Source: Arachidicoccus sp. BS20 (lineage in GTDB: Bacteria > Bacteroidota > Bacteroidia > Chitinophagales > Chitinophagaceae). Taken from it: 64,000 nucleotides of DNA. Location: assembly GCF_001659705.1 (NCBI RefSeq), contig NZ_CP015971.1, positions 744,001-808,000 of the forward strand, read 5' to 3'. A program made the position numbers and the translations under genes. Shown in pieces: positions 1 to 64,000 of this stretch (within the stretch, counting starts at the first letter, position 1; each line of letters opens with the position of its first letter). A model generated the notes under the pieces. It saw only the letters and a program-made list of their open reading frames with translations. It did not search any database and was not told the DNA's origin.

Positions 1-1
1 G

Positions 2-652
2 CAAGCAATTGATTTGAATATCGGGTTCAAAATTCAATCGCGTGCAGACCTTTTGGTACAAGAAAAATATGTATCCGATTTAGCCGGCGCAGGCTGTGCA
101 GAAGTTTGGATGGGTGCAGAAAGCGGCTCGCAAAAAATACTGGACGCCATGGACAAAGGCACAACCGTAGAAGAAATTAAACAGGCAAGACAGTTGCTGA
201 AACAATATGATATACGCGCTGCATTTTTTATCCAGTACGGCTATCTCGGCGAGACCATGGAAGACATCAACAAGACACTTGATTTAATTACAGAAACAAT
301 GCCGGACGATATAGGTATTTCCGTTTCGTATCCTTTACCCGGTACAAAATTTTATGATAAAGTTCAACAAGATATGGTAACGAAAAAAAACTGGACAGAC
401 TCGGACGATTTGGCGCTGATGTATTCCAACACATACGAAAGCCCTTTCTACAAAAAATTGCACAGGTACACACATTATACTTATCGTTTAAGAAAAATAA
501 GAAACGAGCAAATGCCTGCGCCTGTAAAATTATTTAAGCGTGCAAAATATAAAATAATGAAGACCTATTTCAAAAGGCAGTTGCGCACTTACACAAAGCA
601 AGTTGCAAGCAGAAACGATGTAAGCATGAATCCTATTATCGAACTCAATTAA
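2..652 (+). CDS. Radical SAM protein (B12-binding type), C-terminal part
   Basis: This is the 3' end of a gene entering from the left edge; the frame is open from base 2. The visible 216 residues contain the second half of a radical SAM TIM barrel: a VWMGAESGSQKIL segment, typical of the Elp3/MiaB-like fold in which a Gly-Ala-Glu-Ser loop contacts SAM, then AAFFIQYGYLGET and a SVSYPLPGTKFYD strand. These features are usual in BchE/cobalamin-binding radical SAM proteins. The CxxxCxxC cluster motif and any B12 domain would lie upstream and cannot be seen. It sits 10 bases before a methyltransferase at the head of a polysaccharide gene cluster, so it may methylate or otherwise modify a sugar or lipid. 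That role is inference. Confidence 0.75.
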   Translation, partial: QAIDLNIGFKIQSRADLLVQEKYVSDLAGAGCAEVWMGAESGSQKILDAMDKGTTVEEIKQARQLLKQYDIRAAFFIQYGYLGETMEDINKTLDLITETMPDDIGISVSYPLPGTKFYDKVQQDMVTKKNWTDSDDLALMYSNTYESPFYKKLHRYTHYTYRLRKIRNEQMPAPVKLFKRAKYKIMKTYFKRQLRTYTKQVASRNDVSMNPIIELN

Positions 653-662
653 TCTGCACACG

Positions 663-1457
663 ATGATGAATGAAGAACTTGTAAGCAAAGCATTTTCCTT
701 TCAATCGGTCGTGTTTGATGAGCTGAATGAAGGTAATAAACTGACACATCACTTGCGTGAAATTTACCGGAAGGAAATAGTGAAAAATGCAAAACCCGGC
801 AGCAACATTTTAGAGCTGAACTGCGGCACGGGCATAGACGGCATCTACTTTGCAGCGCAAGGCTTTAATGTGTTATCGACAGATAATGCCGAAGGAATGT
901 TTGATGTTCTGAATCAAAAAATAAACAAATATCATTTGGAGCAAAACATTCAAACCAAGCTTTGTTCCTTCAACGAATTGTATGAGTTGCGCGATAAAAA
1001 ATTTGACTATATCATATCAAATTTCGGCGGACTAAACTGCACTGATAATCTTAAAGAAGTGTTGTACCAGCTTAAAGAGCACCTGAATGAAAATGGTAAA
1101 GTTACTTTAGTAATTATGCCGAAAGTATCGCCGTGGGAATTGGTTATGGCTTTGAAGGGCGATTTTAAAACGGCTTTCAGGCGGTTCAAAAAGCATACAA
1201 AAGCGCATATCGAAGGCGTGTATTTTTCGGTTTATTATTACAATCCGTCTTACATTATAAAACGCTTGAAATTCGATTTTGACGTGCTTACTTTAAAGGG
1301 AATTTATTTTGCCGTGCCGCCTGAATTTTATCAACGCTTCGTGGAACGTTATCCGAAAATGTATAAAATACTTCAGAAAATTGAACGCGGCATGGGCAAC
1401 CATTTTCCCTTTAACCGTTGTTGCGACCACTTCTTAATTACGTTGCAGAAAAAATAA
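663..1457 (+). CDS. Class I SAM-dependent methyltransferase
   Basis: A 264-residue protein with the SAM-binding motif I LELNCGTGIDG at residues 50-60, an acidic residue at the end of strand 2 (VLSTDNAEGM) and a motif IV-like FDYIISNFGGLNC. This is the usual layout of a class I (Rossmann-fold) methyltransferase of the Methyltransf_25/11 type. The C-terminal third is basic and aromatic and carries no domain I recognise. It follows the radical SAM gene by 10 bases and precedes the Wzz-like gene by 16 bases, so it is probably co-transcribed with the polysaccharide genes and may methylate a sugar or lipid intermediate. The substrate cannot be read from the sequence. Confidence 0.8.
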   Translation: MMNEELVSKAFSFQSVVFDELNEGNKLTHHLREIYRKEIVKNAKPGSNILELNCGTGIDGIYFAAQGFNVLSTDNAEGMFDVLNQKINKYHLEQNIQTKLCSFNELYELRDKKFDYIISNFGGLNCTDNLKEVLYQLKEHLNENGKVTLVIMPKVSPWELVMALKGDFKTAFRRFKKHTKAHIEGVYFSVYYYNPSYIIKRLKFDFDVLTLKGIYFAVPPEFYQRFVERYPKMYKILQKIERGMGNHFPFNRCCDHFLITLQKK

Positions 1458-1473
1458 ATTATCCCGTAAATTA

Positions 1474-2385
1474 ATGATGCAGCAAACAAAAAATACACAA
1501 GATGAAGTAACGGTACATGAATTTTTATCTCAGGTAAAAGAAATCCTTCTTTTCCTGAAACGACTGTGTACACTATATTTCAGAGAATTGGGAAAACGAA
1601 AAGCTATTCATGTTTTTCTGTTATTATGCGCTATTGCCGGCGCGTTGTCTTTTATTTTTCATCCAATAAAAAAATACGAAGCAACCGCTTCATATAAGTA
1701 CGACAGCCCTGCGGGAAAGTTATATGGCGAAATGCTTGATAAAGTAAACGGGCTTATTCAAACACATTCTTACACGCAGCTTCATCAATACATTCACTTG
1801 CCATTGCAACAACTCGAAAGCATTCAAAAAATTGAAGCGAAAAACATTTACGGAAGTCCGTTGTCTGACGATATGACCAACAGCAAAGACAAAATATTTT
1901 ACATATCGGTTACAAGTTCAAACGCCACAGTATTTGATAGTTTAGGAACTGTATTGGAAAATTATCTGAATAACAATATATCTGTTCGTGAGACATTGCA
2001 ACGCGAAACCGAAGAATTTACGCAAGGTATTTTGTACAGAAAGAAAGCCTTGACCATGCTTGATTCCGCAACAAGCGCATACATCAAAAGCATGAACAGG
2101 AACACGTCGCCATCGTCGTTGCTGCCCGCAAACGCAAGCCAATTCAATATTTCACAAATATTCGATGAAGGAAAAAATATTACGCAGGAGATTGTAGATA
2201 TGCAAAGTTTTTTGAACGACAGGCGAATTGTAAAACTGCAAGAACCTTTTATGGCAAGTGCAAATCCGGTTCAGTCAAGCAAACTAAAAATCATATTGCT
2301 GGCGGTTGCATGCTTTGTGGCGGCAAGTCTCATCATCATTTTTATTTCTGTGTTTTTTATCAAAAAGAAATATGCTTCGCAATAA
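1474..2385 (+). CDS. Wzz-like chain-length determinant / polysaccharide co-polymerase
   Basis: A 303-residue protein with two membrane segments, one near residues 44-62 (HVFLLLCAIAGALSFIF) and one near 268-292, separated by a large hydrophilic periplasmic region. This is the topology of the Wzz/PCP family, which sets the chain length of O-antigen or capsule made by the Wzy pathway. A KYEATASYKYDSP segment just after the first membrane helix matches the start of the Wzz periplasmic domain. No C-terminal tyrosine kinase domain is attached. It overlaps the start of the flippase gene by 14 bases, which supports translational coupling within the cluster. Sequence similarity within this family is low, so the call rests mainly on topology and neighbours. 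Confidence 0.65.
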   Translation: MMQQTKNTQDEVTVHEFLSQVKEILLFLKRLCTLYFRELGKRKAIHVFLLLCAIAGALSFIFHPIKKYEATASYKYDSPAGKLYGEMLDKVNGLIQTHSYTQLHQYIHLPLQQLESIQKIEAKNIYGSPLSDDMTNSKDKIFYISVTSSNATVFDSLGTVLENYLNNNISVRETLQRETEEFTQGILYRKKALTMLDSATSAYIKSMNRNTSPSSLLPANASQFNISQIFDEGKNITQEIVDMQSFLNDRRIVKLQEPFMASANPVQSSKLKIILLAVACFVAASLIIIFISVFFIKKKYASQ

Positions 2386-3823
2386 AAATATCATCAATAG
2401 TTGCTGGAACATCGCAGATATATTTTTATATCCGGTATTGTTTTTTGTAAGCACCTCTTTCTTCATCCGGCATCTGGGACAAACACAATTCGGAATATGG
2501 ATGCTGGTCAATACCATTATTGTGTCTATGCAAATGTTCAATTTCGGCATCGGAAGCACCGTATTAAAAAACACGGCTTTGCACATTGGCGCGCAAAATG
2601 AAAACGGAAAAATCAATGTTGTCAATAATGCGGTCAGCATCACATTGATTCTCTTTGCATTGTGTGTAATGCTGGGCGTTGCAGGATATTTTCTTGTGTA
2701 CCATAAACATTTATTTGATATAGCAAATGCCGACAGGTTGCTGTGCGCCAAATGTATTGTTATCGCAGGTTTGCTTGTTGGCTTGAAGTTTTTTGAGCAA
2801 ATTTTTACCAACTATTTCAAAGCGCTGGAAGATTATAAAATAGCCGCATTGCTTGGAAGCGGCAACCGCTTGTCCGGTCTCATTATCAACATTATTTTCT
2901 TATGGATATTTAAAATAAATATACTCGGATTGCTATCCGTTTTGTTCGTTGTGAACAGCATATTTATTATCATAGGATTTTTTTTGATGCGCCGGAATAC
3001 CAATAATTACGCTTTCAAATTCAATCTTAAAATTTCTAAGGAAGAAGCGTCATTTGCCTTGTTCACATGGTTTCAATCGCTGGCGATTATCATTATTTTT
3101 CAGTCGGACAGATATTTAATTGTAAGTGGTTTCGGATTGATAACATTGAGCTATTACGCTTTAACGGCAACCATGTTCAATCACTTGCACATGGGCTTCA
3201 GCGCCCTGCTGCCGTGGATTTCGCCAAAGCTCACCAAACTTTATGCACAACAAAAAAACGGCAGGGAATTATATGCCGCAGCGCAAAGTGCGGTAACGTG
3301 CGGCGCATTGATTTTACTATTGATTTTGTACTTGATATACCCGTTTGTATTCCGGGTAATTCTTGGTACAAACACTTTCAATGAAATAAAAGAATACACA
3401 AAATACTTTATCGTATTTGAATCGTTTTTTGTTTTGGGCATTGTGCCTGCATACTATTTTAATGCAGTCGGGCACGAGCGCATTTACCTGTATTTTATCT
3501 TATTCTTTGCTGCTTTCGCTTTGACCGCCATGCTTGTATCGATGCGATTATTTCATACGCCAATCGCCGTGTTGTACGGCTTAACAGTTGCAACAATTGC
3601 GGGAATGTTCGTGCTAAGAATGATTTTGTCGAAGATATTGTACAACACGTATCAGGTGTTGATATGCGCCGTTCAATTGCTGCCTTCCGTAATGATGGCT
3701 GTCTTTATCCTTTGCCCCGATATAACGGTTAAATGCCTGAGCATATTAATTTTTATTGTCAGTCTTTATTTATTAAACCTACGCGGCGGCAGAGAAAAAT
3801 TTTTAATCCTTGTAAATTCATGA
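2372..3823 (+). CDS. Wzx-type polysaccharide flippase (MOP superfamily)
   Basis: A very hydrophobic protein of 483 residues with about twelve to fourteen predicted membrane segments, consistent with the oligosaccharidyl-lipid flippases of the MOP superfamily that move lipid-linked repeat units across the inner membrane. The N-terminus (NIADIFLYPVLFFVSTSFFI, then RHLGQTQFGIWMLVN) resembles RfbX/MurJ-like transporters. The open frame extends further upstream to 2306, but the ATG at 2372 gives a start that overlaps the Wzz-like gene by 14 bases and removes a segment that lies inside that gene. The stop codon overlaps the next gene's start (ATGA at 3820). Confidence 0.8.
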   Translation: MLRNKNIINSCWNIADIFLYPVLFFVSTSFFIRHLGQTQFGIWMLVNTIIVSMQMFNFGIGSTVLKNTALHIGAQNENGKINVVNNAVSITLILFALCVMLGVAGYFLVYHKHLFDIANADRLLCAKCIVIAGLLVGLKFFEQIFTNYFKALEDYKIAALLGSGNRLSGLIINIIFLWIFKINILGLLSVLFVVNSIFIIIGFFLMRRNTNNYAFKFNLKISKEEASFALFTWFQSLAIIIIFQSDRYLIVSGFGLITLSYYALTATMFNHLHMGFSALLPWISPKLTKLYAQQKNGRELYAAAQSAVTCGALILLLILYLIYPFVFRVILGTNTFNEIKEYTKYFIVFESFFVLGIVPAYYFNAVGHERIYLYFILFFAAFALTAMLVSMRLFHTPIAVLYGLTVATIAGMFVLRMILSKILYNTYQVLICAVQLLPSVMMAVFILCPDITVKCLSILIFIVSLYLLNLRGGREKFLILVNS

Positions 3824-5043
3824 ACCAACGTGTACATAGTAATTTGATTTTGATAACGGCAATCATCTACCTGTTTTTCAACAGCGTACTATTGCCGCAA
3901 GGATTGTATTTTACAACCTTACTCACGCCGTTTTTTTTCATTCATTTGATTAAAGTGCGCGGCTTGAAATATTACTTGTATTTCTTTATAGTTACGCTTC
4001 TGTTTGCCTGCATTCAATTGCCGACCGTAGAACATCTTAGAGATTATGTTATATCATTTGTCTTACTGCAAACGGTAGCCGTTTTTTCAATCAGCGTTTA
4101 TTATTTACTTACTGAAAACATTGGTCTTGAAAAAATATTCAAGTCGCTTGCATCCGTAAATATTGCACTTATCGCCGTTGCAATTATAGTATTAGCCATT
4201 CCCTCAATTCGTTCTTTGATGTGGTATTTAAAACCCATCAGCCCGAATGTTCCTATTATTCCGAGATTGAAAATGTTCACGGTTGAAGCGTCTTATTATT
4301 CGCTTATCATCATGCCATTGGCAGGCTATTATTTTTTAAAGAAAATTTTATTAATCGGCAAGCACTATTTGTTATTCATTTCACTTTGTGTATCGTTGTT
4401 ATTGAGCTTTTCGTTAGGCGCACTATGCACCATGTTCATCAGCATTTCAGTCGTTTTGTTACTTAACCGGAACGAGCTAAGACACAAAATAAATTTCAAT
4501 TTATTGGCAGGCGGAGCGATGCTTTTTATTATTGGTATGGCAATATTATTCTTCTTTTATCCGCACAATCCGCTGTTTGAAAGAATACAAAATATTCGTA
4601 CAGGGCAAGATACTTCCGCGCGCGGACGAACTTATGAAGCATTCTACATAGCTTGGAACGTTGCCAAAATGAAATCGATATTTTTCGGGTGCGGCTTGGG
4701 GCAATTCAAATACATTGGTAGAAATTTTGTCGATTATTATTACTCCTATTCCATTATTCCAAACGTTGTTCGCATTCCCAATGCAGTAGCTGAAACGCTG
4801 TCTATATACGGCATTGCGGGCATTGTCATCAGGTTTTCATTAATCATTTTTCTGTTTATCAAAACAAAGGTTTGGCAAAATTATTACCGGCAATGTTTAT
4901 TCGTTTTCATTTTTATTTACCAGTTCACGGGTAGTTATTTATTCAATCCGGCAGAATATATAATGTGGATTTTGGCGTTCAGCCCGTCCCTATTCCCGCA
5001 GTTTAAAAAAGAAAAATTCAACTATAAATTGGTCATAGCATGA
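3820..5043 (+). CDS. O-antigen polymerase-like membrane protein (Wzy candidate)
   Basis: A 407-residue polytopic membrane protein with about ten to twelve hydrophobic segments and one longer soluble loop around residues 255-300 (PLFERIQNIRTGQDTSARGR), typical of O-antigen polymerase/ligase (Wzy/WaaL) proteins. The Arg-rich loop just before a helix that follows with a GCGLGQF turn fits the pattern seen in Wzy-C domain proteins. The start at 3820 forms an ATGA overlap with the flippase stop and is preferred over the upstream frame opening at 3733. Its end overlaps the next glycosyltransferase by ATGA at 5040. Polymerase and ligase activities cannot be told apart from sequence; its place directly after the flippase favours polymerase. 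Confidence 0.7.
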   Translation: MNQRVHSNLILITAIIYLFFNSVLLPQGLYFTTLLTPFFFIHLIKVRGLKYYLYFFIVTLLFACIQLPTVEHLRDYVISFVLLQTVAVFSISVYYLLTENIGLEKIFKSLASVNIALIAVAIIVLAIPSIRSLMWYLKPISPNVPIIPRLKMFTVEASYYSLIIMPLAGYYFLKKILLIGKHYLLFISLCVSLLLSFSLGALCTMFISISVVLLLNRNELRHKINFNLLAGGAMLFIIGMAILFFFYPHNPLFERIQNIRTGQDTSARGRTYEAFYIAWNVAKMKSIFFGCGLGQFKYIGRNFVDYYYSYSIIPNVVRIPNAVAETLSIYGIAGIVIRFSLIIFLFIKTKVWQNYYRQCLFVFIFIYQFTGSYLFNPAEYIMWILAFSPSLFPQFKKEKFNYKLVIA

Positions 5044-6137
5044 GAGTCTTATTCATCAGCAGGGCAACTTTATTTTCCGACAGAGGCGGCGATACGGTTC
5101 AGGTAGAAAATACCGCCTGTGCATTAAAGCGCTTTGGCGTAGATACAGACATTGAATTGTGCAGCAACAAAAACATTGATTACAGCCGGTACGACTTGAT
5201 TCATTTCTTCAACATTATACGTCCTGCAGACATTATTTATCACATTGACAAATCACGTATTCCGTTTGTTGTTTCGCCCATTTATCTTACTTATGAAGAA
5301 ACAACAAAATATTCGAAAAGCCTGAAAAATAAGGTACTTCGCTTGTTCGGCAAACACGGTCAGGAATATGTAAAATGTGTGGCAAGAAAAATGATTAACA
5401 GAGAAAAAATTATTTCACGAAAATACATTTTGTTAGGGCAAAAAAAATCTATTGAATATATCTTAAAAAGATGCACGTGCCTGTTGCCAAATTCATTAAG
5501 CGAATACGAAAGGCTTCATAAAGATTTCAGGTGCGCCGGCAACTTTTCCGTAGTTCCCAACGCAGTGGATACCGAAATTTTCACTGAAGAAAAAAACACC
5601 ATGCGAAAGGAAAATTCCGTGATTTGTGTAGGACGTATAGAGCCGCGCAAAAACCAGTTGAACCTGATACGCGCACTCGAAAACAGCGATTACCAACTTA
5701 CTATTGCCGGTGCAGCATCGACCAACCATCAGGCGTATTTTGAAGAGTGTAAACGAGCCGCTTCTTCAAGAGTTACGTTCATCGATTTTTCCGACCAAAA
5801 AATTATATCAAAACTGTATAACGAACATAAAACGCACGTGCTGGCAAGCTGGTTTGAGACAACAGGATTAAGCTCTTTGGAAGCCGCTGCCTGCGGCTGC
5901 AACATTGTTGTAAGCGACAAAGGCGATACCAGAAATTATTTTTCGGAAGCAGGCTACTATTGCAATCCAGCCGATTTAGAAAGCATCAAACAAGCGATTG
6001 ATACTGCTATGAATGCGCCGGCAAACCGCAGGTTTATGAACAAAATATTGAAAGAATATACCTGGCAAAAAACTGCAGCAGCCACTTTAAAAGTTTATCG
6101 CAGCGTGCTGAAAAAACAAAAAAATGGAACAATATAA
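5040..6137 (+). CDS. Glycosyltransferase family 4 (GT-B fold)
   Basis: A 365-residue GT-B glycosyltransferase. The C-terminal domain begins with VICVGRIEPRKNQLNLIRAL (about residue 195), which is the Glycos_transf_1 nucleotide-sugar domain, and contains the acidic E-x7-E region as ETTGLSSLEAAACG (about residue 277). The N-terminal half (VLFISRATLFSDRGGDTVQV) is a GT4-type acceptor domain with a glycine-rich loop. It starts by ATGA overlap with the Wzy-like gene and its end overlaps the next gene by 14 bases, so it belongs to the same operon. It should add one sugar to the lipid-linked repeat unit at the cytoplasmic face; donor and acceptor are unknown. Confidence 0.85.
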   Translation: MRVLFISRATLFSDRGGDTVQVENTACALKRFGVDTDIELCSNKNIDYSRYDLIHFFNIIRPADIIYHIDKSRIPFVVSPIYLTYEETTKYSKSLKNKVLRLFGKHGQEYVKCVARKMINREKIISRKYILLGQKKSIEYILKRCTCLLPNSLSEYERLHKDFRCAGNFSVVPNAVDTEIFTEEKNTMRKENSVICVGRIEPRKNQLNLIRALENSDYQLTIAGAASTNHQAYFEECKRAASSRVTFIDFSDQKIISKLYNEHKTHVLASWFETTGLSSLEAAACGCNIVVSDKGDTRNYFSEAGYYCNPADLESIKQAIDTAMNAPANRRFMNKILKEYTWQKTAAATLKVYRSVLKKQKNGTI

Positions 6138-7416
6138 ACCCCAAGGGAACATTTTCTGCAAGCTGTATTTTACAGGCATTTTATTCCTCTTATTATCAAC
6201 CGTTCTGGGCATCAGGCTAAGCGCGTTCAACAGCTCTGCCATTATTTTTTTGTGTGTTGTATGGATTGCCGAAAGAGATTTTAAAAACAAAATACTGCGA
6301 TTGAAAAAAGAATCTTTTTGGCTCATTACTACTGCATATTATTGCCTGTATATCATCAGCATATTTACTGCTGAAAATAAAGCGCAGGCGATTGCCACGG
6401 CGCAAAATATGCTGCCTTTGCTGGTATTACCCATCATCTTTTTTTCGAAAAATATTTTTAAAAAAGATGCCATCATTTTCTTGCTCAAAGCCTTTGTTTA
6501 CGCCGCATTTTTGTGGATGAGCATTGCAACCATTATTGCACTTAAAAAATATTTTACCACCGGCGACATAACCGTAATGTTTTATCATCCGCTGGTCAGC
6601 GCATTACTTTCTAATGCTATTTATGCCGAATTAATTTGCGTTATCTGTACTGCAATTATTTTCAATATTCCCGCATCTAAAAAATGGAAAATATGGATGC
6701 TTTTGTTTTTTACAATATGGATAATACTGCTTTCGTCCCGTATGTTCCTGTTTATTTACGGCTGCCTTATTTTGCTAAACTTATATAAGCATTTTTCCAA
6801 AATGCAAAAAGTTCTGTTAGTCGGTTGTATAGCACTGTTTGCTGCTTGCATTGTATTTACCAACAACCCGATTCGCAAAAGATACGATGATTTTAAAGGC
6901 TTCAAACTTTCTTATCTTACTGCGCCGTCGTTCAACCAAAGCATATACTTTGACGGACTAAGCCTTAGGCTGGTTTACTGGCGTTATTCATTGGAAATTT
7001 TACAGGAACAAGACAAATTTATTACCGGCGTAAGTACCGGCGACGCAAGAGATTTGTTAGACAAAAAAATACGCGCTTTTCACATGAACATCGGCAACGA
7101 CACGCCCGGCGATAACGGCTATTTAAAATATTCGTTTCACGGCGCATACCTTGAAAGCCTTGTGTGCTTTGGCTTTGCGGGTTTATTATTACTTCTGGTT
7201 TATTACGGATATATCGGCTATCTTGGTTTTGTAGAGAAAATTCCTTTGTTGCGCAACATCTTTATCATCATGGTATTCAGCTCATTTTCCGACTTAATCG
7301 TAATGGACTGCCAGTGCGACCTGTCGCTTATTCTTACCATCGTTTATCTCGCCGTTTCTTACGCGAAAAGTGAACGCAGGCATATAGATATTCCAAAAAT
7401 GGTACTGGAAAATTAA
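6124..7416 (+). CDS. O-antigen ligase/polymerase-like membrane protein
   Basis: A 430-residue polytopic protein with about eleven hydrophobic segments and a large soluble loop roughly between residues 255 and 335. The loop holds RLVYWRYSLEILQEQDKFI followed by TGVSTGD, a pattern of the Wzy-C (O-antigen ligase) superfamily in which Arg and His residues of the big periplasmic loop are needed for activity; HMNIGNDTPGDNGYLKY lies in the same loop. It is the second Wzy/WaaL-like protein in this cluster. One of the two may polymerise the repeat unit while the other transfers the finished chain to lipid A or another acceptor. It overlaps the GT4 gene by 14 bases and converges on the minus-strand operon with 4 bases between. 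Confidence 0.72.
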   Translation: MEQYKPQGNIFCKLYFTGILFLLLSTVLGIRLSAFNSSAIIFLCVVWIAERDFKNKILRLKKESFWLITTAYYCLYIISIFTAENKAQAIATAQNMLPLLVLPIIFFSKNIFKKDAIIFLLKAFVYAAFLWMSIATIIALKKYFTTGDITVMFYHPLVSALLSNAIYAELICVICTAIIFNIPASKKWKIWMLLFFTIWIILLSSRMFLFIYGCLILLNLYKHFSKMQKVLLVGCIALFAACIVFTNNPIRKRYDDFKGFKLSYLTAPSFNQSIYFDGLSLRLVYWRYSLEILQEQDKFITGVSTGDARDLLDKKIRAFHMNIGNDTPGDNGYLKYSFHGAYLESLVCFGFAGLLLLLVYYGYIGYLGFVEKIPLLRNIFIIMVFSSFSDLIVMDCQCDLSLILTIVYLAVSYAKSERRHIDIPKMVLEN

Positions 7417-7420
7417 GCAG

Positions 7421-8482
7421 TTATTTCTCACTGAACAATTGCATAAATTTCCTTGCGGTATCGCCCATATCGAAAAGCAAAACGGACTCATGTTCAAGCG
7501 CACTGTCATTCAATAAATGCAAGGTTTTCTGCATCATTTCTTCTTTAGTACTTACTTTGTGCCAATGACTGATTTCACTGTTCATGGCTTTTATAAAACT
7601 CACAACATGAGCGCCGGCATATAATGCTTCGAGACATACATTGCTAAAACCTTCGTAATTGGAAGTGTGTAAAAGAACTTTTGACTGTTGCAGCAAATCG
7701 AAAATTTCTTCCTGCGAAAGTTTGCCCGTAAGCGTAATATTTTGAGTCAAATTCAATTTTTCAATCTGCAATTCCAGTCTTTCTCTTTCCAAGCCGTCGC
7801 CGCACAAATAAACGTTGATGTCCGGAAAAACTTTTTTTAATTCCGCGACAATATCGACAAAAACATCGTATTGCTTTAAAGGCGACAGCCCGCCAACACC
7901 AATAATATCAATTGTTCTGGAAGATTTCCTTAATTGAAACTGTTGCGTATCAATCGCATTGGGAATTAAATGCGCGGGACGAATATGATGATTTTCATAA
8001 AATTTGTCCATCAAAAAATCGGACATGGCAACGAGTTCTTCAGGCTTCGGGCGAATACGTTTTACAAATTTATTTTCGCGCTTCGCATCTTGTCCGCTTA
8101 TCCAGCAAAGATGTTTTATGCGATACAACTTAGAAAAATAATGCGCCACAAAAGCGCATTCAGCGCACCAAAAACTCAGCAAGCCGATAATTTTTTTCTG
8201 CTTGTTAAGCGACCGCAGTTTATTAAAAACTTTTATCCAAAGCAACTTGTTGGTCATCCCGTTTTTATTTGCTCCGGCAAACGGAATCACCAAATTTCCG
8301 TTCCAATAATATTCGTTTTTGCTTACGGGAAATTGAAAACTTAAAACGATAATTTCAAGGTCGGGAAAGTTTCTGTTAATACATTTTATCAATCGCTGCT
8401 TTGCCGGAACCCAGATGGATTCTTGGTTTGAGGCGTCTAAAGGAAATGCGGGCGTTAATATGACTAATGTTTTCTTACTCAA
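7421..8482 (-). CDS. Glycosyltransferase family 4
   Basis: A 353-residue GT-B enzyme. The Glycos_transf_1 domain is clear: IDIIGVGGLSPLKQYDVFVD near residue 187, YLCGDGLERERLE near 222, and the acidic motif SNYEGFSNVCLEALYAGAHV near 276. The start codon ATG at 8482 overlaps the end of the GT9 gene by 8 bases, so it is the last gene of a three-gene minus-strand operon (amidohydrolase, GT9, GT4). Its role would be transfer of a sugar during surface glycan synthesis. Nothing in the sequence identifies the sugar. Confidence 0.87.
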   Translation of the reverse strand: MSKKTLVILTPAFPLDASNQESIWVPAKQRLIKCINRNFPDLEIIVLSFQFPVSKNEYYWNGNLVIPFAGANKNGMTNKLLWIKVFNKLRSLNKQKKIIGLLSFWCAECAFVAHYFSKLYRIKHLCWISGQDAKRENKFVKRIRPKPEELVAMSDFLMDKFYENHHIRPAHLIPNAIDTQQFQLRKSSRTIDIIGVGGLSPLKQYDVFVDIVAELKKVFPDINVYLCGDGLERERLELQIEKLNLTQNITLTGKLSQEEIFDLLQQSKVLLHTSNYEGFSNVCLEALYAGAHVVSFIKAMNSEISHWHKVSTKEEMMQKTLHLLNDSALEHESVLLFDMGDTARKFMQLFSEK

Positions 8483-9518
8483 TTTTTGTAATAAAATCTT
8501 TCACTTTTTCAAAAATAAATTCGGGCGTATAACGTGTAAGGCAATGCACATCGCCCCTGCTGCAAAATTCCCGCATACAATTGCCGCAAGGCAAATCATC
8601 GGAACTGAACACCAAAGAATTTTTATTTTGCGGTGATACCCAATCACTTCTTGTTGAGCCCAAAATAGCAACAGTCGGTTTGTCCGAAACCCACGACATG
8701 TGCATCAATCCTGAATCTTCCGATAACACAAATTGTACACGCTGAATAATTTTAAAACCTTCCGCCGGTGTTGTTCTATCAATTAAACAAATCAGCTTAT
8801 CGCGCAATTTCTCTTTCAAGTATAATGCCTTGCCTTTGATAAAATTTGTACCCATTGCAACAAATTGCGTATCAGGAAACTGCTGTAACCAGAGTTTTGC
8901 GAATGAAACATAATTATCAATGTTCCAGTTGCGTGTGCCGAAAGCCGCAGCCGGATTAAGAATTACCAATTTACTTGCGCCGTCCCAGCCATGCGCCAAC
9001 AGCAATTTTTCTTCATCGTCATATCCTGTTTTGAATTGAAATTGTGCGTTCATCACGCTTTTAAAACCTGCGGCTTCAATTGTCAATCTTGTTCTTTCTC
9101 CCGCCGCATGGGGCGAATATTTATCAAACTCGGACCATGCTTTGGCGTTCAGGATTTTTCTTGTGTACCGGCTAATCGGATTGTTTTGCAAGTCCAGCAC
9201 CACATCGTATCTTCTGAAAATCAATCTCGGTAACATGAACAAAGCGTAAACGCATTGCTTATAAAAATTCCGCTTACCGCCGATTGAATAAACATGGTTA
9301 AACAAAGCCAAACTCTTCGGAATCGAATCGACTTCTTTTCTTGTCAGGAAGTCGAGTTGTGTTTCCTCCGGCAATGATTTTCGTAAAGCATTTAAGTACG
9401 GAAGCGTGATAACCGTATCGCCCATGGCTTGCAGCCGAATCGCCAAAACCCGCTTGGGCGGCTTATTTCCGAGCCACGGCTTTGCAGGAATATGAAGTTG
9501 TATATTATTCGACATCAA
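8475..9518 (-). CDS. Glycosyltransferase family 9 (heptosyltransferase-like)
   Basis: A 347-residue protein with the signs of GT9/ADP-heptose:LPS heptosyltransferases: the N-terminal KRVLAIRLQAMGDTVITLPY region, a VVLDLQNNPIS strand, VILNPAAAFGTRNW before the second domain, and the family motif SEDSGLMHMSW near residue 273, where the Asp/His pair lies at the donor site. In Gram-negatives this family builds the LPS core, adding heptose to the inner core. It overlaps the amidohydrolase upstream by 14 bases and the GT4 gene downstream by 8, indicating tight co-expression. A core-type or capsule sugar transfer is likely; heptose itself is not proven. Confidence 0.87.
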   Translation of the reverse strand: MMSNNIQLHIPAKPWLGNKPPKRVLAIRLQAMGDTVITLPYLNALRKSLPEETQLDFLTRKEVDSIPKSLALFNHVYSIGGKRNFYKQCVYALFMLPRLIFRRYDVVLDLQNNPISRYTRKILNAKAWSEFDKYSPHAAGERTRLTIEAAGFKSVMNAQFQFKTGYDDEEKLLLAHGWDGASKLVILNPAAAFGTRNWNIDNYVSFAKLWLQQFPDTQFVAMGTNFIKGKALYLKEKLRDKLICLIDRTTPAEGFKIIQRVQFVLSEDSGLMHMSWVSDKPTVAILGSTRSDWVSPQNKNSLVFSSDDLPCGNCMREFCSRGDVHCLTRYTPEFIFEKVKDFITKIE

Positions 9519-10653
9519 CAGGAAATTTTATTTCGGGCGAATATTTTTTTATGTTTTTTATTAATGAAGGCACATTGCCGTAAACATATTTTTTCTCTCC
9601 GTTTACATAAACAACAGAAAAAGTTTTAAGCGAAAGATACTTTAGCTGAAGCATCAATGAAGCATCGAACAAAACGATATTTCCTTTGTGCAGTATCAGT
9701 TGTATATCTTCGGGATTTGTTGCAAAAAAACTTTCTGCATAGTTTTTATTTTTTTGTTTTACAATCATCAAATCCGCACCGCAATTTTCTTTGATGGCAC
9801 CAGCATTAATCTTCCAAATATCGGCTGGCAAAGAAGTTACGGAGTTTATCAACGCTTCATCATCCAACATTTTTGTTTCCCGCGCTTCGCGAAGATGATG
9901 CCAGATATTCCAATCGGCGGACACACAAGAATCTGTACCGAATAATATTTTTGTATGATGTTTCAATTCGTCAATTGCGGCAGTTTTGTTATAAAGAAAG
10001 AAATTAGAATCGGGACACCACACCAACGCTTTAAACTTTTTCGCCTGCCGCACATTCATTGCTATACCATGCACGCCAACGATTTCACGACAAAAGAAAT
10101 TCCACTCAAACAATTCATCTATTTCATGGTATCGTTCCTTGTCCGTGCCTTCGCCGATATGAATTACATAAGGAAGTTTTTCTCCGAAAGGCTTATTCAG
10201 TCTATATTTCCAACGTTTATCCAACCTTACGGAATGCAATGAAACACATTCTCCGAAAACAGTTATCGGAACTTCTTTCAGTTCAAATGCTTCGCCGTGC
10301 TGCACAACCGTTGTAACGCCTGAAATCAGATTTTTATAAACGCCCCACATTGCACGAAGCGCTTTGGGGACACGCAAAATCTCTTGAATCATCTCTTTGT
10401 TTTGCAAATGAATATCTGTTCCCCATTCGAGATAATTTTTATAAACACGATTGCCTAACTTTGGAAAAAGATTATAATCCAAATGGTCGTGCGAGTTGAT
10501 AAGCCCGGGAAATACGAAACAATTTTCAAAATAAATTTCCTCTTTATTAATATTATGTTCCGCCTGATTAAAAGAAATTTTTTCTATCTTTTTTTCTTTA
10601 ATCAAAAGATGAACGATGTCTTTATCCGATATTTTTAGATTGTGTAAAAGCAT
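9505..10653 (-). CDS. Amidohydrolase-superfamily metal hydrolase (deaminase-like)
   Basis: A 382-residue amidohydrolase with apparently complete metal ligands: the HxH pair in GLINSHDHLDYN (about residue 55), further histidines in YVIHIGEG (about 167) and IVGVHGIAM (about 193), and the aspartate in ILFGTDSCVSADW (about 240). This pattern fits the cytosine/adenosine deaminase and chlorohydrolase branch. The N- and C-terminal strands form the usual small beta sandwich. It is the first gene of a minus-strand operon with GT9 and GT4 transferases, so it may act on a glycan or nucleotide-sugar precursor, for example by deamination or deacetylation. That substrate assignment is inference; the fold and metal site are what the sequence shows. 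Confidence 0.75.
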   Translation of the reverse strand: MLLHNLKISDKDIVHLLIKEKKIEKISFNQAEHNINKEEIYFENCFVFPGLINSHDHLDYNLFPKLGNRVYKNYLEWGTDIHLQNKEMIQEILRVPKALRAMWGVYKNLISGVTTVVQHGEAFELKEVPITVFGECVSLHSVRLDKRWKYRLNKPFGEKLPYVIHIGEGTDKERYHEIDELFEWNFFCREIVGVHGIAMNVRQAKKFKALVWCPDSNFFLYNKTAAIDELKHHTKILFGTDSCVSADWNIWHHLREARETKMLDDEALINSVTSLPADIWKINAGAIKENCGADLMIVKQKNKNYAESFFATNPEDIQLILHKGNIVLFDASLMLQLKYLSLKTFSVVYVNGEKKYVYGNVPSLIKNIKKYSPEIKFPVDVE

Positions 10654-10698
10654 ATTTACAATGTGGATTCAACCTTTCTTTTATTTTCTTTTGCTTCA

Positions 10699-10748
10699 GT
10701 ACGTGTCCTCACGTACGGAAATATTATGGTGCCGTGAGACACGAACCA
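10699..10748. repeat. Palindromic repeat pair (tetraloop hairpin family)
   Basis: The gene-free stretch 10654-10959 contains a perfect 7-bp stem with a four-base loop, GTACGTG-TCCT-CACGTAC (10699-10716), followed by an imperfect hairpin of the same style (10728-10747, GGTGCCGTG and CACGAACC around AGA). Related hairpins lie at 39801-39898. The rest of the gap is AT-rich and holds no open frame I can support. The arrangement resembles REP-type intergenic palindromes; no matching transposase is in the window. Confidence 0.6.
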
Positions 10749-10959
10749 AGGCGATGGCAAAAGAAAAAATTTTATAGAAGTTGAGGATCTCTCTGTCTTT
10801 CAGTTTTCTTCTTATAAATTGGGGAACATACATTTCTACATTATAATATTTCGGATTTAAATCATTCTATAAACATTTTCTGAATTGTATTGCATACAAA
10901 ATTTTGTACCCGTGCATTTCAAAAGTGCAAGCAAATTTCTCTTCTGTCACAAATCACAA

Positions 10960-12081
10960 TTACAACGCTAATACGCATTTATGTTGCTTTTCAAAGAGAA
11001 TTTGTTCAAAATGTTCCAAGTATTGATGAACAATATTTTCCCAGGAATAATGATTAATAACTTTCGCTATATTTCCTCTTATCATTTCACGGTTATTGTT
11101 TTTTGAAACACGATTGAGCGTGTTTGCAACGTCTTCGGCATCGGAAAAATAATAAGCGTCTTTGCCCAAAATGGTTTTGTTGAAAACATTGTCGTGCGCG
11201 CATATTAGGGTTTGCGAAGCCATCGCTTCAATCAACGACGGATTGGTCCCACCAACACTATGCCCGTGAAAATAAATGTTGGAAAAATACCTGAGATTAT
11301 TCAGCCTGTCAATATCATAAATACTGTCCATAAAACGGATGAATTTAAAAGGTGCATATTTTTCTTTTAAATATTTACCGTATTTCGTTTCGCAATTTCC
11401 AACAACGAGGAAAGTAGTTTTACTCGCAGCGAGCAATGTTCCGTCAAGAATTGTTTCAATATTATTTTCTTTTTCCAATCTTGCCACAAGCATATTATAG
11501 CCGTATTTTTCAACATCGTACTCTTTCAGTATAAGCTCTTCCGGTTCGTCAAAAATGTGTGCACCATAAGGAATATATTCCGTCTTTGCATTATATTTAT
11601 TCGATATATATTTTTGAATACCAATCGAATCCGAAATAAGATAATGACTGTGTTTTACAGCTAAGCTTTCGGCATAAAGAAGGAAACGGCGTACTACTTT
11701 TGAATATTTGCTTCGTTTCCATTCAAAGCCATCCATATTGGTTGTAATCACGCTTTTTCTCTTCGGTAAAAGCCTGCCCCACACGGAACTGCTGGTATAA
11801 CCTAACTGAAGAATAATGTCATATTCCTGATGACGTGTATCTACAATACAATTAAAATCGTAAACAAATTGCCCGACGGTACCAATGAGATGTTCGGGGT
11901 CAAAACAATGGACAATATTTACTCCATTCCAATTACTTCCCTTGAAGGGATGTTTGTGGGAATTATATACAGTAACAGTATACCCCAAGTTGACAAGCCC
12001 GACTGAAAGATATTCAGCAAACTGCTCAAAACCTCCGTAATTATTAGGAATACCTCTGGTTCCAATAATAGCTATATTCAT
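10960..12081 (-). CDS. Glycosyltransferase family 4 with DUF1972 N-terminal domain
   Basis: A 373-residue transferase starting IAIIGTRGIPNNYGGFEQF, the hallmark of the DUF1972 acceptor domain found in rhamnosyl- and galactosyl-transferases of capsule and EPS clusters. The second half is a Glycos_transf_1 domain (YNMLVARLEKENNIETILDG, and FHGHSVGGTNPSLIEAMA carrying the acidic donor-site residue). The open frame reaches 12135, but the ATG at 12081 is preferred because it is preceded by a GGAGTTAAG ribosome-binding sequence and begins exactly at the conserved Rossmann strand. It is separated from the amidohydrolase operon by about 300 bases, so it probably has its own promoter while serving the same polysaccharide pathway. 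Confidence 0.88.
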   Translation of the reverse strand: MNIAIIGTRGIPNNYGGFEQFAEYLSVGLVNLGYTVTVYNSHKHPFKGSNWNGVNIVHCFDPEHLIGTVGQFVYDFNCIVDTRHQEYDIILQLGYTSSSVWGRLLPKRKSVITTNMDGFEWKRSKYSKVVRRFLLYAESLAVKHSHYLISDSIGIQKYISNKYNAKTEYIPYGAHIFDEPEELILKEYDVEKYGYNMLVARLEKENNIETILDGTLLAASKTTFLVVGNCETKYGKYLKEKYAPFKFIRFMDSIYDIDRLNNLRYFSNIYFHGHSVGGTNPSLIEAMASQTLICAHDNVFNKTILGKDAYYFSDAEDVANTLNRVSKNNNREMIRGNIAKVINHYSWENIVHQYLEHFEQILFEKQHKCVLAL

Positions 12082-12279
12082 CTTAACTCCAATATGAAGG
12101 TATAAACAACCATATCGTTTGAAGAGTTGCTTCAAACATGAAATATTTAATACTATCAGTGAATATGATAATTGGGCTACAGGTTTATATAAAGATGGAA
12201 AATTTTAAGATTTGGCACAAATGAGCAGCACAGTCTAAAAACGATAAATTTTATATGGAGCATGAAATTTATAAAACAA

Positions 12280-12303
12280 AAATCGGCTCTAATGAGCCGA
12301 TTT
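12280..12303 (-). terminator. Rho-independent terminator of the tRNA transcript
   Basis: A perfect 10-bp stem AAATCGGCTC / GAGCCGATTT with a four-base loop, followed on the minus strand by TTGTTTT. It lies 22 bases past the 3' end of the tRNA gene and fits its terminator. Confidence 0.75.
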
Positions 12304-12324
12304 AAAGTCTTAATAAAAATATTG

Positions 12325-12398
12325 TAGCGAGATCGGGAATTGAACCCGAGACCTCAGGGTTATGAATCCTGCGCTCTAACCACCTGAGCTACCTCGCC
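12325..12398 (-). tRNA. tRNA with CAU anticodon (elongator tRNA-Met likely)
   Basis: Read on the minus strand the 74 bases fold as a full cloverleaf: acceptor GGCGAGG with TCTCGCT (G-U at both ends), D-arm GCTC..GAGC, anticodon stem CAGGA/CCCTG with an A-C mismatch next to the loop, loop TTCATAA with anticodon CAT (12362-12364), and T-arm TCGGG-TTCAATT-CCCGA. The discriminator base is A and no CCA is encoded. CAU can belong to elongator Met, initiator Met or the lysidine-modified Ile2 tRNA. The first pair is G-U, not the unpaired C-A of initiators, and the body resembles elongator Met more than Ile2; this choice is inference. Confidence 0.9.
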
Positions 12399-12434
12399 GT
12401 GGTTCGTTAAAACATTTTTTATTTCAACGGGTTG

Positions 12435-12465
12435 CAAAAGTAATTGGAATTTTGTTTTATTCAAA
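12435..12465 (-). promoter_or_regulatory. Bacteroidota-type promoter for the tRNA gene
   Basis: On the minus strand TTTG (12465-12462), a 19-base spacer and TACTTTTG (12442-12435) match the Bacteroidota sigma-A consensus TTTG-N19-TAnnTTTG exactly. The -7 box lies 37 bases before the tRNA 5' end. Confidence 0.7.
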
Positions 12466-12483
12466 AATAAATTCAACAAATTC

Positions 12484-14019
12484 TTACTCCCACTCAATTG
12501 TTGCAGGCGGCTTGCTGCTGATGTCGTACACTACGCGATTAATACCGCGCACATTATTAATAATTGCGTTAGATACATTTGCCAGAAATTCATAAGGAAG
12601 ATGTGCCCAGTCTGCCGTCATACCGTCAACAGAAGTTACGGCACGCAAGGCAACGGTATATTCGTAAGTACGTTCGTCGCCCATAACACCCACACTTTTT
12701 ACAGGCAATAAAATCGCTCCAGCTTGCCACACTTTATCATACAAATCATTATCTTTTAACGCTGTAATATATTGCTCATCAGCCTCTTGCAGCAGTTGTG
12801 CTTTTTCGGCGGTTACTTCTCCCAAAATCCTGATTGCCAATCCCGGACCGGGAAAAGGATGACGGTTAATCATATCCTGCGGAATGCCAAGCTCCAATCC
12901 AACGCGGCGCACCTCATCTTTAAACAAGGAACGTAAAGGCTCTACCAATTGCAGGTTCATGGTTTCGGGTAAGCCGCCGACATTGTGATGTGATTTAATG
13001 GTAACGGACGGACCATGCACACTCACACTTTCAATTACATCGGGGTAAATGGTTCCTTGTCCCAGAAACGCCGCTTCTTTTATTTTGCCGGCTTCTTCCT
13101 GAAATACATCGATAAATAATTTCCCAATCGTTTTTCGTTTTGCCTCAGGGTCGGTTTTTCCTGCGAGTTCTTTATAAAATAAATCTTTGGCATCAATGCC
13201 CTTTACATTTAAGCCAATCGTTTTATAGGTTTCCAAAACCTGCTCAAATTCGTTTTTGCGTAGCACGCCATTGTCCACAAAAATCCCGTGCAACCTGTCG
13301 CCTATTGCACGGCTGATAAGCGTTGCAGCCACCGTGCTGTCCACACCTCCGCTTAATGCCATGATAACATGGCTGTTGCCAATTTTTTCTTTCAGTTGTC
13401 CGATGGTTTCTTCCACAAATGATGCAGGTGTCCAGTCCTGCGAGCAACCACAGATGTTTACCAGAAAATTAAACAATATTCTTTTTCCTTCAATAGAATG
13501 ATATACTTCCGGATGAAACTGCAAGCCGTACAATGCGTGAGGCATATCATCAGTTTTCTTAAAAGCAGCAACAGGAATACTTGCCGTTGTTGCCAATATT
13601 TCAAATCCTTCCGGAAGCTCTTTAATGGAATCGCTGTGACTCATCCACACTTGTGAAGTTTCGGAAACGCCGTTGAGTAAAGCGTCGTCTTTTTGTTTCA
13701 GCATTTGCGCGCGACCATATTCACGTTTGTTGGATTTTTCTACACGACCACCAAATTTTTTTGCAGTCAGTTGTGCGCCGTAACACACACCCAACACAGG
13801 CACTTTTTCTATAAATGAAGCGACATCCACATCGGGTGCGTTTTCTTCATTTACGCTGAAAGGCGAACCACTGAGGATAATGCCTTTTAAGCTGCTGTCA
13901 AATTCAAATGACTTGTGATACGGAAGAATATCGCAATAAACATTTGCTTCGCGTACAGCGCGCGCGATGAGTTGTGTGTACTGGCTTCCAAAATCGAGAA
14001 TAATAATTTTTTCGGTCAT
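12484..14019 (-). CDS. guaA: GMP synthase (glutamine-hydrolysing)
   Basis: A 511-residue GuaA that converts XMP to GMP using ATP and glutamine. Domains in order: class I glutamine amidotransferase with the nucleophile Cys79 in VLGVCYGAQ and the His-Glu of [12 protein letters not shown]; the ATP pyrophosphatase domain with the P-loop [10 protein letters not shown]; and the GMP synthase C-terminal dimerisation domain ending in PPATIEWE. Length is normal for the family. The frame opens at 14043, but the ATG at 14019 ([13 protein letters not shown]) matches the conserved start. It is transcribed alone, with the tRNA gene downstream on the same strand. Confidence 0.97.
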
Positions 14020-14040
14020 AACGAGCGGGGAAATTTTGCG

Positions 14041-14048
14041 CAAAAGTA
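14041..14048 (-). promoter_or_regulatory. Candidate promoter -7 box for guaA
   Basis: TACTTTTG on the minus strand, 22 bases before the guaA start, matches the Bacteroidota TAnnTTTG box; no clear -33 element is seen. Confidence 0.45.
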
Positions 14049-14213
14049 ATTAAATTAGAGGCGAAATGAGAAAATAAATGCAAAAGCTAAAGGCTCATCA
14101 TAAAATATTTTCATTCTTTATTGTACCAATATGTTTATTCCTCGGCGCGGGCTACAGATGGAGCGCATTTGCGACAATAACAGAACGTTCGGGACTTAGT
14201 ATTACCTAAAAAA

Positions 14214-15743
14214 TTACTTCTCTCCCGTTCTATTTAAATCCCACAACGACAACCGTTCAACAGTAGCCTTTCCTTCCGAAAACAGTGAAATTCCCGTTTC
14301 ATTTGCTGTTGGGTACAACATGGCACTTATCACTTTTTCTCCATCATTGCCAAATACTTCAAGGGACGATTTATCCAGTAATATCTGAATTTTTACTTTG
14401 CCGTTTATAGATTTTAAAGGCGCCGTCTGCAATATATTTTCAACAGATTTGTATCTCTTTCCCGCAACTCCGAAATCGATATACAACAATTGTTTATTCA
14501 CATCATATCCTACGGCAATTTTGTGATTGTTCGTAGTATCTTCGGCGATATTTATACCGGCTTTGGATGTCTTCTTTACATCAAAAGTTGCTTCTGCCCA
14601 ATAAGCATTTCCCGTATATTTTTCTATTCCTGTCGGCATTAATATTTTGTTGTTTATCCTGATATGCTTCCAGGTATTATTTCTTCCGGCAGACAAAGCG
14701 GATAGAGTTTTGCGAATGATAGATGCCGGTTGCTGAAAAAGCCGGAGCCCTTCATTCGTGTTACGTAAAGATAAATCTCTTGGTATGGACATTTGCCCAC
14801 GCCAGGGATTGGTTGCTGTATTACCCGGAACCAACCAGCCTATTAAAATTTGTTGATTATGTTCGAGCCTCCACGGAATAGCGGCATAAAAACAATCTCC
14901 ATTATCCACAGTCAATATCTGCTTGTTTGAATTATCATTGTGAAAATTCTTACCGTCAAAGTCGCCTGTAAAATATTGTATGTACGGCGCTTTATCCCCC
15001 CAGCACGAAACAAATAATACCCATTTTATTTTCGATGAATTTCCATTAACCGGAAGCGGAACTAAAAACGGACATTCCCAATCGTGCCCGGTATATCCTG
15101 CGGGACCGAAATCGCTCAATATAGTCCATGCTTTAAGGTCTTTTGAACCATAAAGCCTAATCTTGTGTTCATGTACCAACGATACCGTCATTACCCATTC
15201 TTTGGCAGGCTCGTACCAAAAAACATTCGGGTCGCGAAAGTCAGCTCTGTTTAAATCTATCACAGGATTTCCCGTATAAAAAGAAAATGTTTTCCCGGTA
15301 TCATTACTGTAAGCTATGTATTGTGCTTCTTTCTTCTGCTTTGGCAAATCGCCGGTAAAAATTGCCACAAGAGGCGATTCTCCGTTTTTAGAAAATCCGC
15401 TTGAGTTATGACTGTCCACAACAGCCGAACCCGAAAAAATAGAAATAACAGAATCCTTCTTTACCACTTCGGGAATAGCTACCGGAAGGTGTTGCCAGTG
15501 AACCAAATCTTTACTCACGGCGTGCCCCCAGCTCATGTGCCCCCACACATTATCAAAAGGATTATTTTGAAAATACAAATGAAAAAATCCATCAAAATAG
15601 AACAATCCGTTAGGGTCGTTTGTCCACGTTTTTTCCGGTGTAAAATGGTAAACGGGACGCCACTGCGGCGTAGGCGTTTTCTCCTGAGCGGCACAACGAA
15701 TCAATATAACAGATAAAAGACAAGACAAGAATATTACTCTCAT
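14214..15743 (-). CDS. Glycoside hydrolase family 32 (levanase/fructosidase), exported
   Basis: A 509-residue GH32 enzyme that should cut beta-fructosyl bonds in sucrose, levan or inulin-type fructans. The catalytic set is complete: nucleophile Asp43 in WTNDPNG, the transition-state RDP motif in FRDPNVFWYEP, and the acid/base Glu in the EC motif HDWECPFLVPL. A C-terminal beta-sandwich domain follows (LDKSSLEVFGNDGEKVISAM). The ATG at 15743 gives a signal peptide ending LLSVILIRCAAQ; Cys17 could be lipidated but the residues before it are not a standard lipobox. No SusC/SusD pair or fructokinase lies beside it, so it is not part of a complete fructan locus here. Confidence 0.92.
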   Translation of the reverse strand: MRVIFLSCLLSVILIRCAAQEKTPTPQWRPVYHFTPEKTWTNDPNGLFYFDGFFHLYFQNNPFDNVWGHMSWGHAVSKDLVHWQHLPVAIPEVVKKDSVISIFSGSAVVDSHNSSGFSKNGESPLVAIFTGDLPKQKKEAQYIAYSNDTGKTFSFYTGNPVIDLNRADFRDPNVFWYEPAKEWVMTVSLVHEHKIRLYGSKDLKAWTILSDFGPAGYTGHDWECPFLVPLPVNGNSSKIKWVLFVSCWGDKAPYIQYFTGDFDGKNFHNDNSNKQILTVDNGDCFYAAIPWRLEHNQQILIGWLVPGNTATNPWRGQMSIPRDLSLRNTNEGLRLFQQPASIIRKTLSALSAGRNNTWKHIRINNKILMPTGIEKYTGNAYWAEATFDVKKTSKAGINIAEDTTNNHKIAVGYDVNKQLLYIDFGVAGKRYKSVENILQTAPLKSINGKVKIQILLDKSSLEVFGNDGEKVISAMLYPTANETGISLFSEGKATVERLSLWDLNRTGEK

Positions 15744-15919
15744 TGATTTTATATTTCTGTAAAAAATATTCCGAAAGATATAACAAAACATCCAAACACT
15801 CTATACACAAAATACTTCGAAGAAATGCTCCCACTTTCACTTAATTGTAAAAAATTGTCGCCCGGCAAATATTCCGGCGCAAATGCTTTACCTTTAGAAA
15901 AATTTTTCTAAACACTTCT

Positions 15920-16279
15920 GTGCCGAAGCATATCATCATAGACGAATTGGCGTATGAAGCCATGCTAAGCTTCATCGAAAATTTATACTCAACCGATAAA
16001 GCTGGCGCGCTTTCCGATACCGGTTTTATTCTGGATGATTTTTGGTTGCAGGATACTGCCGTGATTGAAAATATAGAACGCAGGCATGGAGCATGGGACG
16101 TATGCCTTGTATTTGCCCACTATTTGCAGCCACTTAAACTGATAAAACGAAAAATTACTAATTTCGCATCTTTTAAGAAAGCTGAAGTAACAGCTCATTA
16201 TATGCGCAGGCTGGCAGCAAAAGACCAGCGCGGCACCATGATTATTAACGAAAAATCTATTGTAGTAAATCTAAGCTGA
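15920..16279 (+). CDS. Conserved-looking small protein of unknown function
   Basis: A 119-residue soluble protein starting with GTG, with no signal peptide or membrane segment. Acidic and aromatic residues dominate the first half (FILDDFWLQDTAVIENIERR) and basic residues the second (LKLIKRKITNFASFKKAEVT). I do not recognise a domain. It ends two bases before the TetR regulator start, so the two genes are almost certainly co-translated. A TACCTTTA box at 15889-15896 is close to the Bacteroidota -7 form. Its coding nature is supported by the tight spacing and by normal codon use rather than by similarity. Confidence 0.6.
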   Translation: MPKHIIIDELAYEAMLSFIENLYSTDKAGALSDTGFILDDFWLQDTAVIENIERRHGAWDVCLVFAHYLQPLKLIKRKITNFASFKKAEVTAHYMRRLAAKDQRGTMIINEKSIVVNLS

Positions 16280-16281
16280 AC

Positions 16282-16899
16282 ATGACGGCAACTAAACAGA
16301 GGATAATAAAAACATCTGAACGCCTGTTTTTTCAATACGGTATTGCCAATGTGCGCCTGCAACAAATTGCTGACGAGGTGGGCATTAGCGTAGGCAATCT
16401 TGCCTATCATTACAAAAATAAAGAAGCTATTGTGAGCGCCGTTTACGATGCTCTTTTATATGAACTTTCGGAAATATTATCAGCTTATTTGGTTTACCCC
16501 GACTTATCCGATTTCGACAAACAATTCTCCGACTTATTTACATTTCTCAACGAAAATATTTTTTATATCAACAATATTTGGGAAATAGAACGCACTTATC
16601 CCGACATCAAAAAAGAGTGGGCGGCATTGAATAATAAGATATTGTTACAGTTAAAAAAAAGAATCAAGTACAATATTCAACGCGGCATTATAAAACAGGA
16701 ATCCTATCCCGGCGAGCACGACTTGCTTGCACAATCCCTATTCTTATCCATTGATTTTTGGATACCGCAACAATTATTACGCGGCAAACCGGTAAGCGCT
16801 ACACTTTACAAGAAAGCTTTATGGGGCTTACTCTTCCCCCATTTCACAGAGGAAGGAAAAAAAGAGTTTGATAAAATCATCATTCCGATACTGAATTAA
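16282..16899 (+). CDS. TetR/AcrR-family transcriptional regulator
   Basis: A 205-residue regulator with an N-terminal TetR helix-turn-helix (IIKTSERLFFQYGIANVRLQ, then IADEVGISVGNLAYHYKNKE) at residues 6-45, followed by an alpha-helical ligand/dimer domain in which nothing identifies the ligand. It is the last of two tightly linked genes and stands 207 bases upstream of an ABC exporter gene on the same strand. TetR regulators often repress a neighbouring transporter; a palindromic candidate operator lies over the exporter promoter (17052-17072). Regulation of that exporter is therefore plausible but unproven. Confidence 0.88.
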   Translation: MTATKQRIIKTSERLFFQYGIANVRLQQIADEVGISVGNLAYHYKNKEAIVSAVYDALLYELSEILSAYLVYPDLSDFDKQFSDLFTFLNENIFYINNIWEIERTYPDIKKEWAALNNKILLQLKKRIKYNIQRGIIKQESYPGEHDLLAQSLFLSIDFWIPQQLLRGKPVSATLYKKALWGLLFPHFTEEGKKEFDKIIIPILN

Positions 16900-16989
16900 T
16901 TGCCTGCCTGGTTTTAGGGCTTTAATTTACATCCCACACATTCGTACACAAGTTTTCAGACTCAGAAATTCAGACTTAGTTTTATTTGC

Positions 16990-17008
16990 AGATTCTTTGC
17001 AAGAATCT
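16990..17008 (+). terminator. Possible terminator after the TetR gene
   Basis: An 8-bp stem AGATTCTT / AAGAATCT with a three-base loop followed by TTTTCC. The stem is AT-rich, so it may be weak. Confidence 0.35.
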
Positions 17009-17051
17009 TTTCCTTGCCATAGCTATAGCATACCGGATGAAAGAGCTTAAT

Positions 17052-17072
17052 GTTTACTAAATGTTGACAAAC
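17052..17072. promoter_or_regulatory. Candidate operator over the ABC exporter promoter
   Basis: A 21-base imperfect palindrome beginning GTTTAC and ending CAAAC overlaps the -33 region of the promoter before the ABC exporter. Only the outer four base pairs and a few inner ones match, so this is a weak candidate for the TetR site. Confidence 0.25.
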
Positions 17073-17097
17073 GATTATTCTTTGATGCTTATCTTTG
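17064..17097 (+). promoter_or_regulatory. Promoter of the ABC exporter gene
   Basis: TTGACA (17064-17069), 20 bases, then TATCTTTG (17090-17097), which fits the Bacteroidota -33/-7 pattern. The -7 box is only 9 bases before the ATG at 17107, so the transcript leader would be very short or absent. Confidence 0.55.
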
Positions 17098-17106
17098 CAC
17101 TCGCAA

Positions 17107-18918
17107 ATGAGTAAGAACACGAAGAAAACAAAGTTTGATTTATCCCTTTTCAAAAAAGTATTTGGTTATGTAAAGCCGTACAGAACACAGTTTTTGTGCA
17201 GTCTTGCATTGGCTGTCATACTCGGCTTTTTCACGCCGGTACGTCCGTACCTTATACAGGTAACTATCGACAGAGCTACAGGCAAAAGCGCTGCGGTTCC
17301 GCAGTGGCTGCATTGGTTCATATCCAATGACAACCTGAACGATGTCGCCAAGTTTATTGTATCCATAACAGTGTTTCAGATTGCATTTATTTTCATTGAG
17401 ACAGCTGCGCGGTTTATATTCACATTTATTACGTCATGGCTTGGGCAAAGTGTAGTGCGGAATCTGCGCGTCAACGTTTATCAAAAAATCAGTAGTCTCA
17501 ATTTACGGCAATTCGACCGCACGCCTATCGGAACGCTCACTACGCGCACCATTGACGATGTGGAACGTATCAATGATATGTTTTCCGACGGCTTTATTCC
17601 TATACTGGCAGATTTGCTTTCCATTATCATCACATTGGTTACCATGTTCTGGATTAACTGGAAGCTGGCATTAATATGTATTATTCCTTTTCCATTTTTA
17701 ATCGTTGCCACCTACTATTTCAAAGAAAGTGTGAACAAAAGTTATACCCGCGTGCGCAATGCAGTTGCCGCTCTGAATGCTTTTGTACAGGAGCATATCT
17801 CGGGCATCGCCATTGTGCAGGCATTTGCCGCGGAAAAAAGGGAAGAGGAAAAATTCAAAGCCATCAACAAAGAGCATCGTAATGCAAACATTGCGGCAAA
17901 TTATGCTTATTCCATCTTTTTCCCTGTGGTCGAATTGATTTTGGCGGTAAGTACCGGCATATTGATTTGGTATGTTTCCGATAGAAAATTAGACGCCGGC
18001 TTGCTTATTTCTTTCATGCTTTATCTCAACCAGATTTTCCGTCCTTTGCGCGTCATTGCCGATAAGTTCAACACCATCCAAATGGGTATGATTGCAGCAG
18101 AGCGCGTATTCAAAATAATGGAAATTGATGACGTGCTTCCATCGGCTGCGCCGGACGCATACAATCCCGGAAAATTAGCGGGGCGTGTGGATTTTAATCA
18201 TGTATGGTTTGCTTATTCAGAGCAGCATTATGTATTGAAAGATGTGGACTTCCACATTAAGCAAGGCGAAACCGTTGCACTTGTGGGACATACCGGAAGC
18301 GGTAAAACTTCTATCATCAGTTTACTGAACAGGCTGTACGAAATTCAGCAGGGCGAAATAAAAATCGATGACGTAAATATCAAAGATTTCAATACCGATA
18401 CGCTGCGCAAAAACATTGGCGTAGTGTTGCAGGATGTCTTTTTGTTTTCGGGTTCTATCATCGATAATATTACGCTGCGCAATTCAGATGTTACGAGAGA
18501 ACAGGTAATTGAAACTGCAAAAATGATTGGCGTTCACGACTTTATTATGAAGCTGCCCGGCGGTTACGATTTTAAGGTCATGGAACGTGGAAGTTCGCTG
18601 AGTTTGGGACAAAGGCAATTGATTTCATTTATCCGCGCATTGCTTTACAATCCGTCGATTTTAGTGCTGGACGAAGCCACTTCATCCATCGATTCCGAAA
18701 GCGAAATGCTGGTGCAACACGCAATTGATAAATTAATTTCCGGAAGAACCTCTATTGTAATTGCCCACAGGTTATCGACCATTCGCAAAGCCAACAAAAT
18801 TATTGTTCTCGACAAAGGAGAAATAAAAGAGACAGGCAACCATGAAGAGCTGCTCGCACAAAACGGATTTTATGCTAAATTGCATCAAATGCAGTTCTCG
18901 GAAGAACAGGCAATTTGA
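17107..18918 (+). CDS. ABC exporter, fused membrane and ATPase domains (MsbA/MDR-like)
   Basis: A 603-residue half-transporter. Six membrane helices occupy roughly residues 20-310 (ABC_membrane domain), and the nucleotide-binding domain follows with Walker A LVGHTGSGKTS (about 396-406), a signature loop of the form SLGQRQLISFIRALL in place of the more usual LSGGQ, Walker B SILVLDEATSSID and the H-loop in VIAHRLSTI. It should work as a homodimer or heterodimer that exports lipid or drugs; no second half-transporter is adjacent. The ATG at 17107 is preferred to the TTG at 17095, which lies in the promoter box. The TetR gene upstream may control it. Confidence 0.92.
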   Translation: MSKNTKKTKFDLSLFKKVFGYVKPYRTQFLCSLALAVILGFFTPVRPYLIQVTIDRATGKSAAVPQWLHWFISNDNLNDVAKFIVSITVFQIAFIFIETAARFIFTFITSWLGQSVVRNLRVNVYQKISSLNLRQFDRTPIGTLTTRTIDDVERINDMFSDGFIPILADLLSIIITLVTMFWINWKLALICIIPFPFLIVATYYFKESVNKSYTRVRNAVAALNAFVQEHISGIAIVQAFAAEKREEEKFKAINKEHRNANIAANYAYSIFFPVVELILAVSTGILIWYVSDRKLDAGLLISFMLYLNQIFRPLRVIADKFNTIQMGMIAAERVFKIMEIDDVLPSAAPDAYNPGKLAGRVDFNHVWFAYSEQHYVLKDVDFHIKQGETVALVGHTGSGKTSIISLLNRLYEIQQGEIKIDDVNIKDFNTDTLRKNIGVVLQDVFLFSGSIIDNITLRNSDVTREQVIETAKMIGVHDFIMKLPGGYDFKVMERGSSLSLGQRQLISFIRALLYNPSILVLDEATSSIDSESEMLVQHAIDKLISGRTSIVIAHRLSTIRKANKIIVLDKGEIKETGNHEELLAQNGFYAKLHQMQFSEEQAI

Positions 18919-18945
18919 TAACAGAATTTCTTCACTACCGGCACA

Positions 18946-20007
18946 ATCATCAATTCTCAATACGACTATATCATCGTTGGGCAAGGCATTTGCGGCACAT
19001 TCCTGAGTTATTATTTAATGCAGGAAGATCAATCTGTTTTAGTGATTGACAAACAGAAACCGAACCGCGCCTCGCGCATTGCAAGTGGTGTCATAAATCC
19101 TGTTACGGGCAGACGAATTGTAAAGACCTGGAAGATTGACGAATTGATGCCTTTTGCGTGGAATGCTTATCATAAAATTGCAGCGGAGATTAAGCTTCAA
19201 AATATCATTAATCAATGCAGCGTCCTCGATATTCACACAACGGAACAAATGCGCAACGCTTTTGAAAAAAGATTGAATGATGTGCAACACGATTACATTC
19301 AACCTTGCAACAATGAGATTTTTTGGCAACAATATTTTCATTTCAATTTCGGTATTGGCGAAATTTTTCCGGCGTATTGCATCAATTTAATCGATTTATT
19401 AATTGGCTGGCGAAATTATCTGCACGAATTGAAACGCTTACAAACAGAGGCTTTCAGCGAAAACAAACTATTATTAAAAGATGATTTTGTTGTATATAAA
19501 AATATTACGGCAAAGAAAATAATCTTTTGCGACGGCATTTCTTCCGTGTACAATAATTACTTCAAACATTTGCCATTTGCATTAAACAAAGGCGAAGCTC
19601 TAATTGTTTCTATTCCCGATTTACCAAGAGATTTTATTTACAAACAAGGTTTCAGCATTGTTCCCTGGAAAGAAAATGATTTGTTCTGGATTGGCTCGAC
19701 GTACGAATGGAATTATGATAATGATTTACCTACAAATAACTTTAAAAATAAAGTGGAAACTTATTTGCAAAATTATTTAAAAGTCGCTTACAACATTCAA
19801 GAACACTTTGCAGGATTAAGACCCGCCAACACAGAACGCAGACCATTTGTAGGTTTACACACAGCTTATCCGCAAATTGGGATTCTTAACGGCATGGGAA
19901 CAAAAGGTTGCACGCTTGCACCTTTTTATGCGAATCAATTGACACGACATCTTTTACATGATGCAAAAATTGATGCTGAAGCCGATGTGCAAAGATTTAC
20001 CAAGTAA
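18946..20007 (+). CDS. FAD-dependent oxidoreductase (DAO-like) with non-standard start
   Basis: The protein carries the FAD-binding dinucleotide motif at its very N-terminus (YDYIIVGQGICGTFLSYYL), then SRIASGVINPVTGRRIVKTW as in D-amino-acid-oxidase/ThiO-like enzymes, and a C-terminal FAGLRPANTERRPFVG followed by GILNGMGTKGCTLAP that closes the FAD site. No ATG, GTG or TTG exists in frame between the upstream stop (18919) and the Rossmann motif; the first ordinary start, at 19018, would delete the FAD motif. I therefore place the start at ATC 18946 (ATC ATC AAT TCT CAA TAC), where an ATG would be expected. Total length is 353 residues. It lies 27 bases after the ABC exporter and overlaps the convergent LpxR-like gene by 11 bases. 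Confidence 0.7.
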   Translation: MINSQYDYIIVGQGICGTFLSYYLMQEDQSVLVIDKQKPNRASRIASGVINPVTGRRIVKTWKIDELMPFAWNAYHKIAAEIKLQNIINQCSVLDIHTTEQMRNAFEKRLNDVQHDYIQPCNNEIFWQQYFHFNFGIGEIFPAYCINLIDLLIGWRNYLHELKRLQTEAFSENKLLLKDDFVVYKNITAKKIIFCDGISSVYNNYFKHLPFALNKGEALIVSIPDLPRDFIYKQGFSIVPWKENDLFWIGSTYEWNYDNDLPTNNFKNKVETYLQNYLKVAYNIQEHFAGLRPANTERRPFVGLHTAYPQIGILNGMGTKGCTLAPFYANQLTRHLLHDAKIDAEADVQRFTK

Positions 20008-20920
20008 AACCAAAAGAGATAGTTCCGTACAACTGTGTTTTAATTTGTGTAAGCGATTCTTTATTTTCATAAGTCAATGCAAGATTCATCAGAAAACCTT
20101 TATTTGCATACATCCAACCCATTTGCGGACGAAATAACGTACGATTTAGTTTACCAACATATTCACCTTTATCTTTTATAAACATTCCGCCTTGCACAGT
20201 TGCATCATAAGCCTTCACAACAAGTTGCGGATACAGATAAAAGAATGATTCTTTTTGATTGCTATTCAGGTTTGCATTCCAGAAAACAGAATTTGAATTG
20301 TTATTAAATTCCCCCAGAAGTATTGCTGCGCCTGCATTTACATCCGTAAAAGTATTTCCTAAAGTTCCGCCAGCAATAGGTTTTACATCAAACCAAGTTT
20401 TGTTTTTAATCACATTTGGCGACCATTCAAATGAACCGTTCGCGCCTACTTCGGTCTTTAATTGAAACTGCCATTCACGAGGTTTATACATCCCCAAAGT
20501 ACTGTGAATTGCTTCCTGCACTTGTCTTCCAAATGCGGGTGGACCAATTGTGCCAACCGAAACACTCCAGCTTAATACATTATCGCTCCGGGTAAAATTT
20601 GTTTGATTGTATCCGACAAATAGAAATGCTGTTACGGGACGGTCAAGCTCGCTCAATTCGTTATAGCTGCCATTTTTTGCATTGTACATCAACTGACCAA
20701 GTTCGATAGAACGAATGGTTTTTGATGATGCGTCTTTGGAGTTTTTCCATCTGTAAACCAGTTGCAAGCCATTGGTATAATATCCGTCTTTGCCTTGCAA
20801 AGTATAAGAATCATTATCGCTGATGAGCTGGAACTCGCTGTGAGGTTGTGCTTGCGCTTGTAATAAAAAAATATTCAGAGAGCAAATAAAGAGAAATAAA
20901 AATCTACGCCTCAAAGTCAA
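19997..20920 (-). CDS. LpxR-like outer-membrane protein (DUF2219)
   Basis: A 307-residue protein with a cleavable signal peptide (LFLFICSLNIFLLQAQAQ) and alternating beta strands ending in a C-terminal aromatic residue (TISFGFTW), as in outer-membrane barrels. Family motifs of the LpxR lipid A 3'-O-deacylase group are visible: ISDNDSYTLQGKDGYYTNGL near residue 33, with the conserved Asn-Asp, and SVGTIGPPAFGRQVQ followed by an invariant-type His in AIHSTLG. LpxR removes the 3' acyl chains of lipid A in Salmonella. Whether this protein is enzymatic is not certain. It abuts the ppx gene (20921) on the same strand with no space between, so the two share a transcript. Confidence 0.78.
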   Translation of the reverse strand: MTLRRRFLFLFICSLNIFLLQAQAQPHSEFQLISDNDSYTLQGKDGYYTNGLQLVYRWKNSKDASSKTIRSIELGQLMYNAKNGSYNELSELDRPVTAFLFVGYNQTNFTRSDNVLSWSVSVGTIGPPAFGRQVQEAIHSTLGMYKPREWQFQLKTEVGANGSFEWSPNVIKNKTWFDVKPIAGGTLGNTFTDVNAGAAILLGEFNNNSNSVFWNANLNSNQKESFFYLYPQLVVKAYDATVQGGMFIKDKGEYVGKLNRTLFRPQMGWMYANKGFLMNLALTYENKESLTQIKTQLYGTISFGFTW

Positions 20921-21811
20921 TTATTTTTTATGAGTTATTTCACTGTATAATTCGTGCACCAATCCGTCGGCTACGCCGATTTTCGGCACAATAATTTCGC
21001 TCGTATGCGCCCAATGCATAATGTTGATATAAATTTGTAACGCAGGCACAATCACGTCCGCACGGTCGGGCTTTAATTCGTATTTCGCCATGCGTTGCGG
21101 GATGGATAATACGGATAAACTTTTATGATAAGCCCGCAATTGCTTCAACGAGAGCGGCAAACCGTCTTTGGTTTTACTCAATGAAAAAACTTTATTGATG
21201 TTGCCGCCTGAACCAATAGCTGTTACCGGTAATTTGCTTTTAATATTTTTCCTGATTTCATTTTTTACAGATTCCCAGTCAGCTTCTTTTACCTGTCTCT
21301 GGAGCAACCTTATGGTTCCAAGATTGAATGACTTTTGATACACCTGCTGTCCTTCCACAAAGAAATCGACTTCCGTGCTGCCGCCGCCTACATCGATATA
21401 GAGATACGATTTTTTCTTATCCAGTTTTTCGGCAATGTGTGTTTCAAAAACCAGCGTAGCTTCTTTGTCGCCGGAAATAATTTCAATATCGATATCCGAT
21501 TTTTTTTTCACTTCATTGATGATGCGTTTACTATTGCTGGCATCGCGCATAGCACTGGTAGCACAGGCTTTCACGGCTTCTACGGAATAAGCATTCATTA
21601 AATTTTTAAATGCCATCATTGTATTAAGCAGCATTTGTTTTTTTTCTTTGCTGATGCGGCCGTCTTTAAACACATCAAAACCAAGACGCAGCGGCACTCT
21701 TACCAAATTTACTTTATTAAAAGATATTTCGCTTCTGCCTTTTTTCTGCACATCCACAATCAACAAACGCGCCGCATTGCTTCCTATATCAATTCCTGCT
21801 AATTTCATCAA
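20921..21811 (-). CDS. ppx: Ppx/GppA phosphatase (exopolyphosphatase)
   Basis: A 296-residue member of the ASKHA-fold Ppx/GppA family, which hydrolyses terminal phosphates of polyphosphate or pppGpp. Visible motifs are the phosphate-1 loop LAGIDIGSNAARLLIVDV at the N-terminus, KACATSAMRDASNS (about residue 82), the phosphate-2 motif YLYIDVGGGSTEVDFF (about 137) and VTAIGSGGNINKV (about 200). It is the short form with only the first two domains and lacks the C-terminal HD-like domain of E. coli Ppx. It lies 12 bases after ppk1, so synthesis and breakdown of polyphosphate are co-transcribed. Confidence 0.92.
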   Translation of the reverse strand: MMKLAGIDIGSNAARLLIVDVQKKGRSEISFNKVNLVRVPLRLGFDVFKDGRISKEKKQMLLNTMMAFKNLMNAYSVEAVKACATSAMRDASNSKRIINEVKKKSDIDIEIISGDKEATLVFETHIAEKLDKKKSYLYIDVGGGSTEVDFFVEGQQVYQKSFNLGTIRLLQRQVKEADWESVKNEIRKNIKSKLPVTAIGSGGNINKVFSLSKTKDGLPLSLKQLRAYHKSLSVLSIPQRMAKYELKPDRADVIVPALQIYINIMHWAHTSEIIVPKIGVADGLVHELYSEITHKK

Positions 21812-21823
21812 TAGTTTAAAAAT

Positions 21824-24022
21824 TTAGTTAATAACCTTTTCTTTTAGTAACGCGGCTTTCGACTCAAGGTTTTCGGCAACTTTCACGCCTTTTATTCTTT
21901 TAGGCTCGTGATGATTATTGCGATATGTTACCGCCTGTTGCTTCAGGTAATTAAAGATTTCTATCTGTGAACGAATCTTTTTCTTGCCGTTTGCCTGCAC
22001 ATACCTGTTTGACAAATCATTGTCCAAGATACGTGCTTTTACGTTATCACTCAATTGTATATTCATAATTTCCCGCAGTTCTTTCTTGATATGCCTGTTG
22101 GTAATTTCAACAGCTACTTCGACCCGGTGGTCAAGATTTCGCACCATCCAGTCGGCAGAAGCTATGAATGTTTTCTCTTTTCCCGAATGAAAGAAAATCA
22201 GTACGCGTGCGTGCTCAAGGTACTCATCCACAATGCTGACCGCAAAAATATCTTTTTTAAACTTTTTACTGGCGCTATGCGCACAATAAATGCCGCGTAC
22301 GACCATTTTTACAGAAACACCTGCCGCCGCCGCTTCATAAATTTTTCTTATTAAAGTATCGTCGCTAATGGAGTTTAATTTGATGATAATTTCTGCCGGA
22401 CGCTTTGCCTTGGCTTCCTTTATTTCATAATCAATCAGGTCCATCAGATGCGTGCGCATGCCTGTGGGACACACGAATAATTTTTTACAACTGTTTAAAT
22501 CTACTACTCTTTCCGGCTTTCCGGTGGTAAGAAATTTAAAAATTTTATTGATGTCTGCCATTACACCTTTGTTGGCAGTCATCAGCATGTGGTCTGCATA
22601 AATACGTGCCGTTTTTTCATTCAGATTTCCCGTTGCCACAAAACCGTATTCAATAATTTTTTTATTGACACGTTTTTTTATCACACAAATTTTTGCATGA
22701 ACTTTCATATCCGGAATGCCTATTAAAACTTTTACGCCTTCTTCTTCCAGTCTGGTTTTCCATTCAAGATTAGCTTCTTCGTCGAAGCGCGCACGAAGTT
22801 CCATCATTACAATTACCTCTTTCCCGTTACGGGCGGCGTTGATTAACGCATTGATGATTTTTGAATTACTTGCCAAGCGGTACGCTGTGATTCTGATGCT
22901 CATTACTTCCGGGTCCATCGCGGCTTCCCGCAACAAATCGATAACCGAAACGAAAGAGTGATACGGAAAACTCAGCAGCACATCTTTTTGCAGCACCACG
23001 TCGGTTACACGCAGAGAATCTGCCAATTCAGGATGAATGAAAGAAGTATTTTTACGTGTTCTTTTCGTAGTCGGAAATACATTCGGAAAGTCCATAAAAT
23101 GGCGGAAATTGTGAATTTTCCCGCCGGGGATAATATTATCTTTTTGCGTAAGATTCAGCTTCTGAATAAGGTACTCAAGAATGCCGGCATTCATTTCCTT
23201 GTCATAAGTAAAGCGAACGGCTTTACCTTTACGCCTGTTCTTAATTCCTTTTTCTATTTTTTGCACAAGCGTTGTAGAAATATCATTGTCGATATCAAAC
23301 TCTGCATCTTTGGTTACGTTGAAAATATGTGCATCAAAAGTATCATAACCGAAATAGGAAAAGATAATCGGAAGATTAAAACGAATCACATCTTCCATCA
23401 ATATGATATCGTGCTCTCCGGGCTTCGAGGGCAGAATTACAAAGCGCCCCAACGCATGAACAGGAATCTCTATCAACGCATATTTTTGTTCGTACACATC
23501 TTTGCGACGGCTCATTACGACACCGAGATACAAGCTCTTATCACGCAGATAAGGTAATGTGGGTAAATCCTCAATCATCAAGGGAATTACATTTGATGCG
23601 ACCTCTTCGTCAAAATATTTGTGTACAAAATTCTTTTGCGCGCGTGTGAGTTCATGAATATCTCTGAGGAAAATTTTTTCCTTACTCATTTCCTTGATAA
23701 TGCCTTCCCAAATTCTTGCAAATTCATTCTGCTGACGCAACACGATAGTTTGAATCTGGTCGATGATTGCCTGTGGATGTTCTTCAAAATGAAAGTTGGT
23801 ATTCTTACCTTTCAACTCAACCATTCTTTTCAAAGCCGCCACACGCACACGAAAAAACTCTTCGAGATTATTTGAATGGATTGCGAGAAACTTAATGCGT
23901 TCTTTTAAAGGAACAGAAGGGTCGTTTGCTTCTTGCAACACTCGCTCATTGAAACTGAGCCAACTGATATCACGTGGAATAATGGGTGTCGATTTCATCA
24001 AGTGTAAATTCTCTGAAGTCAT
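21824..24022 (-). CDS. ppk1: Polyphosphate kinase 1
   Basis: A 732-residue Ppk1, which transfers the gamma-phosphate of ATP to a growing polyphosphate chain through a phospho-histidine. The order of N, H, C1 and C2 domains is normal: RDISWLSFNERVLQEAND at the start, the catalytic His in GIPDMKVHAKICVI, ATGNLNEKTARIYADHMLM after it, VRGIYCAHS, and a second conserved His in NLDHRVEVAVEI. The frame opens at 24049, but the ATG at 24022 is the likely start. The ppx gene follows 12 bases downstream. A TATTTTTG box lies 25 bases upstream. Confidence 0.97.
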   Translation of the reverse strand: MTSENLHLMKSTPIIPRDISWLSFNERVLQEANDPSVPLKERIKFLAIHSNNLEEFFRVRVAALKRMVELKGKNTNFHFEEHPQAIIDQIQTIVLRQQNEFARIWEGIIKEMSKEKIFLRDIHELTRAQKNFVHKYFDEEVASNVIPLMIEDLPTLPYLRDKSLYLGVVMSRRKDVYEQKYALIEIPVHALGRFVILPSKPGEHDIILMEDVIRFNLPIIFSYFGYDTFDAHIFNVTKDAEFDIDNDISTTLVQKIEKGIKNRRKGKAVRFTYDKEMNAGILEYLIQKLNLTQKDNIIPGGKIHNFRHFMDFPNVFPTTKRTRKNTSFIHPELADSLRVTDVVLQKDVLLSFPYHSFVSVIDLLREAAMDPEVMSIRITAYRLASNSKIINALINAARNGKEVIVMMELRARFDEEANLEWKTRLEEEGVKVLIGIPDMKVHAKICVIKKRVNKKIIEYGFVATGNLNEKTARIYADHMLMTANKGVMADINKIFKFLTTGKPERVVDLNSCKKLFVCPTGMRTHLMDLIDYEIKEAKAKRPAEIIIKLNSISDDTLIRKIYEAAAAGVSVKMVVRGIYCAHSASKKFKKDIFAVSIVDEYLEHARVLIFFHSGKEKTFIASADWMVRNLDHRVEVAVEITNRHIKKELREIMNIQLSDNVKARILDNDLSNRYVQANGKKKIRSQIEIFNYLKQQAVTYRNNHHEPKRIKGVKVAENLESKAALLKEKVIN

Positions 24023-24046
24023 TGTATTGTTATATTTTATTGCTAA

Positions 24047-24080
24047 CAAAAATAGACTTCACTTATTTGGGAAATACAAA
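24047..24080 (-). promoter_or_regulatory. Candidate promoter of the ppk1-ppx operon
   Basis: On the minus strand TTTG (24080-24077), a 22-base spacer and TATTTTTG (24054-24047). The -7 box fits TAnnTTTG; the spacer is longer than the usual 19. Confidence 0.45.
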
Positions 24081-24151
24081 GAAACAATTATTTAATATTC
24101 CCGCACTGTCATGCCCGCATAATACACATCGCAAATTCGCGGGCAGAAAAA

Positions 24152-25207
24152 TCAGCTTACACCATCGGTGTACAAATATTTTGAATCAAACAATAAGTTA
24201 TTAATTTCATTGGAATAAACTGCGTAATTAAAACCTTTTTGTACACAAAAAGCGCCGGTTTCTCCTTTTTTATTCAGCGCAATAAAAGCCACCTGGTAAG
24301 TATGCGCTTTGGCAACTCCGGTACGTTTTACAATGCGTTCCACAGCGGCTTTACACGCGGCTTCCGGCGAATACCCCTGCCGCATAAATTCAACAATCAA
24401 AAACGTTCCGGCAGATTTTATTACCTCTTCGCCAAGACCTGTGGAAACTGCTGCGCCTATTTCATTGTCCACATACAAACCAGCGCCGATGAGCGGCGAA
24501 TCTCCTACTCTGCCGCGCACTTTAAATCCCATGCCGCTCGTGGTACAACTTCCGCTGAGATTACCGTTTACATCAATCGCTAACATTCCTATGGTATCGT
24601 GATTCCAATCTCCGTTAGACAATTTCATTGGAGCAAACGCAGTTTGTCCCTTTGTCTCATTCTTACCTTTTTCGATATTAATCACAGGCTGATATTTTGA
24701 TGTCTTCAACCATTTTTTATACTCAGCTTCCGCATCGGGCGAGAGTTTTTGAGGTTCCAACTGAAAGCCTTGCGACAATGCAAATTCCTGCGCGCCGGCG
24801 CCCACCAACAACACGTGCGGCGTATTTTCCATTACTTTACGCGCTACCGAAATCGGATGCTTGATTCTTTCAATTGCAGCCACTGCGCCGGCATTTCCGT
24901 GTTCATCCATAATAGAAGCATCAAGTGTTACAATGCCGTCCCTGTCAGGGTTTGCGCCAAGTCCTACGCAACAATTTATTGACGATTCTGTAACCATTAC
25001 ACCTTTTTCTACGGCGTCTAATGCTCGTCCCCCGGTGCTTAACACTTTCCATGCTTCTACATTTGCATCAATGCCGGTGTTCCATGTCGTAATCACTAAA
25101 GGCTTAGTTACAGCATTATTTTTAAAGTTTGCTTTCAAGTTTTTGGAAAATAAAAAACCGCCCGCGCCAAGCGAACCCATCTGAAGAAATTTTCTGCGCT
25201 GCATCAT
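24152..25207 (-). CDS. Glycosylasparaginase / isoaspartyl peptidase (Ntn hydrolase)
   Basis: A 351-residue N-terminal-nucleophile hydrolase. The autoprocessing site and nucleophile are seen in DWNHDTIGMLAIDVNGNLSG, where cleavage before the Thr of HDT frees the catalytic threonine. Substrate-binding residues follow in KVRGRVGDSPLIGAGLYVDN and VSTGLGEEVIK. This pattern matches N4-(beta-N-acetylglucosaminyl)-L-asparaginase, which splits the Asn-GlcNAc link of glycoproteins. The N-terminus MMQRRKFLQMGSLGAGGFLF is Tat-like with a twin Arg, so export to the periplasm is likely. The second ATG, at 25204, is an equally possible start. It has no obvious operon partners. Confidence 0.88.
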   Translation of the reverse strand: MMQRRKFLQMGSLGAGGFLFSKNLKANFKNNAVTKPLVITTWNTGIDANVEAWKVLSTGGRALDAVEKGVMVTESSINCCVGLGANPDRDGIVTLDASIMDEHGNAGAVAAIERIKHPISVARKVMENTPHVLLVGAGAQEFALSQGFQLEPQKLSPDAEAEYKKWLKTSKYQPVINIEKGKNETKGQTAFAPMKLSNGDWNHDTIGMLAIDVNGNLSGSCTTSGMGFKVRGRVGDSPLIGAGLYVDNEIGAAVSTGLGEEVIKSAGTFLIVEFMRQGYSPEAACKAAVERIVKRTGVAKAHTYQVAFIALNKKGETGAFCVQKGFNYAVYSNEINNLLFDSKYLYTDGVS

Positions 25208-25387
25208 ATTTGTTTGTTTAAAATGTAATGATTGATAAAAAGCTAAAGCTAAAGAAAAATGGAATACGTTACGGCATTAAAAGAGTTCAAATTAAATTTT
25301 TTATGAGAGAAATGAAATATCATTCATCCATTTTCAAGAACAGATAAATAATATTTTCATAACTTGCTTAACTTAAAATATTTCACA

Positions 25388-27424
25388 ATGAATAAAGTAT
25401 CACTCTCGGTTATGGCGGCATCTGCGATTTGCGGCATGACTGCGTGTACCGGCGGCAGCTCGTCCGACACGGCACAAAAGCATTTTATTGAAACGCAATA
25501 CATCGACAGCGCAACAAAACCCTCCGACAATTTTTATCGTTTTGTAAATGGCAAATGGTTAGACACCGCAAAAATTCCCGGGGATAAAACAGCTATCGGT
25601 GGTTTCAACAAGCTGCACGACGACACGCAACTCAAGCTAAAAGTGCTATTGGAAAATGCCGAAAAGAACGACGGTAAAACCGGAAGTATTGAACAAAAAG
25701 TAGGCGATTTCTATGCTTCCGGCATGGATACAACGACGATTGACAAGCGCGGTTACGACCCGATAAAACCCATTCTCGCACAAATAGATTCCATCAATAA
25801 CGTAAAGTCATTGATGAAATTTGTATCAGAACGTAAAAAGAACGGCGGCGGCGCCCTGATTGGCTTTAGCGTAGGTGCCGACCAAAAAAACAGCGCAATG
25901 AATATTGCCATATTATATCAGACGGGCATAGGATTACCCGACAGGGATTATTATTTTAAAAACGATGCTCCTACCCTTGCAATTCAAAATGCCTATAAAA
26001 ATTATCTTACCACTTTGTTTGAATTAACAGGTGTAGATTCTGCTACAGCTGCGAAAAATACAAGCGTTGTTTATAATCTGGAAAAAGAAATAGCTACCTC
26101 TCATAAAACAAAAGTGGAACTGCGCGATGTAAACGGCAACTACAATAAAATTCCTGTCGCAAAAATTATTGCATCGCAGCCAAATATCGGTTGGTCGGCA
26201 TATTTTGATGCCATTGGCGCGCATATAGATTCCGTTGATTTGGAACAACCCGCTTATTATGATAAGCTGAATACTTTACTGACTTCCGTGCCGATTGATA
26301 CATGGAAAACTTATTTAAAAGCAAGAACGCTTACTTCAGCAGCAGGTATTTTAAGCAAACCTTTTGAAGATGCTGCATTCAAATATTCAATGCTATTAAC
26401 GGGTCAAACTGTTCAAAAGCCACGCTGGGAGCGCATTGTAGCCATGACAGACGGGAATCTCGGCGAAGCATTAGGACAATTATATGTAGAAAAATTTTTC
26501 CCACCGGAAGCAAAGCAACGCATGGATGAACTGGTAAGCAATCTTGAAAAAGCATTTTCTGCCCGTATTCAAAAGCTCGATTGGATGAGCGATTCTACCA
26601 AAGTTGTTGCACAGGATAAACTAAAAGCGATTATCCGAAAAATCGGTTATCCTTCCAAGTGGCGCGATTACAGCAAAGTGGATATTGACAAGAGCAAATA
26701 TTTTGAAAATGTAATTGCCGCTAACAAAAACAATTTTGATTTTATGATGTCCCAACTTGGCAAACCGGTTGATAAAACACTTTGGGGCATGACACCGCCG
26801 ACCATCAACGCCTATTACGACCCAACGATGAACGAGATTGTTTTTCCTGCGGGCATTTTGCAATATCCTTTCTTCGACAAAGATGCCGATGACGCAGTAA
26901 ACTACGGCGGCATCGGAATGGTTATCGGGCACGAAATGACACACGGTTTTGACGACCAGGGTTCTCAGTACGACAAAGACGGCAACATTCACGACTGGTG
27001 GAGCAAAGAAGATAAAACGAAGTTTGACGAGAAAGTAAAACAAATACAACAACTTTATGATGGCTTTACCATGTTAGATAGTTTGCATGTAAACGGCAAA
27101 CTCACAACAGGAGAAAATATCGCAGATTTTGGCGGTGTTGCCATTGCTTATGATGCATTTAAAATGACAAAGGAAGGTCAGGATACCACAAAGATTGATG
27201 GTTATACACCTGACCAAAGATTCTTTATGTCCATTGCGCAAATCTGGAGAAGTAAATACACCGAAGCACAAATTCGCCAGCGCATTAACTTAGACCCGCA
27301 TTCACCTGCACAATGGCGTGTACTCGGTCCGTTGATGAACTTTGAACCTTTCTATAAAGCGTTTAATGTACAACCAGGCGATAAAATGTATCGCAAACCC
27401 GAAGAGCAAGTGAAGATTTGGTAA
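25388..27424 (+). CDS. M13-family zinc metallopeptidase lipoprotein (neprilysin/PepO-like)
   Basis: A 678-residue M13 peptidase. The zinc site is complete: HEMTH at residues 515-519 within VIGHEMTHGFDDQGSQYD, the third ligand in GENIADFGGVAIAYDA, and substrate-binding INAYYDPTMNEIVFPAGILQ just before. An N-terminal M13_N domain covers the first 400 residues. The signal peptide ends in a lipobox GMTAC, so the enzyme should be a lipoprotein in the periplasm or on the surface, degrading oligopeptides. The frame opens at 25364, but the ATG at 25388 gives the clean signal peptide. A long inverted repeat after the gene probably ends its transcript. Confidence 0.95.
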   Translation: MNKVSLSVMAASAICGMTACTGGSSSDTAQKHFIETQYIDSATKPSDNFYRFVNGKWLDTAKIPGDKTAIGGFNKLHDDTQLKLKVLLENAEKNDGKTGSIEQKVGDFYASGMDTTTIDKRGYDPIKPILAQIDSINNVKSLMKFVSERKKNGGGALIGFSVGADQKNSAMNIAILYQTGIGLPDRDYYFKNDAPTLAIQNAYKNYLTTLFELTGVDSATAAKNTSVVYNLEKEIATSHKTKVELRDVNGNYNKIPVAKIIASQPNIGWSAYFDAIGAHIDSVDLEQPAYYDKLNTLLTSVPIDTWKTYLKARTLTSAAGILSKPFEDAAFKYSMLLTGQTVQKPRWERIVAMTDGNLGEALGQLYVEKFFPPEAKQRMDELVSNLEKAFSARIQKLDWMSDSTKVVAQDKLKAIIRKIGYPSKWRDYSKVDIDKSKYFENVIAANKNNFDFMMSQLGKPVDKTLWGMTPPTINAYYDPTMNEIVFPAGILQYPFFDKDADDAVNYGGIGMVIGHEMTHGFDDQGSQYDKDGNIHDWWSKEDKTKFDEKVKQIQQLYDGFTMLDSLHVNGKLTTGENIADFGGVAIAYDAFKMTKEGQDTTKIDGYTPDQRFFMSIAQIWRSKYTEAQIRQRINLDPHSPAQWRVLGPLMNFEPFYKAFNVQPGDKMYRKPEEQVKIW

Positions 27425-27447
27425 GTAAATTTTAGTTTAATAATTAT

Positions 27448-27497
27448 TGCCACGAATGCACAAATAGAGAAAACAACAAATTTGTGTATTCGTGGCA
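27448..27497. terminator. Long inverted repeat, likely bidirectional terminator
   Basis: Eighteen-base arms TGCCACGAATGCACAAAT and ATTTGTGTATTCGTGGCA, with one mismatch, enclose a 14-base loop; TTTTTTA follows on the plus strand. It lies between the convergent M13 peptidase and CAP genes. Similar gene-end palindromes recur in Bacteroidota, so it may also be a dispersed repeat. Confidence 0.65.
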
Positions 27498-27501
27498 TTT
27501 T

Positions 27502-27954
27502 TTATCTCGCAAACAATTGCGTAAAGAACAAAATTCCGTCTTTATTTTTCGCAATACCAATACCTACCATTGTAAAATTGCCGAGCAAATTTTTCCGGTG
27601 CGGCGGACTGTTTATCCAAATATCAACAACTTCTTTGGCAGATATTTTTCCGTAAGCGACATTCTCTCCGGTTGCAATTGCGCCAAGTTTTGCACGCAAA
27701 TCATTGGTTCTTTGCTGAAAGCCGTCATGCCCAAACGGCGTGCGACCACTTGCCATATCGCGGCTATGCTGCGCAGTTTCTTTGCTGATAAAATCAATCA
27801 ACTTTACAGGTTGCAAATTATGTTCTGCGCGATACCGGTTGGTGTAATACAATATTTGTTTTTCAAAGGATGAGCCGGCTTCTTTCTGCGCTGTACAGGA
27901 CGAGATATTTAGCAATACAAAATAACCGATGATTGCAAAATAAATTTTCGACAT
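27502..27954 (-). CDS. CAP-domain lipoprotein (SCP/PR-1 superfamily)
   Basis: A 150-residue protein with a lipoprotein signal ending NISSC (Cys about residue 20) and a CAP domain: YTNRYRAEHNLQPVKL, AQHSRDMASGRTPFGHDGF, TGENVAYG and NSPPHRKNLLGNFTMVGIGI. The His and Glu residues of the CAP cavity are present. Bacterial CAP proteins of this size are secreted or surface bound; their activity is mostly unknown. It is transcribed alone on the minus strand and converges on the M13 peptidase gene. Confidence 0.9.
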   Translation of the reverse strand: MSKIYFAIIGYFVLLNISSCTAQKEAGSSFEKQILYYTNRYRAEHNLQPVKLIDFISKETAQHSRDMASGRTPFGHDGFQQRTNDLRAKLGAIATGENVAYGKISAKEVVDIWINSPPHRKNLLGNFTMVGIGIAKNKDGILFFTQLFAR

Positions 27955-28003
27955 AATTACCTTTTTGATTCGGATAAAACAAAAAGCAAGCCAATGAAAA
28001 ACG

Positions 28004-28033
28004 AACAGCCCGTGATTTGAATCACAGGCTGTT
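28004..28033 (-). terminator. Terminator of aqpZ
   Basis: The stem AACAGCC-GTGAT / ATCAC-GGCTGTT, with a bulge, lies 32 bases after the aquaporin stop; on the minus strand it is followed by CGTTTTTC. Confidence 0.6.
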
Positions 28034-28064
28034 TATTATATCAAAGAAAAACTTCTTTTAATCT

Positions 28065-28751
28065 TTATTTATTCGGTGCTAATACCCGATACACGCCACC
28101 TGCAATTGCGGCGCCTATAATCGGCGCAACCCAAAACAACCACACCTGCCCCAAAGCCCAATCGCCCTGAAACACAGCAACACCAAGGCTTCTCGCCGGA
28201 TTGACAGATGTATTAGTTACCGGAATACTAATCAAATGAATAAGCGTAAGCGCCAGACCAATAGCAATACCCGCAAAGCCGTTTGCAGCATTTTTGTGCG
28301 TAGCGCCCATAATTACAATAAGAAACATAAATGTAAGCACCACTTCGCAAATGGCGCATGCAGTTAAGGAATATCCGCCAGGCGAATGAGCTCCGTAACC
28401 ATTGCAGGCAAAATCGCCCACACCAAGAAAATCCGGCTTACCGGACAAAATCAAATACAATACGCCGGCTGCCGCAATGCCGCCCAAGACCTGCGCAACA
28501 ATATACGGAATCAAATCTTTACCGCTGAAACGACCGCCCAGCCATAAACCTACCGATACCGCAGGATTAAAATGCCCGCCAGAAATATGCCCCAAAGCAT
28601 AAACACCTGTTAAAACAGTAAGACCAAATGCAAGCGCAACGCCTAAAAAACCGATACCCGTATTGGGAAATGTGGCTGCAAAAACGGCTGCTCCGCAACC
28701 GCCCAGCACTAACCAAAATGTACCGATAAACTCTGCAATGTACTTTTTCAT
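28065..28751 (-). CDS. aqpZ: Aquaporin Z-type water channel
   Basis: A 228-residue six-helix channel with both NPA boxes: [17 protein letters not shown] in loop B and [15 protein letters not shown] in loop E. The narrow-filter residues fit a water channel, with the Arg of NPAR, a His in the fifth helix region ([13 protein letters not shown]) and a small residue before the second NPA. Length is normal for AqpZ. It moves water across the inner membrane during osmotic change. It is a single-gene unit with a terminator directly after it. Confidence 0.95.
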
Positions 28752-28880
28752 TGTGATTGTTTTTAATTTTAATAATGTGATTCAGGTTGATTATTCAGAC
28801 GACAAGTTATAACTTTTTTCTAATTGTTAATAGAATTAATTTACGCAGCAGCCTGTTAATAACTTTAAAACAGAATAAAA

Positions 28881-29117
28881 TTATTCTTGAACTTCACTTT
28901 CCTTATGAATTTCATAAGTAAGTGCACCGCTTGGACAGCGCGTTACCTGCTCCACAATCCGTTCGGCAGAGGCTCCCTCCATATTAATCCACGGACGTAC
29001 AAACGGGTCAAAAACTTCACGTAAACCATGCCAGCAAATTTTACTGTGTTGGCACAATTTCGGCTGCCATATTACAGTAAGGTTTCCTTTGGTATAATGC
29101 AGAATATTTTTAGGCAT
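28881..29117 (-). CDS. Small (4Fe-4S) mono-cluster protein (Fer4_19 / YjdI-like)
   Basis: A 78-residue protein with LCQHSKICWHGL near residue 21, a PWINMEGASAERIVEQV spacer and RCPSGALTY near 60. This is the pattern of the Fer4_19 (YjdI) family, in which cysteines from the first pair and the CPSGAL motif bind one iron-sulfur cluster. It stands alone; a TATTTTTG promoter box lies about 45 bases upstream (29169-29162). The function of the family is not established; a redox or sensing role is likely. Confidence 0.85.
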   Translation of the reverse strand: MPKNILHYTKGNLTVIWQPKLCQHSKICWHGLREVFDPFVRPWINMEGASAERIVEQVTRCPSGALTYEIHKESEVQE

Positions 29118-29387
29118 GAGAACAAAATTTTGTTGAGGAAAGTTACAATATTTCCTAAAGACAAAAATAGAAAGCCGGCAAATATTTTTTAGTAAAAGAA
29201 CTTTCTAAATGAATCCCACGGATTTATGCACATATAATACAAAAACACATATGACCATTTGCAGTCTTATGATGAACAAATTGTTACCAAAAATACAATC
29301 ACACCATTTTATTCGTTTCTTAACTAACTTTAATTCTCTGCTTTCAAACAAAAAACACATACTATCATCTATTAGTTAAATATAACT

Positions 29388-29395
29388 TAGCTTTG
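29388..29395 (+). promoter_or_regulatory. Candidate promoter -7 box for the small ORF at 29412
   Basis: TAGCTTTG fits TAnnTTTG and lies 17 bases before the ATG. The rest of the 29118-29411 spacer is AT-rich and shows no gene. Confidence 0.4.
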
Positions 29396-29411
29396 GCTAA
29401 ACTAACTTGTT

Positions 29412-29663
29412 ATGGTATTCTTTTTCAAACGAAACAAAAAGGATGAATCCATGTCTAATTCGTATTCATCAAACCCTTTCCTCAAAAAAGGCGACTACAT
29501 TTATTTGCATTCTACAACCGGTCGCAACAAAATCATTTCCGTAGAAGAAAACGGATTTTATTCTGTACCGGAAGAATCGGCGAACAAAAACGTAACCCCT
29601 GAATTTCATCATTGGAACGACTTCCGAAGATGGAGCAGAAAACGGAATGAAGAGCAACATTAA
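29412..29663 (+). CDS. Small hypothetical protein
   Basis: An 83-residue basic protein without a membrane segment. The core NPFLKKGDYIYLHSTTGRNK resembles a small beta-barrel start, and the tail is rich in Arg, Trp and His (HHWNDFRRWSRKRNEEQH). I do not recognise a family. A second ATG at 29451 (MSNSYSSNPF) gives a 70-residue alternative that drops the Lys-rich leader. A promoter-like box upstream supports expression. Confidence 0.5.
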   Translation: MVFFFKRNKKDESMSNSYSSNPFLKKGDYIYLHSTTGRNKIISVEENGFYSVPEESANKNVTPEFHHWNDFRRWSRKRNEEQH

Positions 29664-29703
29664 TCACAAATTTCAACTGTAAGTTTCAAAGCGGCTGTAA
29701 TGG

Positions 29704-30162
29704 TTAATTATAGCTATTTCTGCCGTTTTGAGACTTATTTTGTTGCTTTGTTTTTCCCCACAATATTCCGGGCAAAACACCCAGTAACGTTCCTATTGTA
29801 TTGGTAAGCACATCGTTTATATCGGCAAAACCTATTTTAAATATAAATTGCACTACTTCAATCGCTACGCTGCACAAAAAACCATACAGCAGTAAAGTAC
29901 TCCATTTGCTGATGCCAAATAATGCAGAAAGACAAAAAGGTACTGGTACAAATAATAATATGTTGCCCCAGAAATCGATATTCTCAAAGATTTTTTTCCC
30001 TTTGTATAATGAATTAATATCACTATACCGCTTCAATATATTTAAGTTATATCCTATATGAATATTTTTAAATACTTCCATTCTCGGATAAACCCGGATG
30101 CCGAAAACGACATAAGAAAGAAACAATAAGTATAATAGCGAAAAAATTCTCTTTGCCTTCAT
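29704..30162 (-). CDS. VanZ-family membrane protein
   Basis: A 152-residue membrane protein with four hydrophobic segments and the VanZ-type core: NILLFVPVPFCLSALFG, then VAIEVVQFIFKIGFADINDV followed by LTNTIGTLLG. The Asp-Asn/Asp-Val-x-x-Asn pattern in the last loop is typical of the family. VanZ of enterococci gives teicoplanin resistance, but most chromosomal VanZ-like proteins in Bacteroidota have no known role and are not tied to resistance. It lies 72 bases downstream of the MATE transporter on the same strand. Confidence 0.85.
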   Translation of the reverse strand: MKAKRIFSLLYLLFLSYVVFGIRVYPRMEVFKNIHIGYNLNILKRYSDINSLYKGKKIFENIDFWGNILLFVPVPFCLSALFGISKWSTLLLYGFLCSVAIEVVQFIFKIGFADINDVLTNTIGTLLGVLPGILWGKTKQQNKSQNGRNSYN

Positions 30163-30234
30163 TCAAATAGCTTTCAAAGAAAACGAAGATAAGAAATATC
30201 GAAAGCTATCTAAACATGAATGCAGAGAAAATGG

Positions 30235-31563
30235 TTAAAATTTTTTCGCAATCATTTTGTTAAATCTTTTATTAAGCAAAATTGAAACAGCGCTCAAGCC
30301 TATAACAAAACCCACCCATATTCCCGATGCACCAAAATGAAACGTAAAAGCCAGTAAACAACCCGCAGGAACGCCGACTATCCAATAAGCAATTGCCATA
30401 TAAATCGTAGGCACTTTTACATCGTTGATTCCCCGCAAACAGCCGACAGCTATGGCTTGCGTAGCATCGGATATTTGAAAAACAGCCGCAAAAATCATTA
30501 ACGTCGAAGCAAGCAAAACCACATGCACATCAGCATTAAAAATCAACGACAGTTGTTTTCTGAAGATAATAAACAATATAGCGCAACACAAGCCATATAA
30601 CAATCCCGAATAAAAAGTACTCTTGCCGATATGGTTTATTTCGTCCCAATTTTTTCTACCGAAAGCATTACCTATGCGGATAGCACTTCCCTGCGCTAGA
30701 CCAAGCGAAACCATAAACGTAAGCGCAGCACATTGCAAAGCAATCTGGTGCGCTGCCTGCGACACTGCGCCAAGCGTGCCAACCAAAATTGCCGAAACAG
30801 CGAAAGCTCCTGCTTCCAACACAGCCTGCAACGCACTTGGAACACCTATTCCAAGCAAATCTTTGATACTTTGCCAACGAATATTCCATTGATTTTTTCT
30901 TACTAAAATATACCTGCGAAAAGTTGGATGAAAACAGACAATTAAAATAAGTGTAACTAAAATAATAGTTCGTGTAATTAAAGTTCCAAGCGCAGCGCCC
31001 ACTAACTCCAGTCTCGGAAAACCAAAATGCCCGTAAATCAGCATCCAGTTTAAAAATACATTCAAAGGCATAGACAGTAATGAAAGCATCATGGCTGTGC
31101 GCGTTTTTTCGAGTCCATCCGTGAATTGTTTCAAAGCGATAAACATTAACGATGGAATAAGTGAAATGCTTACAATTCTGAGAAAAGGCTCTGCAAGCCG
31201 CGCCACATCTGCATCCTGACCAAGATGATATAAAATATTTTTACCAAACTCCAAACAAAGTGAAATAAAAACAGCACCAAGTGTACACAACAGGAAACCA
31301 TTAAAAAGATAATGCGAAACCTGTTGCCCGTCTCTCCTGCCGTGTGCCAATGCTACTTTTTGCGAAATAGACATTGTAAGCCCGATGCCGAAAACAAACG
31401 GAATCGTAAGCACACTATTAACCAACGCCGCAGCCGCCAACTGTTTGTAACTGATAGCGCCCACCATTGCGGAATCTATCAATCCCAGCGACATTTGCGT
31501 AACTTCTCCCAGAATAATCGGTAAGGATAATTTCCACGTTTTTATAGCTTCCTGCTTCAACAT
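30235..31563 (-). CDS. MATE-family efflux transporter
   Basis: A 442-residue protein with twelve predicted helices in two MatE repeats. Family signatures are visible in the N-half (ILGEVTQMSLGLIDSAMVGA) and in the C-half (GVPSALQAVLEAGAFAVSAI, SQAAHQIALQCAALTFMVSL). MATE proteins export cationic drugs or metabolites using Na+ or H+. Length is normal for the NorM-like group. No regulator is adjacent; the VanZ gene follows on the same strand. Confidence 0.93.
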   Translation of the reverse strand: MLKQEAIKTWKLSLPIILGEVTQMSLGLIDSAMVGAISYKQLAAAALVNSVLTIPFVFGIGLTMSISQKVALAHGRRDGQQVSHYLFNGFLLCTLGAVFISLCLEFGKNILYHLGQDADVARLAEPFLRIVSISLIPSLMFIALKQFTDGLEKTRTAMMLSLLSMPLNVFLNWMLIYGHFGFPRLELVGAALGTLITRTIILVTLILIVCFHPTFRRYILVRKNQWNIRWQSIKDLLGIGVPSALQAVLEAGAFAVSAILVGTLGAVSQAAHQIALQCAALTFMVSLGLAQGSAIRIGNAFGRKNWDEINHIGKSTFYSGLLYGLCCAILFIIFRKQLSLIFNADVHVVLLASTLMIFAAVFQISDATQAIAVGCLRGINDVKVPTIYMAIAYWIVGVPAGCLLAFTFHFGASGIWVGFVIGLSAVSILLNKRFNKMIAKKF

Positions 31564-31643
31564 AAGCGGGCAAAGTTATTGTTTTTCTTTCGGCGTAATT
31601 TTTATATTTACATTACTTTCGGCGCGGAATAAAAAATTTTCCA

Positions 31644-32504
31644 ATGACCATTTACGAAGCACAGCAAACGCTTACACAACAATTAAAAAACATCTACGAT
31701 ACGGAAGAAACACCCGGCATCGCAGATTTGGTATTGGAAAAAATAACGCATCAGAAACGTATTGACAGATTACTAAAGAAAGACATTCCGCTTTCGGAAC
31801 AAGAAGAATTGTTATTTAAAAAATATACTTCCGAACTATTGCAACATCGTCCCGTTCAGTATGTTTTGGAAGAAGCTCATTTTTACGGATTGGACTTTTT
31901 TGTAAATGAAAATGTATTAATTCCACGACCGGAAACAGAAGAACTGGTCGATTGGATTTGCAAAACTATTTCGCAAAAAAATATCAATGATAAAATACTT
32001 GACATCGGCACAGGAAGCGGAATTATACCAGTCAGTATAAAAAATAAATTTCCTTCGGCAAAGGTCTCCGCGATTGACATTTCTTCAAAGGCTTTGGAGA
32101 TTGCGAAGCAAAATGCTGCCAACCACCATACCGAAATCGGGTTTTATGAAATGGATATTCTGGATGAAAAAAGTTGGCATCAATTAAATTCTTTCGACAT
32201 CATCGTTAGCAATCCGCCGTACATAAGGCAAACCGAAAAAAACGAAATGAATAAAAATGTGCTGGAATATGAACCGCACACGGCATTGTTCGTGCCCGAC
32301 GAAAAGCCGTTATTGTTTTACGAAACAATTGCCAAATTCTCCACAACGCATTTATCGCCAAAGGGTTATCTTTTCTTTGAAATCAATGAAAATTTAGGAC
32401 AGGAAGTTGTAGCGATGCTGCAAAACCTTTCGTTCAATCAAATTGAATTAAGAAAAGATTTTCAGGGTAAAGATAGAATGGTTAAGTGTATGTTTAAAAA
32501 ATAA
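31644..32504 (+). CDS. prmC: Peptide chain release factor N5-glutamine methyltransferase
   Basis: A 286-residue PrmC (HemK), which methylates the glutamine of the GGQ motif in release factors RF1 and RF2. The N-terminal helical domain is followed by LIPRPETEELVDWI, SAM motif I ILDIGTGSGIIPV (about residue 114) and the catalytic NPPY at residues 190-193 that holds the target Gln. All key motifs are intact. It is divergent from the MATE gene and 46 bases upstream of the msrA reading frame. Confidence 0.95.
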   Translation: MTIYEAQQTLTQQLKNIYDTEETPGIADLVLEKITHQKRIDRLLKKDIPLSEQEELLFKKYTSELLQHRPVQYVLEEAHFYGLDFFVNENVLIPRPETEELVDWICKTISQKNINDKILDIGTGSGIIPVSIKNKFPSAKVSAIDISSKALEIAKQNAANHHTEIGFYEMDILDEKSWHQLNSFDIIVSNPPYIRQTEKNEMNKNVLEYEPHTALFVPDEKPLLFYETIAKFSTTHLSPKGYLFFEINENLGQEVVAMLQNLSFNQIELRKDFQGKDRMVKCMFKK

Positions 32505-32570
32505 TTTTTTCTTTGCAGTAAAATAATTGTGTAGTAGTTTGCAACATAAGTGAGGGACAAAATTGTGATT

Positions 32571-33224
32571 ATGACTACCAGATTAATAACAAGCACGGTA
32601 TTATGTTTTGCATTATTAACGTCTTGTGTGGAACAAAAAAATCATCAAAAAAATATGGACGAAAAATTCTCTGACAGTATTGCAATATCCGACAACGTTG
32701 ATACCGCAACATTCGGAACAGGTTGTTTTTGGTGTACCGAAGCTATTTTTCAAAGGCTGAAAGGCGTTGAAAAAGTAGTAAGCGGTTACAGCGGCGGTAC
32801 GATTCCCAACCCGACTTACGAAGAGGTTTGTACGGGTACAACCGGCTATGCAGAGGTATGCCAGATTTTTTATAACCCGTCCGAAATTTCTTTTGATGAA
32901 TTGCTGAAAGTTTTTTGGCAAACGCACGACCCGACTACCTTAAACCGTCAGGGAAATGATGTAGGACCGCAATACAGAAGCGTAGTTTTCTTTCATAACG
33001 AAGAACAAAAAAATAAAGCTGAAAAATACAAAACAGAGCTAAATAAAAGCGGCGCTTGGGCAAACCCTGTTGTAACGGCAATAGAACCGTACAGCAATTT
33101 TTATTCGGCAGAAAATTATCATCAAAACTATTACAACAACAATCCGAGACAAATGTATTGCCAGTATGTGATTAAGCCCAAACTGGAAAAATTTGAAAAA
33201 GTTTTTAAAAACGAATTGAAATAA
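32571..33224 (+). CDS. msrA: Peptide methionine-S-sulfoxide reductase, lipoprotein form
   Basis: A 217-residue MsrA that reduces methionine-S-sulfoxide in oxidised proteins. The catalytic motif is GTGCFWC at residues 50-55 (nucleophile Cys52), followed by GVEKVVSGYSGGTIPNPTYE, VCTGTTGYAEVCQI and the DPTTLNRQGNDVGPQYRS loop. The ATG at 32571 gives a lipoprotein signal with LLTSC (lipid Cys19), so the enzyme probably repairs envelope proteins. The frame extends to a GTG at 32550, which is less likely. It ends 3 bases from the convergent helicase gene. Confidence 0.95.
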   Translation: MTTRLITSTVLCFALLTSCVEQKNHQKNMDEKFSDSIAISDNVDTATFGTGCFWCTEAIFQRLKGVEKVVSGYSGGTIPNPTYEEVCTGTTGYAEVCQIFYNPSEISFDELLKVFWQTHDPTTLNRQGNDVGPQYRSVVFFHNEEQKNKAEKYKTELNKSGAWANPVVTAIEPYSNFYSAENYHQNYYNNNPRQMYCQYVIKPKLEKFEKVFKNELK

Positions 33225-33227
33225 AAT

Positions 33228-36200
33228 TTACACTTCTTCTTCGCTCGCTTCATGCAAAGCGACAGCCATATTATTAGTCTTTACAAATTTGCACCATTCG
33301 CAATCGGGTTTGCCGCAACCTGTTTTAAATTCGCGACCCTGAATCTTCTGCCATGTATCTTTTATTTGTTGCGTAACAATGGAAATATCCTGTGGCGTTA
33401 CCAACACCTTTTCCGTTTTATATTCATCGCTTACAGGTTCAACAAATTCAAACGCCGTACTGATGGCATCCCAGTCGTTCGTGCGGTCGTTGTCCATCAG
33501 TATTTTATAAAAAACAGCCTGCCGCCAGTAATCGCCACCAACTTCTAACTCGTGAGCTTTTTCAAGTTCTCCGTTTTCCCTCGCTTTGGCTGCGTTCTCC
33601 ATATCAGGCGCATTCAGTTTCTTTTTAGCATTTTGATATTTACCCGTTTTATAGTCCACCACGTTCACTTGCTTGCCCGAAAATTCCAGTTTGTCCAGCT
33701 TTCCGTTAAGCGGAACATTGTCCACGGAAACATTCCGGATATTGCGTTCTACCAACACAATTTTATTCCAGTTATCGATATGCGATTCGTAATAAGCCGG
33801 TAATATTTTTTTGCCGTAATCCATTTTTAAAATAAAACTTTCCGGCGTGAAAGCATCGCGGTTTTTCTGCATAAACCAATTAAAATCGTCCAGTAATTCC
33901 TGCGACGATGGAAAAGTATTATCGTTGCTTTTCATCTTTTCAAACAAACGCTGCAAGGCAAAATGTATGGCGCTTCCGAACACCATACTTTCACTTTTTG
34001 CGGAAGGAACGCGAATCAGGTTTTGGTAATAAAACTTCAGCGGACAATCCAGATAATTGTTCAGATGCGTAACGCTCAACGAATAATTTTTCAGGATTTG
34101 ACTGATATAATTTTCTTCCACAAGTTCAATTTCCGGCAGTGCCGTTTCACTGAACTGCAAAGCAAGATAATCTGTCAATTGCGCATCAGGAAGGGCTTTC
34201 GGCAAAGGTTGCCAGTTCATGCCGTCGCATATTTCCTTCACAAAAGTGGATTGCACCAACGGCTTTTCATTCTTGTCTTTTACGGAATAAGAAATCTGCA
34301 AATGCGTTTTGGCGCGCGTAATCGCCACGTAAAACAATCTTCTGCTTTCTTCCAAATCGTCTCCATGACTGTTGCCGCCGCTCAATAAATTATCGGGATA
34401 TTTATACGTTCTGTTATTGCCTGCATTGCTTTCGTCCCAAATTTTATTGATACAACCTGTAACAAAAACATAATCGTATTCCGAGCCTTTAGATGCGTGT
34501 GCAGTAATCAGGTTCACGCCGTTATCCGAAGCAACAACTTTGTACAAAGGCACGGCAATTTTATTCCTCTGCATAATGCCGATATTATACAACAATTCGT
34601 GCAAAGTCAAGTCAGGCTTGCGTTTGCAAGTATCTTTGATAAAATTGAAGAACGAATTTAAAATCTGCATCAGCCAGGGCTTTTCTGCGTTTTGCATGAC
34701 GTATGATAACACGCCTGCGCGCTGAATAACCAGCTCAACCAGCTGCTGAACAGTTATATTATTGGCTTGCTTCAGCAAATATTCCAGCACTTCGCTTATC
34801 TGTTGCAAGCTGTTATCGGGCTGCGCAAATAAGTCGCCGTTGCTTGCTTTCAGCTCGCTCAACATTCTGCGCAATGAATATCGGTCGTCTTTTCTGCCGA
34901 TATTTTTTTCGTTCATCCGCATACTCAAAAGCGCGATAGCAGAAGGTTTTGCAGAGAAAAAATTAAAATGCAGCATCTTAAACAACAAGTCATCCGCACT
35001 AAACGGAATGGTATTTTCTTTATCAATCCACGTCAAAATACTGATGATATTCTGGATAAAAGGCAGTTCCAACACATCGATTTTTTTTCTCGAATTGACA
35101 GGAATATCTTTGTTTTCGAGAATAGCGGCAATGCTTTCCACCTGCGCGTGGTTGCGATAAATCACGGCAATCTCTTTTCCGCTGACACCGCTGTTTACAA
35201 GGCTTTCAATCTGCAAAGCAATATCCATCGCTTCGTGCGTAACATTGGGATATTCTATAATCGCCGGCTGCGCGGAAACGCTTTGCAGTGCTGCGTTTGA
35301 AGCCGTAAGCGGCTTATCGTTTTCAATGGAAACGGTTCTTAATTTATTGTTCGAAATAAGCCTGTAAGCCGCCTCCAGAATGACTTGCGTAGAACGGTAA
35401 TTATTGACCAAATCAATCTTCACGATTTCGCCTTCATATTTTTTTTCAAAATCAATAATATTCGCAACATTTGCATCCTGAAAAGAAAAAATACTTTGGT
35501 CTGCATCGCCTACGACAAACACATTCGGTACGTCCCAATGGTTTGTGAGATATTGCAGTAACAGGTTTTGCGAACGGCTTGTATCTTGAAACTCATCTAC
35601 GAGAAAATACAAAAAACGCTCCTGATAATCGAGCAGCAAATCTTCGTTTTTTGCGAAAGCATTCAGCACCCACAAAATCATATCGTCAAAATTATAACGG
35701 CTCATGTCCGCCATCATTTTGTTGTAGCGCGGAAAAAGATTTGCAGCTGCACGCAGCATTTCCATCTTTTCTGTTTCGGCTGCAATCTTATTCGGATTTG
35801 GGTCTCCCACATTAAATTCCTTGTATTTTCTTTTATAAACAAATTCATCGCGTGTGGGCAAATCTCGCAGGTACTCATTAATTTTTTCGTTAAAATAATC
35901 CGCATCCCAAGCCTCTTTTTTCATCAGGCTGAATAACGATTTCAGTCTTGCGGCTTCGTAATACACATCGCCGCGAAAACGCTTTAAAATATTATCCGGC
36001 TCAATGGAATCAATCAGTTTGTTGTACAAATCGATTTCTTCAATATCGCTGACAGGCTCCAAATTCCACTTGCCGAAATAGCTGAGATTGTCCTGAATCA
36101 CTTCGTTGCAAAAAGAATGAAATGTATGAATCTTCACGCCATACGCCGCCGTACCAATGATTTTCAACAGGCGGTTGCGCATTTCCACCGCGCCGTTATC

Positions 36201-36410
36201 GGTATAAGTAAGGCACAGAATTTCGTTGGGATTGGTATCGGTCTGCATCAGAATATTGCCGATACGCGTCGCCAGTATCTGCGTTTTTCCCGTACCCGGA
36301 CCGGCGTTTACGATTACCGCGCCTTCAATCGTATCAACGGCTTTGTGCTGTTCGGCATTGAGGGAGTTATATGCCTGATTAAATTTTTCGAGTTGTTCTT
36401 TGATAGTCAT
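33228..36410 (-). CDS. UvrD/Rep-type helicase with C-terminal PD-(D/E)XK nuclease and Fe-S cysteines
   Basis: A 1060-residue SF1A helicase-nuclease. Walker A AGPGTGKT is at residues 36-43, and Walker B is seen in FLYFLVDEFQDTS. Motif IV-VI regions follow (VNNYRSTQVILEAA, GVNLITAHASKGSEYDYVF, RRLFYVAITRAKTHL). The C-terminal 300 residues form a RecB-like nuclease with GKLDKLEFSGKQVNVVDYKTGK. Cysteines in NYLDCPLKFYYQ and GCGKPDCEWCKF form the four-Cys iron-sulfur clasp known from AddB and AdnA/B-type nucleases. The protein therefore should unwind and cut DNA ends in recombination repair. No AddA/AddB or RecC/D partner is adjacent. Confidence 0.9.
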   Translation of the reverse strand: MTIKEQLEKFNQAYNSLNAEQHKAVDTIEGAVIVNAGPGTGKTQILATRIGNILMQTDTNPNEILCLTYTDNGAVEMRNRLLKIIGTAAYGVKIHTFHSFCNEVIQDNLSYFGKWNLEPVSDIEEIDLYNKLIDSIEPDNILKRFRGDVYYEAARLKSLFSLMKKEAWDADYFNEKINEYLRDLPTRDEFVYKRKYKEFNVGDPNPNKIAAETEKMEMLRAAANLFPRYNKMMADMSRYNFDDMILWVLNAFAKNEDLLLDYQERFLYFLVDEFQDTSRSQNLLLQYLTNHWDVPNVFVVGDADQSIFSFQDANVANIIDFEKKYEGEIVKIDLVNNYRSTQVILEAAYRLISNNKLRTVSIENDKPLTASNAALQSVSAQPAIIEYPNVTHEAMDIALQIESLVNSGVSGKEIAVIYRNHAQVESIAAILENKDIPVNSRKKIDVLELPFIQNIISILTWIDKENTIPFSADDLLFKMLHFNFFSAKPSAIALLSMRMNEKNIGRKDDRYSLRRMLSELKASNGDLFAQPDNSLQQISEVLEYLLKQANNITVQQLVELVIQRAGVLSYVMQNAEKPWLMQILNSFFNFIKDTCKRKPDLTLHELLYNIGIMQRNKIAVPLYKVVASDNGVNLITAHASKGSEYDYVFVTGCINKIWDESNAGNNRTYKYPDNLLSGGNSHGDDLEESRRLFYVAITRAKTHLQISYSVKDKNEKPLVQSTFVKEICDGMNWQPLPKALPDAQLTDYLALQFSETALPEIELVEENYISQILKNYSLSVTHLNNYLDCPLKFYYQNLIRVPSAKSESMVFGSAIHFALQRLFEKMKSNDNTFPSSQELLDDFNWFMQKNRDAFTPESFILKMDYGKKILPAYYESHIDNWNKIVLVERNIRNVSVDNVPLNGKLDKLEFSGKQVNVVDYKTGKYQNAKKKLNAPDMENAAKARENGELEKAHELEVGGDYWRQAVFYKILMDNDRTNDWDAISTAFEFVEPVSDEYKTEKVLVTPQDISIVTQQIKDTWQKIQGREFKTGCGKPDCEWCKFVKTNNMAVALHEASEEEV

Positions 36411-36545
36411 AAAACACTAAATAAACTGCTGTAAAGTACACAGAAAAAGGGAAAATATACAAGGAAAAATCAAGCAGTGTAAACGACTCAGAATAGCAAT
36501 TTACAATATTTTATTATAGTTTCGGAATCTATTTGATAATAGAAA

Positions 36546-37481
36546 TCAAAATCGATAACCTCTTAAAAAATCTTCAATCTGCATTCTTTTTTTACCTTCC
36601 AACTGAATATCTTTTACATGAATAAAACCATTGCTGCAAGCAAACTTCAGGAAGGATTTTTCATCGGTTTCATATTCTCCGGTTGTTTTATCGTGCGCAA
36701 CAATTTCTTTTTCCGCAAAGAAAATTTTCAACTTTCTTCCATTCAGCTCGGTAAACGCTGCAGGAAAAGGCGACAACCCGCGAATGAGATTATACACTGC
36801 TTCAACTGTTTTGGAGAAATCTATTTTGCAGGTTTCGGTAAAAATTTTCGGTGCAGGTTTTAAATATTTTTCCTCAAAGGAAGAAGATTGCATAGTTTCC
36901 TGCAAACTATCGCCGCACAAGCCTTTCAGCGTTTTTAGCAAAAGCTCCGCTCCTATTATTTTCATCTTATCATGAACAGTTCCGGCAGTATCTTTTTCGT
37001 CAATCGGAAATTTTTCCTGCAATAAAATATTGCCGGTATCAATCGCGTGTTGCAACTTAAAAGTAGTAACACCTGTTTCTTTTTCGCCATTGATAATTGC
37101 CCAGTTAATCGGCGCTGCGCCACGATATTGCGGCAGCAAAGAACCGTGTAAATTTATTGTTCCCATTGATGGCATATTCCAAACAATTTCGGGCAACATT
37201 CGGAATGCAACTACGATTTGAACATCTGCATTCAAGGATTTTAATTGCTGAATAAAATCTTCATTTTTCAGTTTTTCGGGTTGCAATAAAAACAGATTAT
37301 GTTCTACCGCATACTTTTTTACTGCGCTTTGCGAAAGCTGCATTCCACGCCCGGAAGGTTTATCCGGCATCGTAATTACGCCCACGATATTTGCACCTGC
37401 ATTGATTAACGCATCAAGCGAAGCCACAGCAAATTCGGGCGTTCCCATGAATACGATTCTTAAGTCTTTGAAATCTTTCAT
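36546..37481 (-). CDS. fmt: Methionyl-tRNA formyltransferase
   Basis: A 311-residue Fmt, which formylates Met on initiator tRNA using 10-formyl-tetrahydrofolate. The N-terminal domain shows LRIVFMGTPEFAVASLDAL, INLHGSLLPQYRGAAPINWA with the catalytic Asn and His, and TGVTTFKLQHAIDTGNILLQ with the catalytic Asp; the oligonucleotide-binding C-terminal domain (IRGLSPFPAAFTELNGRKLK) completes it. The length is standard. It lies alone between the helicase gene and a membrane protein gene on the same strand. Confidence 0.97.
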   Translation of the reverse strand: MKDFKDLRIVFMGTPEFAVASLDALINAGANIVGVITMPDKPSGRGMQLSQSAVKKYAVEHNLFLLQPEKLKNEDFIQQLKSLNADVQIVVAFRMLPEIVWNMPSMGTINLHGSLLPQYRGAAPINWAIINGEKETGVTTFKLQHAIDTGNILLQEKFPIDEKDTAGTVHDKMKIIGAELLLKTLKGLCGDSLQETMQSSSFEEKYLKPAPKIFTETCKIDFSKTVEAVYNLIRGLSPFPAAFTELNGRKLKIFFAEKEIVAHDKTTGEYETDEKSFLKFACSNGFIHVKDIQLEGKKRMQIEDFLRGYRF

Positions 37482-37565
37482 AATTATCTTTCTTTATGCT
37501 TCTTAGCGTATTCGTGTCTTAGTGGCTATAATTTGCCATAAAGACTCAAAGTTTCGCAAAGAAAA

Positions 37566-37595
37566 AAGGTTTTAAACTTCGCAGTCTAAAACCTT
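37566..37595 (-). terminator. Terminator of the membrane protein gene at 37617
   Basis: A 9-bp stem AAGGTTTTA / TAAAACCTT with a 12-base loop; on the minus strand it runs into TTTTTTC 22 bases after the stop. Confidence 0.7.
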
Positions 37596-37616
37596 ATACA
37601 TTTTTTATTTAAAAAA

Positions 37617-38051
37617 TTACATTCCCGGAACCAACGATGAAGTTGCCCAGGGAATCATTGCTAAAATCACAATCAATGCAAGCAAAAACAATGTTGCAGC
37701 TCTTGTATGTTTCTTTGCATCGGATATATTTTTTCTGAAAACGCCGCGCCCGATCGTAATCAATACAATTGCAATCAGCATCGCAACAGGATGTTCTACA
37801 AAGCTGAAACGCAAAGCATCGTTTTTCATCACGGACACGCCTGCGGGCAACTGCGTTAATTTTATAATTAAAAGAATTAATCCGACTAAGAAAGTTGTAT
37901 GCGCACATATCATCAGCCACAAACCAAGTTTCTTATCGCCGGTGGTAAATGGCTTGTTGATGCTTGCATAATTTTTAATAATGTTTACCAACAACAAAAT
38001 TAAAATGAACCAACGAAGCAGATTGTGTAAATCGAGCAAACCTTTCAGCAT
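37617..38051 (-). CDS. Four-helix membrane protein of unknown function
   Basis: A 144-residue protein with four hydrophobic helices. The first starts LLDLHNLLRWFILILLLVNI; histidines occur in the first (LHN), second (CAHTTFLV) and third (FVEHPVAMLI) segments at comparable heights, which could bind a heme or metal as in small cytochrome-b-like proteins. That is a suggestion from the pattern only. The C-terminus carries PWATSSLVPGM. The family is unknown to me but looks conserved in layout. The IS element lies 139 bases upstream of its start. Confidence 0.7.
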   Translation of the reverse strand: MLKGLLDLHNLLRWFILILLLVNIIKNYASINKPFTTGDKKLGLWLMICAHTTFLVGLILLIIKLTQLPAGVSVMKNDALRFSFVEHPVAMLIAIVLITIGRGVFRKNISDAKKHTRAATLFLLALIVILAMIPWATSSLVPGM

Positions 38052-38086
38052 ATCAGAATATTTTTATGCAGCGAAGATACGGCGGG

Positions 38087-38187
38087 AATTAAGAATTATT
38101 AATTATAAATTAAGAATTAGGCGTTTCATTATCAGGAATTGCAAATGAGCATCAACAATTATTAATTCTTAATTGTGAATTATTAAA
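38087..38187. repeat. AT-rich short element, copy A
   Basis: About 100 bases with AT-rich inverted ends (AATTAAGAATTATTAATTA at the left; ATTATTAATTCTTAATTG at the right) around a core beginning GCGTTTC. The core and right part align with copy B at 41381-41479 and in part with copy C at 44781-44834. No coding potential is seen. Confidence 0.55.
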
Positions 38188-38188
38188 T

Positions 38189-39122
38189 AATTCAAGTTGC
38201 TATTTAATCAGTAAGTCTATTCAAGGTATAAGCGAAAATAAACATCAATATTTTCAGTAAAAAACCTTTAAAAGTTACAGCGTGAATCTTTCTAAGGAAC
38301 AGATTTTTGATTTCGCTGAATGTTGTTTCAATTCTTTTTCTGCTGTGTTCTTTCAAAAATCTTACCCAAGGTTCATCCTTTCTTTTGCTGTTGGACTTCC
38401 TGCCAATCATTAAATGAATGTTCTCTGCTTCCAACATATCATCTTCGATGGTGTAATCCGTATAAGCGGCATCGCCGTAAATACAACTTTCAGGCGCTAC
38501 GCTTAACGGCAGCTTTTTCAATGCCTGCACATCGCTCTCACTGCCGGGAACAAAACCAAATTCAACCGGTATGCCTTTCGCTGTTGTCAGCACTTGCACC
38601 TTTACTCCGTATAAATATCTGCGCATACTGCTTTGCCTGCCACGCCATTGTTTGCCTTTCAGCATCTTGCTGCGCGATATTCTTATATTGTCGCAAACCG
38701 CTACAGGAAAGGAATCTATCACATAACTGCTTGCTCCGCTGATGTCTTTCAAATACCCGCCAAGCTGAAAAAACATACTGCACAACAATGGCTCTAATCT
38801 GTGCAAACGCCTGTTGTATCTGCTTTTGTCCAACATCTGAGGACACATGCCCGTCATTTGCATAAAACCTCTCGCATTATCATGATGTCCCCCCAAATAA
38901 AGAGCCGCTACGATTGCCGTTGTTATCACTTCGCTATCGCTTACTCGACAACGTACATCTTCCTGATGACCAATTCCTTTTAATAAATCATCTACCAAAC
39001 AAAATATTCTTATAACTTTATCCCCGTTGAGCATCGATAAATACCGTTTTAAGTGTGGTAACTCAAAACTATTATTTTATTCGATGCTCTTCGCTTTTTA
39101 TACCATAACCCGCAACTTGGGT
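38189..39122. mobile_element. IS982-family insertion sequence
   Basis: The element is defined by the transposase gene and by imperfect inverted ends: CAAGTTGC near 38193-38200 on the left and its complement in GCAACTTGGGT, ending at 39122, on the right. Only the eight central bases of the repeat match well, and I could not identify a target-site duplication, so the boundaries are approximate. It sits at the right edge of AT-rich repeat copy A and 9 bases from the ccmB stop. Confidence 0.75.
38204..39034 (-). CDS. IS982-family transposase
   Basis: A 276-residue DDE transposase of normal length, so possibly active. Catalytic residues are visible as Asp107 in YVIDSFPVAVCDN, Asp188 in CIYGDAAYTDY and Glu236 in SRKRIETTFSEIKN. 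The N-terminus IRIFCLVDDLLKG and the motif RGRQSSMRRYLYGVKVQV are typical of the IS982 family. The frame is uninterrupted. It is transcribed opposite to nothing nearby that it could co-express with. Confidence 0.93.
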   Translation of the reverse strand: MLNGDKVIRIFCLVDDLLKGIGHQEDVRCRVSDSEVITTAIVAALYLGGHHDNARGFMQMTGMCPQMLDKSRYNRRLHRLEPLLCSMFFQLGGYLKDISGASSYVIDSFPVAVCDNIRISRSKMLKGKQWRGRQSSMRRYLYGVKVQVLTTAKGIPVEFGFVPGSESDVQALKKLPLSVAPESCIYGDAAYTDYTIEDDMLEAENIHLMIGRKSNSKRKDEPWVRFLKEHSRKRIETTFSEIKNLFLRKIHAVTFKGFLLKILMFIFAYTLNRLTD

Positions 39123-39130
39123 TAATTACT

Positions 39131-39817
39131 TCAATCTTTCCACAAAAAAGGGAACAATATCAACGCCAGTACAATTACCAAAGCATCAAACGCAACCAGC
39201 AATCCAATCATCTTTCCCAAGCCCGAATATAATGCTGGAGAAAACGCAATCTTGGAAACCTTACCGAGCAACATCAGTTGTGGCACAATTACAGGGAATC
39301 CCATCACAGCCATTAAAGCAGCTTGCTGTTGTGCTTTAGCAGCGATTGCCGCGAGAAATGTAAATACGAAACTCAATCCCAATCCGCCCAAACTTGCAAT
39401 ACCGACGAACTGCCAAAGATTGTACAACGGATTGCCCAAAAGCACCGTAAATACAAGCATGGAAAGCAAAGTCATTACCAACATTAAGATTGCGTTGAAG
39501 ACAAGTTTTGCAACAATAAAATCTTTCGCGCTGGCAATGGAATAGAAGTATAACATTCGTCCTTTGTTCTCCTGCAAAAAACTTTTTGCCACAGCATTCA
39601 CACACACAAATAATTGCACCACCCAAAACAACGCATTCCACACCGTATCTTCCGGCTGACCGAGCGTAATGTACACAACAAAAATGGTCGAAGCCACATA
39701 CAGCAAAATGCCGTAAAGCGTGTATTGCTGCCGCATTTCGAGCAACAAATCTTTTTTAATCAATGCAAGTACGGAACGGTTCAATTTATATATTTTAGCC
39801 GTGGTTTGTGTCTGCAC
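39131..39817 (-). CDS. ccmB: Heme exporter protein CcmB
   Basis: A hydrophobic protein of 228 residues with six helices and the CcmB pattern: LALIKKDLLLEMRQQYTLYG at the N-terminus, NAVAKSFLQENKGRMLYFYS in the cytoplasmic loop and LVFNAILMLVMTLLSMLVFT. CcmB is the membrane part of the CcmAB ABC transporter used in cytochrome c maturation. No ccmA or ccmC gene is adjacent. The start is uncertain: no ATG precedes residue 24, GTG at 39817 lies inside a palindromic repeat and would add 11 non-family residues, and TTG at 39784 (LNRSVLAL) fits homologous starts better. The IS element begins 9 bases after the stop. Confidence 0.88.
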   Translation of the reverse strand: MQTQTTAKIYKLNRSVLALIKKDLLLEMRQQYTLYGILLYVASTIFVVYITLGQPEDTVWNALFWVVQLFVCVNAVAKSFLQENKGRMLYFYSIASAKDFIVAKLVFNAILMLVMTLLSMLVFTVLLGNPLYNLWQFVGIASLGGLGLSFVFTFLAAIAAKAQQQAALMAVMGFPVIVPQLMLLGKVSKIAFSPALYSGLGKMIGLLVAFDALVIVLALILFPFLWKD

Positions 39818-39898
39818 GAACCACTTATTATTATTTTTTAGCCGCGGTTCGTGTCTGCACGAACCACTATTTTATTTCGGTACGTGAAGACACGTACC
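39801..39898. repeat. Cluster of three tetraloop palindromes
   Basis: Three hairpins with four-base loops: GTGGTTTGTG-TCTG-CACGAACCAC (39801-39824, one G-T), GGTTCGTG-TCTG-CACGAACC (39846-39865) and GGTACGTG-AAGA-CACGTACC (39879-39898). The first two are direct repeats of about 30 bases starting TTTTAGCCG. They are related to the hairpins at 10699-10748. Confidence 0.7.
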
Positions 39899-39906
39899 GA
39901 GGCGTA

Positions 39907-40482
39907 TCAAATATTCTCTCCTTCGTAATAACAGCTTCTGCAACGCGGTTCATAAGTTTCTTTTTCGCCTAATAACACTTGCGAATCCTGCGACACTTTG
40001 CGGTAAGACATGCTCGCAATGTTGCCGCACTTCACGCAGATTGCGTGCAATTTTGTAATGTAATCCGCCACTGCCAGCAATTGCGGCATCGGTCCGAACG
40101 GGCGACCTTTGTAATCCATATCCAAACCGGCAACAATTACGCGAACGCCTTTGCGGGCGAGTATTTCGCATACGTTTACAATTTCGCTGTCAAAGAATTG
40201 TGCTTCGTCAATACCTACAACATTTACATCCTGCGACAGCAACAAAATATTTTGCGAAGAGCTTACAGGCGTACTTTGAATTTCATTGGCATCGTGGCTC
40301 ACAACAGCTTGCTCGCTGTAACGCACGTCAATCGAGGGTTTGAAGATTTCTGCTTTCAGCCCTGCAATTTCTACGCGCTTTAATCTGCGAATCAGTTCTT
40401 CGGTTTTTCCGCTGAACATGGAGCCGCAAATCACTTCAATCCAACCTCTGTTTTCGCCTTTCAGGCTTGGTTCTATGAACAT
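39907..40482 (-). CDS. tdk: Thymidine kinase (type II)
   Basis: A 191-residue thymidine kinase of the TK1-like group, which phosphorylates thymidine in the salvage pathway. The P-loop is [19 protein letters not shown] (about residues 18-36), the Walker B/lid region is [11 protein letters not shown], and the C-terminal zinc site has cysteines in [15 protein letters not shown] and PRCRSCY. Length is normal. It stands alone between the palindrome cluster and a divergent gene. Confidence 0.96.
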
Positions 40483-40630
40483 TTATGTTAAGTAAAAAAT
40501 TTTAAAACAAAATCATTTCGTATAAAAATAACAAAACATCATTCGCCGTTAAAGAATTACGTTGTACTTTTATTACAATTTTTACGACCGTTCAAAATTA
40601 TTGTTTTTAACCAATTCTCCCGAAACGAAA

Positions 40631-41383
40631 ATGGAAAAAACGGATTTTAATCAAGAAAAAGTTCAATCACTTATCGATAAGTTGCAATCGCTCATTGCTT
40701 CAAATGCAGAGGCTGCAAAACTTTTAACGGTATCGCAACTGTTGGTTGCGGAATTGCAGCATACAAATAATAACGCAATAATTAAACGCAGCGTGGCTGT
40801 TGTAATGCCGTCATTTATAACTACTGCCGTTGTAGAAACAAATACAGAAGCAACAGAAAAAGAAGTTCATTTATTGCAGGAAGAACCGATCGCTGAAATT
40901 ATTGAACAACCTGCACCCGAATCAGAAGACAAAGAGATTGTTGAAGAAAAAGAAATAACTGTATCCGAAAAAGATGCTCGTAAAGATGGTCCTTTGGAGC
41001 AATACAACCCTTGGGAGGCGTTCGGATTTTTACGCGAAGCGCCGACTATTGTTCATCAGGCGCCGGTTGAAGAAAATGCCGGACAGGAATTAAACGAAAA
41101 ATATAAATCCGATAAAAGTGAATTAATTGAAACGCTGCAAAGCACGCCCATCACAGATTTGACAAATGCAGTTGGCATTAATGACCGCTACGTTTATATC
41201 AATGATTTGTTTCGCGGCGATGAATTTATGTACGAAAGAAGCATCATCACGTTAAACAAATTCAACGATTACGAGCAGGCGCGCGGTTGGGCAGAACGCG
41301 AATTATATTTGAAACTTGGCTGGGATTTAACCAATCCGGTTGTTAAGCAGTTTGAACACCTGATTAAAAGAAGGTTTAGATAA
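40631..41383 (+). CDS. Conserved hypothetical protein with disordered middle
   Basis: A 250-residue cytoplasmic protein. Residues 1-45 form a short helical region, the middle (about 60-150) is rich in Glu and Val and low in complexity, and the C-terminal 75 residues form a compact block, ITDLTNAVGINDRYVYINDL followed by FRGDEFMYERSIITLN. That block recurs as a conserved C-terminal unit in hypothetical proteins of Bacteroidota, to my recollection; its function is unknown. The frame opens at 40562 but the ATG at 40631 is the likely start. It is divergent from tdk. Confidence 0.7.
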   Translation: MEKTDFNQEKVQSLIDKLQSLIASNAEAAKLLTVSQLLVAELQHTNNNAIIKRSVAVVMPSFITTAVVETNTEATEKEVHLLQEEPIAEIIEQPAPESEDKEIVEEKEITVSEKDARKDGPLEQYNPWEAFGFLREAPTIVHQAPVEENAGQELNEKYKSDKSELIETLQSTPITDLTNAVGINDRYVYINDLFRGDEFMYERSIITLNKFNDYEQARGWAERELYLKLGWDLTNPVVKQFEHLIKRRFR

Positions 41384-41479
41384 TTAACAATTACTAATTA
41401 AAAATTATGCGCTTTCTGTACCAGACATTGCAGTGAACGCCGGCAATTACTAATTCCAGATTTTTAATTATTAATTACA
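41381..41479. repeat. AT-rich short element, copy B
   Basis: About 100 bases starting at the stop codon of the previous gene, with AT-rich inverted ends (TAATTAACAATTACTAATTA on the left; TTTTTAATTATTAATTA on the right) and a core beginning GCGCTTTC. It aligns with copy A along the core and right half. Confidence 0.55.
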
Positions 41480-41500
41480 ACATATTATCCCGTTATCGAA

Positions 41501-41532
41501 TTGTCTCTTTATAACATTAATCATTATATTTG
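41501..41532 (+). promoter_or_regulatory. Promoter of pdhA
   Basis: TTG (41501-41503), 21 bases, then TATATTTG (41525-41532), 18 bases before the GTG start. Fits the Bacteroidota pattern. Confidence 0.5.
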
Positions 41533-41550
41533 CGCTCAAATTTTTAGACT

Positions 41551-42549
41551 GTGGCTACAACTCAATATTCAAAAGAAACATACCTTTATTGGTACGAATT
41601 AATGCAACTCATCCGTCAGTTTGAATTGGCGGCAGAAGAAAAATATAAAATGGCCGGAAAAATTCGCGGATTTTTTCATGCTTATGTGGGTCAGGAAGCA
41701 ATCGCAGCCGGCTGTATGACGGCTACACGCCCCGAAGACCCGTTTATTACTGCTTACCGCGACCATGGTTTGGGTATTGCAAAAGGTATTACACCAAACG
41801 CTGCAATGGCTGAACTGTACGGAAAAGCAACAGGCTGTGCCAAAGGAAAAGGCGGCAGTATGCACTTCTTCAGTAAAGAACATCATTTTTTTGGCGGACA
41901 TGGAATTGTGGGCGGACAAATAGGCGTAGGTGCAGGTTTGGCTTTCGCTGAACAATACAATGGCACAGACAATGTAGCACTTTGTTTCTTCGGCGATGGC
42001 GCTGCGCGTCAGGGCGTGTTGCACGAAACATTCAATCTTGCCATGTTGTGGAATCTGCCTGTAGTTTTCATTTGCGAGAATAATCATTACGCAATGGGAA
42101 CTTCTGTGGAAAGAACTTCCAACGTGATTGATATTTATAAATTAGCTGATGCTTACGATATGCCCGGCGATAAAGTCGATGGCATGAATCCCGAAACAGT
42201 TCACGAAGCAGTTTCCCGCGCTGTAAAACGCGCACGCGAAAAAGGCGGACCGACTTTACTGGAAATAAAAACGTATCGCTACAAAGGGCATTCTATTTCC
42301 GACCCGGGAAAATACCGCACAAAAGAAGAATTAGAAGAGTACAAATCCAAAGACCCGATTGTGGTTATCCGTAAAAAAATAAAAGACGGCAATATTGCTT
42401 CCGATGAAGAAATTGCTGCAATTGACGAACGCATCAACAAAGTGGTGGAAGATGCCGTGAAGTTTGCGGAAGAAAGCCCGTTCCCGAAACCGGAAGCAGT
42501 TTTGGAAGATGTAATGATGGATGAAAATTATCCGTACATCACGGACTAA
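41551..42549 (+). CDS. pdhA: Pyruvate dehydrogenase E1 component, alpha subunit
   Basis: A 332-residue alpha subunit of the ThDP-dependent E1 enzyme, which decarboxylates pyruvate and passes the acetyl group to lipoyl-E2. The thiamine-diphosphate motif is CFFGDGAARQGVLHETFNLA (about residue 147) ending with ICENNHYAMG, and the phosphorylation-loop region YRYKGHSISDPGKYRTKEE follows at about 247. The start is a GTG (GTG GCT ACA ACT). The beta subunit and E2 genes are not in this window, unlike the usual adjacent arrangement. Confidence 0.93.
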   Translation: MATTQYSKETYLYWYELMQLIRQFELAAEEKYKMAGKIRGFFHAYVGQEAIAAGCMTATRPEDPFITAYRDHGLGIAKGITPNAAMAELYGKATGCAKGKGGSMHFFSKEHHFFGGHGIVGGQIGVGAGLAFAEQYNGTDNVALCFFGDGAARQGVLHETFNLAMLWNLPVVFICENNHYAMGTSVERTSNVIDIYKLADAYDMPGDKVDGMNPETVHEAVSRAVKRAREKGGPTLLEIKTYRYKGHSISDPGKYRTKEELEEYKSKDPIVVIRKKIKDGNIASDEEIAAIDERINKVVEDAVKFAEESPFPKPEAVLEDVMMDENYPYITD

Positions 42550-42554
42550 TCCCT

Positions 42555-42562
42555 TACATTTG
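42555..42562 (+). promoter_or_regulatory. Candidate -7 box for the TPR gene
   Basis: TACATTTG fits TAnnTTTG and lies 38 bases before the ATG at 42601. Confidence 0.45.
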
Positions 42563-42600
42563 CACGTTCAAAAAAAGATTCATTTATTTTAAAACAAATT

Positions 42601-43290
42601 ATGGCTCAAAATCAGGTACTCTCCGGAGACAAATTTTTGGATACATGGAACAGAATTCAAAAGCCCGTATTGACGGTTCTTTCGATTGTGATAATTGTTT
42701 TGGCAGGTTGGTTCGGATATAAAAAATTCGTTACTGAACCAAAAGAAACTAATGCAAATAATGCACTCGCTGCCGTACAGGCAGCATTTCAGCAAGCAAT
42801 TTTCAGCCCGACTGTGGATACGGCTACCTACAAATTTGTGCTAAACGGCGAAGGCGTAAATAAAGGTGCATTGTCTATTATCCGCAGCTATAGCGGTACA
42901 AACGCCGCTAATCTTGCTAAATATTATGCAGGCGAAAGTTATCTCCGTCTCGGCGATTATAACAATGCCGTGAAATATCTTAGTGATTTTTCAACAGACC
43001 AAAAGCAAATCCAGATGATGGCTTACGGTTCATTGGGCGATGCTTATAGTGAATTGAAAAAGAATGCAGAAGCAATTGATTATTACAAAAAAGCTGCGGC
43101 ACAATTTGAAGATGATGAAGTAAATGCTTCTGAATTTTTGTACCGTGCAGCATTGCTAAGTGAAGTAAGCGGCAAAACACAAGATGCTGTTACCTTGTAT
43201 AAAGAACTGAAAGATAAATTTCCAAATTCGCAATACAGCATTCAGGCAGATAAGTATCTGAATCGCTTACAGGTTCAACCTAACGAGTAA
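42601..43290 (+). CDS. Membrane-anchored tetratricopeptide repeat protein (YfgM-like)
   Basis: A 229-residue protein with one membrane helix near residues 22-43 (VLTVLSIVIIVLAGWFGYKK) and a C-terminal region of TPR repeats: NLAKYYAGESYLRLGDYNNA, MAYGSLGDAYSELKKNAEAI and SEFLYRAALLSEVSGKTQDA. This layout matches the TPR_21/YfgM family, which in E. coli interacts with the Sec translocon and BamB-type chaperones. The N-terminus should be cytoplasmic and the TPR domain periplasmic. It is transcribed with pdhA upstream and ribH downstream, but spacing suggests its own promoter. Confidence 0.85.
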   Translation: MAQNQVLSGDKFLDTWNRIQKPVLTVLSIVIIVLAGWFGYKKFVTEPKETNANNALAAVQAAFQQAIFSPTVDTATYKFVLNGEGVNKGALSIIRSYSGTNAANLAKYYAGESYLRLGDYNNAVKYLSDFSTDQKQIQMMAYGSLGDAYSELKKNAEAIDYYKKAAAQFEDDEVNASEFLYRAALLSEVSGKTQDAVTLYKELKDKFPNSQYSIQADKYLNRLQVQPNE

Positions 43291-43376
43291 CACAAATTTC
43301 ACGAATGACCGCTCATTTCTCTAAATCATAAAAGCATCTAATTCGTGTAATTGGCAATAATTAGTGTAATATAATC

Positions 43377-43859
43377 ATGGCAACACAAGGCAATACAATT
43401 TTAAACAAAGGCATTCCTCAATTGAAGGATGCCTTTGTTGTAATAGTGAAAACCGAATGGAACGCACATTTGGTAGATAAATTAGAAGATGGCTGCATAA
43501 AAATTTTGCAGGAAAACGGCGCACAATACAGAACACTTGTGGTTCCCGGTGCGGTGGAAATTCCGTTTGCAATAAAGGCTTATGCAGAAAGCAATCAACA
43601 AAAAGCTGATGCATTTATTACGATTGGCACAGTTATCCGCGGTGGCACACCGCATTTTGAATATGTGTGCAACATGGTTACAGAGGGTGTATCGCAACTC
43701 AATCTTTCTTTAGATGCGCCCGTAATTTTTGGCGTACTTACCGTAAACAGTGAAGAAGAAGTAATCGAACGCACAGGCGGTATTCACGGACACAAAGGCG
43801 AAGAAGCTGCAATCACAGCTTTGAAGATGATTGAACTGAAAAGAGACTTGAACAAGTAG
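43377..43859 (+). CDS. ribH: 6,7-dimethyl-8-ribityllumazine synthase
   Basis: A 160-residue RibH, the penultimate enzyme of riboflavin synthesis, which condenses the ribityl-pyrimidine with dihydroxybutanone phosphate in an icosahedral capsid or pentamer. Recognised segments: VVIVKTEWNAHLVDKLEDGC (substrate loop), VVPGAVEIPFAIKAY, ITIGTVIRGGTPHFEYVCN with the catalytic His, and VIFGVLTVNSEEEVIER. A terminator follows. An unusual 34-base near-palindrome lies inside codons 10-21. No other rib genes are adjacent. Confidence 0.96.
   Translation: MATQGNTILNKGIPQLKDAFVVIVKTEWNAHLVDKLEDGCIKILQENGAQYRTLVVPGAVEIPFAIKAYAESNQQKADAFITIGTVIRGGTPHFEYVCNMVTEGVSQLNLSLDAPVIFGVLTVNSEEEVIERTGGIHGHKGEEAAITALKMIELKRDLNK
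43405..43438 (+). promoter_or_regulatory. Hairpin inside the 5' end of ribH
   Basis: The arms ACAAAGGCATTCCTCAA and TTGAAGGATGCCTTTGT give 15 Watson-Crick pairs, one G-U and one mismatch out of 17, with no loop beyond the turn. It is coding sequence, so its effect as mRNA structure is a guess. Confidence 0.4.
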
Positions 43860-43935
43860 CTCACAGATTCCGCAGGTTTGCACAAATAAAAATACGTCCG
43901 TGAATATCAGTGTTATTGTGAGAAAAAATTAAAAG

Positions 43936-43966
43936 AAAACGCTCCAAAAGTTCGGAGCGTTTTTTA
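43936..43966 (+). terminator. Terminator of ribH
   Basis: A 10-bp stem AAAACGCTCC / GGAGCGTTTT with an 8-base loop, followed by TTT. It lies 77 bases after the ribH stop. Confidence 0.8.
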
Positions 43967-44014
43967 TTTATGTACAACATATATCTTAACTTTCCGCTTT
44001 CAACTATTCATGTG

Positions 44015-44734
44015 ATGAACATACAATTATTTATTCCTTGTTTTATTGACCAACTGTATCCTACCGTCGCATTCAATATGGTAAAAGTGTTAGAAAAAGT
44101 CGGATGCAGCGTATCGTATAATACGAATCAAACCTGTTGCGGACAGCCCGCGTTCAACGCAGGTTTCCAGGAAGAGGCGAAAAGTGTTTGCAAAAAATTT
44201 CTCGAAGATTTTAAAGGCGATGAACTAATTGTTGCGCCGAGTGCAAGTTGTGCCGGCTTTGTAAAAAATTATTACAAAACCTTGTTTGAAAATTCTTCTT
44301 TAAAGCAAGATGTTGAAAAAATCAGTTCGCGCATTTACGAGTTTTCCGATTTTTTAGTCAATGTTTTAAAAGTAGAAAAGGTAGGCGCAAAGCTTGAAGG
44401 AAAAGCTACTTATCACGACAGTTGCGCCGCACTGCGTGAAATCGGCTTAAAACAAGAGCCGAGAAAATTGCTGGCAAATGTGGAAGGTCTCGAACTGGTA
44501 GAAATGGCTGAAAACGAGACCTGCTGCGGATTTGGCGGCACATTCGCCGTAAAGTTTAATCCAATAAGTGTTGCAATGGCAGACCAAAAAATTACCAATG
44601 CAATCGCAACCGATGCGGAATATTTAATCAGTACGGATATGAGTTGCCTGATGCACATTTCCGGCTGCGCCAATAAAAAAGGCGCGCACATAAAATCGCT
44701 GCATTTGGCAGATGTATTGGCAAGCGGATGGTAG
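44015..44734 (+). CDS. LutA/YkgE-like (Fe-S) oxidoreductase subunit with two CCG domains
   Basis: A 239-residue protein with two cysteine-rich (CCG) domains: TNQTCCGQPAFNAGFQEEA near residue 42 and NETCCGFGGTFAVKFNP near 167, each preceded by a cysteine-bearing segment (IPCFIDQLYP; YHDSCAALREIG). This is the LutA/GlpC-like pattern of lactate or glycolate oxidation complexes. The usual partners lutB and lutC are not adjacent. The ATG at 44015 is preferred to the frame opening at 43970 because it starts at the conserved strand. Confidence 0.88.
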   Translation: MNIQLFIPCFIDQLYPTVAFNMVKVLEKVGCSVSYNTNQTCCGQPAFNAGFQEEAKSVCKKFLEDFKGDELIVAPSASCAGFVKNYYKTLFENSSLKQDVEKISSRIYEFSDFLVNVLKVEKVGAKLEGKATYHDSCAALREIGLKQEPRKLLANVEGLELVEMAENETCCGFGGTFAVKFNPISVAMADQKITNAIATDAEYLISTDMSCLMHISGCANKKGAHIKSLHLADVLASGW

Positions 44735-44780
44735 TCTGAACCATGATTTTGGTAGATTGTAAAGATTAATGGGATAAACA

Positions 44781-44834
44781 ATATTCAGTGAACGGCTAAC
44801 TGATAACAGACTCTTAATTCATAATTCATAATTC
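44781..44834. repeat. AT-rich short element, partial copy C
   Basis: CAGTGAACG in the core and TTAATTCATAATTCATAATT at the right end match the right half of copy B in order. The left half is not recognisable. Confidence 0.35.
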
Positions 44835-44836
44835 AA

Positions 44837-45244
44837 ATGGCACATTGGCTCGTAAAATCAGAACCTCATAAATACAGTTGGGAAAAATTTACGGAAGACA
44901 AGCAGACTTTCTGGGACGGCGTGCGTAATTATCAGGCGCGCAACAATCTTCGCACCATGAAAAAAGGCGAGGAAGTTTTCTTTTATCACAGCAACGAAGG
45001 AATGGAAATCGTAGGTATTGCTAAGGTTGTAAAAGAAGCGTATCAAGATCCGACAACCGACGACGAACGCTGGGTGGCAGTGGACTTGAAGCCCGTAAAA
45101 AAACTAAAGAAACCGGTAACGCTTGCACAAATGAAAGCCGAAAAAAAATTACAAAACCTCGCATTAATCAGGCAAGGTCGTTTATCGGTTTGTCCCGTTT
45201 CAGATGAGGAATGGGAAACTATTTTAGAAATGGCGAAAAAATAA
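44837..45244 (+). CDS. EVE-domain protein
   Basis: A 135-residue single-domain EVE protein, starting HWLVKSEPHKYSWEKF and containing WDGVRNYQARNNLRTMKKGE followed by VFFYHS and GIAKVVKEAYQDPT. EVE domains (PUA-like, related to YTH) bind modified bases in DNA or RNA; the Trp and the KSEP/RNYQARN segments form the base pocket. The function in bacteria is mostly unproven. Two terminator-like hairpins follow. Confidence 0.93.
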   Translation: MAHWLVKSEPHKYSWEKFTEDKQTFWDGVRNYQARNNLRTMKKGEEVFFYHSNEGMEIVGIAKVVKEAYQDPTTDDERWVAVDLKPVKKLKKPVTLAQMKAEKKLQNLALIRQGRLSVCPVSDEEWETILEMAKK

Positions 45245-45260
45245 TTCTCTTAATCTGCTA

Positions 45261-45288
45261 TGCGCGGTGTCTTCGCCGCGCATTTTTA
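45261..45288 (+). terminator. Terminator after the EVE gene
   Basis: Stem TGCGCGG / CCGCGCA with an 8-base loop, followed by TTTTTATT. A closely similar hairpin follows the ABC-F gene at 54811. Confidence 0.75.
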
Positions 45289-45291
45289 TTC

Positions 45292-45358
45292 TGTCGGCTC
45301 TTGCCGACAATTGCCATGAAGCAATAAAATAAAAGTGTGAAGCGAGGACGCTTCACAC
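45292..45358. repeat. Two tetraloop palindromes between EVE and murA
   Basis: TGTCGGC-TCTT-GCCGACA (45292-45309) and GTGTGAAGCG-AGGA-CGCTTCACAC (45335-45358), both perfect, the second with 10 pairs. They are in the tetraloop style of the hairpins at 10699 and 39801, but the stem sequences differ. One of them may end the murA transcript. Confidence 0.6.
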
Positions 45359-45370
45359 AGCAATTATCTT

Positions 45371-46678
45371 TTAGTCAACTCTCTTAATCTGCGCGCCCAA
45401 CGCATTCAACCGTTTATCGATATTTTGATAACCTCGGTCGATTTGTTCAATGTTTTGAATAGTGCTTTTTCCTTCGGCGCTCAAGGCTGCAATCAGCAAT
45501 GCTTGCCCGGCGCGAATATCGGGGCTACTCATAGTAATGCCGCGCAGCTGAAATTTTCTGTCAAGCCCTATAACTGTGGCGCGGTGCGGGTCGCAGAGAA
45601 TAATCTGCGCGCCCATATCAATTAATTTATCGGTGAAGAACAAACGGCTTTCAAACATTTTCTGATGAATGAGCACGCTGCCTTTTGCCTGAATTGCCGT
45701 TACCAAAACAATGCTGATTAGATCGGGTGTGAACCCGGGCCAAGGATTGTCGTATATTGTGAGAATGCCTCCGTCCATATAAGTGCTTATTTCGTAATGG
45801 CTTTGTTCGGGAATATAAATATCATCGCCGCGAAATTCCATTTGAATACCGAGTTTTTTGAACTTATCAGGAATAATACCGAGATGCTCAATGCCCGCAT
45901 TTTTAATCGTGAGTTCACTTTGCGTCATGGCTGCAAGCCCTATAAAACTGCCTATTTCAATCATATCCGGCAACATGGAGTGTTCCGTGCCGCTAAGACT
46001 TTCAACGCCTTCGACAATCAGTAAATTACTTCCAATGCCAGAAATTTTTGCGCCCATTCTGTTGAGCATTTTACTGAGCTGTTGCAAGTATGGCTCGCAC
46101 GCTGCGTTATAAATTTCGGTTTTGCCTTTTGCCAAAACCGCCGCCATCAGTACATTTGCCGTTCCTGTAACCGAAGGTTCATCGAGCATCATATACGTTC
46201 CTTGCAAACCTTGTGTTGTAAATTCCAAACAAAAAGTTTCGGGATTGTAACGGAAATCTGCGCCTAATTTTTGAAAACCGATTATATGCGTATCCACTCC
46301 CCGCCTACCGATTTTGTCGCCGCCGGGTTTTGGAATAAACGCTTTCTTAAACCGCGCAAGCATTGGTCCCGCAAGCATTACGCTGCCGCGCAACTTGCTT
46401 CCTTTTTTGCGGAATGCTTCCGAAGAAAGATAATCGACATTCACGTCATCGGCTTTGAAAGCGCAAGCGTGCCGGTCAATGCGATTGACTTTTACACCTA
46501 AATCCCGTAACAATTCTATCAATAAATTTACATCGAGAATATCGGGAATGTTGTTGATTAATACTTCTTCCGAAGTAAGCAATACCGCCGAAATGATTTG
46601 CAACGCCTCGTTTTTCGCCCCCTGCGGAATAATATCGCCACGCAATTTATTCCCTCCAATAACTTCAAATGATGACAT
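45371..46678 (-). CDS. murA: UDP-N-acetylglucosamine 1-carboxyvinyltransferase
   Basis: A 435-residue MurA, which makes the first committed peptidoglycan precursor from UDP-GlcNAc and PEP. The inverted alpha-beta repeats are complete: NKLRGDIIPQGAKNEALQII at the start, FIPKPGGDKIGRRGVDTHII in the active-site loop, EPSVTGTANVLMAAVLAKG, and the terminal TIQNIEQIDRGYQNIDKRL. The active-site cysteine of E. coli MurA (Cys115) is replaced by Asp121 (codon GAC, 46316-46318). This substitution is known in other bacteria to cause fosfomycin insensitivity while keeping activity. The frame opens at 46717; the ATG at 46678 is the likely start. Confidence 0.96.
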   Translation of the reverse strand: MSSFEVIGGNKLRGDIIPQGAKNEALQIISAVLLTSEEVLINNIPDILDVNLLIELLRDLGVKVNRIDRHACAFKADDVNVDYLSSEAFRKKGSKLRGSVMLAGPMLARFKKAFIPKPGGDKIGRRGVDTHIIGFQKLGADFRYNPETFCLEFTTQGLQGTYMMLDEPSVTGTANVLMAAVLAKGKTEIYNAACEPYLQQLSKMLNRMGAKISGIGSNLLIVEGVESLSGTEHSMLPDMIEIGSFIGLAAMTQSELTIKNAGIEHLGIIPDKFKKLGIQMEFRGDDIYIPEQSHYEISTYMDGGILTIYDNPWPGFTPDLISIVLVTAIQAKGSVLIHQKMFESRLFFTDKLIDMGAQIILCDPHRATVIGLDRKFQLRGITMSSPDIRAGQALLIAALSAEGKSTIQNIEQIDRGYQNIDKRLNALGAQIKRVD

Positions 46679-46779
46679 AATTTTGTTTTTTATACAGCGA
46701 ACAAATTTAACATTCAAAAAGTATATCTTAGAGAATTAATCGTGAAGTTTGAAAATATTCTTTTGAAAAACATAGTACT

Positions 46780-47307
46780 ATGCAATTAGAAAATAATTTC
46801 TTAGAAAGTGTCATCAGCCGTTTTGAATCATACAAAACAATGGGCGACAAAACTCTCGCACAACTTTCGGAAGAAGAATGTTTTTACAGGCAGTCAGCAG
46901 CGGTCAACAGCGTTGCTATCATCATTCGGCACATGCACGGCAATATGCTTAGCCGATGGACGAATTTTTTAATGGAAGACGGCGAAAAATCTTGGCGCAA
47001 CAGAGATACAGAATTTGCCGATTTTCGTTGTACAAAGAAAGAATTAGTTGCCATGTGGGACGAAGGGTGGAATTGTTTACTGGATACTTTAAAAAATTTG
47101 CATTCAGAGGATTTGGGAAAAGAAATAACCATTCGCACAGAGCCTTTGAAAGTTTATGACGCCATACTAAGACAACTGATGCATTACAGCTATCATGTTG
47201 GTCAGATTGTTTTATTGGGCAAAATACTAAAAGATGCTTCGTGGCAATCATTATCAATTCCGGTGGGGAAAAGCAATGAGTTCAATACACAAATGGGCAT
47301 GAAATGA
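46780..47307 (+). CDS. DinB/DUF1572-family protein
   Basis: A 175-residue helical protein of the DinB-like metal-dependent superfamily (DUF1572 branch): FLESVISRFESYKTMGDKTL, SVAIIIRHMHGNMLSRWTNF, FRCTKKELVAMWDEGWNCL and RQLMHYSYHVGQIVLLGKIL. Three His residues, in RHMHG and MHYSYH, probably bind a metal. Related proteins such as BstA and bacillithiol S-transferase act in thiol chemistry, but this one cannot be assigned. It lies 5 bases upstream of the next gene, so they form an operon. Confidence 0.88.
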   Translation: MQLENNFLESVISRFESYKTMGDKTLAQLSEEECFYRQSAAVNSVAIIIRHMHGNMLSRWTNFLMEDGEKSWRNRDTEFADFRCTKKELVAMWDEGWNCLLDTLKNLHSEDLGKEITIRTEPLKVYDAILRQLMHYSYHVGQIVLLGKILKDASWQSLSIPVGKSNEFNTQMGMK

Positions 47308-47311
47308 TCGT

Positions 47312-47638
47312 ATGGCAAAATTTATAACTGTCTATTCAAGCATGAGTTTTTCCGAAATATACCTTGTGCGGCATCTGTTGGAGGAACACGGAATTTTTTG
47401 TTTTACCAAAGATGAATTGCTTGCGCAAACAGCACCCTATCTTACCGCATACAGCAACGGAATCCAATTGCAAGTTGAAGAAAAGGATATTATAGAAGCA
47501 GTTTCCATTCTACAGGAACATGGTTATCTCGCACCGAAAATTGAAAAGAGATTCAACGAAACTAAAGTAGTAGCCATTCTGTTCGCAGTATTAATTATTT
47601 TAATGGTCGTGTACTTATGGAGAAAAGGATTGTTGTAA
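47312..47638 (+). CDS. DUF2007-like protein with C-terminal membrane helix
   Basis: A 108-residue protein. The first 75 residues resemble the DUF2007 (putative signal transducing) fold: FITVYSSMSFSEIYLVRHLL, EEHGIFCFTKDELLAQT and GIQLQVEEKDIIEAVSILQE. The last 25 residues form a membrane helix (VVAILFAVLIILMVVYLW). It follows the DinB gene by 4 bases, so the pair is translated together. Function is unknown; the layout suggests a small membrane-tethered sensor. Confidence 0.75.
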   Translation: MAKFITVYSSMSFSEIYLVRHLLEEHGIFCFTKDELLAQTAPYLTAYSNGIQLQVEEKDIIEAVSILQEHGYLAPKIEKRFNETKVVAILFAVLIILMVVYLWRKGLL

Positions 47639-47663
47639 AATACCTGTGCAAATAGCAATAAAA

Positions 47664-47691
47664 AGGGAAAGTCGCTATGTGAACTTTCCCT
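47664..47691 (-). terminator. Terminator of mnmA
   Basis: A 9-bp stem AGGGAAAGT / ACTTTCCCT; on the minus strand it is followed by TTTTTATT. It lies 26 bases after the mnmA stop. Confidence 0.75.
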
Positions 47692-47716
47692 ATAAAAGCA
47701 TTCCGGTTAAAATATA

Positions 47717-48814
47717 TTAAAACGGTATTTCCCGCTGAATAATACCGCCGCCAATTACATCGTCGCCTTCGTAAAACACAGCGCTTTGCCCGGGCGCGAT
47801 GCCTGAAGCGTTGTTGAATAAGCGCACTTTGATTTGTCCGTTTTCATTGAATAATTCGCCGAATGTTCCTTTGTCTTTATAACGGATTTTTGTAAGTACT
47901 TCCCTACCGTTTTCAACATTGGGATATTTTTGCCAGTTGATTTTTCCTACCGTCAGTTCTGTCTTAGCCAAATCTTCTTCATCGCCCAAAACAACTGTGT
48001 TTGTTTCGGGATTAATCGCCGTTACATACACCGGATGACCAACCGCCACCAAACCTTTGCGCTGACCAATTGTGTAGAAAGGATAACCGTTGTGCTTGCC
48101 CAAAATTTTTCCGTTTTTATCTACAAACAATCCGCCTGCAACTTTCTCTTCAAGCCCGTTTACTCTGCGTTTCAGAAAGCCGCGATAATCATTGTCCGGC
48201 ACAAAACAGATTTCATAACTTTCGCTTTTCTTCGCCAACTCGGGATAACCATAATCCGCCGCCATCTGACGAATTTCGGATTTCAGATATTTTCCCAAAG
48301 GCAATAAGGTTCTGCTAAGCAAATCCTGCTCCAAGCCCCAAAGCACGTAACTTTGGTCTTTGGTTTCGTCCAAGCCTTTGCTTAAATAATATCTGCTGTT
48401 TTCATGCTGACGGATATTTGCATAATGTCCTGTCGCAATAAAGTCGCAACCCAAAGCGTCTGCTCGTTTCAGTAAAGCGCGCCATTTGATATGCGTGTTG
48501 CACATGACACATGGATTTGGTGTGCGACCAGCCAAATATTCTTCCACAAAATTCTCTACCACAAAATCGCCGAACTCGTCGCGTATATCCAAAATAAAAT
48601 GCGGAAAACCGTGTTGCACCGCAGCCATGCGCGCATCGTTAAAGCTGTCCACATTACAACAGCCTGTTTCTTTGGAACTGCTGCCGCTGCTCGCGTAATC
48701 CCATGTTTTCATGGTAATGCCAATAACCTCATAGCCCTGCTTGTGCAACATTAATGCAACAACAGTGCTGTCAATTCCGCCGCTCATGGCTACCAAAACT
48801 TTTCCTTTACTCAC
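47717..48814 (-). CDS. mnmA: tRNA-specific 2-thiouridylase
   Basis: A 365-residue MnmA, which puts sulfur on U34 of tRNA-Lys, -Glu and -Gln. The PP-loop VLVAMSGGIDSTVVALML begins at residue 6. Catalytic Cys residues are in GRTPNPCVMCNTHIKW (nucleophile) and SESYEICFVPDND (second Cys), and the C-terminal barrel ends GQSAVFYEGDDVIGGGII. All required motifs are present. The start is GTG at 48814, with a TACCTTTG promoter box at 48838-48831 on the minus strand. Confidence 0.96.
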   Translation of the reverse strand: MSKGKVLVAMSGGIDSTVVALMLHKQGYEVIGITMKTWDYASSGSSSKETGCCNVDSFNDARMAAVQHGFPHFILDIRDEFGDFVVENFVEEYLAGRTPNPCVMCNTHIKWRALLKRADALGCDFIATGHYANIRQHENSRYYLSKGLDETKDQSYVLWGLEQDLLSRTLLPLGKYLKSEIRQMAADYGYPELAKKSESYEICFVPDNDYRGFLKRRVNGLEEKVAGGLFVDKNGKILGKHNGYPFYTIGQRKGLVAVGHPVYVTAINPETNTVVLGDEEDLAKTELTVGKINWQKYPNVENGREVLTKIRYKDKGTFGELFNENGQIKVRLFNNASGIAPGQSAVFYEGDDVIGGGIIQREIPF

Positions 48815-48924
48815 GATTCAAAAATTTATGCAAAGGTAAAGCTAATTTGAGAATACATTGGCGAAGTCGTGTCACGGCTTCGTCAGGAAAACAATTCAAA
48901 CGGAACCAAAATACCCAATCGTTA

Positions 48925-48932
48925 TATATTTG
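48925..48932 (+). promoter_or_regulatory. Candidate -7 box for the AraC gene
   Basis: TATATTTG fits TAnnTTTG and lies 19 bases before the ATG at 48952. Confidence 0.45.
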
Positions 48933-48951
48933 CCCAATACGAAAGCAACAA

Positions 48952-49707
48952 ATGAACAACGGTTTACTTTATCATTTCGCCAAAGCCGATAAATCAATTT
49001 TCGATTTTATCTATTGCTTTTCGTCGCTGCAAAACCTTTCTGCCGTGAGAGAAGGCGTGATTATTCCAAACGGGAAAATTGATTTATCTTTTTCCAAAGC
49101 CACAGATGGACAGTTTCGTATTTCGCTTCTGGGTTTAGAGACAAAACCAAAATTCATTCCTAAACAAAATAATATTTCCAGCTTCTTTGCTATCAATTTT
49201 AATCCGCTTGCGGTGGAATATATTTTTTAATATTCTATCGCAGGTATACTGGACAGCGGCAAAATATTGCCGGATGACTTTTTGGATTTCAACGCAGATG
49301 ATTTGAACGATTTTGACGCATTCTGCACAAAAGCAACGCAAAAAATCCAATCGCTTTTACCAAAAGAAATAGACGAACGAAAACGTAAATTGTTTGAATT
49401 GATTTTTGCAACCAACGGAGAACTTTCCGTGAAAGAACTTTCCGAAAAAGTGTATTGGAGCGCGCGGCAAATCAATCAGTATTTCAACAAGCAGTTCGGG
49501 CTTTCATTAAAAGCATATTGCAATATTCTTCGTTTCCAGGCTTCTCTTTCGCATATCAAAGAAGGCCAGCTTTTTCCGCAGCTCAACTATTACGACCAAT
49601 CGTATTTCATCAAAGAAATCAAAAGGCTTTCCGGCGCTTCGCCCAAAGAATTATTTAAAAATGAAAATGACCGGTTTTTACAATTTTTGGTTGACGATAC
49701 AGGATAA
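48952..49707 (+). pseudogene. AraC-family regulator interrupted by an in-frame stop
   Basis: The ATG at 48952 opens a frame whose first 92 codons read as an N-terminal DUF6597-like domain (YHFAKADKSIFDFIYCFSSL, VREGVIIPNGKIDL). A TAA at 49228-49230 (codon 93) ends it. The same frame then continues without another stop to 49707: AGILDSGKILPDDFLDFNAD, then an AraC helix-turn-helix pair (ELSVKELSEKVYWSARQINQ, YDQSYFIKEIKRLSGASPKE). Without the TAA the protein would have 251 residues, normal for DUF6597-AraC proteins. Both halves keep good family sequence, so the stop looks recent. A separate internal start (TTG at 49267) could still make the DNA-binding half. Confidence 0.8.
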
Positions 49708-49786
49708 ATGCCCGACAGCTCTGCCGCGAATAAAATTTTATTTTAAATTTGACTGATAGATTTTTATTTCCGCCAAACATCGAATC

Positions 49787-50374
49787 ATGAGCGACTTGCC
49801 AAATACAACTTTGCAACACATTTATCGCAGCAACATCCTGACCAGTAAAATACTGGAAGAAGTTTTTCGGGCACATACAGAAGTAGTTTTTCAGAAAAAC
49901 GAATTTCTATTAAAAGAAGACCAGACTGCCAACGAATATTATTGTCTTGAAAACGGTTTGGTTCGTTCATTTGTTCACGATTACAAAGGCAACGATATTA
50001 CCACACAGTTTTTCTGCAACAATGAAATTGTGATTGAAGTCAATTCCTTGTTTTTGCAAATACCTGCAAAAGAAAATATCCAAGCATTGACACCATGCAA
50101 ATGCTGGAAGATTACGCTCGAAGACTTTCAACACTTATATCAAACCATTCCGGAAATTGCCGAATGGGGACGCGCATGGATGTCGCAACGGCTGTTCTTA
50201 TTAAAACAATGTTCCGTTTCTATGATTACAGACTCGGCAACCGACAGGTATCTGGCTTTGCAAAAAGAACATCCGCAAATTTTAAGAGAAGCGCCCATCA
50301 AAGATATCGCTTCTTATCTTGGTATTACCGACACTTCACTAAGCAGAATAAGAAAAGAAGTAGCAAAAGCGTAA
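49787..50374 (+). CDS. Crp/Fnr-family transcriptional regulator
   Basis: A 195-residue regulator with an N-terminal cyclic-nucleotide-binding-type beta roll (FQKNEFLLKEDQTANEYYCL, ENGLVRSFVHDYKGNDITTQ) and a C-terminal winged helix (IKDIASYLGITDTSLSRIRK). Residues that bind cAMP in E. coli Crp are not recognisable, so the effector is probably different or absent, as in many short Bacteroidota Crp/Fnr proteins. It precedes the VOC gene by 67 bases and may control the genes that follow. Confidence 0.88.
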   Translation: MSDLPNTTLQHIYRSNILTSKILEEVFRAHTEVVFQKNEFLLKEDQTANEYYCLENGLVRSFVHDYKGNDITTQFFCNNEIVIEVNSLFLQIPAKENIQALTPCKCWKITLEDFQHLYQTIPEIAEWGRAWMSQRLFLLKQCSVSMITDSATDRYLALQKEHPQILREAPIKDIASYLGITDTSLSRIRKEVAKA

Positions 50375-50441
50375 GCAATTTCTTGTCCTATGGCAAGTTG
50401 ATTTAATGTACTACTGAATACTTTTGTAAAAAATAAAAACA

Positions 50442-50876
50442 ATGGCACACACATCCATCTATCTGAACTTTAATGGCAATGCCGAAGAAGCATTTAACCA
50501 TTACAAAACAGTTTTCGGAGCAGAATTTTCAACACCGCTGATAAGAATGAAAGACATTCCTGCACAGCCCGGAATGCCCGAACTTTCAGAAGCCGACAAA
50601 AACAAAGTAATGCACGTTGCATTACCCATTCTCGGCGGCACACAAATTATGGCGAGCGATATGCTGGAAAGTTTTGGGCATAAACTGGTAGAAGGCAACA
50701 ATGTTACTATCAGCTTAAATCCCGACACAAAAGCCGAAGCCGATCGCTTATACAAAGAACTTTCAACAGGCATCACGGACGGCGTTGCTCCGCACGATGA
50801 ATTTTGGGGTTATTGGGGAACTTGTAAAGATAAGTTTGGCGTTCGTTGGATGTTCAATGTTTCAAATCAACAATAA
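50442..50876 (+). CDS. VOC-superfamily protein (PhnB-like)
   Basis: A 144-residue vicinal-oxygen-chelate protein of the PhnB/3-demethylubiquinone-methyltransferase-like group: HTSIYLNFNGNAEEAFNHYK, VFGAEFSTPLIRMKDIP, HVALPILGGTQIMASDM and PHDEFWGYWGTCKDKFGVRW. The core repeats of the betaalphabetabetabeta fold are visible. Members often bind metals or act in antibiotic or aldehyde detoxification, but the substrate here is unknown. It ends one base before the GTG start of the next gene. Confidence 0.9.
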   Translation: MAHTSIYLNFNGNAEEAFNHYKTVFGAEFSTPLIRMKDIPAQPGMPELSEADKNKVMHVALPILGGTQIMASDMLESFGHKLVEGNNVTISLNPDTKAEADRLYKELSTGITDGVAPHDEFWGYWGTCKDKFGVRWMFNVSNQQ

Positions 50877-50877
50877 C

Positions 50878-51747
50878 GTGAAACCAATAATTGTAATCTT
50901 CAGTTTGATATTTTTCACTTTGACAGCGTGCAAAACAGTACCTAAAACAATGGCGACAGCAACGACAGACAAATTGACTTTTGACAGCGGATATTCCGAA
51001 GTGAACGGATTGAAAATGTATTACGAAATTTATGGACAAGGCAAACCGCTTGTTCTTATTCACGGTGGCGGCTCGACCATTCAATCCAATTTTGAGAAAG
51101 TTATTCCGTTGTTCGCAAAAGACAAAAAAGTAATTGCCGTTGAATTACAAGCACACGGACGGACAAGCGACAGAAACGCAGACTTGACATTTGAGCAAGA
51201 TGCAGACGACATTGCAACGCTTCTTAAAAATCTAAATATTGACAAAGCGGACTTTTTCGGTTTCAGCAACGGTGGAACAACAACTTTGCAAATTGCAATC
51301 AGACACTCAGTAATCGTAAATAAAATTGTTGTTGGTTCTGCACTTGCAAAACGCAATGGAGTTCCAGATTGGTTTTGGGATTTTATGAAACAAGCGAAAT
51401 TGGAAAATATGCCCGAACAACTGAAAACGGCATACAAACAAGTCGCGCCCGACACAAATGGTTTGCAAATAATGCACGACAGAGATGCAAAACGAATGGT
51501 AAATTTCAAAGACATTTCGGACGAACAAATAAAATCAATTAAAGTGCCGACCTTAATCATCATTGCCGACAAAGACGTAATTACGCCCGAACACGCTATT
51601 GAATTGCACAGACAAATTGCAAACTCTGAACTTGCAATAATTCCGGGCGGGCACGGAGAATATATTGGCGAAATCACAACACTAAAACCGGACACAAAAG
51701 AAAGTGATTTTGTTGTACCGATGATTGAAAAGTTTTTGAACAAATAA
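50878..51747 (+). CDS. Alpha/beta-hydrolase lipoprotein
   Basis: A 289-residue alpha/beta hydrolase. The oxyanion region is VLIHGGGSTIQSNF, the nucleophile Ser sits in FFGFSNGGTTTLQIA, the Asp in IIADKDVITPEHAI and the His in IIPGGHGEYIG, so the triad is complete. The N-terminus KPIIVIFSLIFFTLTAC is a lipoprotein signal. I chose the GTG at 50878, directly after the previous stop; an ATG at 50857 overlapping that gene is possible. Asp is mostly GAC here, about 17 of 22 codons by my reading, unlike the GAT-rich neighbours, which hints at a different origin. Confidence 0.85.
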   Translation: MKPIIVIFSLIFFTLTACKTVPKTMATATTDKLTFDSGYSEVNGLKMYYEIYGQGKPLVLIHGGGSTIQSNFEKVIPLFAKDKKVIAVELQAHGRTSDRNADLTFEQDADDIATLLKNLNIDKADFFGFSNGGTTTLQIAIRHSVIVNKIVVGSALAKRNGVPDWFWDFMKQAKLENMPEQLKTAYKQVAPDTNGLQIMHDRDAKRMVNFKDISDEQIKSIKVPTLIIIADKDVITPEHAIELHRQIANSELAIIPGGHGEYIGEITTLKPDTKESDFVVPMIEKFLNK

Positions 51748-51828
51748 CACTTGCGGAAACAATATTCAAATTGTAGAAATGCTTTAAGACAGAAGAACAA
51801 ACGAACAAACACATTTAATCCTAAAAAT

Positions 51829-52209
51829 ATGGCAACACATTTCGCACCCGAACTGCATATTCCGAAAGGCACGTTAAACATTGATTTTTACACCAGGTTC
51901 GGAGCAACGGAACATTTTTGTTTTCGCAACGATGACGGAAGCATTCATGTTGCAGAGTTGGAAATAAACGGCGCTGTTTTTCATCTGCACGAAACTATGC
52001 GTTGGTTTGATGCGCTTGAACCTGTAAATGCCAAAGGCGTAACAGCGGTTATCGGTTTGTTTGTGGACGATGTTCACGAAGTTTTTAACCGCGCCATTTC
52101 CGCGGGTGCAACAGAAATCAGCCCTGTGACAGACCACGAATATGGTTACAGGCAAGGAATGTTTAAAGACCCGTTCGGGCACTATTGGCAAATACAGAAA
52201 AAAATATAA
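51829..52209 (+). CDS. VOC-superfamily protein (glyoxalase-like)
   Basis: A 126-residue VOC protein of the YdeI/PhnB kind, with the fold core LNIDFYTRFGATEHFCFRND, VAELEINGAVFHLHETMRWF and the closing DHEYGYRQGMFKDPFGHYWQ that is usual for bleomycin-resistance/glyoxalase-type folds. His and Glu residues at the expected metal positions are present. The frame opens at 51751, but the ATG at 51829 starts at the conserved strand. The substrate is unknown. It is the second VOC gene within 1.5 kb. Confidence 0.87.
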   Translation: MATHFAPELHIPKGTLNIDFYTRFGATEHFCFRNDDGSIHVAELEINGAVFHLHETMRWFDALEPVNAKGVTAVIGLFVDDVHEVFNRAISAGATEISPVTDHEYGYRQGMFKDPFGHYWQIQKKI

Positions 52210-52240
52210 GCAAGCCGACAAATTCAATGATAATATTTAG

Positions 52241-52762
52241 ATGAGCGACAGAAATTTTAATCCGTTTCCAGTTCTGAAAACCGACAGGCTTACGTTGAGG
52301 CAACTTGTAAGCAGCGATGACAATGAAATATTTGCTTTGCGTTCAAACGAAACCGTAAACAAATATCTCGGCAGGAAGCCTGCAAAATCAGCGAATGATG
52401 CAAAGGCTTTTATTCAGACTATTCATGAAAATATCCAAAAGAACGATTCCATTTATTGGGCAATCACGTTGAACGGAACAGATAAATTAATTGGAACAAT
52501 CTGCTTATTTGATTTTTCGGAAGATAATCTGAAAGCAGAAACCGGATATGAATTGTTACCGGATTTTCAGGGAAAAGGAATAATGCAGGAAGCATTTTCA
52601 AAAGTGATAGATTTTGCAATTCAACACGTCGGGCTAAAATCAATAGAAGCATATACACATTCTGAAAATCAACATTCAATAAGGCTTTTGGAAAAATTTA
52701 ATTTTAAAAAGAATAGCACGGAAGGAAATTTTATCACATACAAATTGACCTGTGAAGATTAA
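52241..52762 (+). CDS. GNAT acetyltransferase (RimJ/RimL-like)
   Basis: A 173-residue GNAT protein: LKTDRLTLRQLVSSDDNEIF at the start, GTICLFDFSEDNLKAETGYE in the central strands, the acetyl-CoA P-loop region LLPDFQGKGIMQEAFSKVID and IEAYTHSENQHSIRLLEKFN with the terminal helix. These are typical of RimJ/RimL-type N-acetyltransferases that modify ribosomal proteins or small amines, including antibiotics. The substrate is not evident. It starts 31 bases after the VOC gene. Confidence 0.92.
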   Translation: MSDRNFNPFPVLKTDRLTLRQLVSSDDNEIFALRSNETVNKYLGRKPAKSANDAKAFIQTIHENIQKNDSIYWAITLNGTDKLIGTICLFDFSEDNLKAETGYELLPDFQGKGIMQEAFSKVIDFAIQHVGLKSIEAYTHSENQHSIRLLEKFNFKKNSTEGNFITYKLTCED

Positions 52763-52798
52763 AGCAAGAATAAACAACCGCTAAACAGTTTGGAGAAT

Positions 52799-53053
52799 GT
52801 GAAAAAAGCCGCAAATACATTATCTATTCCATCTTATTTGATTGATGATAATACTGTCACTAAAATCATTGACAATAATATTGAAATCATTTCCGAAAAA
52901 CATTGGAAATTGATTATTCCTGAACAAGCGACATACAGCTAAGAGAGTAACTGCCGCGCGGCTGCAACGCAAGATACGCTGGACAATACCGCAATCATGT
53001 TTTCAAAAAACGGATTGGAACAAATGGTCGGATTTTTTAGTGCGTCGCATTAA
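52799..53053 (+). pseudogene. Remnant of a small gene (two in-frame pieces)
   Basis: The 400 bases between the GNAT and ABC-F genes hold one frame from GTG 52799 to TAA 53053 that is cut by TAA at 52940-52942. The first piece encodes 47 residues (AANTLSIPSYLIDDNTVTKI, ISEKHWKLIIPEQ); the second runs TLDNTAIMFSKNGLEQMVGF and ends FSASH. Both pieces look protein-like rather than random but I do not recognise them. They may be the remains of one degraded gene or of two fused fragments. The rest of the spacer shows only a promoter box at 53126. Confidence 0.35.
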
Positions 53054-53125
53054 TTTTTTTTCTGCCGGTCTAATATTCCTGTAAAAACATCATCATATTT
53101 TCATATCCTTTTGCCCGATAAATGT

Positions 53126-53133
53126 TACTTTTG
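53126..53133 (+). promoter_or_regulatory. Candidate -7 box for the ABC-F gene
   Basis: TACTTTTG, 29 bases before the ATG at 53163; the -33 element is weak. Confidence 0.45.
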
Positions 53134-53162
53134 CACTTCTCAAAAATCTATCTTCTTAATAC

Positions 53163-54788
53163 ATGATTAGTGCAAGAAATATTACGCTTGCTTACGGCAA
53201 GCGGGTTTTATTCGACGAAGTAAATATCAATTTTGTAAAAGGAAATTGCTACGGTGTTATCGGTGCAAACGGCGCGGGTAAATCCACCTTCCTTAAAATC
53301 CTAAGCGGCGAAATAGAGCCGACCAAAGGCTCCGTAGAAATTACGCCCGGCGAAAGGTTGTCTTTCTTAAAACAAAACCAATTCGAGTTTGACAATGAAA
53401 CAGTGTTAAACACCGTGTTGATGGGACACAAAAAAATGTGGGACGTCATGCACGAGAAAGACGCTATTTATATGAATCCCGATGCAACGGAAGACGACTT
53501 CATGCACGCAAGCCATCTCGAAGCGGAGTTTGGCGAAATGGGCGGCTATGAGGCGGAAAGCAATGCCGGCGCGTTTTTGAGCGGATTGGGCATTAAAGAA
53601 GATATGCACCAAACACTGATGAAAGATATTCCGTCGAACATGAAAGTGCGCGTATTGTTGGCACAGGCATTGTTTGGCAATCCCGATATTTTGTTGTTGG
53701 ATGAACCTACGAACGGTTTGGATATAGAAACCATTGGCTGGCTGGAAAATTTCCTTGCCGATTATGAAAATATCGTATTGGTAGTTTCTCACGACCGCCA
53801 CTTTCTCGATGCCGTGTGTACACACGTTGCTGATGTGGACAGGCAGAAAATTAAAGTTTATACAGGTAATTATTCATTCTGGTACGAAAGTTCTCAATTG
53901 GCTGCGCGGCAGTTGGCAGATAAGAATAAGAAGATGGAAGACAAGCGTAAAGACTTGCTGGACTTCATCGCACGTTTTAGCGCGAACGCTTCAAAATCCA
54001 AGCAGGCGACGTCGCGTAAAAAAGCTTTGGAAAAACTCACAATTGAAGAAATTGAACCATCGAACAGACGCTATCCGGGCATTATTTTTCAACCGTTGCG
54101 GGAAGTGGGCAACCAGATTTTGAATGTAGAAAATCTGAAAAAAACGGTGGAAGGAAATGTGTTGTTCGATAAAGTAACATTCGATATTAAGAAAGGCGAA
54201 AAAATTGCCTTCATCAGCCGCAACCCGCTCGCAGTCTCCTATTTCTTCGATGTTCTGAATGAAGAAGCACAAGCCGATAGCGGAAAATATGAATGGGGAA
54301 CAACTATTACCAAAGCGTACCTTCCTATCGAAAACGGAAAATATTTTAAAGAAGGATTGCCTTTACTGGATTGGTTAAGACAATTTGTTCCACCGCACGT
54401 AACCGATGCGGACGAACCATTTTTGCGCGGTTTCTTTGGCAAGATGTTGTTCTCCGGCGACGACCTTTCGAAGAAAACAAATGTACTGAGCGGTGGCGAA
54501 AAAGTACGTTGCATGGTCAGCCGCATGATGCTGCAAAACCCAAACGTAATTGTGCTTGACCAACCGACAAACCACCTGGATTTGGAAAGCATTCAGGCGT
54601 TCAACGACAGTTGTGTAAACTTTCCCGGCGTGGTATTGTTCACTTCGCACGACCATACGTTTATGCAGACCGTTGCCAACCGCATCATAGAATTAACGCC
54701 TAAAGGCATCATCGACAGGCTAATGACATTTGATGAATATCTTGAAGACACGCGCGTAAAGGCTTTGCGCGAAGAGATGTATAATTAA
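53163..54788 (+). CDS. ybiT: ABC-F ATPase (YbiT-like)
   Basis: A 541-residue soluble protein with two ABC ATPase domains and no membrane part. Domain 1: Walker A IGANGAGKSTFLKIL (about residue 33), Walker B PDILLLDEPTNGLDIETI and SHDRHFL; its signature loop is degenerate (DIPSNMKVRVLLAQALF), as in E. coli YbiT. A linker rich in Lys and Glu (AARQLADKNKKMEDKRKDLL) joins to domain 2, with LSGGEKVRCMVSRMMLQNPN followed by VIVLDQPTNHLDLES. ABC-F proteins act on the ribosome during translation; YbiT-type members are housekeeping rather than antibiotic-resistance factors. The Walker A of domain 2 is weak (FISRNPLAV). Confidence 0.9.
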   Translation: MISARNITLAYGKRVLFDEVNINFVKGNCYGVIGANGAGKSTFLKILSGEIEPTKGSVEITPGERLSFLKQNQFEFDNETVLNTVLMGHKKMWDVMHEKDAIYMNPDATEDDFMHASHLEAEFGEMGGYEAESNAGAFLSGLGIKEDMHQTLMKDIPSNMKVRVLLAQALFGNPDILLLDEPTNGLDIETIGWLENFLADYENIVLVVSHDRHFLDAVCTHVADVDRQKIKVYTGNYSFWYESSQLAARQLADKNKKMEDKRKDLLDFIARFSANASKSKQATSRKKALEKLTIEEIEPSNRRYPGIIFQPLREVGNQILNVENLKKTVEGNVLFDKVTFDIKKGEKIAFISRNPLAVSYFFDVLNEEAQADSGKYEWGTTITKAYLPIENGKYFKEGLPLLDWLRQFVPPHVTDADEPFLRGFFGKMLFSGDDLSKKTNVLSGGEKVRCMVSRMMLQNPNVIVLDQPTNHLDLESIQAFNDSCVNFPGVVLFTSHDHTFMQTVANRIIELTPKGIIDRLMTFDEYLEDTRVKALREEMYN

Positions 54789-54810
54789 TTTAAAATGAGC
54801 TGATTTGAAA

Positions 54811-54839
54811 ATGCGCGGCATTGCTGTCGCGCATTTTTA
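54811..54839 (+). terminator. Terminator of the ABC-F gene
   Basis: A 10-bp stem ATGCGCGGCA / TGTCGCGCAT with a TTGC loop and one G-T pair, followed by TTTTTAT. The rest of the 54789-55064 spacer is AT-rich without a supported gene. Confidence 0.75.
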
Positions 54840-55064
54840 TAAAATCTAAATTGAAATCAACATCAATTTTTTTCTTAGTTCAATACAAGATGCTCAAATA
54901 TATTACCGAGCAAATATTTTGAGTACCCGGTGCGGTTGATCACTTTCAGAATGAACTTGCGAACAGCATCAAAATATGCTGCTTCAAACAACAGTTTCGC
55001 AATAGCTTCATCTTCCTATCAAAAATATTTTTTCTATCTTCGGCTCGATTATTCAAACAACAAT

Positions 55065-56717
55065 ATGAGCAATTTTAATTTTAACGGAGTTTACCCCATC
55101 AGCGAAAAATATCAAAAGAAAGTCGCATACTTTTCAATGGAATTTGCTATTCATCAGCCTTTAAAAATTTATAGCGGCGGACTCGGATTTCTCTCCGGCT
55201 CACACATGCGCAGTGCGTACGAGCTTGGTCAAAATATAATTGGCATCGGTATTCTGTGGAAGTACGGTTATTACGACCAAAATCGTAATGCAGACCAAAC
55301 CATGCAAACTTCATGGCTGGAAAAAACATATTCTTTTCTCGAAGATACAGGCATTAAATTCACGATAAAAATACACGATGCAGATGTTTGGGTAAAAGCC
55401 TTATATCTCAATCCGAAAACGTTCAGAACTGCGCCTATATTTCTACTCACAACCGATTTGCCCGAGAACGATTATGTTTCTCAAACTATCACGCATCGTT
55501 TGTACGATGCCAACGAAGCCACAAAACTGGCGCAATATATTTTGCTCGGCGTGGGCGGCGCAACGTTGCTGGACAAAATAAATTTTGATGCGGAAAAATA
55601 TCATCTCAATGAAGCACACGCTTTGCCGGCGGCTTTTTATTTACTGAACAAATATAAAGATGTTCAAAAACTGAAAGAAAAGCTGGTATTCACAACGCAT
55701 ACCCCGGAAGAAGCAGGCAATGAAAAACATAACATCTATCTCTGCCAGAAAATGTCTTACTTCTGCGGTTTGAGCATTGATGAAGTAAGAAGATTAACCG
55801 GTATTACCGAAGATTCGTTCAATCATTCGCTCGTCGCATTGCGCTTCGCATCCAAAGCAAACGCCGTATCTAAACTTCATGGCGAAGTCTCAAGAAAAAT
55901 GTGGGGAAAATACGAAGGCATTTGCGACATCATTTCTATTACCAATGCGCAAAACTGGACATACTGGGCTGACAAACAAATGTACCGTGCCTTCAACGAA
56001 GGCGATGATTATATCATGGACGACAGAAAAAAATATTTAAAGAAACGTGCTTTTGAAATAGTTGCCGACCAAACAGGGAAAATATTTGACCCGAATATAT
56101 TTACCATCGTTTGGGCGCGCCGTTTTGCAGGCTACAAGCGCGCCGACTTATTGCTGCAAGATGAAGCAAAATTTCAACAACTGATTAGCAATACAAAATA
56201 TCCCGTTCAAATCATCTTTGCCGGGAAGCCGTATCCACTCGATTATTCAGCAATCGGCACTTTCGACAGGCTCGTCAATGAAAGCAAAAAATATAAAAAT
56301 ATTGCAGTACTTGTAGGCTATGAACTCACATTGAGCAAACGCCTGAAACAAGCTGCTGACGTTTGGTTGAACAATCCGCGTGTACCGCGCGAAGCATCCG
56401 GCACAAGCGGAATGACGGCTTCTATGAACGGTGCTGTTAATTTCTCAACCGACGACGGCTGGATTCCCGAGTTCATCAATCACGGGCACAATGGCTTTGT
56501 AGTTCCAAAAGCTGATTATGCAAATATGCACATCCACGAACAGGATGAATATGATGTAGAAACAATATATAAAATTCTGGAAACCGAAATACTTCCGACT
56601 TATTACGACAGATTCGATACCTGGAGACAGATTATGAAAAACGCAATGCGCGACGTACGTTTCCAATTTGACAGCAACCGCATGGCAAGCGAATATTACG
56701 ATTTGCTGTATCGTTAA
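55065..56717 (+). CDS. GT35 alpha-glucan phosphorylase-like protein lacking the PLP lysine
   Basis: A 550-residue protein of the short alpha-glucan phosphorylase group (GlgP-like): VAYFSMEFAIHQPLKIYSGG at the N-terminus, HLNEAHALPAAFYLL, TTHTPEEAGNEKHN and IVWARRFAGYKRADLLLQ. The region that normally carries the pyridoxal-phosphate lysine reads EASGTSGMTASMNGA at residues 443-457, so Thr451 (codon ACG, 56415-56417) replaces the lysine found in rabbit, E. coli and Thermotoga-type enzymes. Without it PLP cannot form the usual Schiff base, and the protein may not be a phosphorylase in the usual sense. The frame opens at 54930; the ATG at 55065 precedes the conserved start. Confidence 0.85.
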   Translation: MSNFNFNGVYPISEKYQKKVAYFSMEFAIHQPLKIYSGGLGFLSGSHMRSAYELGQNIIGIGILWKYGYYDQNRNADQTMQTSWLEKTYSFLEDTGIKFTIKIHDADVWVKALYLNPKTFRTAPIFLLTTDLPENDYVSQTITHRLYDANEATKLAQYILLGVGGATLLDKINFDAEKYHLNEAHALPAAFYLLNKYKDVQKLKEKLVFTTHTPEEAGNEKHNIYLCQKMSYFCGLSIDEVRRLTGITEDSFNHSLVALRFASKANAVSKLHGEVSRKMWGKYEGICDIISITNAQNWTYWADKQMYRAFNEGDDYIMDDRKKYLKKRAFEIVADQTGKIFDPNIFTIVWARRFAGYKRADLLLQDEAKFQQLISNTKYPVQIIFAGKPYPLDYSAIGTFDRLVNESKKYKNIAVLVGYELTLSKRLKQAADVWLNNPRVPREASGTSGMTASMNGAVNFSTDDGWIPEFINHGHNGFVVPKADYANMHIHEQDEYDVETIYKILETEILPTYYDRFDTWRQIMKNAMRDVRFQFDSNRMASEYYDLLYR

Positions 56718-56780
56718 TTCGTGCCGACTGTGGTTTTGGTATGGTTTTTATAGCTTATTTATTAACTAAACTATAAAACT

Positions 56781-57035
56781 ATGGGCATCATTTCATGGAT
56801 TATTTTTGGTTTGATTGCGGGAGCAATTGCCAAAGCTTTACGTCCCGGCTCAGATCCCGGCGGCTGGATTATTACTATTATCATTGGCATAGTAGGCAGT
56901 GTTATCGGCGGATTCATTGGCAACCTGATTGGCTGGGGCAGCGTGAACGGCTGGAATTTCAGGAGTTTTGTATTATCGGTTGTAGGCGGTATTATTCTTT
57001 TGTGGATTTACCATGTAGTGCGCAAAAAAGCCTGA
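56781..57035 (+). CDS. GlsB/YeaQ/YmgE-family stress membrane protein
   Basis: An 84-residue protein with three membrane helices rich in Gly: ISWIIFGLIAGAIAKALRPG, WIITIIIGIVGSVIGGFIGN and SFVLSVVGGIILLWIYHV. The GSDPGG linker between helices 1 and 2 is the family sign of transglycosylase-associated proteins (YeaQ/YmgE/GlsB). Expression in other bacteria is stress-linked; the molecular role is unknown. It lies 63 bases after the phosphorylase and is followed by a strong terminator. Confidence 0.92.
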   Translation: MGIISWIIFGLIAGAIAKALRPGSDPGGWIITIIIGIVGSVIGGFIGNLIGWGSVNGWNFRSFVLSVVGGIILLWIYHVVRKKA

Positions 57036-57052
57036 AGCCAAACATCTTTTAA

Positions 57053-57091
57053 AACCTGCCGGTAATTTGTTTCTCAAATTACCGGCAGGTT
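57053..57091 (+). terminator. Strong terminator after the GlsB-like gene
   Basis: A perfect 17-bp stem AACCTGCCGGTAATTTG and its complement with a five-base loop, followed by CTTT. The T-run is short, but the stem is very stable. Confidence 0.75.
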
Positions 57092-57106
57092 CTTTGAAAA
57101 AAATAA

Positions 57107-57138
57107 AAGAGTCCACACTTTTTTGGTATGGACTCTTT
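57107..57138 (-). terminator. Terminator of rpsP
   Basis: A 10-bp stem AAAGAGTCCA / TGGACTCTTT; on the minus strand it is followed by TATTTTTTTC. It lies 21 bases after the rpsP stop. Confidence 0.8.
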
Positions 57139-57159
57139 CAATAATTCTTCTGTAAGAAA

Positions 57160-57639
57160 CTATGCTTCCTCCGATGGTGCGGCAGCTTCTTCGCTTGAAG
57201 GAACAGCAGCTTCCGGAGCAGCGCTTTCAACTTTCTTTACCACAGGACGTTTACGACTGTCGCGCTGTTGTTTCTTGTGTTCTTCCCTGCGCTTTGCAAC
57301 TGTTGCTTCATGATTGTTGTACCACTCCTGGAACTTAGTCATAGCTGTTGCTTCGTCAAACAAGCCCAATTTTACACCTCTCAACAAGTGCTTCAAATAC
57401 AATACACCTTTGAAAGATAAAATCTGACGGACAGTATCAGTAGGCTGCGCACCTTTGTGCAACCACTCTAATGCTTTTTGTCTGTCTAACTGGATTGTCG
57501 CCGGAACGGTTAGTGGATTGTAAGTTCCCAACTTTTGGATAAACTTACCATCTCTCGGAGCGCGTGCGTCTGCAACTACGATAAAATAAAATGGACGCTT
57601 CTTGCTTCCGTGTCTCTGTAATCTAATTTTTACTGCCAT
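57160..57639 (-). CDS. rpsP: 30S ribosomal protein S16 with acidic/Ala tail
   Basis: A 159-residue S16. The conserved part is residues 1-90: [40 protein letters not shown] and [18 protein letters not shown]. The last 55-60 residues are a charged, Ala- and Glu-rich tail ([14 protein letters not shown], then [20 protein letters not shown]) that E. coli S16 lacks; such tails are common in Bacteroidota. It binds 16S rRNA in 30S assembly. Usual neighbours rimM, trmD and rplS are absent here. Confidence 0.96.
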
Positions 57640-57692
57640 GTTAAATAGAAATTTAAAGGCTAAATGATTTTGGTTAAAAAATTAATGGAATG

Positions 57693-57723
57693 CAAAAGTA
57701 ATTCTTCTAATCAATTTATCCAA
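57693..57723 (-). promoter_or_regulatory. Promoter of rpsP
   Basis: On the minus strand TTG (57723-57721), 20 bases, then TACTTTTG (57700-57693), 54 bases before the ATG. Close to the Bacteroidota consensus. Confidence 0.55.
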
Positions 57724-57740
57724 GCTATTGTTTTCATAAA

Positions 57741-58928
57741 TTATTTAATTACACCTAAACTTTTGCCGACTTTACCGAAAGCCTCAATCGCTTTATCCAA
57801 ATGATGCTGCTCATGCGCAGCGCTCATCTGCACACGAATGCGCGCCTGACCTTTCGGAACAACGGGAAAGAAAAAGCCTGTAACATAAATGCCTTCATCC
57901 TGCAAAGCGGCGGCAAATTTTTGCGCAATCACGGCGTCATACAACATTACCGGCACAATCGGATGAACGCCGGGTTTAATATCAAAACCCGCTTCCGTCA
58001 TTTTTTCGCGAAAATATTTGGTGTTGTATTCGAGCTTGTCGCGCAGTTCGGTAGTTTCGCTCAGCATATCTATAATGGCGATGGACGCGCCTACAATGCT
58101 CGGTGCCAATGTGTTGGAAAATAAATACGGGCGGCTTCTTTGGCGCAGCATTTCAATAATTTCTTTTCTGCCCGAAGTAAATCCTCCGCTCGCGCCGCCC
58201 AAGGCTTTGCCTAAAGTGCCGGTGATAATATCAATCTTTCCCATCACGCCGCAATGCTCGTGCGTGCCGCGACCCGTGGCGCCGATAAAACCGGTAGAAT
58301 GGCTTTCATCCGTCATTACAATGGCATCGTATTTTTCTGCTAACGCAACAATTTTGTCCAATTGCGCAATGGTTCCGTCCATGGAAAAAGAGCCGTCGGT
58401 TACAATAATTCTGCTGCGCAAATGAGCCGATTCTTTCAATTTGTTTTCCAAATCTTCCATATTGTTATGCTCATAACGATAACGCTGCGCCTTGCACAAA
58501 CGCACGCCGTCGATAATCGAAGCATGGTTTAAAGCATCGGAAATAATCGCATCTTCTGCAGAAAACAAAGGCTCGAACACGCCGCCGTTGGCATCGAAAC
58601 ACGCAGCGTATAAAATGGTATCTTCCGTGCCGAGAAATTGGGAAATTTTTTCTTCCAGCTCTTTGTGAATATCCTGCGTGCCGCAAATAAAACGCACGCT
58701 GCTCATGCCGTAGCCGCGCTTGTCAATTGTGGCTTTTGCGGCTTCCAAAGCCTTTGGATGCGACGACAAACCGAGATAATTGTTGGCACAAAAATTCAAC
58801 ACGGTTTTCCCGTTGACTAATATTTCCGCGCCCTGCGGACTTTCGATAATGCGTTCTTTTTTAAACAACCCTGCGGCTTCGATTTCTCTTAATTCTGCGC
58901 CGATACGTTCGGCAAATTTTTGGTTCAT
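57741..58928 (-). CDS. kbl: 2-amino-3-ketobutyrate CoA ligase (glycine C-acetyltransferase)
   Basis: A 395-residue PLP enzyme of the alpha-oxoamine synthase family. The PLP Lys is K241 in [15 protein letters not shown]; other motifs are [40 protein letters not shown] and [20 protein letters not shown]. With Tdh, Kbl breaks threonine down to glycine and acetyl-CoA. The N-terminus [20 protein letters not shown] and the whole length match Kbl rather than BioF or serine palmitoyltransferase. No tdh gene is adjacent. Confidence 0.93.
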
Positions 58929-58960
58929 GGTTTATTTATTTTTCTACAATTAATTTTTAT

Positions 58961-59000
58961 GAGATTGCCACGCCGCTTGTGCCTCGCTCCTCGCAATGAC
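58961..59000 (-). repeat. Widespread intergenic repeat (GTCATTGCGAGGAGCGA type)
   Basis: On the minus strand the 40 bases begin GTCATTGCGAGGAGCGAGGC and end GGCGTGGCAATCTC. This pattern resembles a short repeat that, to my recollection, is found in the intergenic DNA of many unrelated bacteria. It lies between kbl and murF. Confidence 0.5.
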
Positions 59001-59043
59001 GCAAAATGTCATTTTCAAATTTTCAAATTACCACATTCTCAAA

Positions 59044-60324
59044 TTAACTCAACAACTTTTCCAATGCAATTCCTCTTGAGCCTTTTATCAAAATTGTGCT
59101 GTGGTCAAAGTTCCAGTTTTTAAACCAATTGCGTGCCGCATCTGAATTTTCAAACCATTGATATTTATTTTCAAACGGCTGGAACTCGCTCCCAATCAGC
59201 GTTACAGACTTCCATGAAAATTTGTTTATTAAGTTGATTAATTTTTCATGCTCCGCCACACTTTCATTTCCCAGCTCTTTCATGCCGCCGAGAATCAACA
59301 CTTTATTTTCACCGGGCAACGATGCAAAATTTTCAATCGCTGCTTTCATGCTCGACGGATTGGCGTTGTACGCATCCAGAATAATTTTGTTTGTACCCAA
59401 ATTAATTAACTGCGAGCGACTGTTCGACGGCTCGTAATTTTCAATCGCCGTTTTTATTTTTTCTTCGGGAACGCCGAAATATTTTCCCACAGCAACCGCG
59501 CATAAAACATTCGGCAGATTGTATGTTCCTACCAATTTTGTTTGAATGTTGCTATACTTTGTAGGCATACCTTGCGAAAAATTTACTCCGAGAAAAGAAT
59601 TTTGTTGCGTCGCACTGCCAACAACCGTTCCGTTTTTTGTACCGTACCAAATTATTTCACGAATGCCTTTGGACATTTCGTGCAAATAATCATAATCGTC
59701 AAAAGCAAAAACAGTTCCATTGCGCGTGCGAATGAAATCGTACAATTCGCCTTTTGCTTTGCGCACATTTTCTTTGCTGCCGAATCCTTCGATATGTGCA
59801 ATGCCAATGTTGGTAATAATTCCATGCGTAGGTTGCGCATACAAACAATAACCTTCAATCTCTTTCAGATGATTGGCACCCATTTCTATCACGGCAATTT
59901 CTGCATCTTGTTTTACTTTCAAAATGGTCAATGGAATACCGATATGATTGTTGAAATTTCCCTGCGTTGTATATGTTTTAAAATGCGAACTCAACACGGC
60001 ATTAACTAATTCTTTTGTCGTAGTTTTTCCGTTGCTTCCCGTAATCGCAAGAAAAGGAATATTGAATTGCTCGCGATGATGTTTTGCCAAATCCTGTAAA
60101 GTTTGTAAAACATTATCCGTTAAGATTAATCGTTCATCATCGCCAACGTTTTCATCAACGATTGCATAAGCTGCGCCGTCGTTCAAGGCTTGTTGAGCAA
60201 ATAAATTTCCGTTGAAATTTTCGCCTTTCAGCGCAAAAAACAAATCGCCTTTTTGCACCTTGCGACTGTCGGTTTGCACGGACGGATATTGTAAAAATAT
60301 TTCGTAGAGAGATTGGATATTCAT
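59044..60324 (-). CDS. murF: UDP-N-acetylmuramoyl-tripeptide--D-alanyl-D-alanine ligase
   Basis: A 426-residue MurF, which adds D-Ala-D-Ala to the UDP-MurNAc-tripeptide. The Mur ligase P-loop is FLAITGSNGKTTTKELVNAV (about residue 90), the central region has GNFNNHIGIPLTIL and VIEMGANHLKEIEGYC, and the C-terminal domain shows ILDAYNANPSSMKAAIENFA. The N-terminal domain (DSRKVQKGDLFFALKGENFN) binds the uracil nucleotide. It is isolated from the usual mur-fts cluster, as often in Bacteroidota. Confidence 0.96.
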   Translation of the reverse strand: MNIQSLYEIFLQYPSVQTDSRKVQKGDLFFALKGENFNGNLFAQQALNDGAAYAIVDENVGDDERLILTDNVLQTLQDLAKHHREQFNIPFLAITGSNGKTTTKELVNAVLSSHFKTYTTQGNFNNHIGIPLTILKVKQDAEIAVIEMGANHLKEIEGYCLYAQPTHGIITNIGIAHIEGFGSKENVRKAKGELYDFIRTRNGTVFAFDDYDYLHEMSKGIREIIWYGTKNGTVVGSATQQNSFLGVNFSQGMPTKYSNIQTKLVGTYNLPNVLCAVAVGKYFGVPEEKIKTAIENYEPSNSRSQLINLGTNKIILDAYNANPSSMKAAIENFASLPGENKVLILGGMKELGNESVAEHEKLINLINKFSWKSVTLIGSEFQPFENKYQWFENSDAARNWFKNWNFDHSTILIKGSRGIALEKLLS

Positions 60325-60429
60325 TATCAGATTTTTTATTTCACACAGCTTTCACAGAGAAAACGAGGCAGAGGGTTATATTCTCTGTGCCTTTATTTCT
60401 TTGTGTTCTCCGTATGAAACTTAAACAAA

Positions 60430-60459
60430 AATAGCGATTGAAGTTATTCAACCGCTATT
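60430..60459 (-). terminator. Terminator of the DUF4783 gene
   Basis: A 13-bp stem AATAGCGATTGAA / TTCAACCGCTATT with one A-C mismatch; on the minus strand it ends in TTTTTG. Confidence 0.7.
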
Positions 60460-60476
60460 CTTTTCAAAATCATTTT

Positions 60477-60860
60477 TTAATTAATCCTTACCGAGAGAAT
60501 TGTTGTGGTGCTGCCTTTTGTTTTTACCATAATCGTTACGTTAAATGTCCGGGAATCCGTTTTCAGTTTTCCCACCAAATACCCGGTTCCACCCATTTCA
60601 CGTTTCGATGATAATTCAAAACCGTTAATGCCCTGCTCAGTATAAAAATCCTTCAAAGTAATGCTCGCCTGATTTTTGCTCACGTTTTTTACTTCATCCT
60701 TGTTGGGCAATTTTATATCCACGAAACTGTCAAAAAATTTCGTAATTTCTGCCGGGTCTGCCTGTTTTAACGCGTTTACAATATCGCCTATTTCGGCTGC
60801 TTTCACACCTAAAGGAGCAAATAAAAGCACGCCCATTATCATTGTAAGTAATCTTTTCAT
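60477..60860 (-). CDS. DUF4783-family exported protein
   Basis: A 127-residue protein with a signal peptide (LLTMIMGVLLFAPLGVKAAE) and the short DUF4783 domain: IGDIVNALKQADPAEITKFF, then DSFVDIKLPN and ISVR-like strands at the end (TKGSTTTILSVRIN). The NTF2-like fold of this family suggests a periplasmic binding role, but no function is known. The frame opens at 60902; the ATG at 60860 starts the signal peptide. Its terminator lies just downstream. Confidence 0.85.
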   Translation of the reverse strand: MKRLLTMIMGVLLFAPLGVKAAEIGDIVNALKQADPAEITKFFDSFVDIKLPNKDEVKNVSKNQASITLKDFYTEQGINGFELSSKREMGGTGYLVGKLKTDSRTFNVTIMVKTKGSTTTILSVRIN

Positions 60861-61041
60861 TCTTAGTTCGTTTTTAATTTTAATATATGCAGCAAAGAGC
60901 ACGCCAAATTATGAAATTAATTTCTTTTAATGACATAAATACAGAAACCAAGCCCCCTGCTTTCTCTTAAAAAGAATTTCTGAATAGCAATCGGCATTTT
61001 GTTTTCTTTAGTCCGTGTTCAGTTTTAGTTGCGAAAAAGCC

Positions 61042-61049
61042 TAACTTTA
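61042..61049 (+). promoter_or_regulatory. Candidate -7 box for gpmI
   Basis: TAACTTTA, one base off TAnnTTTG, 43 bases before the ATG, with TTTTAG at 61023-61028. Confidence 0.35.
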
Positions 61050-61092
61050 CGCCCGCAAATTCAGAACTATTCAATCAAAAATTTTTTATAAA

Positions 61093-62619
61093 ATGCAAAC
61101 GAAAAAAGCAATTCTTCTCATTATGGACGGCTGGGGTTTGGGTAAAAGTAAAGAAATTGACGCCATCCAAAACGCCGATACACCTTTTGTAGATTCATTG
61201 TACGGCAAATATCCGCACACGACTTTGGTTACTTACGGCGAAGCGGTTGGTTTGCCCGAAGGACAAATGGGCAACAGTGAAGTCGGACACCTCAATCTCG
61301 GTGCGGGCAGAATTGTTTATCAGGAATTGCAGCGCATTAATGTTGCTATTCGCGAAAATACTTTTCACAACAATCCCGTTTTGCTGGAATCCATTAAAAC
61401 AGCGAAAGAAAATAATAAGCCTTTGCATTTGCTCGGACTTGTGAGCAACGGCGGTGTGCATAGTCATATCAATCATTTGAAAGCGATTATTGATGCGTGT
61501 AAAGAACAAAATTTCTCTAATGTTTTCATCCACGCTTTTACCGATGGGCGCGACTGCGACCCGCACAGCGGCAAAGGTTTTATCGAAGATTTATTAAATC
61601 ATTTGAAAAAAACAGGCGTAGGACAAATCGCAACCATTACGGGAAGATACTACGCCATGGACAGAGACAAACGCTGGGAAAGAATTAAACTGGCTTACGA
61701 CGCTATCACAAAAGGCGTTGGCGAAGAAGCCTCGGATTTAATTGCGGCGATTGAAAAATCTTATGAAGCGGAAGTTACAGACGAATTTATCAAACCTATT
61801 GTGAATGCGGCTTTGAAAGAAAATGCCGATGCAAAAATCAAGGACGGCGATGTGGCTGTTTGTTTTAATTTCCGTACCGACCGTTGCCGTGAAATAACGC
61901 AAGTGCTTACGCAAATTGACTTGCCCGACTTCGGTATGAACAAATTCGATTTGCATTACACTACGATGACGGAATACGATGCGACGTATAAAAATGTTCA
62001 TGTGATATTTGAAAATGATAATTTGACAAATACCCTTGGCGAAGTTTTACAAGACAATCACAAGAAACAAATCCGCATTGCGGAAACGGAAAAATATCCG
62101 CACGTAACTTTCTTTTTCAGCGGCGGTCGCGAGAAAGAATTTGATGGCGAAAAAAGAATTATGGCGCCGTCGCCGAAAGTAGCAACGTATGATTTGCAGC
62201 CCGAAATGAGCGCTTATGAAATCACTGAAAAAATTATTCCCGAAATCGAAAATGAAACGGCTGATTTTATTTGCTTAAACTTCGCAAATACAGATATGGT
62301 GGGACATACAGGTGTTTTCAGCGCGGTAATCAAAGCCGCCGAAACGGTAGATAAATGTGTGGAAGAAATTGTAACCGAAGCGTTGAAACACGACTACACC
62401 ATTTTCCTCACAGCCGACCACGGCAACGCCGATAATATGATTAATGAAGACGGCAGTCCGAATACGCAACACTCTGTAAACCTTGTTCCGTTGTTCATCA
62501 TCAGCAATGATTTTAAAGGAACAATTAAACAGGGAAAACTCGGCGATATTGCTCCAACTATTTTAAAAGTTATGGGCGTTGAGATACCGAAAGAGATGAC
62601 GGGAAATGTGTTGATTTAA
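61093..62619 (+). CDS. gpmI: 2,3-bisphosphoglycerate-independent phosphoglycerate mutase
   Basis: A 508-residue GpmI of glycolysis, interconverting 2- and 3-phosphoglycerate using two Mn ions. The phosphorylated Ser62 is in EGQMGNSEVGHLNLGAGR; the metal-binding Asp lies in LLIMDGWGLG, and further ligands in FANTDMVGHTGVF and TADHGNADNMI. The ATITGRYYAMDRDKRWERIK segment binds substrate. All domains are complete. It is a single-gene unit. Confidence 0.97.
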   Translation: MQTKKAILLIMDGWGLGKSKEIDAIQNADTPFVDSLYGKYPHTTLVTYGEAVGLPEGQMGNSEVGHLNLGAGRIVYQELQRINVAIRENTFHNNPVLLESIKTAKENNKPLHLLGLVSNGGVHSHINHLKAIIDACKEQNFSNVFIHAFTDGRDCDPHSGKGFIEDLLNHLKKTGVGQIATITGRYYAMDRDKRWERIKLAYDAITKGVGEEASDLIAAIEKSYEAEVTDEFIKPIVNAALKENADAKIKDGDVAVCFNFRTDRCREITQVLTQIDLPDFGMNKFDLHYTTMTEYDATYKNVHVIFENDNLTNTLGEVLQDNHKKQIRIAETEKYPHVTFFFSGGREKEFDGEKRIMAPSPKVATYDLQPEMSAYEITEKIIPEIENETADFICLNFANTDMVGHTGVFSAVIKAAETVDKCVEEIVTEALKHDYTIFLTADHGNADNMINEDGSPNTQHSVNLVPLFIISNDFKGTIKQGKLGDIAPTILKVMGVEIPKEMTGNVLI

Positions 62620-62655
62620 AAATAATTTTTCCGTTTTATCACAATATAAAAGGGG

Positions 62656-62663
62656 TATATTTG
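62656..62663 (+). promoter_or_regulatory. Candidate -7 box for the lipoprotein gene at 62688
   Basis: TATATTTG fits TAnnTTTG, 24 bases before the ATG; TTTT at 62634-62637 is a weak -33. Confidence 0.45.
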
Positions 62664-62687
62664 ATAAAAATATATCCCTTGCTTTTT

Positions 62688-63836
62688 ATGTATAACGCAA
62701 GATGTTCTCTATTGCTGTTTTTAACTGTATTACTGCTGCTTTCTTGCAAACACAAAAAAGCAGAATACTCTTTTTATTATTGGAAAAACACAAATAATTA
62801 CAGCGATTATTTTACAAATAAAAAAGAAGATTCCCTTATTGTAAAATTAGGTGTGCAACATTTCTACATCAAGTTTATGGATGTTGACTGGAGTGAGCAT
62901 TTGAAAATTCCCGTTCCTGCAAACAGTAACAATTATGAGTCTGCCATTTTTACTCCACTCACTGTTACACAAACATATACTCCCGTAATTTTTATTACAA
63001 ACAGAACTTTTGAAAGAATAGACAGCGTATGGTGCAACGATTCCCTGGCTGTAAAACTGAAAAGAAAAATCAACGAAACAAGCAGCGAAATAGAAAATGC
63101 AATAGCCGAAAACAAAATGTATAGATATAGAGACTCCGTCGGCTATTCGCCAAATTTTGATTATGATGCTTTCCGAGATTCGGTAAGAAAAACGCGACCG
63201 GTTCCATACAACGAAATCCAAATAGACTGCGACTGGACTGCATCTACACGCGATAAATATTTTGCTTTTTTACGCAGTCTTAAAAAACAATTTCCGGACA
63301 AAATTATTTCCGTAACCATTCGTTTGTACCCATATAAGTATCCAGATAAAATAGGCGTTCCACCTGTGGACAAAGGAATGCTGATGTGCTACAATTTAGG
63401 CGCTATCAATAACCCGGAAACAAAAAATTCTATTTTCGATTTGCATGAACTAAAAGCATATCTGAATGCGAAACATTACAAACTGCCATTAGACATTGCA
63501 TTGCCCATATTTGGTTGGTATGTTTGGTTCAGAGACAATCAGGTAAAAGGTTTAATTTATCAATCGCAATTAAACGAAAATATTATCAGGCATAATTTTG
63601 ACAGTATTGTACCGCACCGTTTTCAAATGAATAAAGATTTTGTAATAGATAATAACTATTTGCGTGAGGGCGACATTTTACGCGAAGAATTTCCCGACAA
63701 AGAAGAACTCATCACGGCAGCAACATTACTTCATAATAAATTCCCCAATGCACAACACATCACTTTTTTTGACTGGGATTATAAACGGGTAAAAGAATAT
63801 GAAAATACCATTCAAAAAATTTATACTGTTTTTTAG
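62688..63836 (+). CDS. Lipoprotein of unknown function, possible TIM-barrel (DUF3142-like)
   Basis: A 382-residue lipoprotein; the signal LLLFLTVLLLLSC places the lipid Cys at about residue 20. The body has strand-like segments in the order of a TIM barrel: QHFYIKFMDVDW, PYNEIQIDCDWTASTRDKYF, IISVTIRLYPYKYPDKIG, GMLMCYNLGAINNPETKNSI, LDIALPIFGWYVWFRD and AQHITFFDWDYKRV. The pattern resembles DUF3142/glycosidase-like proteins, but I cannot confirm catalytic acids (the DCDW segment is a candidate). The frame opens at 62661; the ATG at 62688 starts the signal peptide. It overlaps the next gene by 38 bases. Confidence 0.65.
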   Translation: MYNARCSLLLFLTVLLLLSCKHKKAEYSFYYWKNTNNYSDYFTNKKEDSLIVKLGVQHFYIKFMDVDWSEHLKIPVPANSNNYESAIFTPLTVTQTYTPVIFITNRTFERIDSVWCNDSLAVKLKRKINETSSEIENAIAENKMYRYRDSVGYSPNFDYDAFRDSVRKTRPVPYNEIQIDCDWTASTRDKYFAFLRSLKKQFPDKIISVTIRLYPYKYPDKIGVPPVDKGMLMCYNLGAINNPETKNSIFDLHELKAYLNAKHYKLPLDIALPIFGWYVWFRDNQVKGLIYQSQLNENIIRHNFDSIVPHRFQMNKDFVIDNNYLREGDILREEFPDKEELITAATLLHNKFPNAQHITFFDWDYKRVKEYENTIQKIYTVF

Positions 63837-64000
63837 CGCGCTCTTCATGGGACTGGTTTACAGTCTTTGGGCTTGCGGACCTTCATTGTATCTTGATGAA
63901 GACAGGTTTGCATTGTTCCGCTCAACCATTGACGGGCAAAGTGGCTTGGAACCTTTTTATTATTCCGAAAGATTTTTAAACTCAAATATTCCCGACCCGG
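63799..64000 (+). CDS. Lipoprotein, N-terminal part (runs off the window)
   Basis: An open frame from ATG 63799 to the window end. It begins with a lipoprotein signal (FKKFILFFSALFMGLVYSLW, then ACGPS with the lipid Cys) followed by SLYLDEDRFALFRSTIDG and FYYSERFLNSNIPDP. The 38-base overlap with the preceding lipoprotein gene supports co-expression. Only 67 residues are visible, so no family can be named. Confidence 0.6.
   Translation, partial: MKIPFKKFILFFSALFMGLVYSLWACGPSLYLDEDRFALFRSTIDGQSGLEPFYYSERFLNSNIPDP

Follow-up and report, generated by a model that had tools for sequence, protein, structure and literature searches.

The DNA analyzed here, called the window below, is a 64,000-nucleotide stretch of contig NZ_CP015971.1 from Arachidicoccus sp. 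BS20. It contains a gene for a GT35/TIGR02094-type protein, and the features that bear on this protein are collected in Table 1. The ATG used as its start is the one from which relatives align; the frame itself opens earlier, at a GTG at 54930 (595 aa). By eye, the upstream neighbor encodes an ABC-F-type ATPase and the downstream neighbor a ribosomal protein S16-like product, and no alpha-glucan gene was recognized beside this copy. A second terminator-like hairpin (15 pairs, with a T run) is found on the minus strand at 57104-57140, between this gene and a gene at 57160-57639.

Table 1. Features of the phosphorylase-like gene, in window positions
Feature	Position	Strand	Basis
Gene for a GT35/TIGR02094-type protein (550 aa) without the PLP lysine	55065..56717, including stop codon	+	Homology, fold model
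Glycine loop SGGLG, residues 37-41	55173..55187	+	G38, G39, L40, and G41 each in 134/134 clade sequences covering them
RRFAGYKR, residues 352-359, with Arg353 and Lys358	56118..56141	+	R353, Y357, K358, and R359 each in 137/137
Glu420-Ser424, clade specific, start of helix 421-430	56322..56336	+	E420 and S424 in 137/137
Lys428, clade-specific invariant lysine, candidate replacement in the cofactor pocket	56346..56348	+	137/137 clade, 0/52 Lys-type
Motif EASGTSGMTASMNGA, residues 443-457	56391..56435	+	E443-G449 invariant in 137/137
Thr451 at the PLP-lysine position	56415..56417, codon ACG	+	Translation, alignment
Terminator-like hairpin directly 3' of the gene	56719..56744	+	Pattern match alone; 4 in the region versus 2.6 expected

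The protein scores 431.2 bits against TIGR02094 (cut-off, 191.7) and 61.6 bits against the Pfam profile PF00343 (cut-off, 27); the match to PF11897, a domain that longer relatives have, covers 20 residues only and falls below the cut-off. A score of 12.1 bits against the GlgA profile, for which the cut-off is 459, places it outside the GT5 GlgA synthases. An AlphaFold2 model (mean pLDDT, 88.7) has a GT-B fold with phosphorylase-like architecture. Both by sequence (phmmer, 233 bits) and by fold (Z 34.4 and rmsd 2.3 over 532 residues at 31% identity), the best match is the TIGR02094-like glycogen phosphorylase of Segatella copri (PDB 9l6i, 20yr; 852 aa), in which the motifs follow in the same order but ~100 extra residues precede the aligned part and ~140 follow it. 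The classical GlgP and MalP enzymes (TIGR02093; E. coli MalP and rabbit glycogen phosphorylase) share the GT-B fold, the glycine loop, the Arg/Lys phosphate site, and EASGT with the window protein, but they read EASGTGNMK and are ~20% identical to it over the fold. The characterized members of GT35 are alpha-1,4-glucan phosphorylases, according to an excerpt of PMC8950772.

Glycogen phosphorylase is the textbook example of an enzyme that uses PLP. An excerpt of a 2024 review (PMC11046441) names PLP as its prosthetic group and places it, in E. coli MalP, on K646. In the window protein, Thr451 aligns by sequence with the equivalent lysine of the S. copri enzyme, which reads GTSGEKAEMNG at this point. 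The first-pass annotation had claimed that the PLP lysine is absent from a protein that otherwise retains the family motifs and that may represent a distinct family. At the sequence level, the threonine is confirmed as real, and the observation extends to a separate clade: residue 451 is Thr in 124 and Ser in 13 of 137 distinct clade open reading frames, and Lys in none, so that a hydroxyl residue is present in 137/137, versus Lys in 52/52 sampled Lys-type TIGR02094 relatives. At the lysine position of the PLP-dependent phosphorylases, eight residues past the Glu of EASGT, the clade has no lysine. It therefore belongs with TIGR02094/GT35 by profile and fold and outside the PLP-dependent phosphorylases by this lysine. 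Two trivial explanations were rejected, namely, a sequencing error or one-off mutation, because Thr or Ser occupies position 451 throughout the clade, and a local pseudogene, because the frame is intact and the site conserved.

Dereplication at 95% left 131 clade sequences, with 118 Thr and 13 Ser at position 451 and Lys428 in 131/131. The 52 Lys-type sequences comprise 12 first gathered and 40 picked by hand from profile matches, pieces in G436 (C260, C345) and G431 (C52) being left out. Loci were searched for with the patterns EASGTSGM and WK[YF]GYYD; because the first ends at residue 450, residue 451 was not selected, though that motif is favored.

Members of the clade are widespread. Among 39 near genomes including the window's own, 22 match the window protein, and Thr or Ser occupies position 451 in all motif-containing clade copies among the retrieved loci (L029 is a fragment that lacks the motif). 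A clade profile run over 395 genomes, whose phylum was taken as Bacteroidota from named relatives and in each of which at most three candidates were scored, gave 46 matches above 800 bits in 42 genomes; the other listed matches fall below 370 bits, with a single exception at 467 bits. In genomes of named species, the best 80 of at least 588 loci have 72 Thr and 8 Ser at 451 and Lys428 in 80/80, and their record titles point to Bacteroidota (Chitinophagaceae, Chryseobacterium, Pedobacter, Hymenobacter, Algoriphagus, and others), Campylobacterota (metagenome-assembled genomes [MAGs] titled Sulfuricurvum, Sulfurimonas, Sulfurovum, and Arcobacter), and Verrucomicrobiota. Three loci with alphaproteobacterial titles (L038, L039, and L053) were taken as mislabeled bins, since they are 69 to 74% identical to the window protein.

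Some genomes depart from a single intact copy. In the congener G002 (loci L025 and L028), in-frame stops appear to interrupt the gene; G001, G003, G004, and G005 have intact copies. Two clade paralogues occur in each of G007, G013, G135, G226, and G426; the pairs in the first three have one Thr and one Ser at 451, both copies in G226 have Thr, and one copy was read in G426.

Conservation of the active site is strict. Invariant in 137/137 clade sequences are H212, N294, W301, R353, Y357, K358, R359, K388, and E443-G449, and Y419 is present in 135/137; the set includes the phosphate-site Arg and Lys (R353 and K358) and the active-site Glu, Asn, and His (E443, N294, and H212) of the family. We take H212, N294, and W301 to be H377, N484, and W491 of rabbit phosphorylase, R353, Y357, and K358 to be R569, Y573, and K574 (of which Arg569 and Lys574 presumably bind phosphate), E443-G449 to be E672-N678, and Y419 to be Y648. 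With these residues the rabbit enzyme presumably binds glucose and the phosphates of both substrate and PLP. Invariance of the putative glucose- and phosphate-binding residues argues against a dead enzyme. The inactive regulator that the first-pass annotation had offered as one option is accordingly unlikely, and we give very little credence to a pseudoenzyme or noncatalytic glycogen-binding regulator in general. Loss of a residue considered essential speaks for such a protein, but its active-site residues are invariant in 137/137 sequences across three phyla, and in 55 of 58 clade genomes it would have nothing to regulate, no GT35 protein outside the clade having been found there.

Other positions have changed along with residue 451. 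Against the 12 Lys-type sequences used for these comparisons, Asp46 (11/11 of those covering it) is replaced by Ser in the clade, Gly295 by Ala or Ser, Val/Ile296 by Gln, Gly349 by Val, Ala389 by Pro, and His390 (11/12) by Tyr. Three further positions were compared with all 52 Lys-type sequences: position 420 is Glu in 137/137 clade sequences versus mostly Asn or Asp in the Lys-type (46/52; Glu in 1/52), position 424 is Ser in 137/137 versus Gly or Ala in 51/52 and Ser in 1/52, and position 428 is Lys in 137/137 versus Val, Thr, or Ile in 52/52. From this residue comparison, we read the phosphate site as intact and the ring pocket as rebuilt.

Lys428 is the change most directly relevant to the cofactor. 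The alignment runs without a gap from Glu443 back to residue 428, and in the AlphaFold2 model helix 421-430 follows a strand that ends just before Tyr419. According to an excerpt of PMC6086201, the residues of the starch synthase AtSSIV that we place at 419, 420, and 424 stack on or touch adenine; AtSSIV stands outside the alignment, and this correspondence was made by counting residues from its Tyr390. Because these equivalents contact adenine, helix 421-430 would line the pocket. Residue 428 lies one turn past 424 on the same face of the modeled helix. The clade's new lysine is probably in the same pocket as the lost one, in a helix that starts at the pocket. Lys428 is thus a credible candidate for a relocated or pocket-filling lysine, and it supplies a concrete candidate, unnamed in the first-pass annotation, for the alternative lysine at the PLP site which that annotation had set as its refuting condition.

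One way to read Lys428 is that PLP is still used and its anchor has moved, with a Schiff base to this lysine on the neighboring helix rather than to residue 451. We consider this rather unlikely. The exchange is reciprocal, in that 451 is Thr or Ser and 428 Lys in 137/137 sequences and 451 is Lys and 428 Val, Thr, or Ile in 52/52, and the AtSSIV serine placed at 424, one helix turn before 428, contacts the nucleotide via water, as described in part of PMC6086201. However, positions 46, 295, 296, 349, 389, 390, and 420 have changed too, which would be superfluous for a simple relocation. Moreover, an invariant Asp432 follows four residues after Lys428, with which the lysine could pair instead, and a plain Lys428-Asp432 salt bridge is possible.

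GT5 synthases (GlgA) have a tyrosine in the base pocket and no PLP, and we know of no ADP-glucose activity for the clade. It is conceivable, if unlikely, that the clade has returned to nucleotides, so that the PLP pocket binds one and the protein acts as a nucleotide-sugar glucosyltransferase or uses the nucleotide as a noncovalent cofactor. The clade motif GYExxLS resembles that of GT5 synthases, the Gly-Tyr being shared by 3/3 aligned GT5 sequences and the Ser by 1/3, and the window protein has the same fold as these enzymes (PDB 2qzs, 6gne), its model matching ADP-bound E. coli glycogen synthase at Z 30.7, tied with the classical phosphorylases. Nevertheless, Gly418 (3/52) and Ser424 (1/52) also occur in Lys-type sequences, and 2/3 GT5 sequences have Ala rather than Ser. 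In the EX7E motif of nucleotide-sugar GT-B enzymes, the second Glu binds ribose in GT3 and GT4 enzymes; in the clade this Glu is the Thr or Ser at 451, eight residues after E443. Also, 53/58 clade genomes already encode a synthase of the GT5 or GT3 type, and a Lys-type phosphorylase is the nearest protein both in sequence and in fold. On the other side, part of PMC6086201 describes adenine contacts for the AtSSIV Tyr and Ser placed at 419 and 424. An excerpt of PMC11046441 proposes for GT35 a nucleotide-sugar ancestor in which PLP took the place of a nucleoside monophosphate, which makes the reverse step conceivable.

A further reading is a different substrate or reaction. The clade might be a glucanotransferase, a hydrolase, or a phosphorylase of another alpha-glucoside, with residue 451 freed for a new role, and the clade-specific changes in loops 215-219 and 295-297, which we presume to lie near the acceptor side, are in line with this. 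We judge it quite improbable, since a hydrolase would have little reason to keep Arg353 and Lys358 invariant and there is no specific pointer to another substrate.

Phylogenetic analysis bears on the direction of the change. A FastTree tree with 72 clade sequences recovers the clade as monophyletic on a stem of 0.86 substitutions/site with a label of 0.82, and a second tree with 10 clade sequences and a GT5/GT3 outgroup does so with an ultrafast bootstrap label of 61, the support labels of both trees being open to a shift of one node by re-rooting. An interim IQ-TREE tree, made without bootstrap, likewise keeps the clade together. When the root is set with three GT5 and three GT3 sequences, at a distance at which the alignment is poor, the clade nests inside Lys-bearing GT35, which makes loss of the lysine the simpler reading; a primitive branch that predates PLP is disfavored on the same ground. 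The clade would then descend from a PLP-binding GT35 ancestor, and its stem would carry the replacement of Lys451 by Thr or Ser and the gain of Lys at 428, along with changes at 46, 295, 296, 349, 389, 390, 420, and 424. The profile match at 467 bits, L143 (G267), is a short Lys-type GT35 protein from the same phylum. At 575 aa, it is similar in length to the window protein and, as the nearest Lys-type protein by profile score, it stands between the clade and other Lys-type proteins. Nevertheless, L143 has Lys451 and Thr428, the reverse of the clade, and it groups with the clade in the outgroup-rooted tree and with Lys-type sequences in the FastTree tree.

The genomes in which the clade occurs offer a physiological setting. 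At the PF00343 level, 55 of 58 clade genomes yielded no GT35 protein other than clade members, a set that leaves out G002 and G015 with their split matches; the exceptions are G014, G025, and the window's own genome (G000), which has a Lys-type TIGR02094 paralogue (846 aa, EACGTSGMKVLVNG; locus L001, G000:C1:2546550-2548349). Lys-type copies are also present in 2 of 10 Campylobacterota genomes (G431 and G439). The two types seldom co-occur in one genome of the sample, but this rarity is confounded with ancestry, the clade being limited to certain lineages, and we do not claim that Thr-type enzymes have strictly taken the place of Lys-type ones.

Genes for glycogen synthesis are common in the same 58 genomes. 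GlgB exceeds its strict cut-off in 52 of them and GT5 GlgA in 43; a GT3 synthase is present in 10 of the remaining 15, which brings a recognized glycogen synthase to 53 and leaves G027, G112, G147, G154, and G230 with none. Three of these (G112, G147, and G230) have the clade gene without strict GlgB, GlgA, or GlgC or a GT3 synthase. For comparison, 20 listed genomes without a clade-profile match, drawn from a group with 46 more and unmatched to the 58 by ancestry, have GlgB in 13, GlgA in 10, and GT3 in none. Without correction for ancestry, the difference gives a Fisher p of 0.0002 for a recognized synthase (53/58 versus 10/20) and 0.017 for GlgB (52/58 versus 13/20). Glycogen synthesis genes thus occur also in genomes in which no GT35 protein was found, which indicates that a phosphorylase is not obligatory. 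Across the 78 genomes, GT5 synthases (53 genomes over the cut-off) and GT3 synthases (10 genomes) never co-occur.

Alpha-glucan genes lie near some copies of the clade gene. Relatives of GlgA, GlgB, GH13, GH31, GH57, or Pgm flank 20 of the best 80 of at least 588 loci, and by record title such neighbors are found at 10/10 Campylobacterota, 0/8 Verrucomicrobiota, and 10/62 remaining loci of these 80. For instance, with neighbors named by similarity or by eye, a Sulfuricurvum locus (L093) has the order ROK-type kinase, GlgA, GlgB, and clade gene, with a GH13 gene on the opposite strand. In a Sulfurovum locus (L092), a GH57 glucanotransferase-like protein, a GalT-like protein, and a ROK-type kinase lead up to the clade gene, which is followed by PFK, a nucleotidyltransferase/mutase fusion that scores under the family cut-offs, and GH57. 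A Flavobacteriaceae locus (L112) reads GlgB-like protein, GH31, clade gene, and GH13. In an Arcobacter MAG (L100), the order is GlgA-like, ROK-type kinase, GlgA-like, GlgB, Pgm (phosphoglucomutase, opposite strand), and clade gene; a synthase is thus present, and an enzyme that releases G1P would be the missing part. In the literature on Campylobacterota, one paper on a symbiont reports a glycogen phosphorylase gene. A family of ~340-aa proteins (L033 6753-7775 and its equivalents) also accompanies the clade gene at 18 of the 80 loci, mostly directly before it and on the same strand at 15; for its L033 member, Pfam gave no hit at 1e-5.

Taken with the conserved site, we tentatively put first, at somewhat less than even confidence, an active alpha-glucan phosphorylase-like enzyme that has no PLP at the canonical lysine and is PLP free, one of the options in the first-pass annotation. 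Its main and serious rivals are PLP on Lys428 and a nucleotide in the pocket. We predict a GT-B enzyme that processes alpha-1,4-glucans, with glycogen or maltodextrin phosphorylase as the most likely activity. By analogy with phosphorylase structures, Glu443, Asn294, and His212 would hold glucose, and phosphate would be bound by Arg353 and Lys358 together with the Thr447-Ser448 backbone. Excerpts of PMC6411801 and PMC11046441 describe the PLP phosphate of glycogen phosphorylase as a proposed general acid/base beside the substrate phosphate, and PMC6411801 cites studies on pyridoxal-reconstituted enzyme and on phosphate analogues. If the 5'-phosphate has this role, then an enzyme that has the oxyanion site and lacks the anchor lysine could use a second oxyanion. 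In the favored PLP-free phosphorylase, a group not fixed at 451 would take over from the 5'-phosphate as the proton shuttle next to the substrate phosphate; a second bound oxyanion is our first choice for this group, and Lys428 would fill the emptied ring pocket. Retaining phosphorolysis by PLP-free enzymes is known from the trehalose phosphorylases of GT4. These differ from the clade in GT family and substrate, and an excerpt of PMC8950772 lists them beside GT35 for retaining phosphorolysis.

In the open-license PMC literature, we found no GT35 enzyme without the lysine, no PLP-independent glucan phosphorylase, and no report of this clade. A PLP-free or relocated-lysine enzyme, if true, would be to our knowledge the first such case in GT35, and it would bear on how PLP entered the family. 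The origin of PLP in GT35 is still treated as a proposal in the 2024 review (PMC11046441). A widespread clade that has the same active site without the PLP lysine is a natural experiment on this origin. What is new here is the widening of the observation from a single gene to a clade in three phyla and the addition of Lys428 as a testable feature. With about even confidence, we propose that this lineage of GT35 has had its cofactor chemistry undone or rebuilt, either through PLP-free phosphorolysis that relies on an oxyanion or a nucleotide or through PLP on a relocated lysine.

The finding matters for annotation too. In 55 of 58 clade genomes, the only GT35-type protein or proteins found lack the cofactor lysine, so a model of glycogen breakdown built on this annotation would rest on a putative step. 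The clade enzyme probably breaks down glycogen by a chemically different route from that of the known glycogen phosphorylases.
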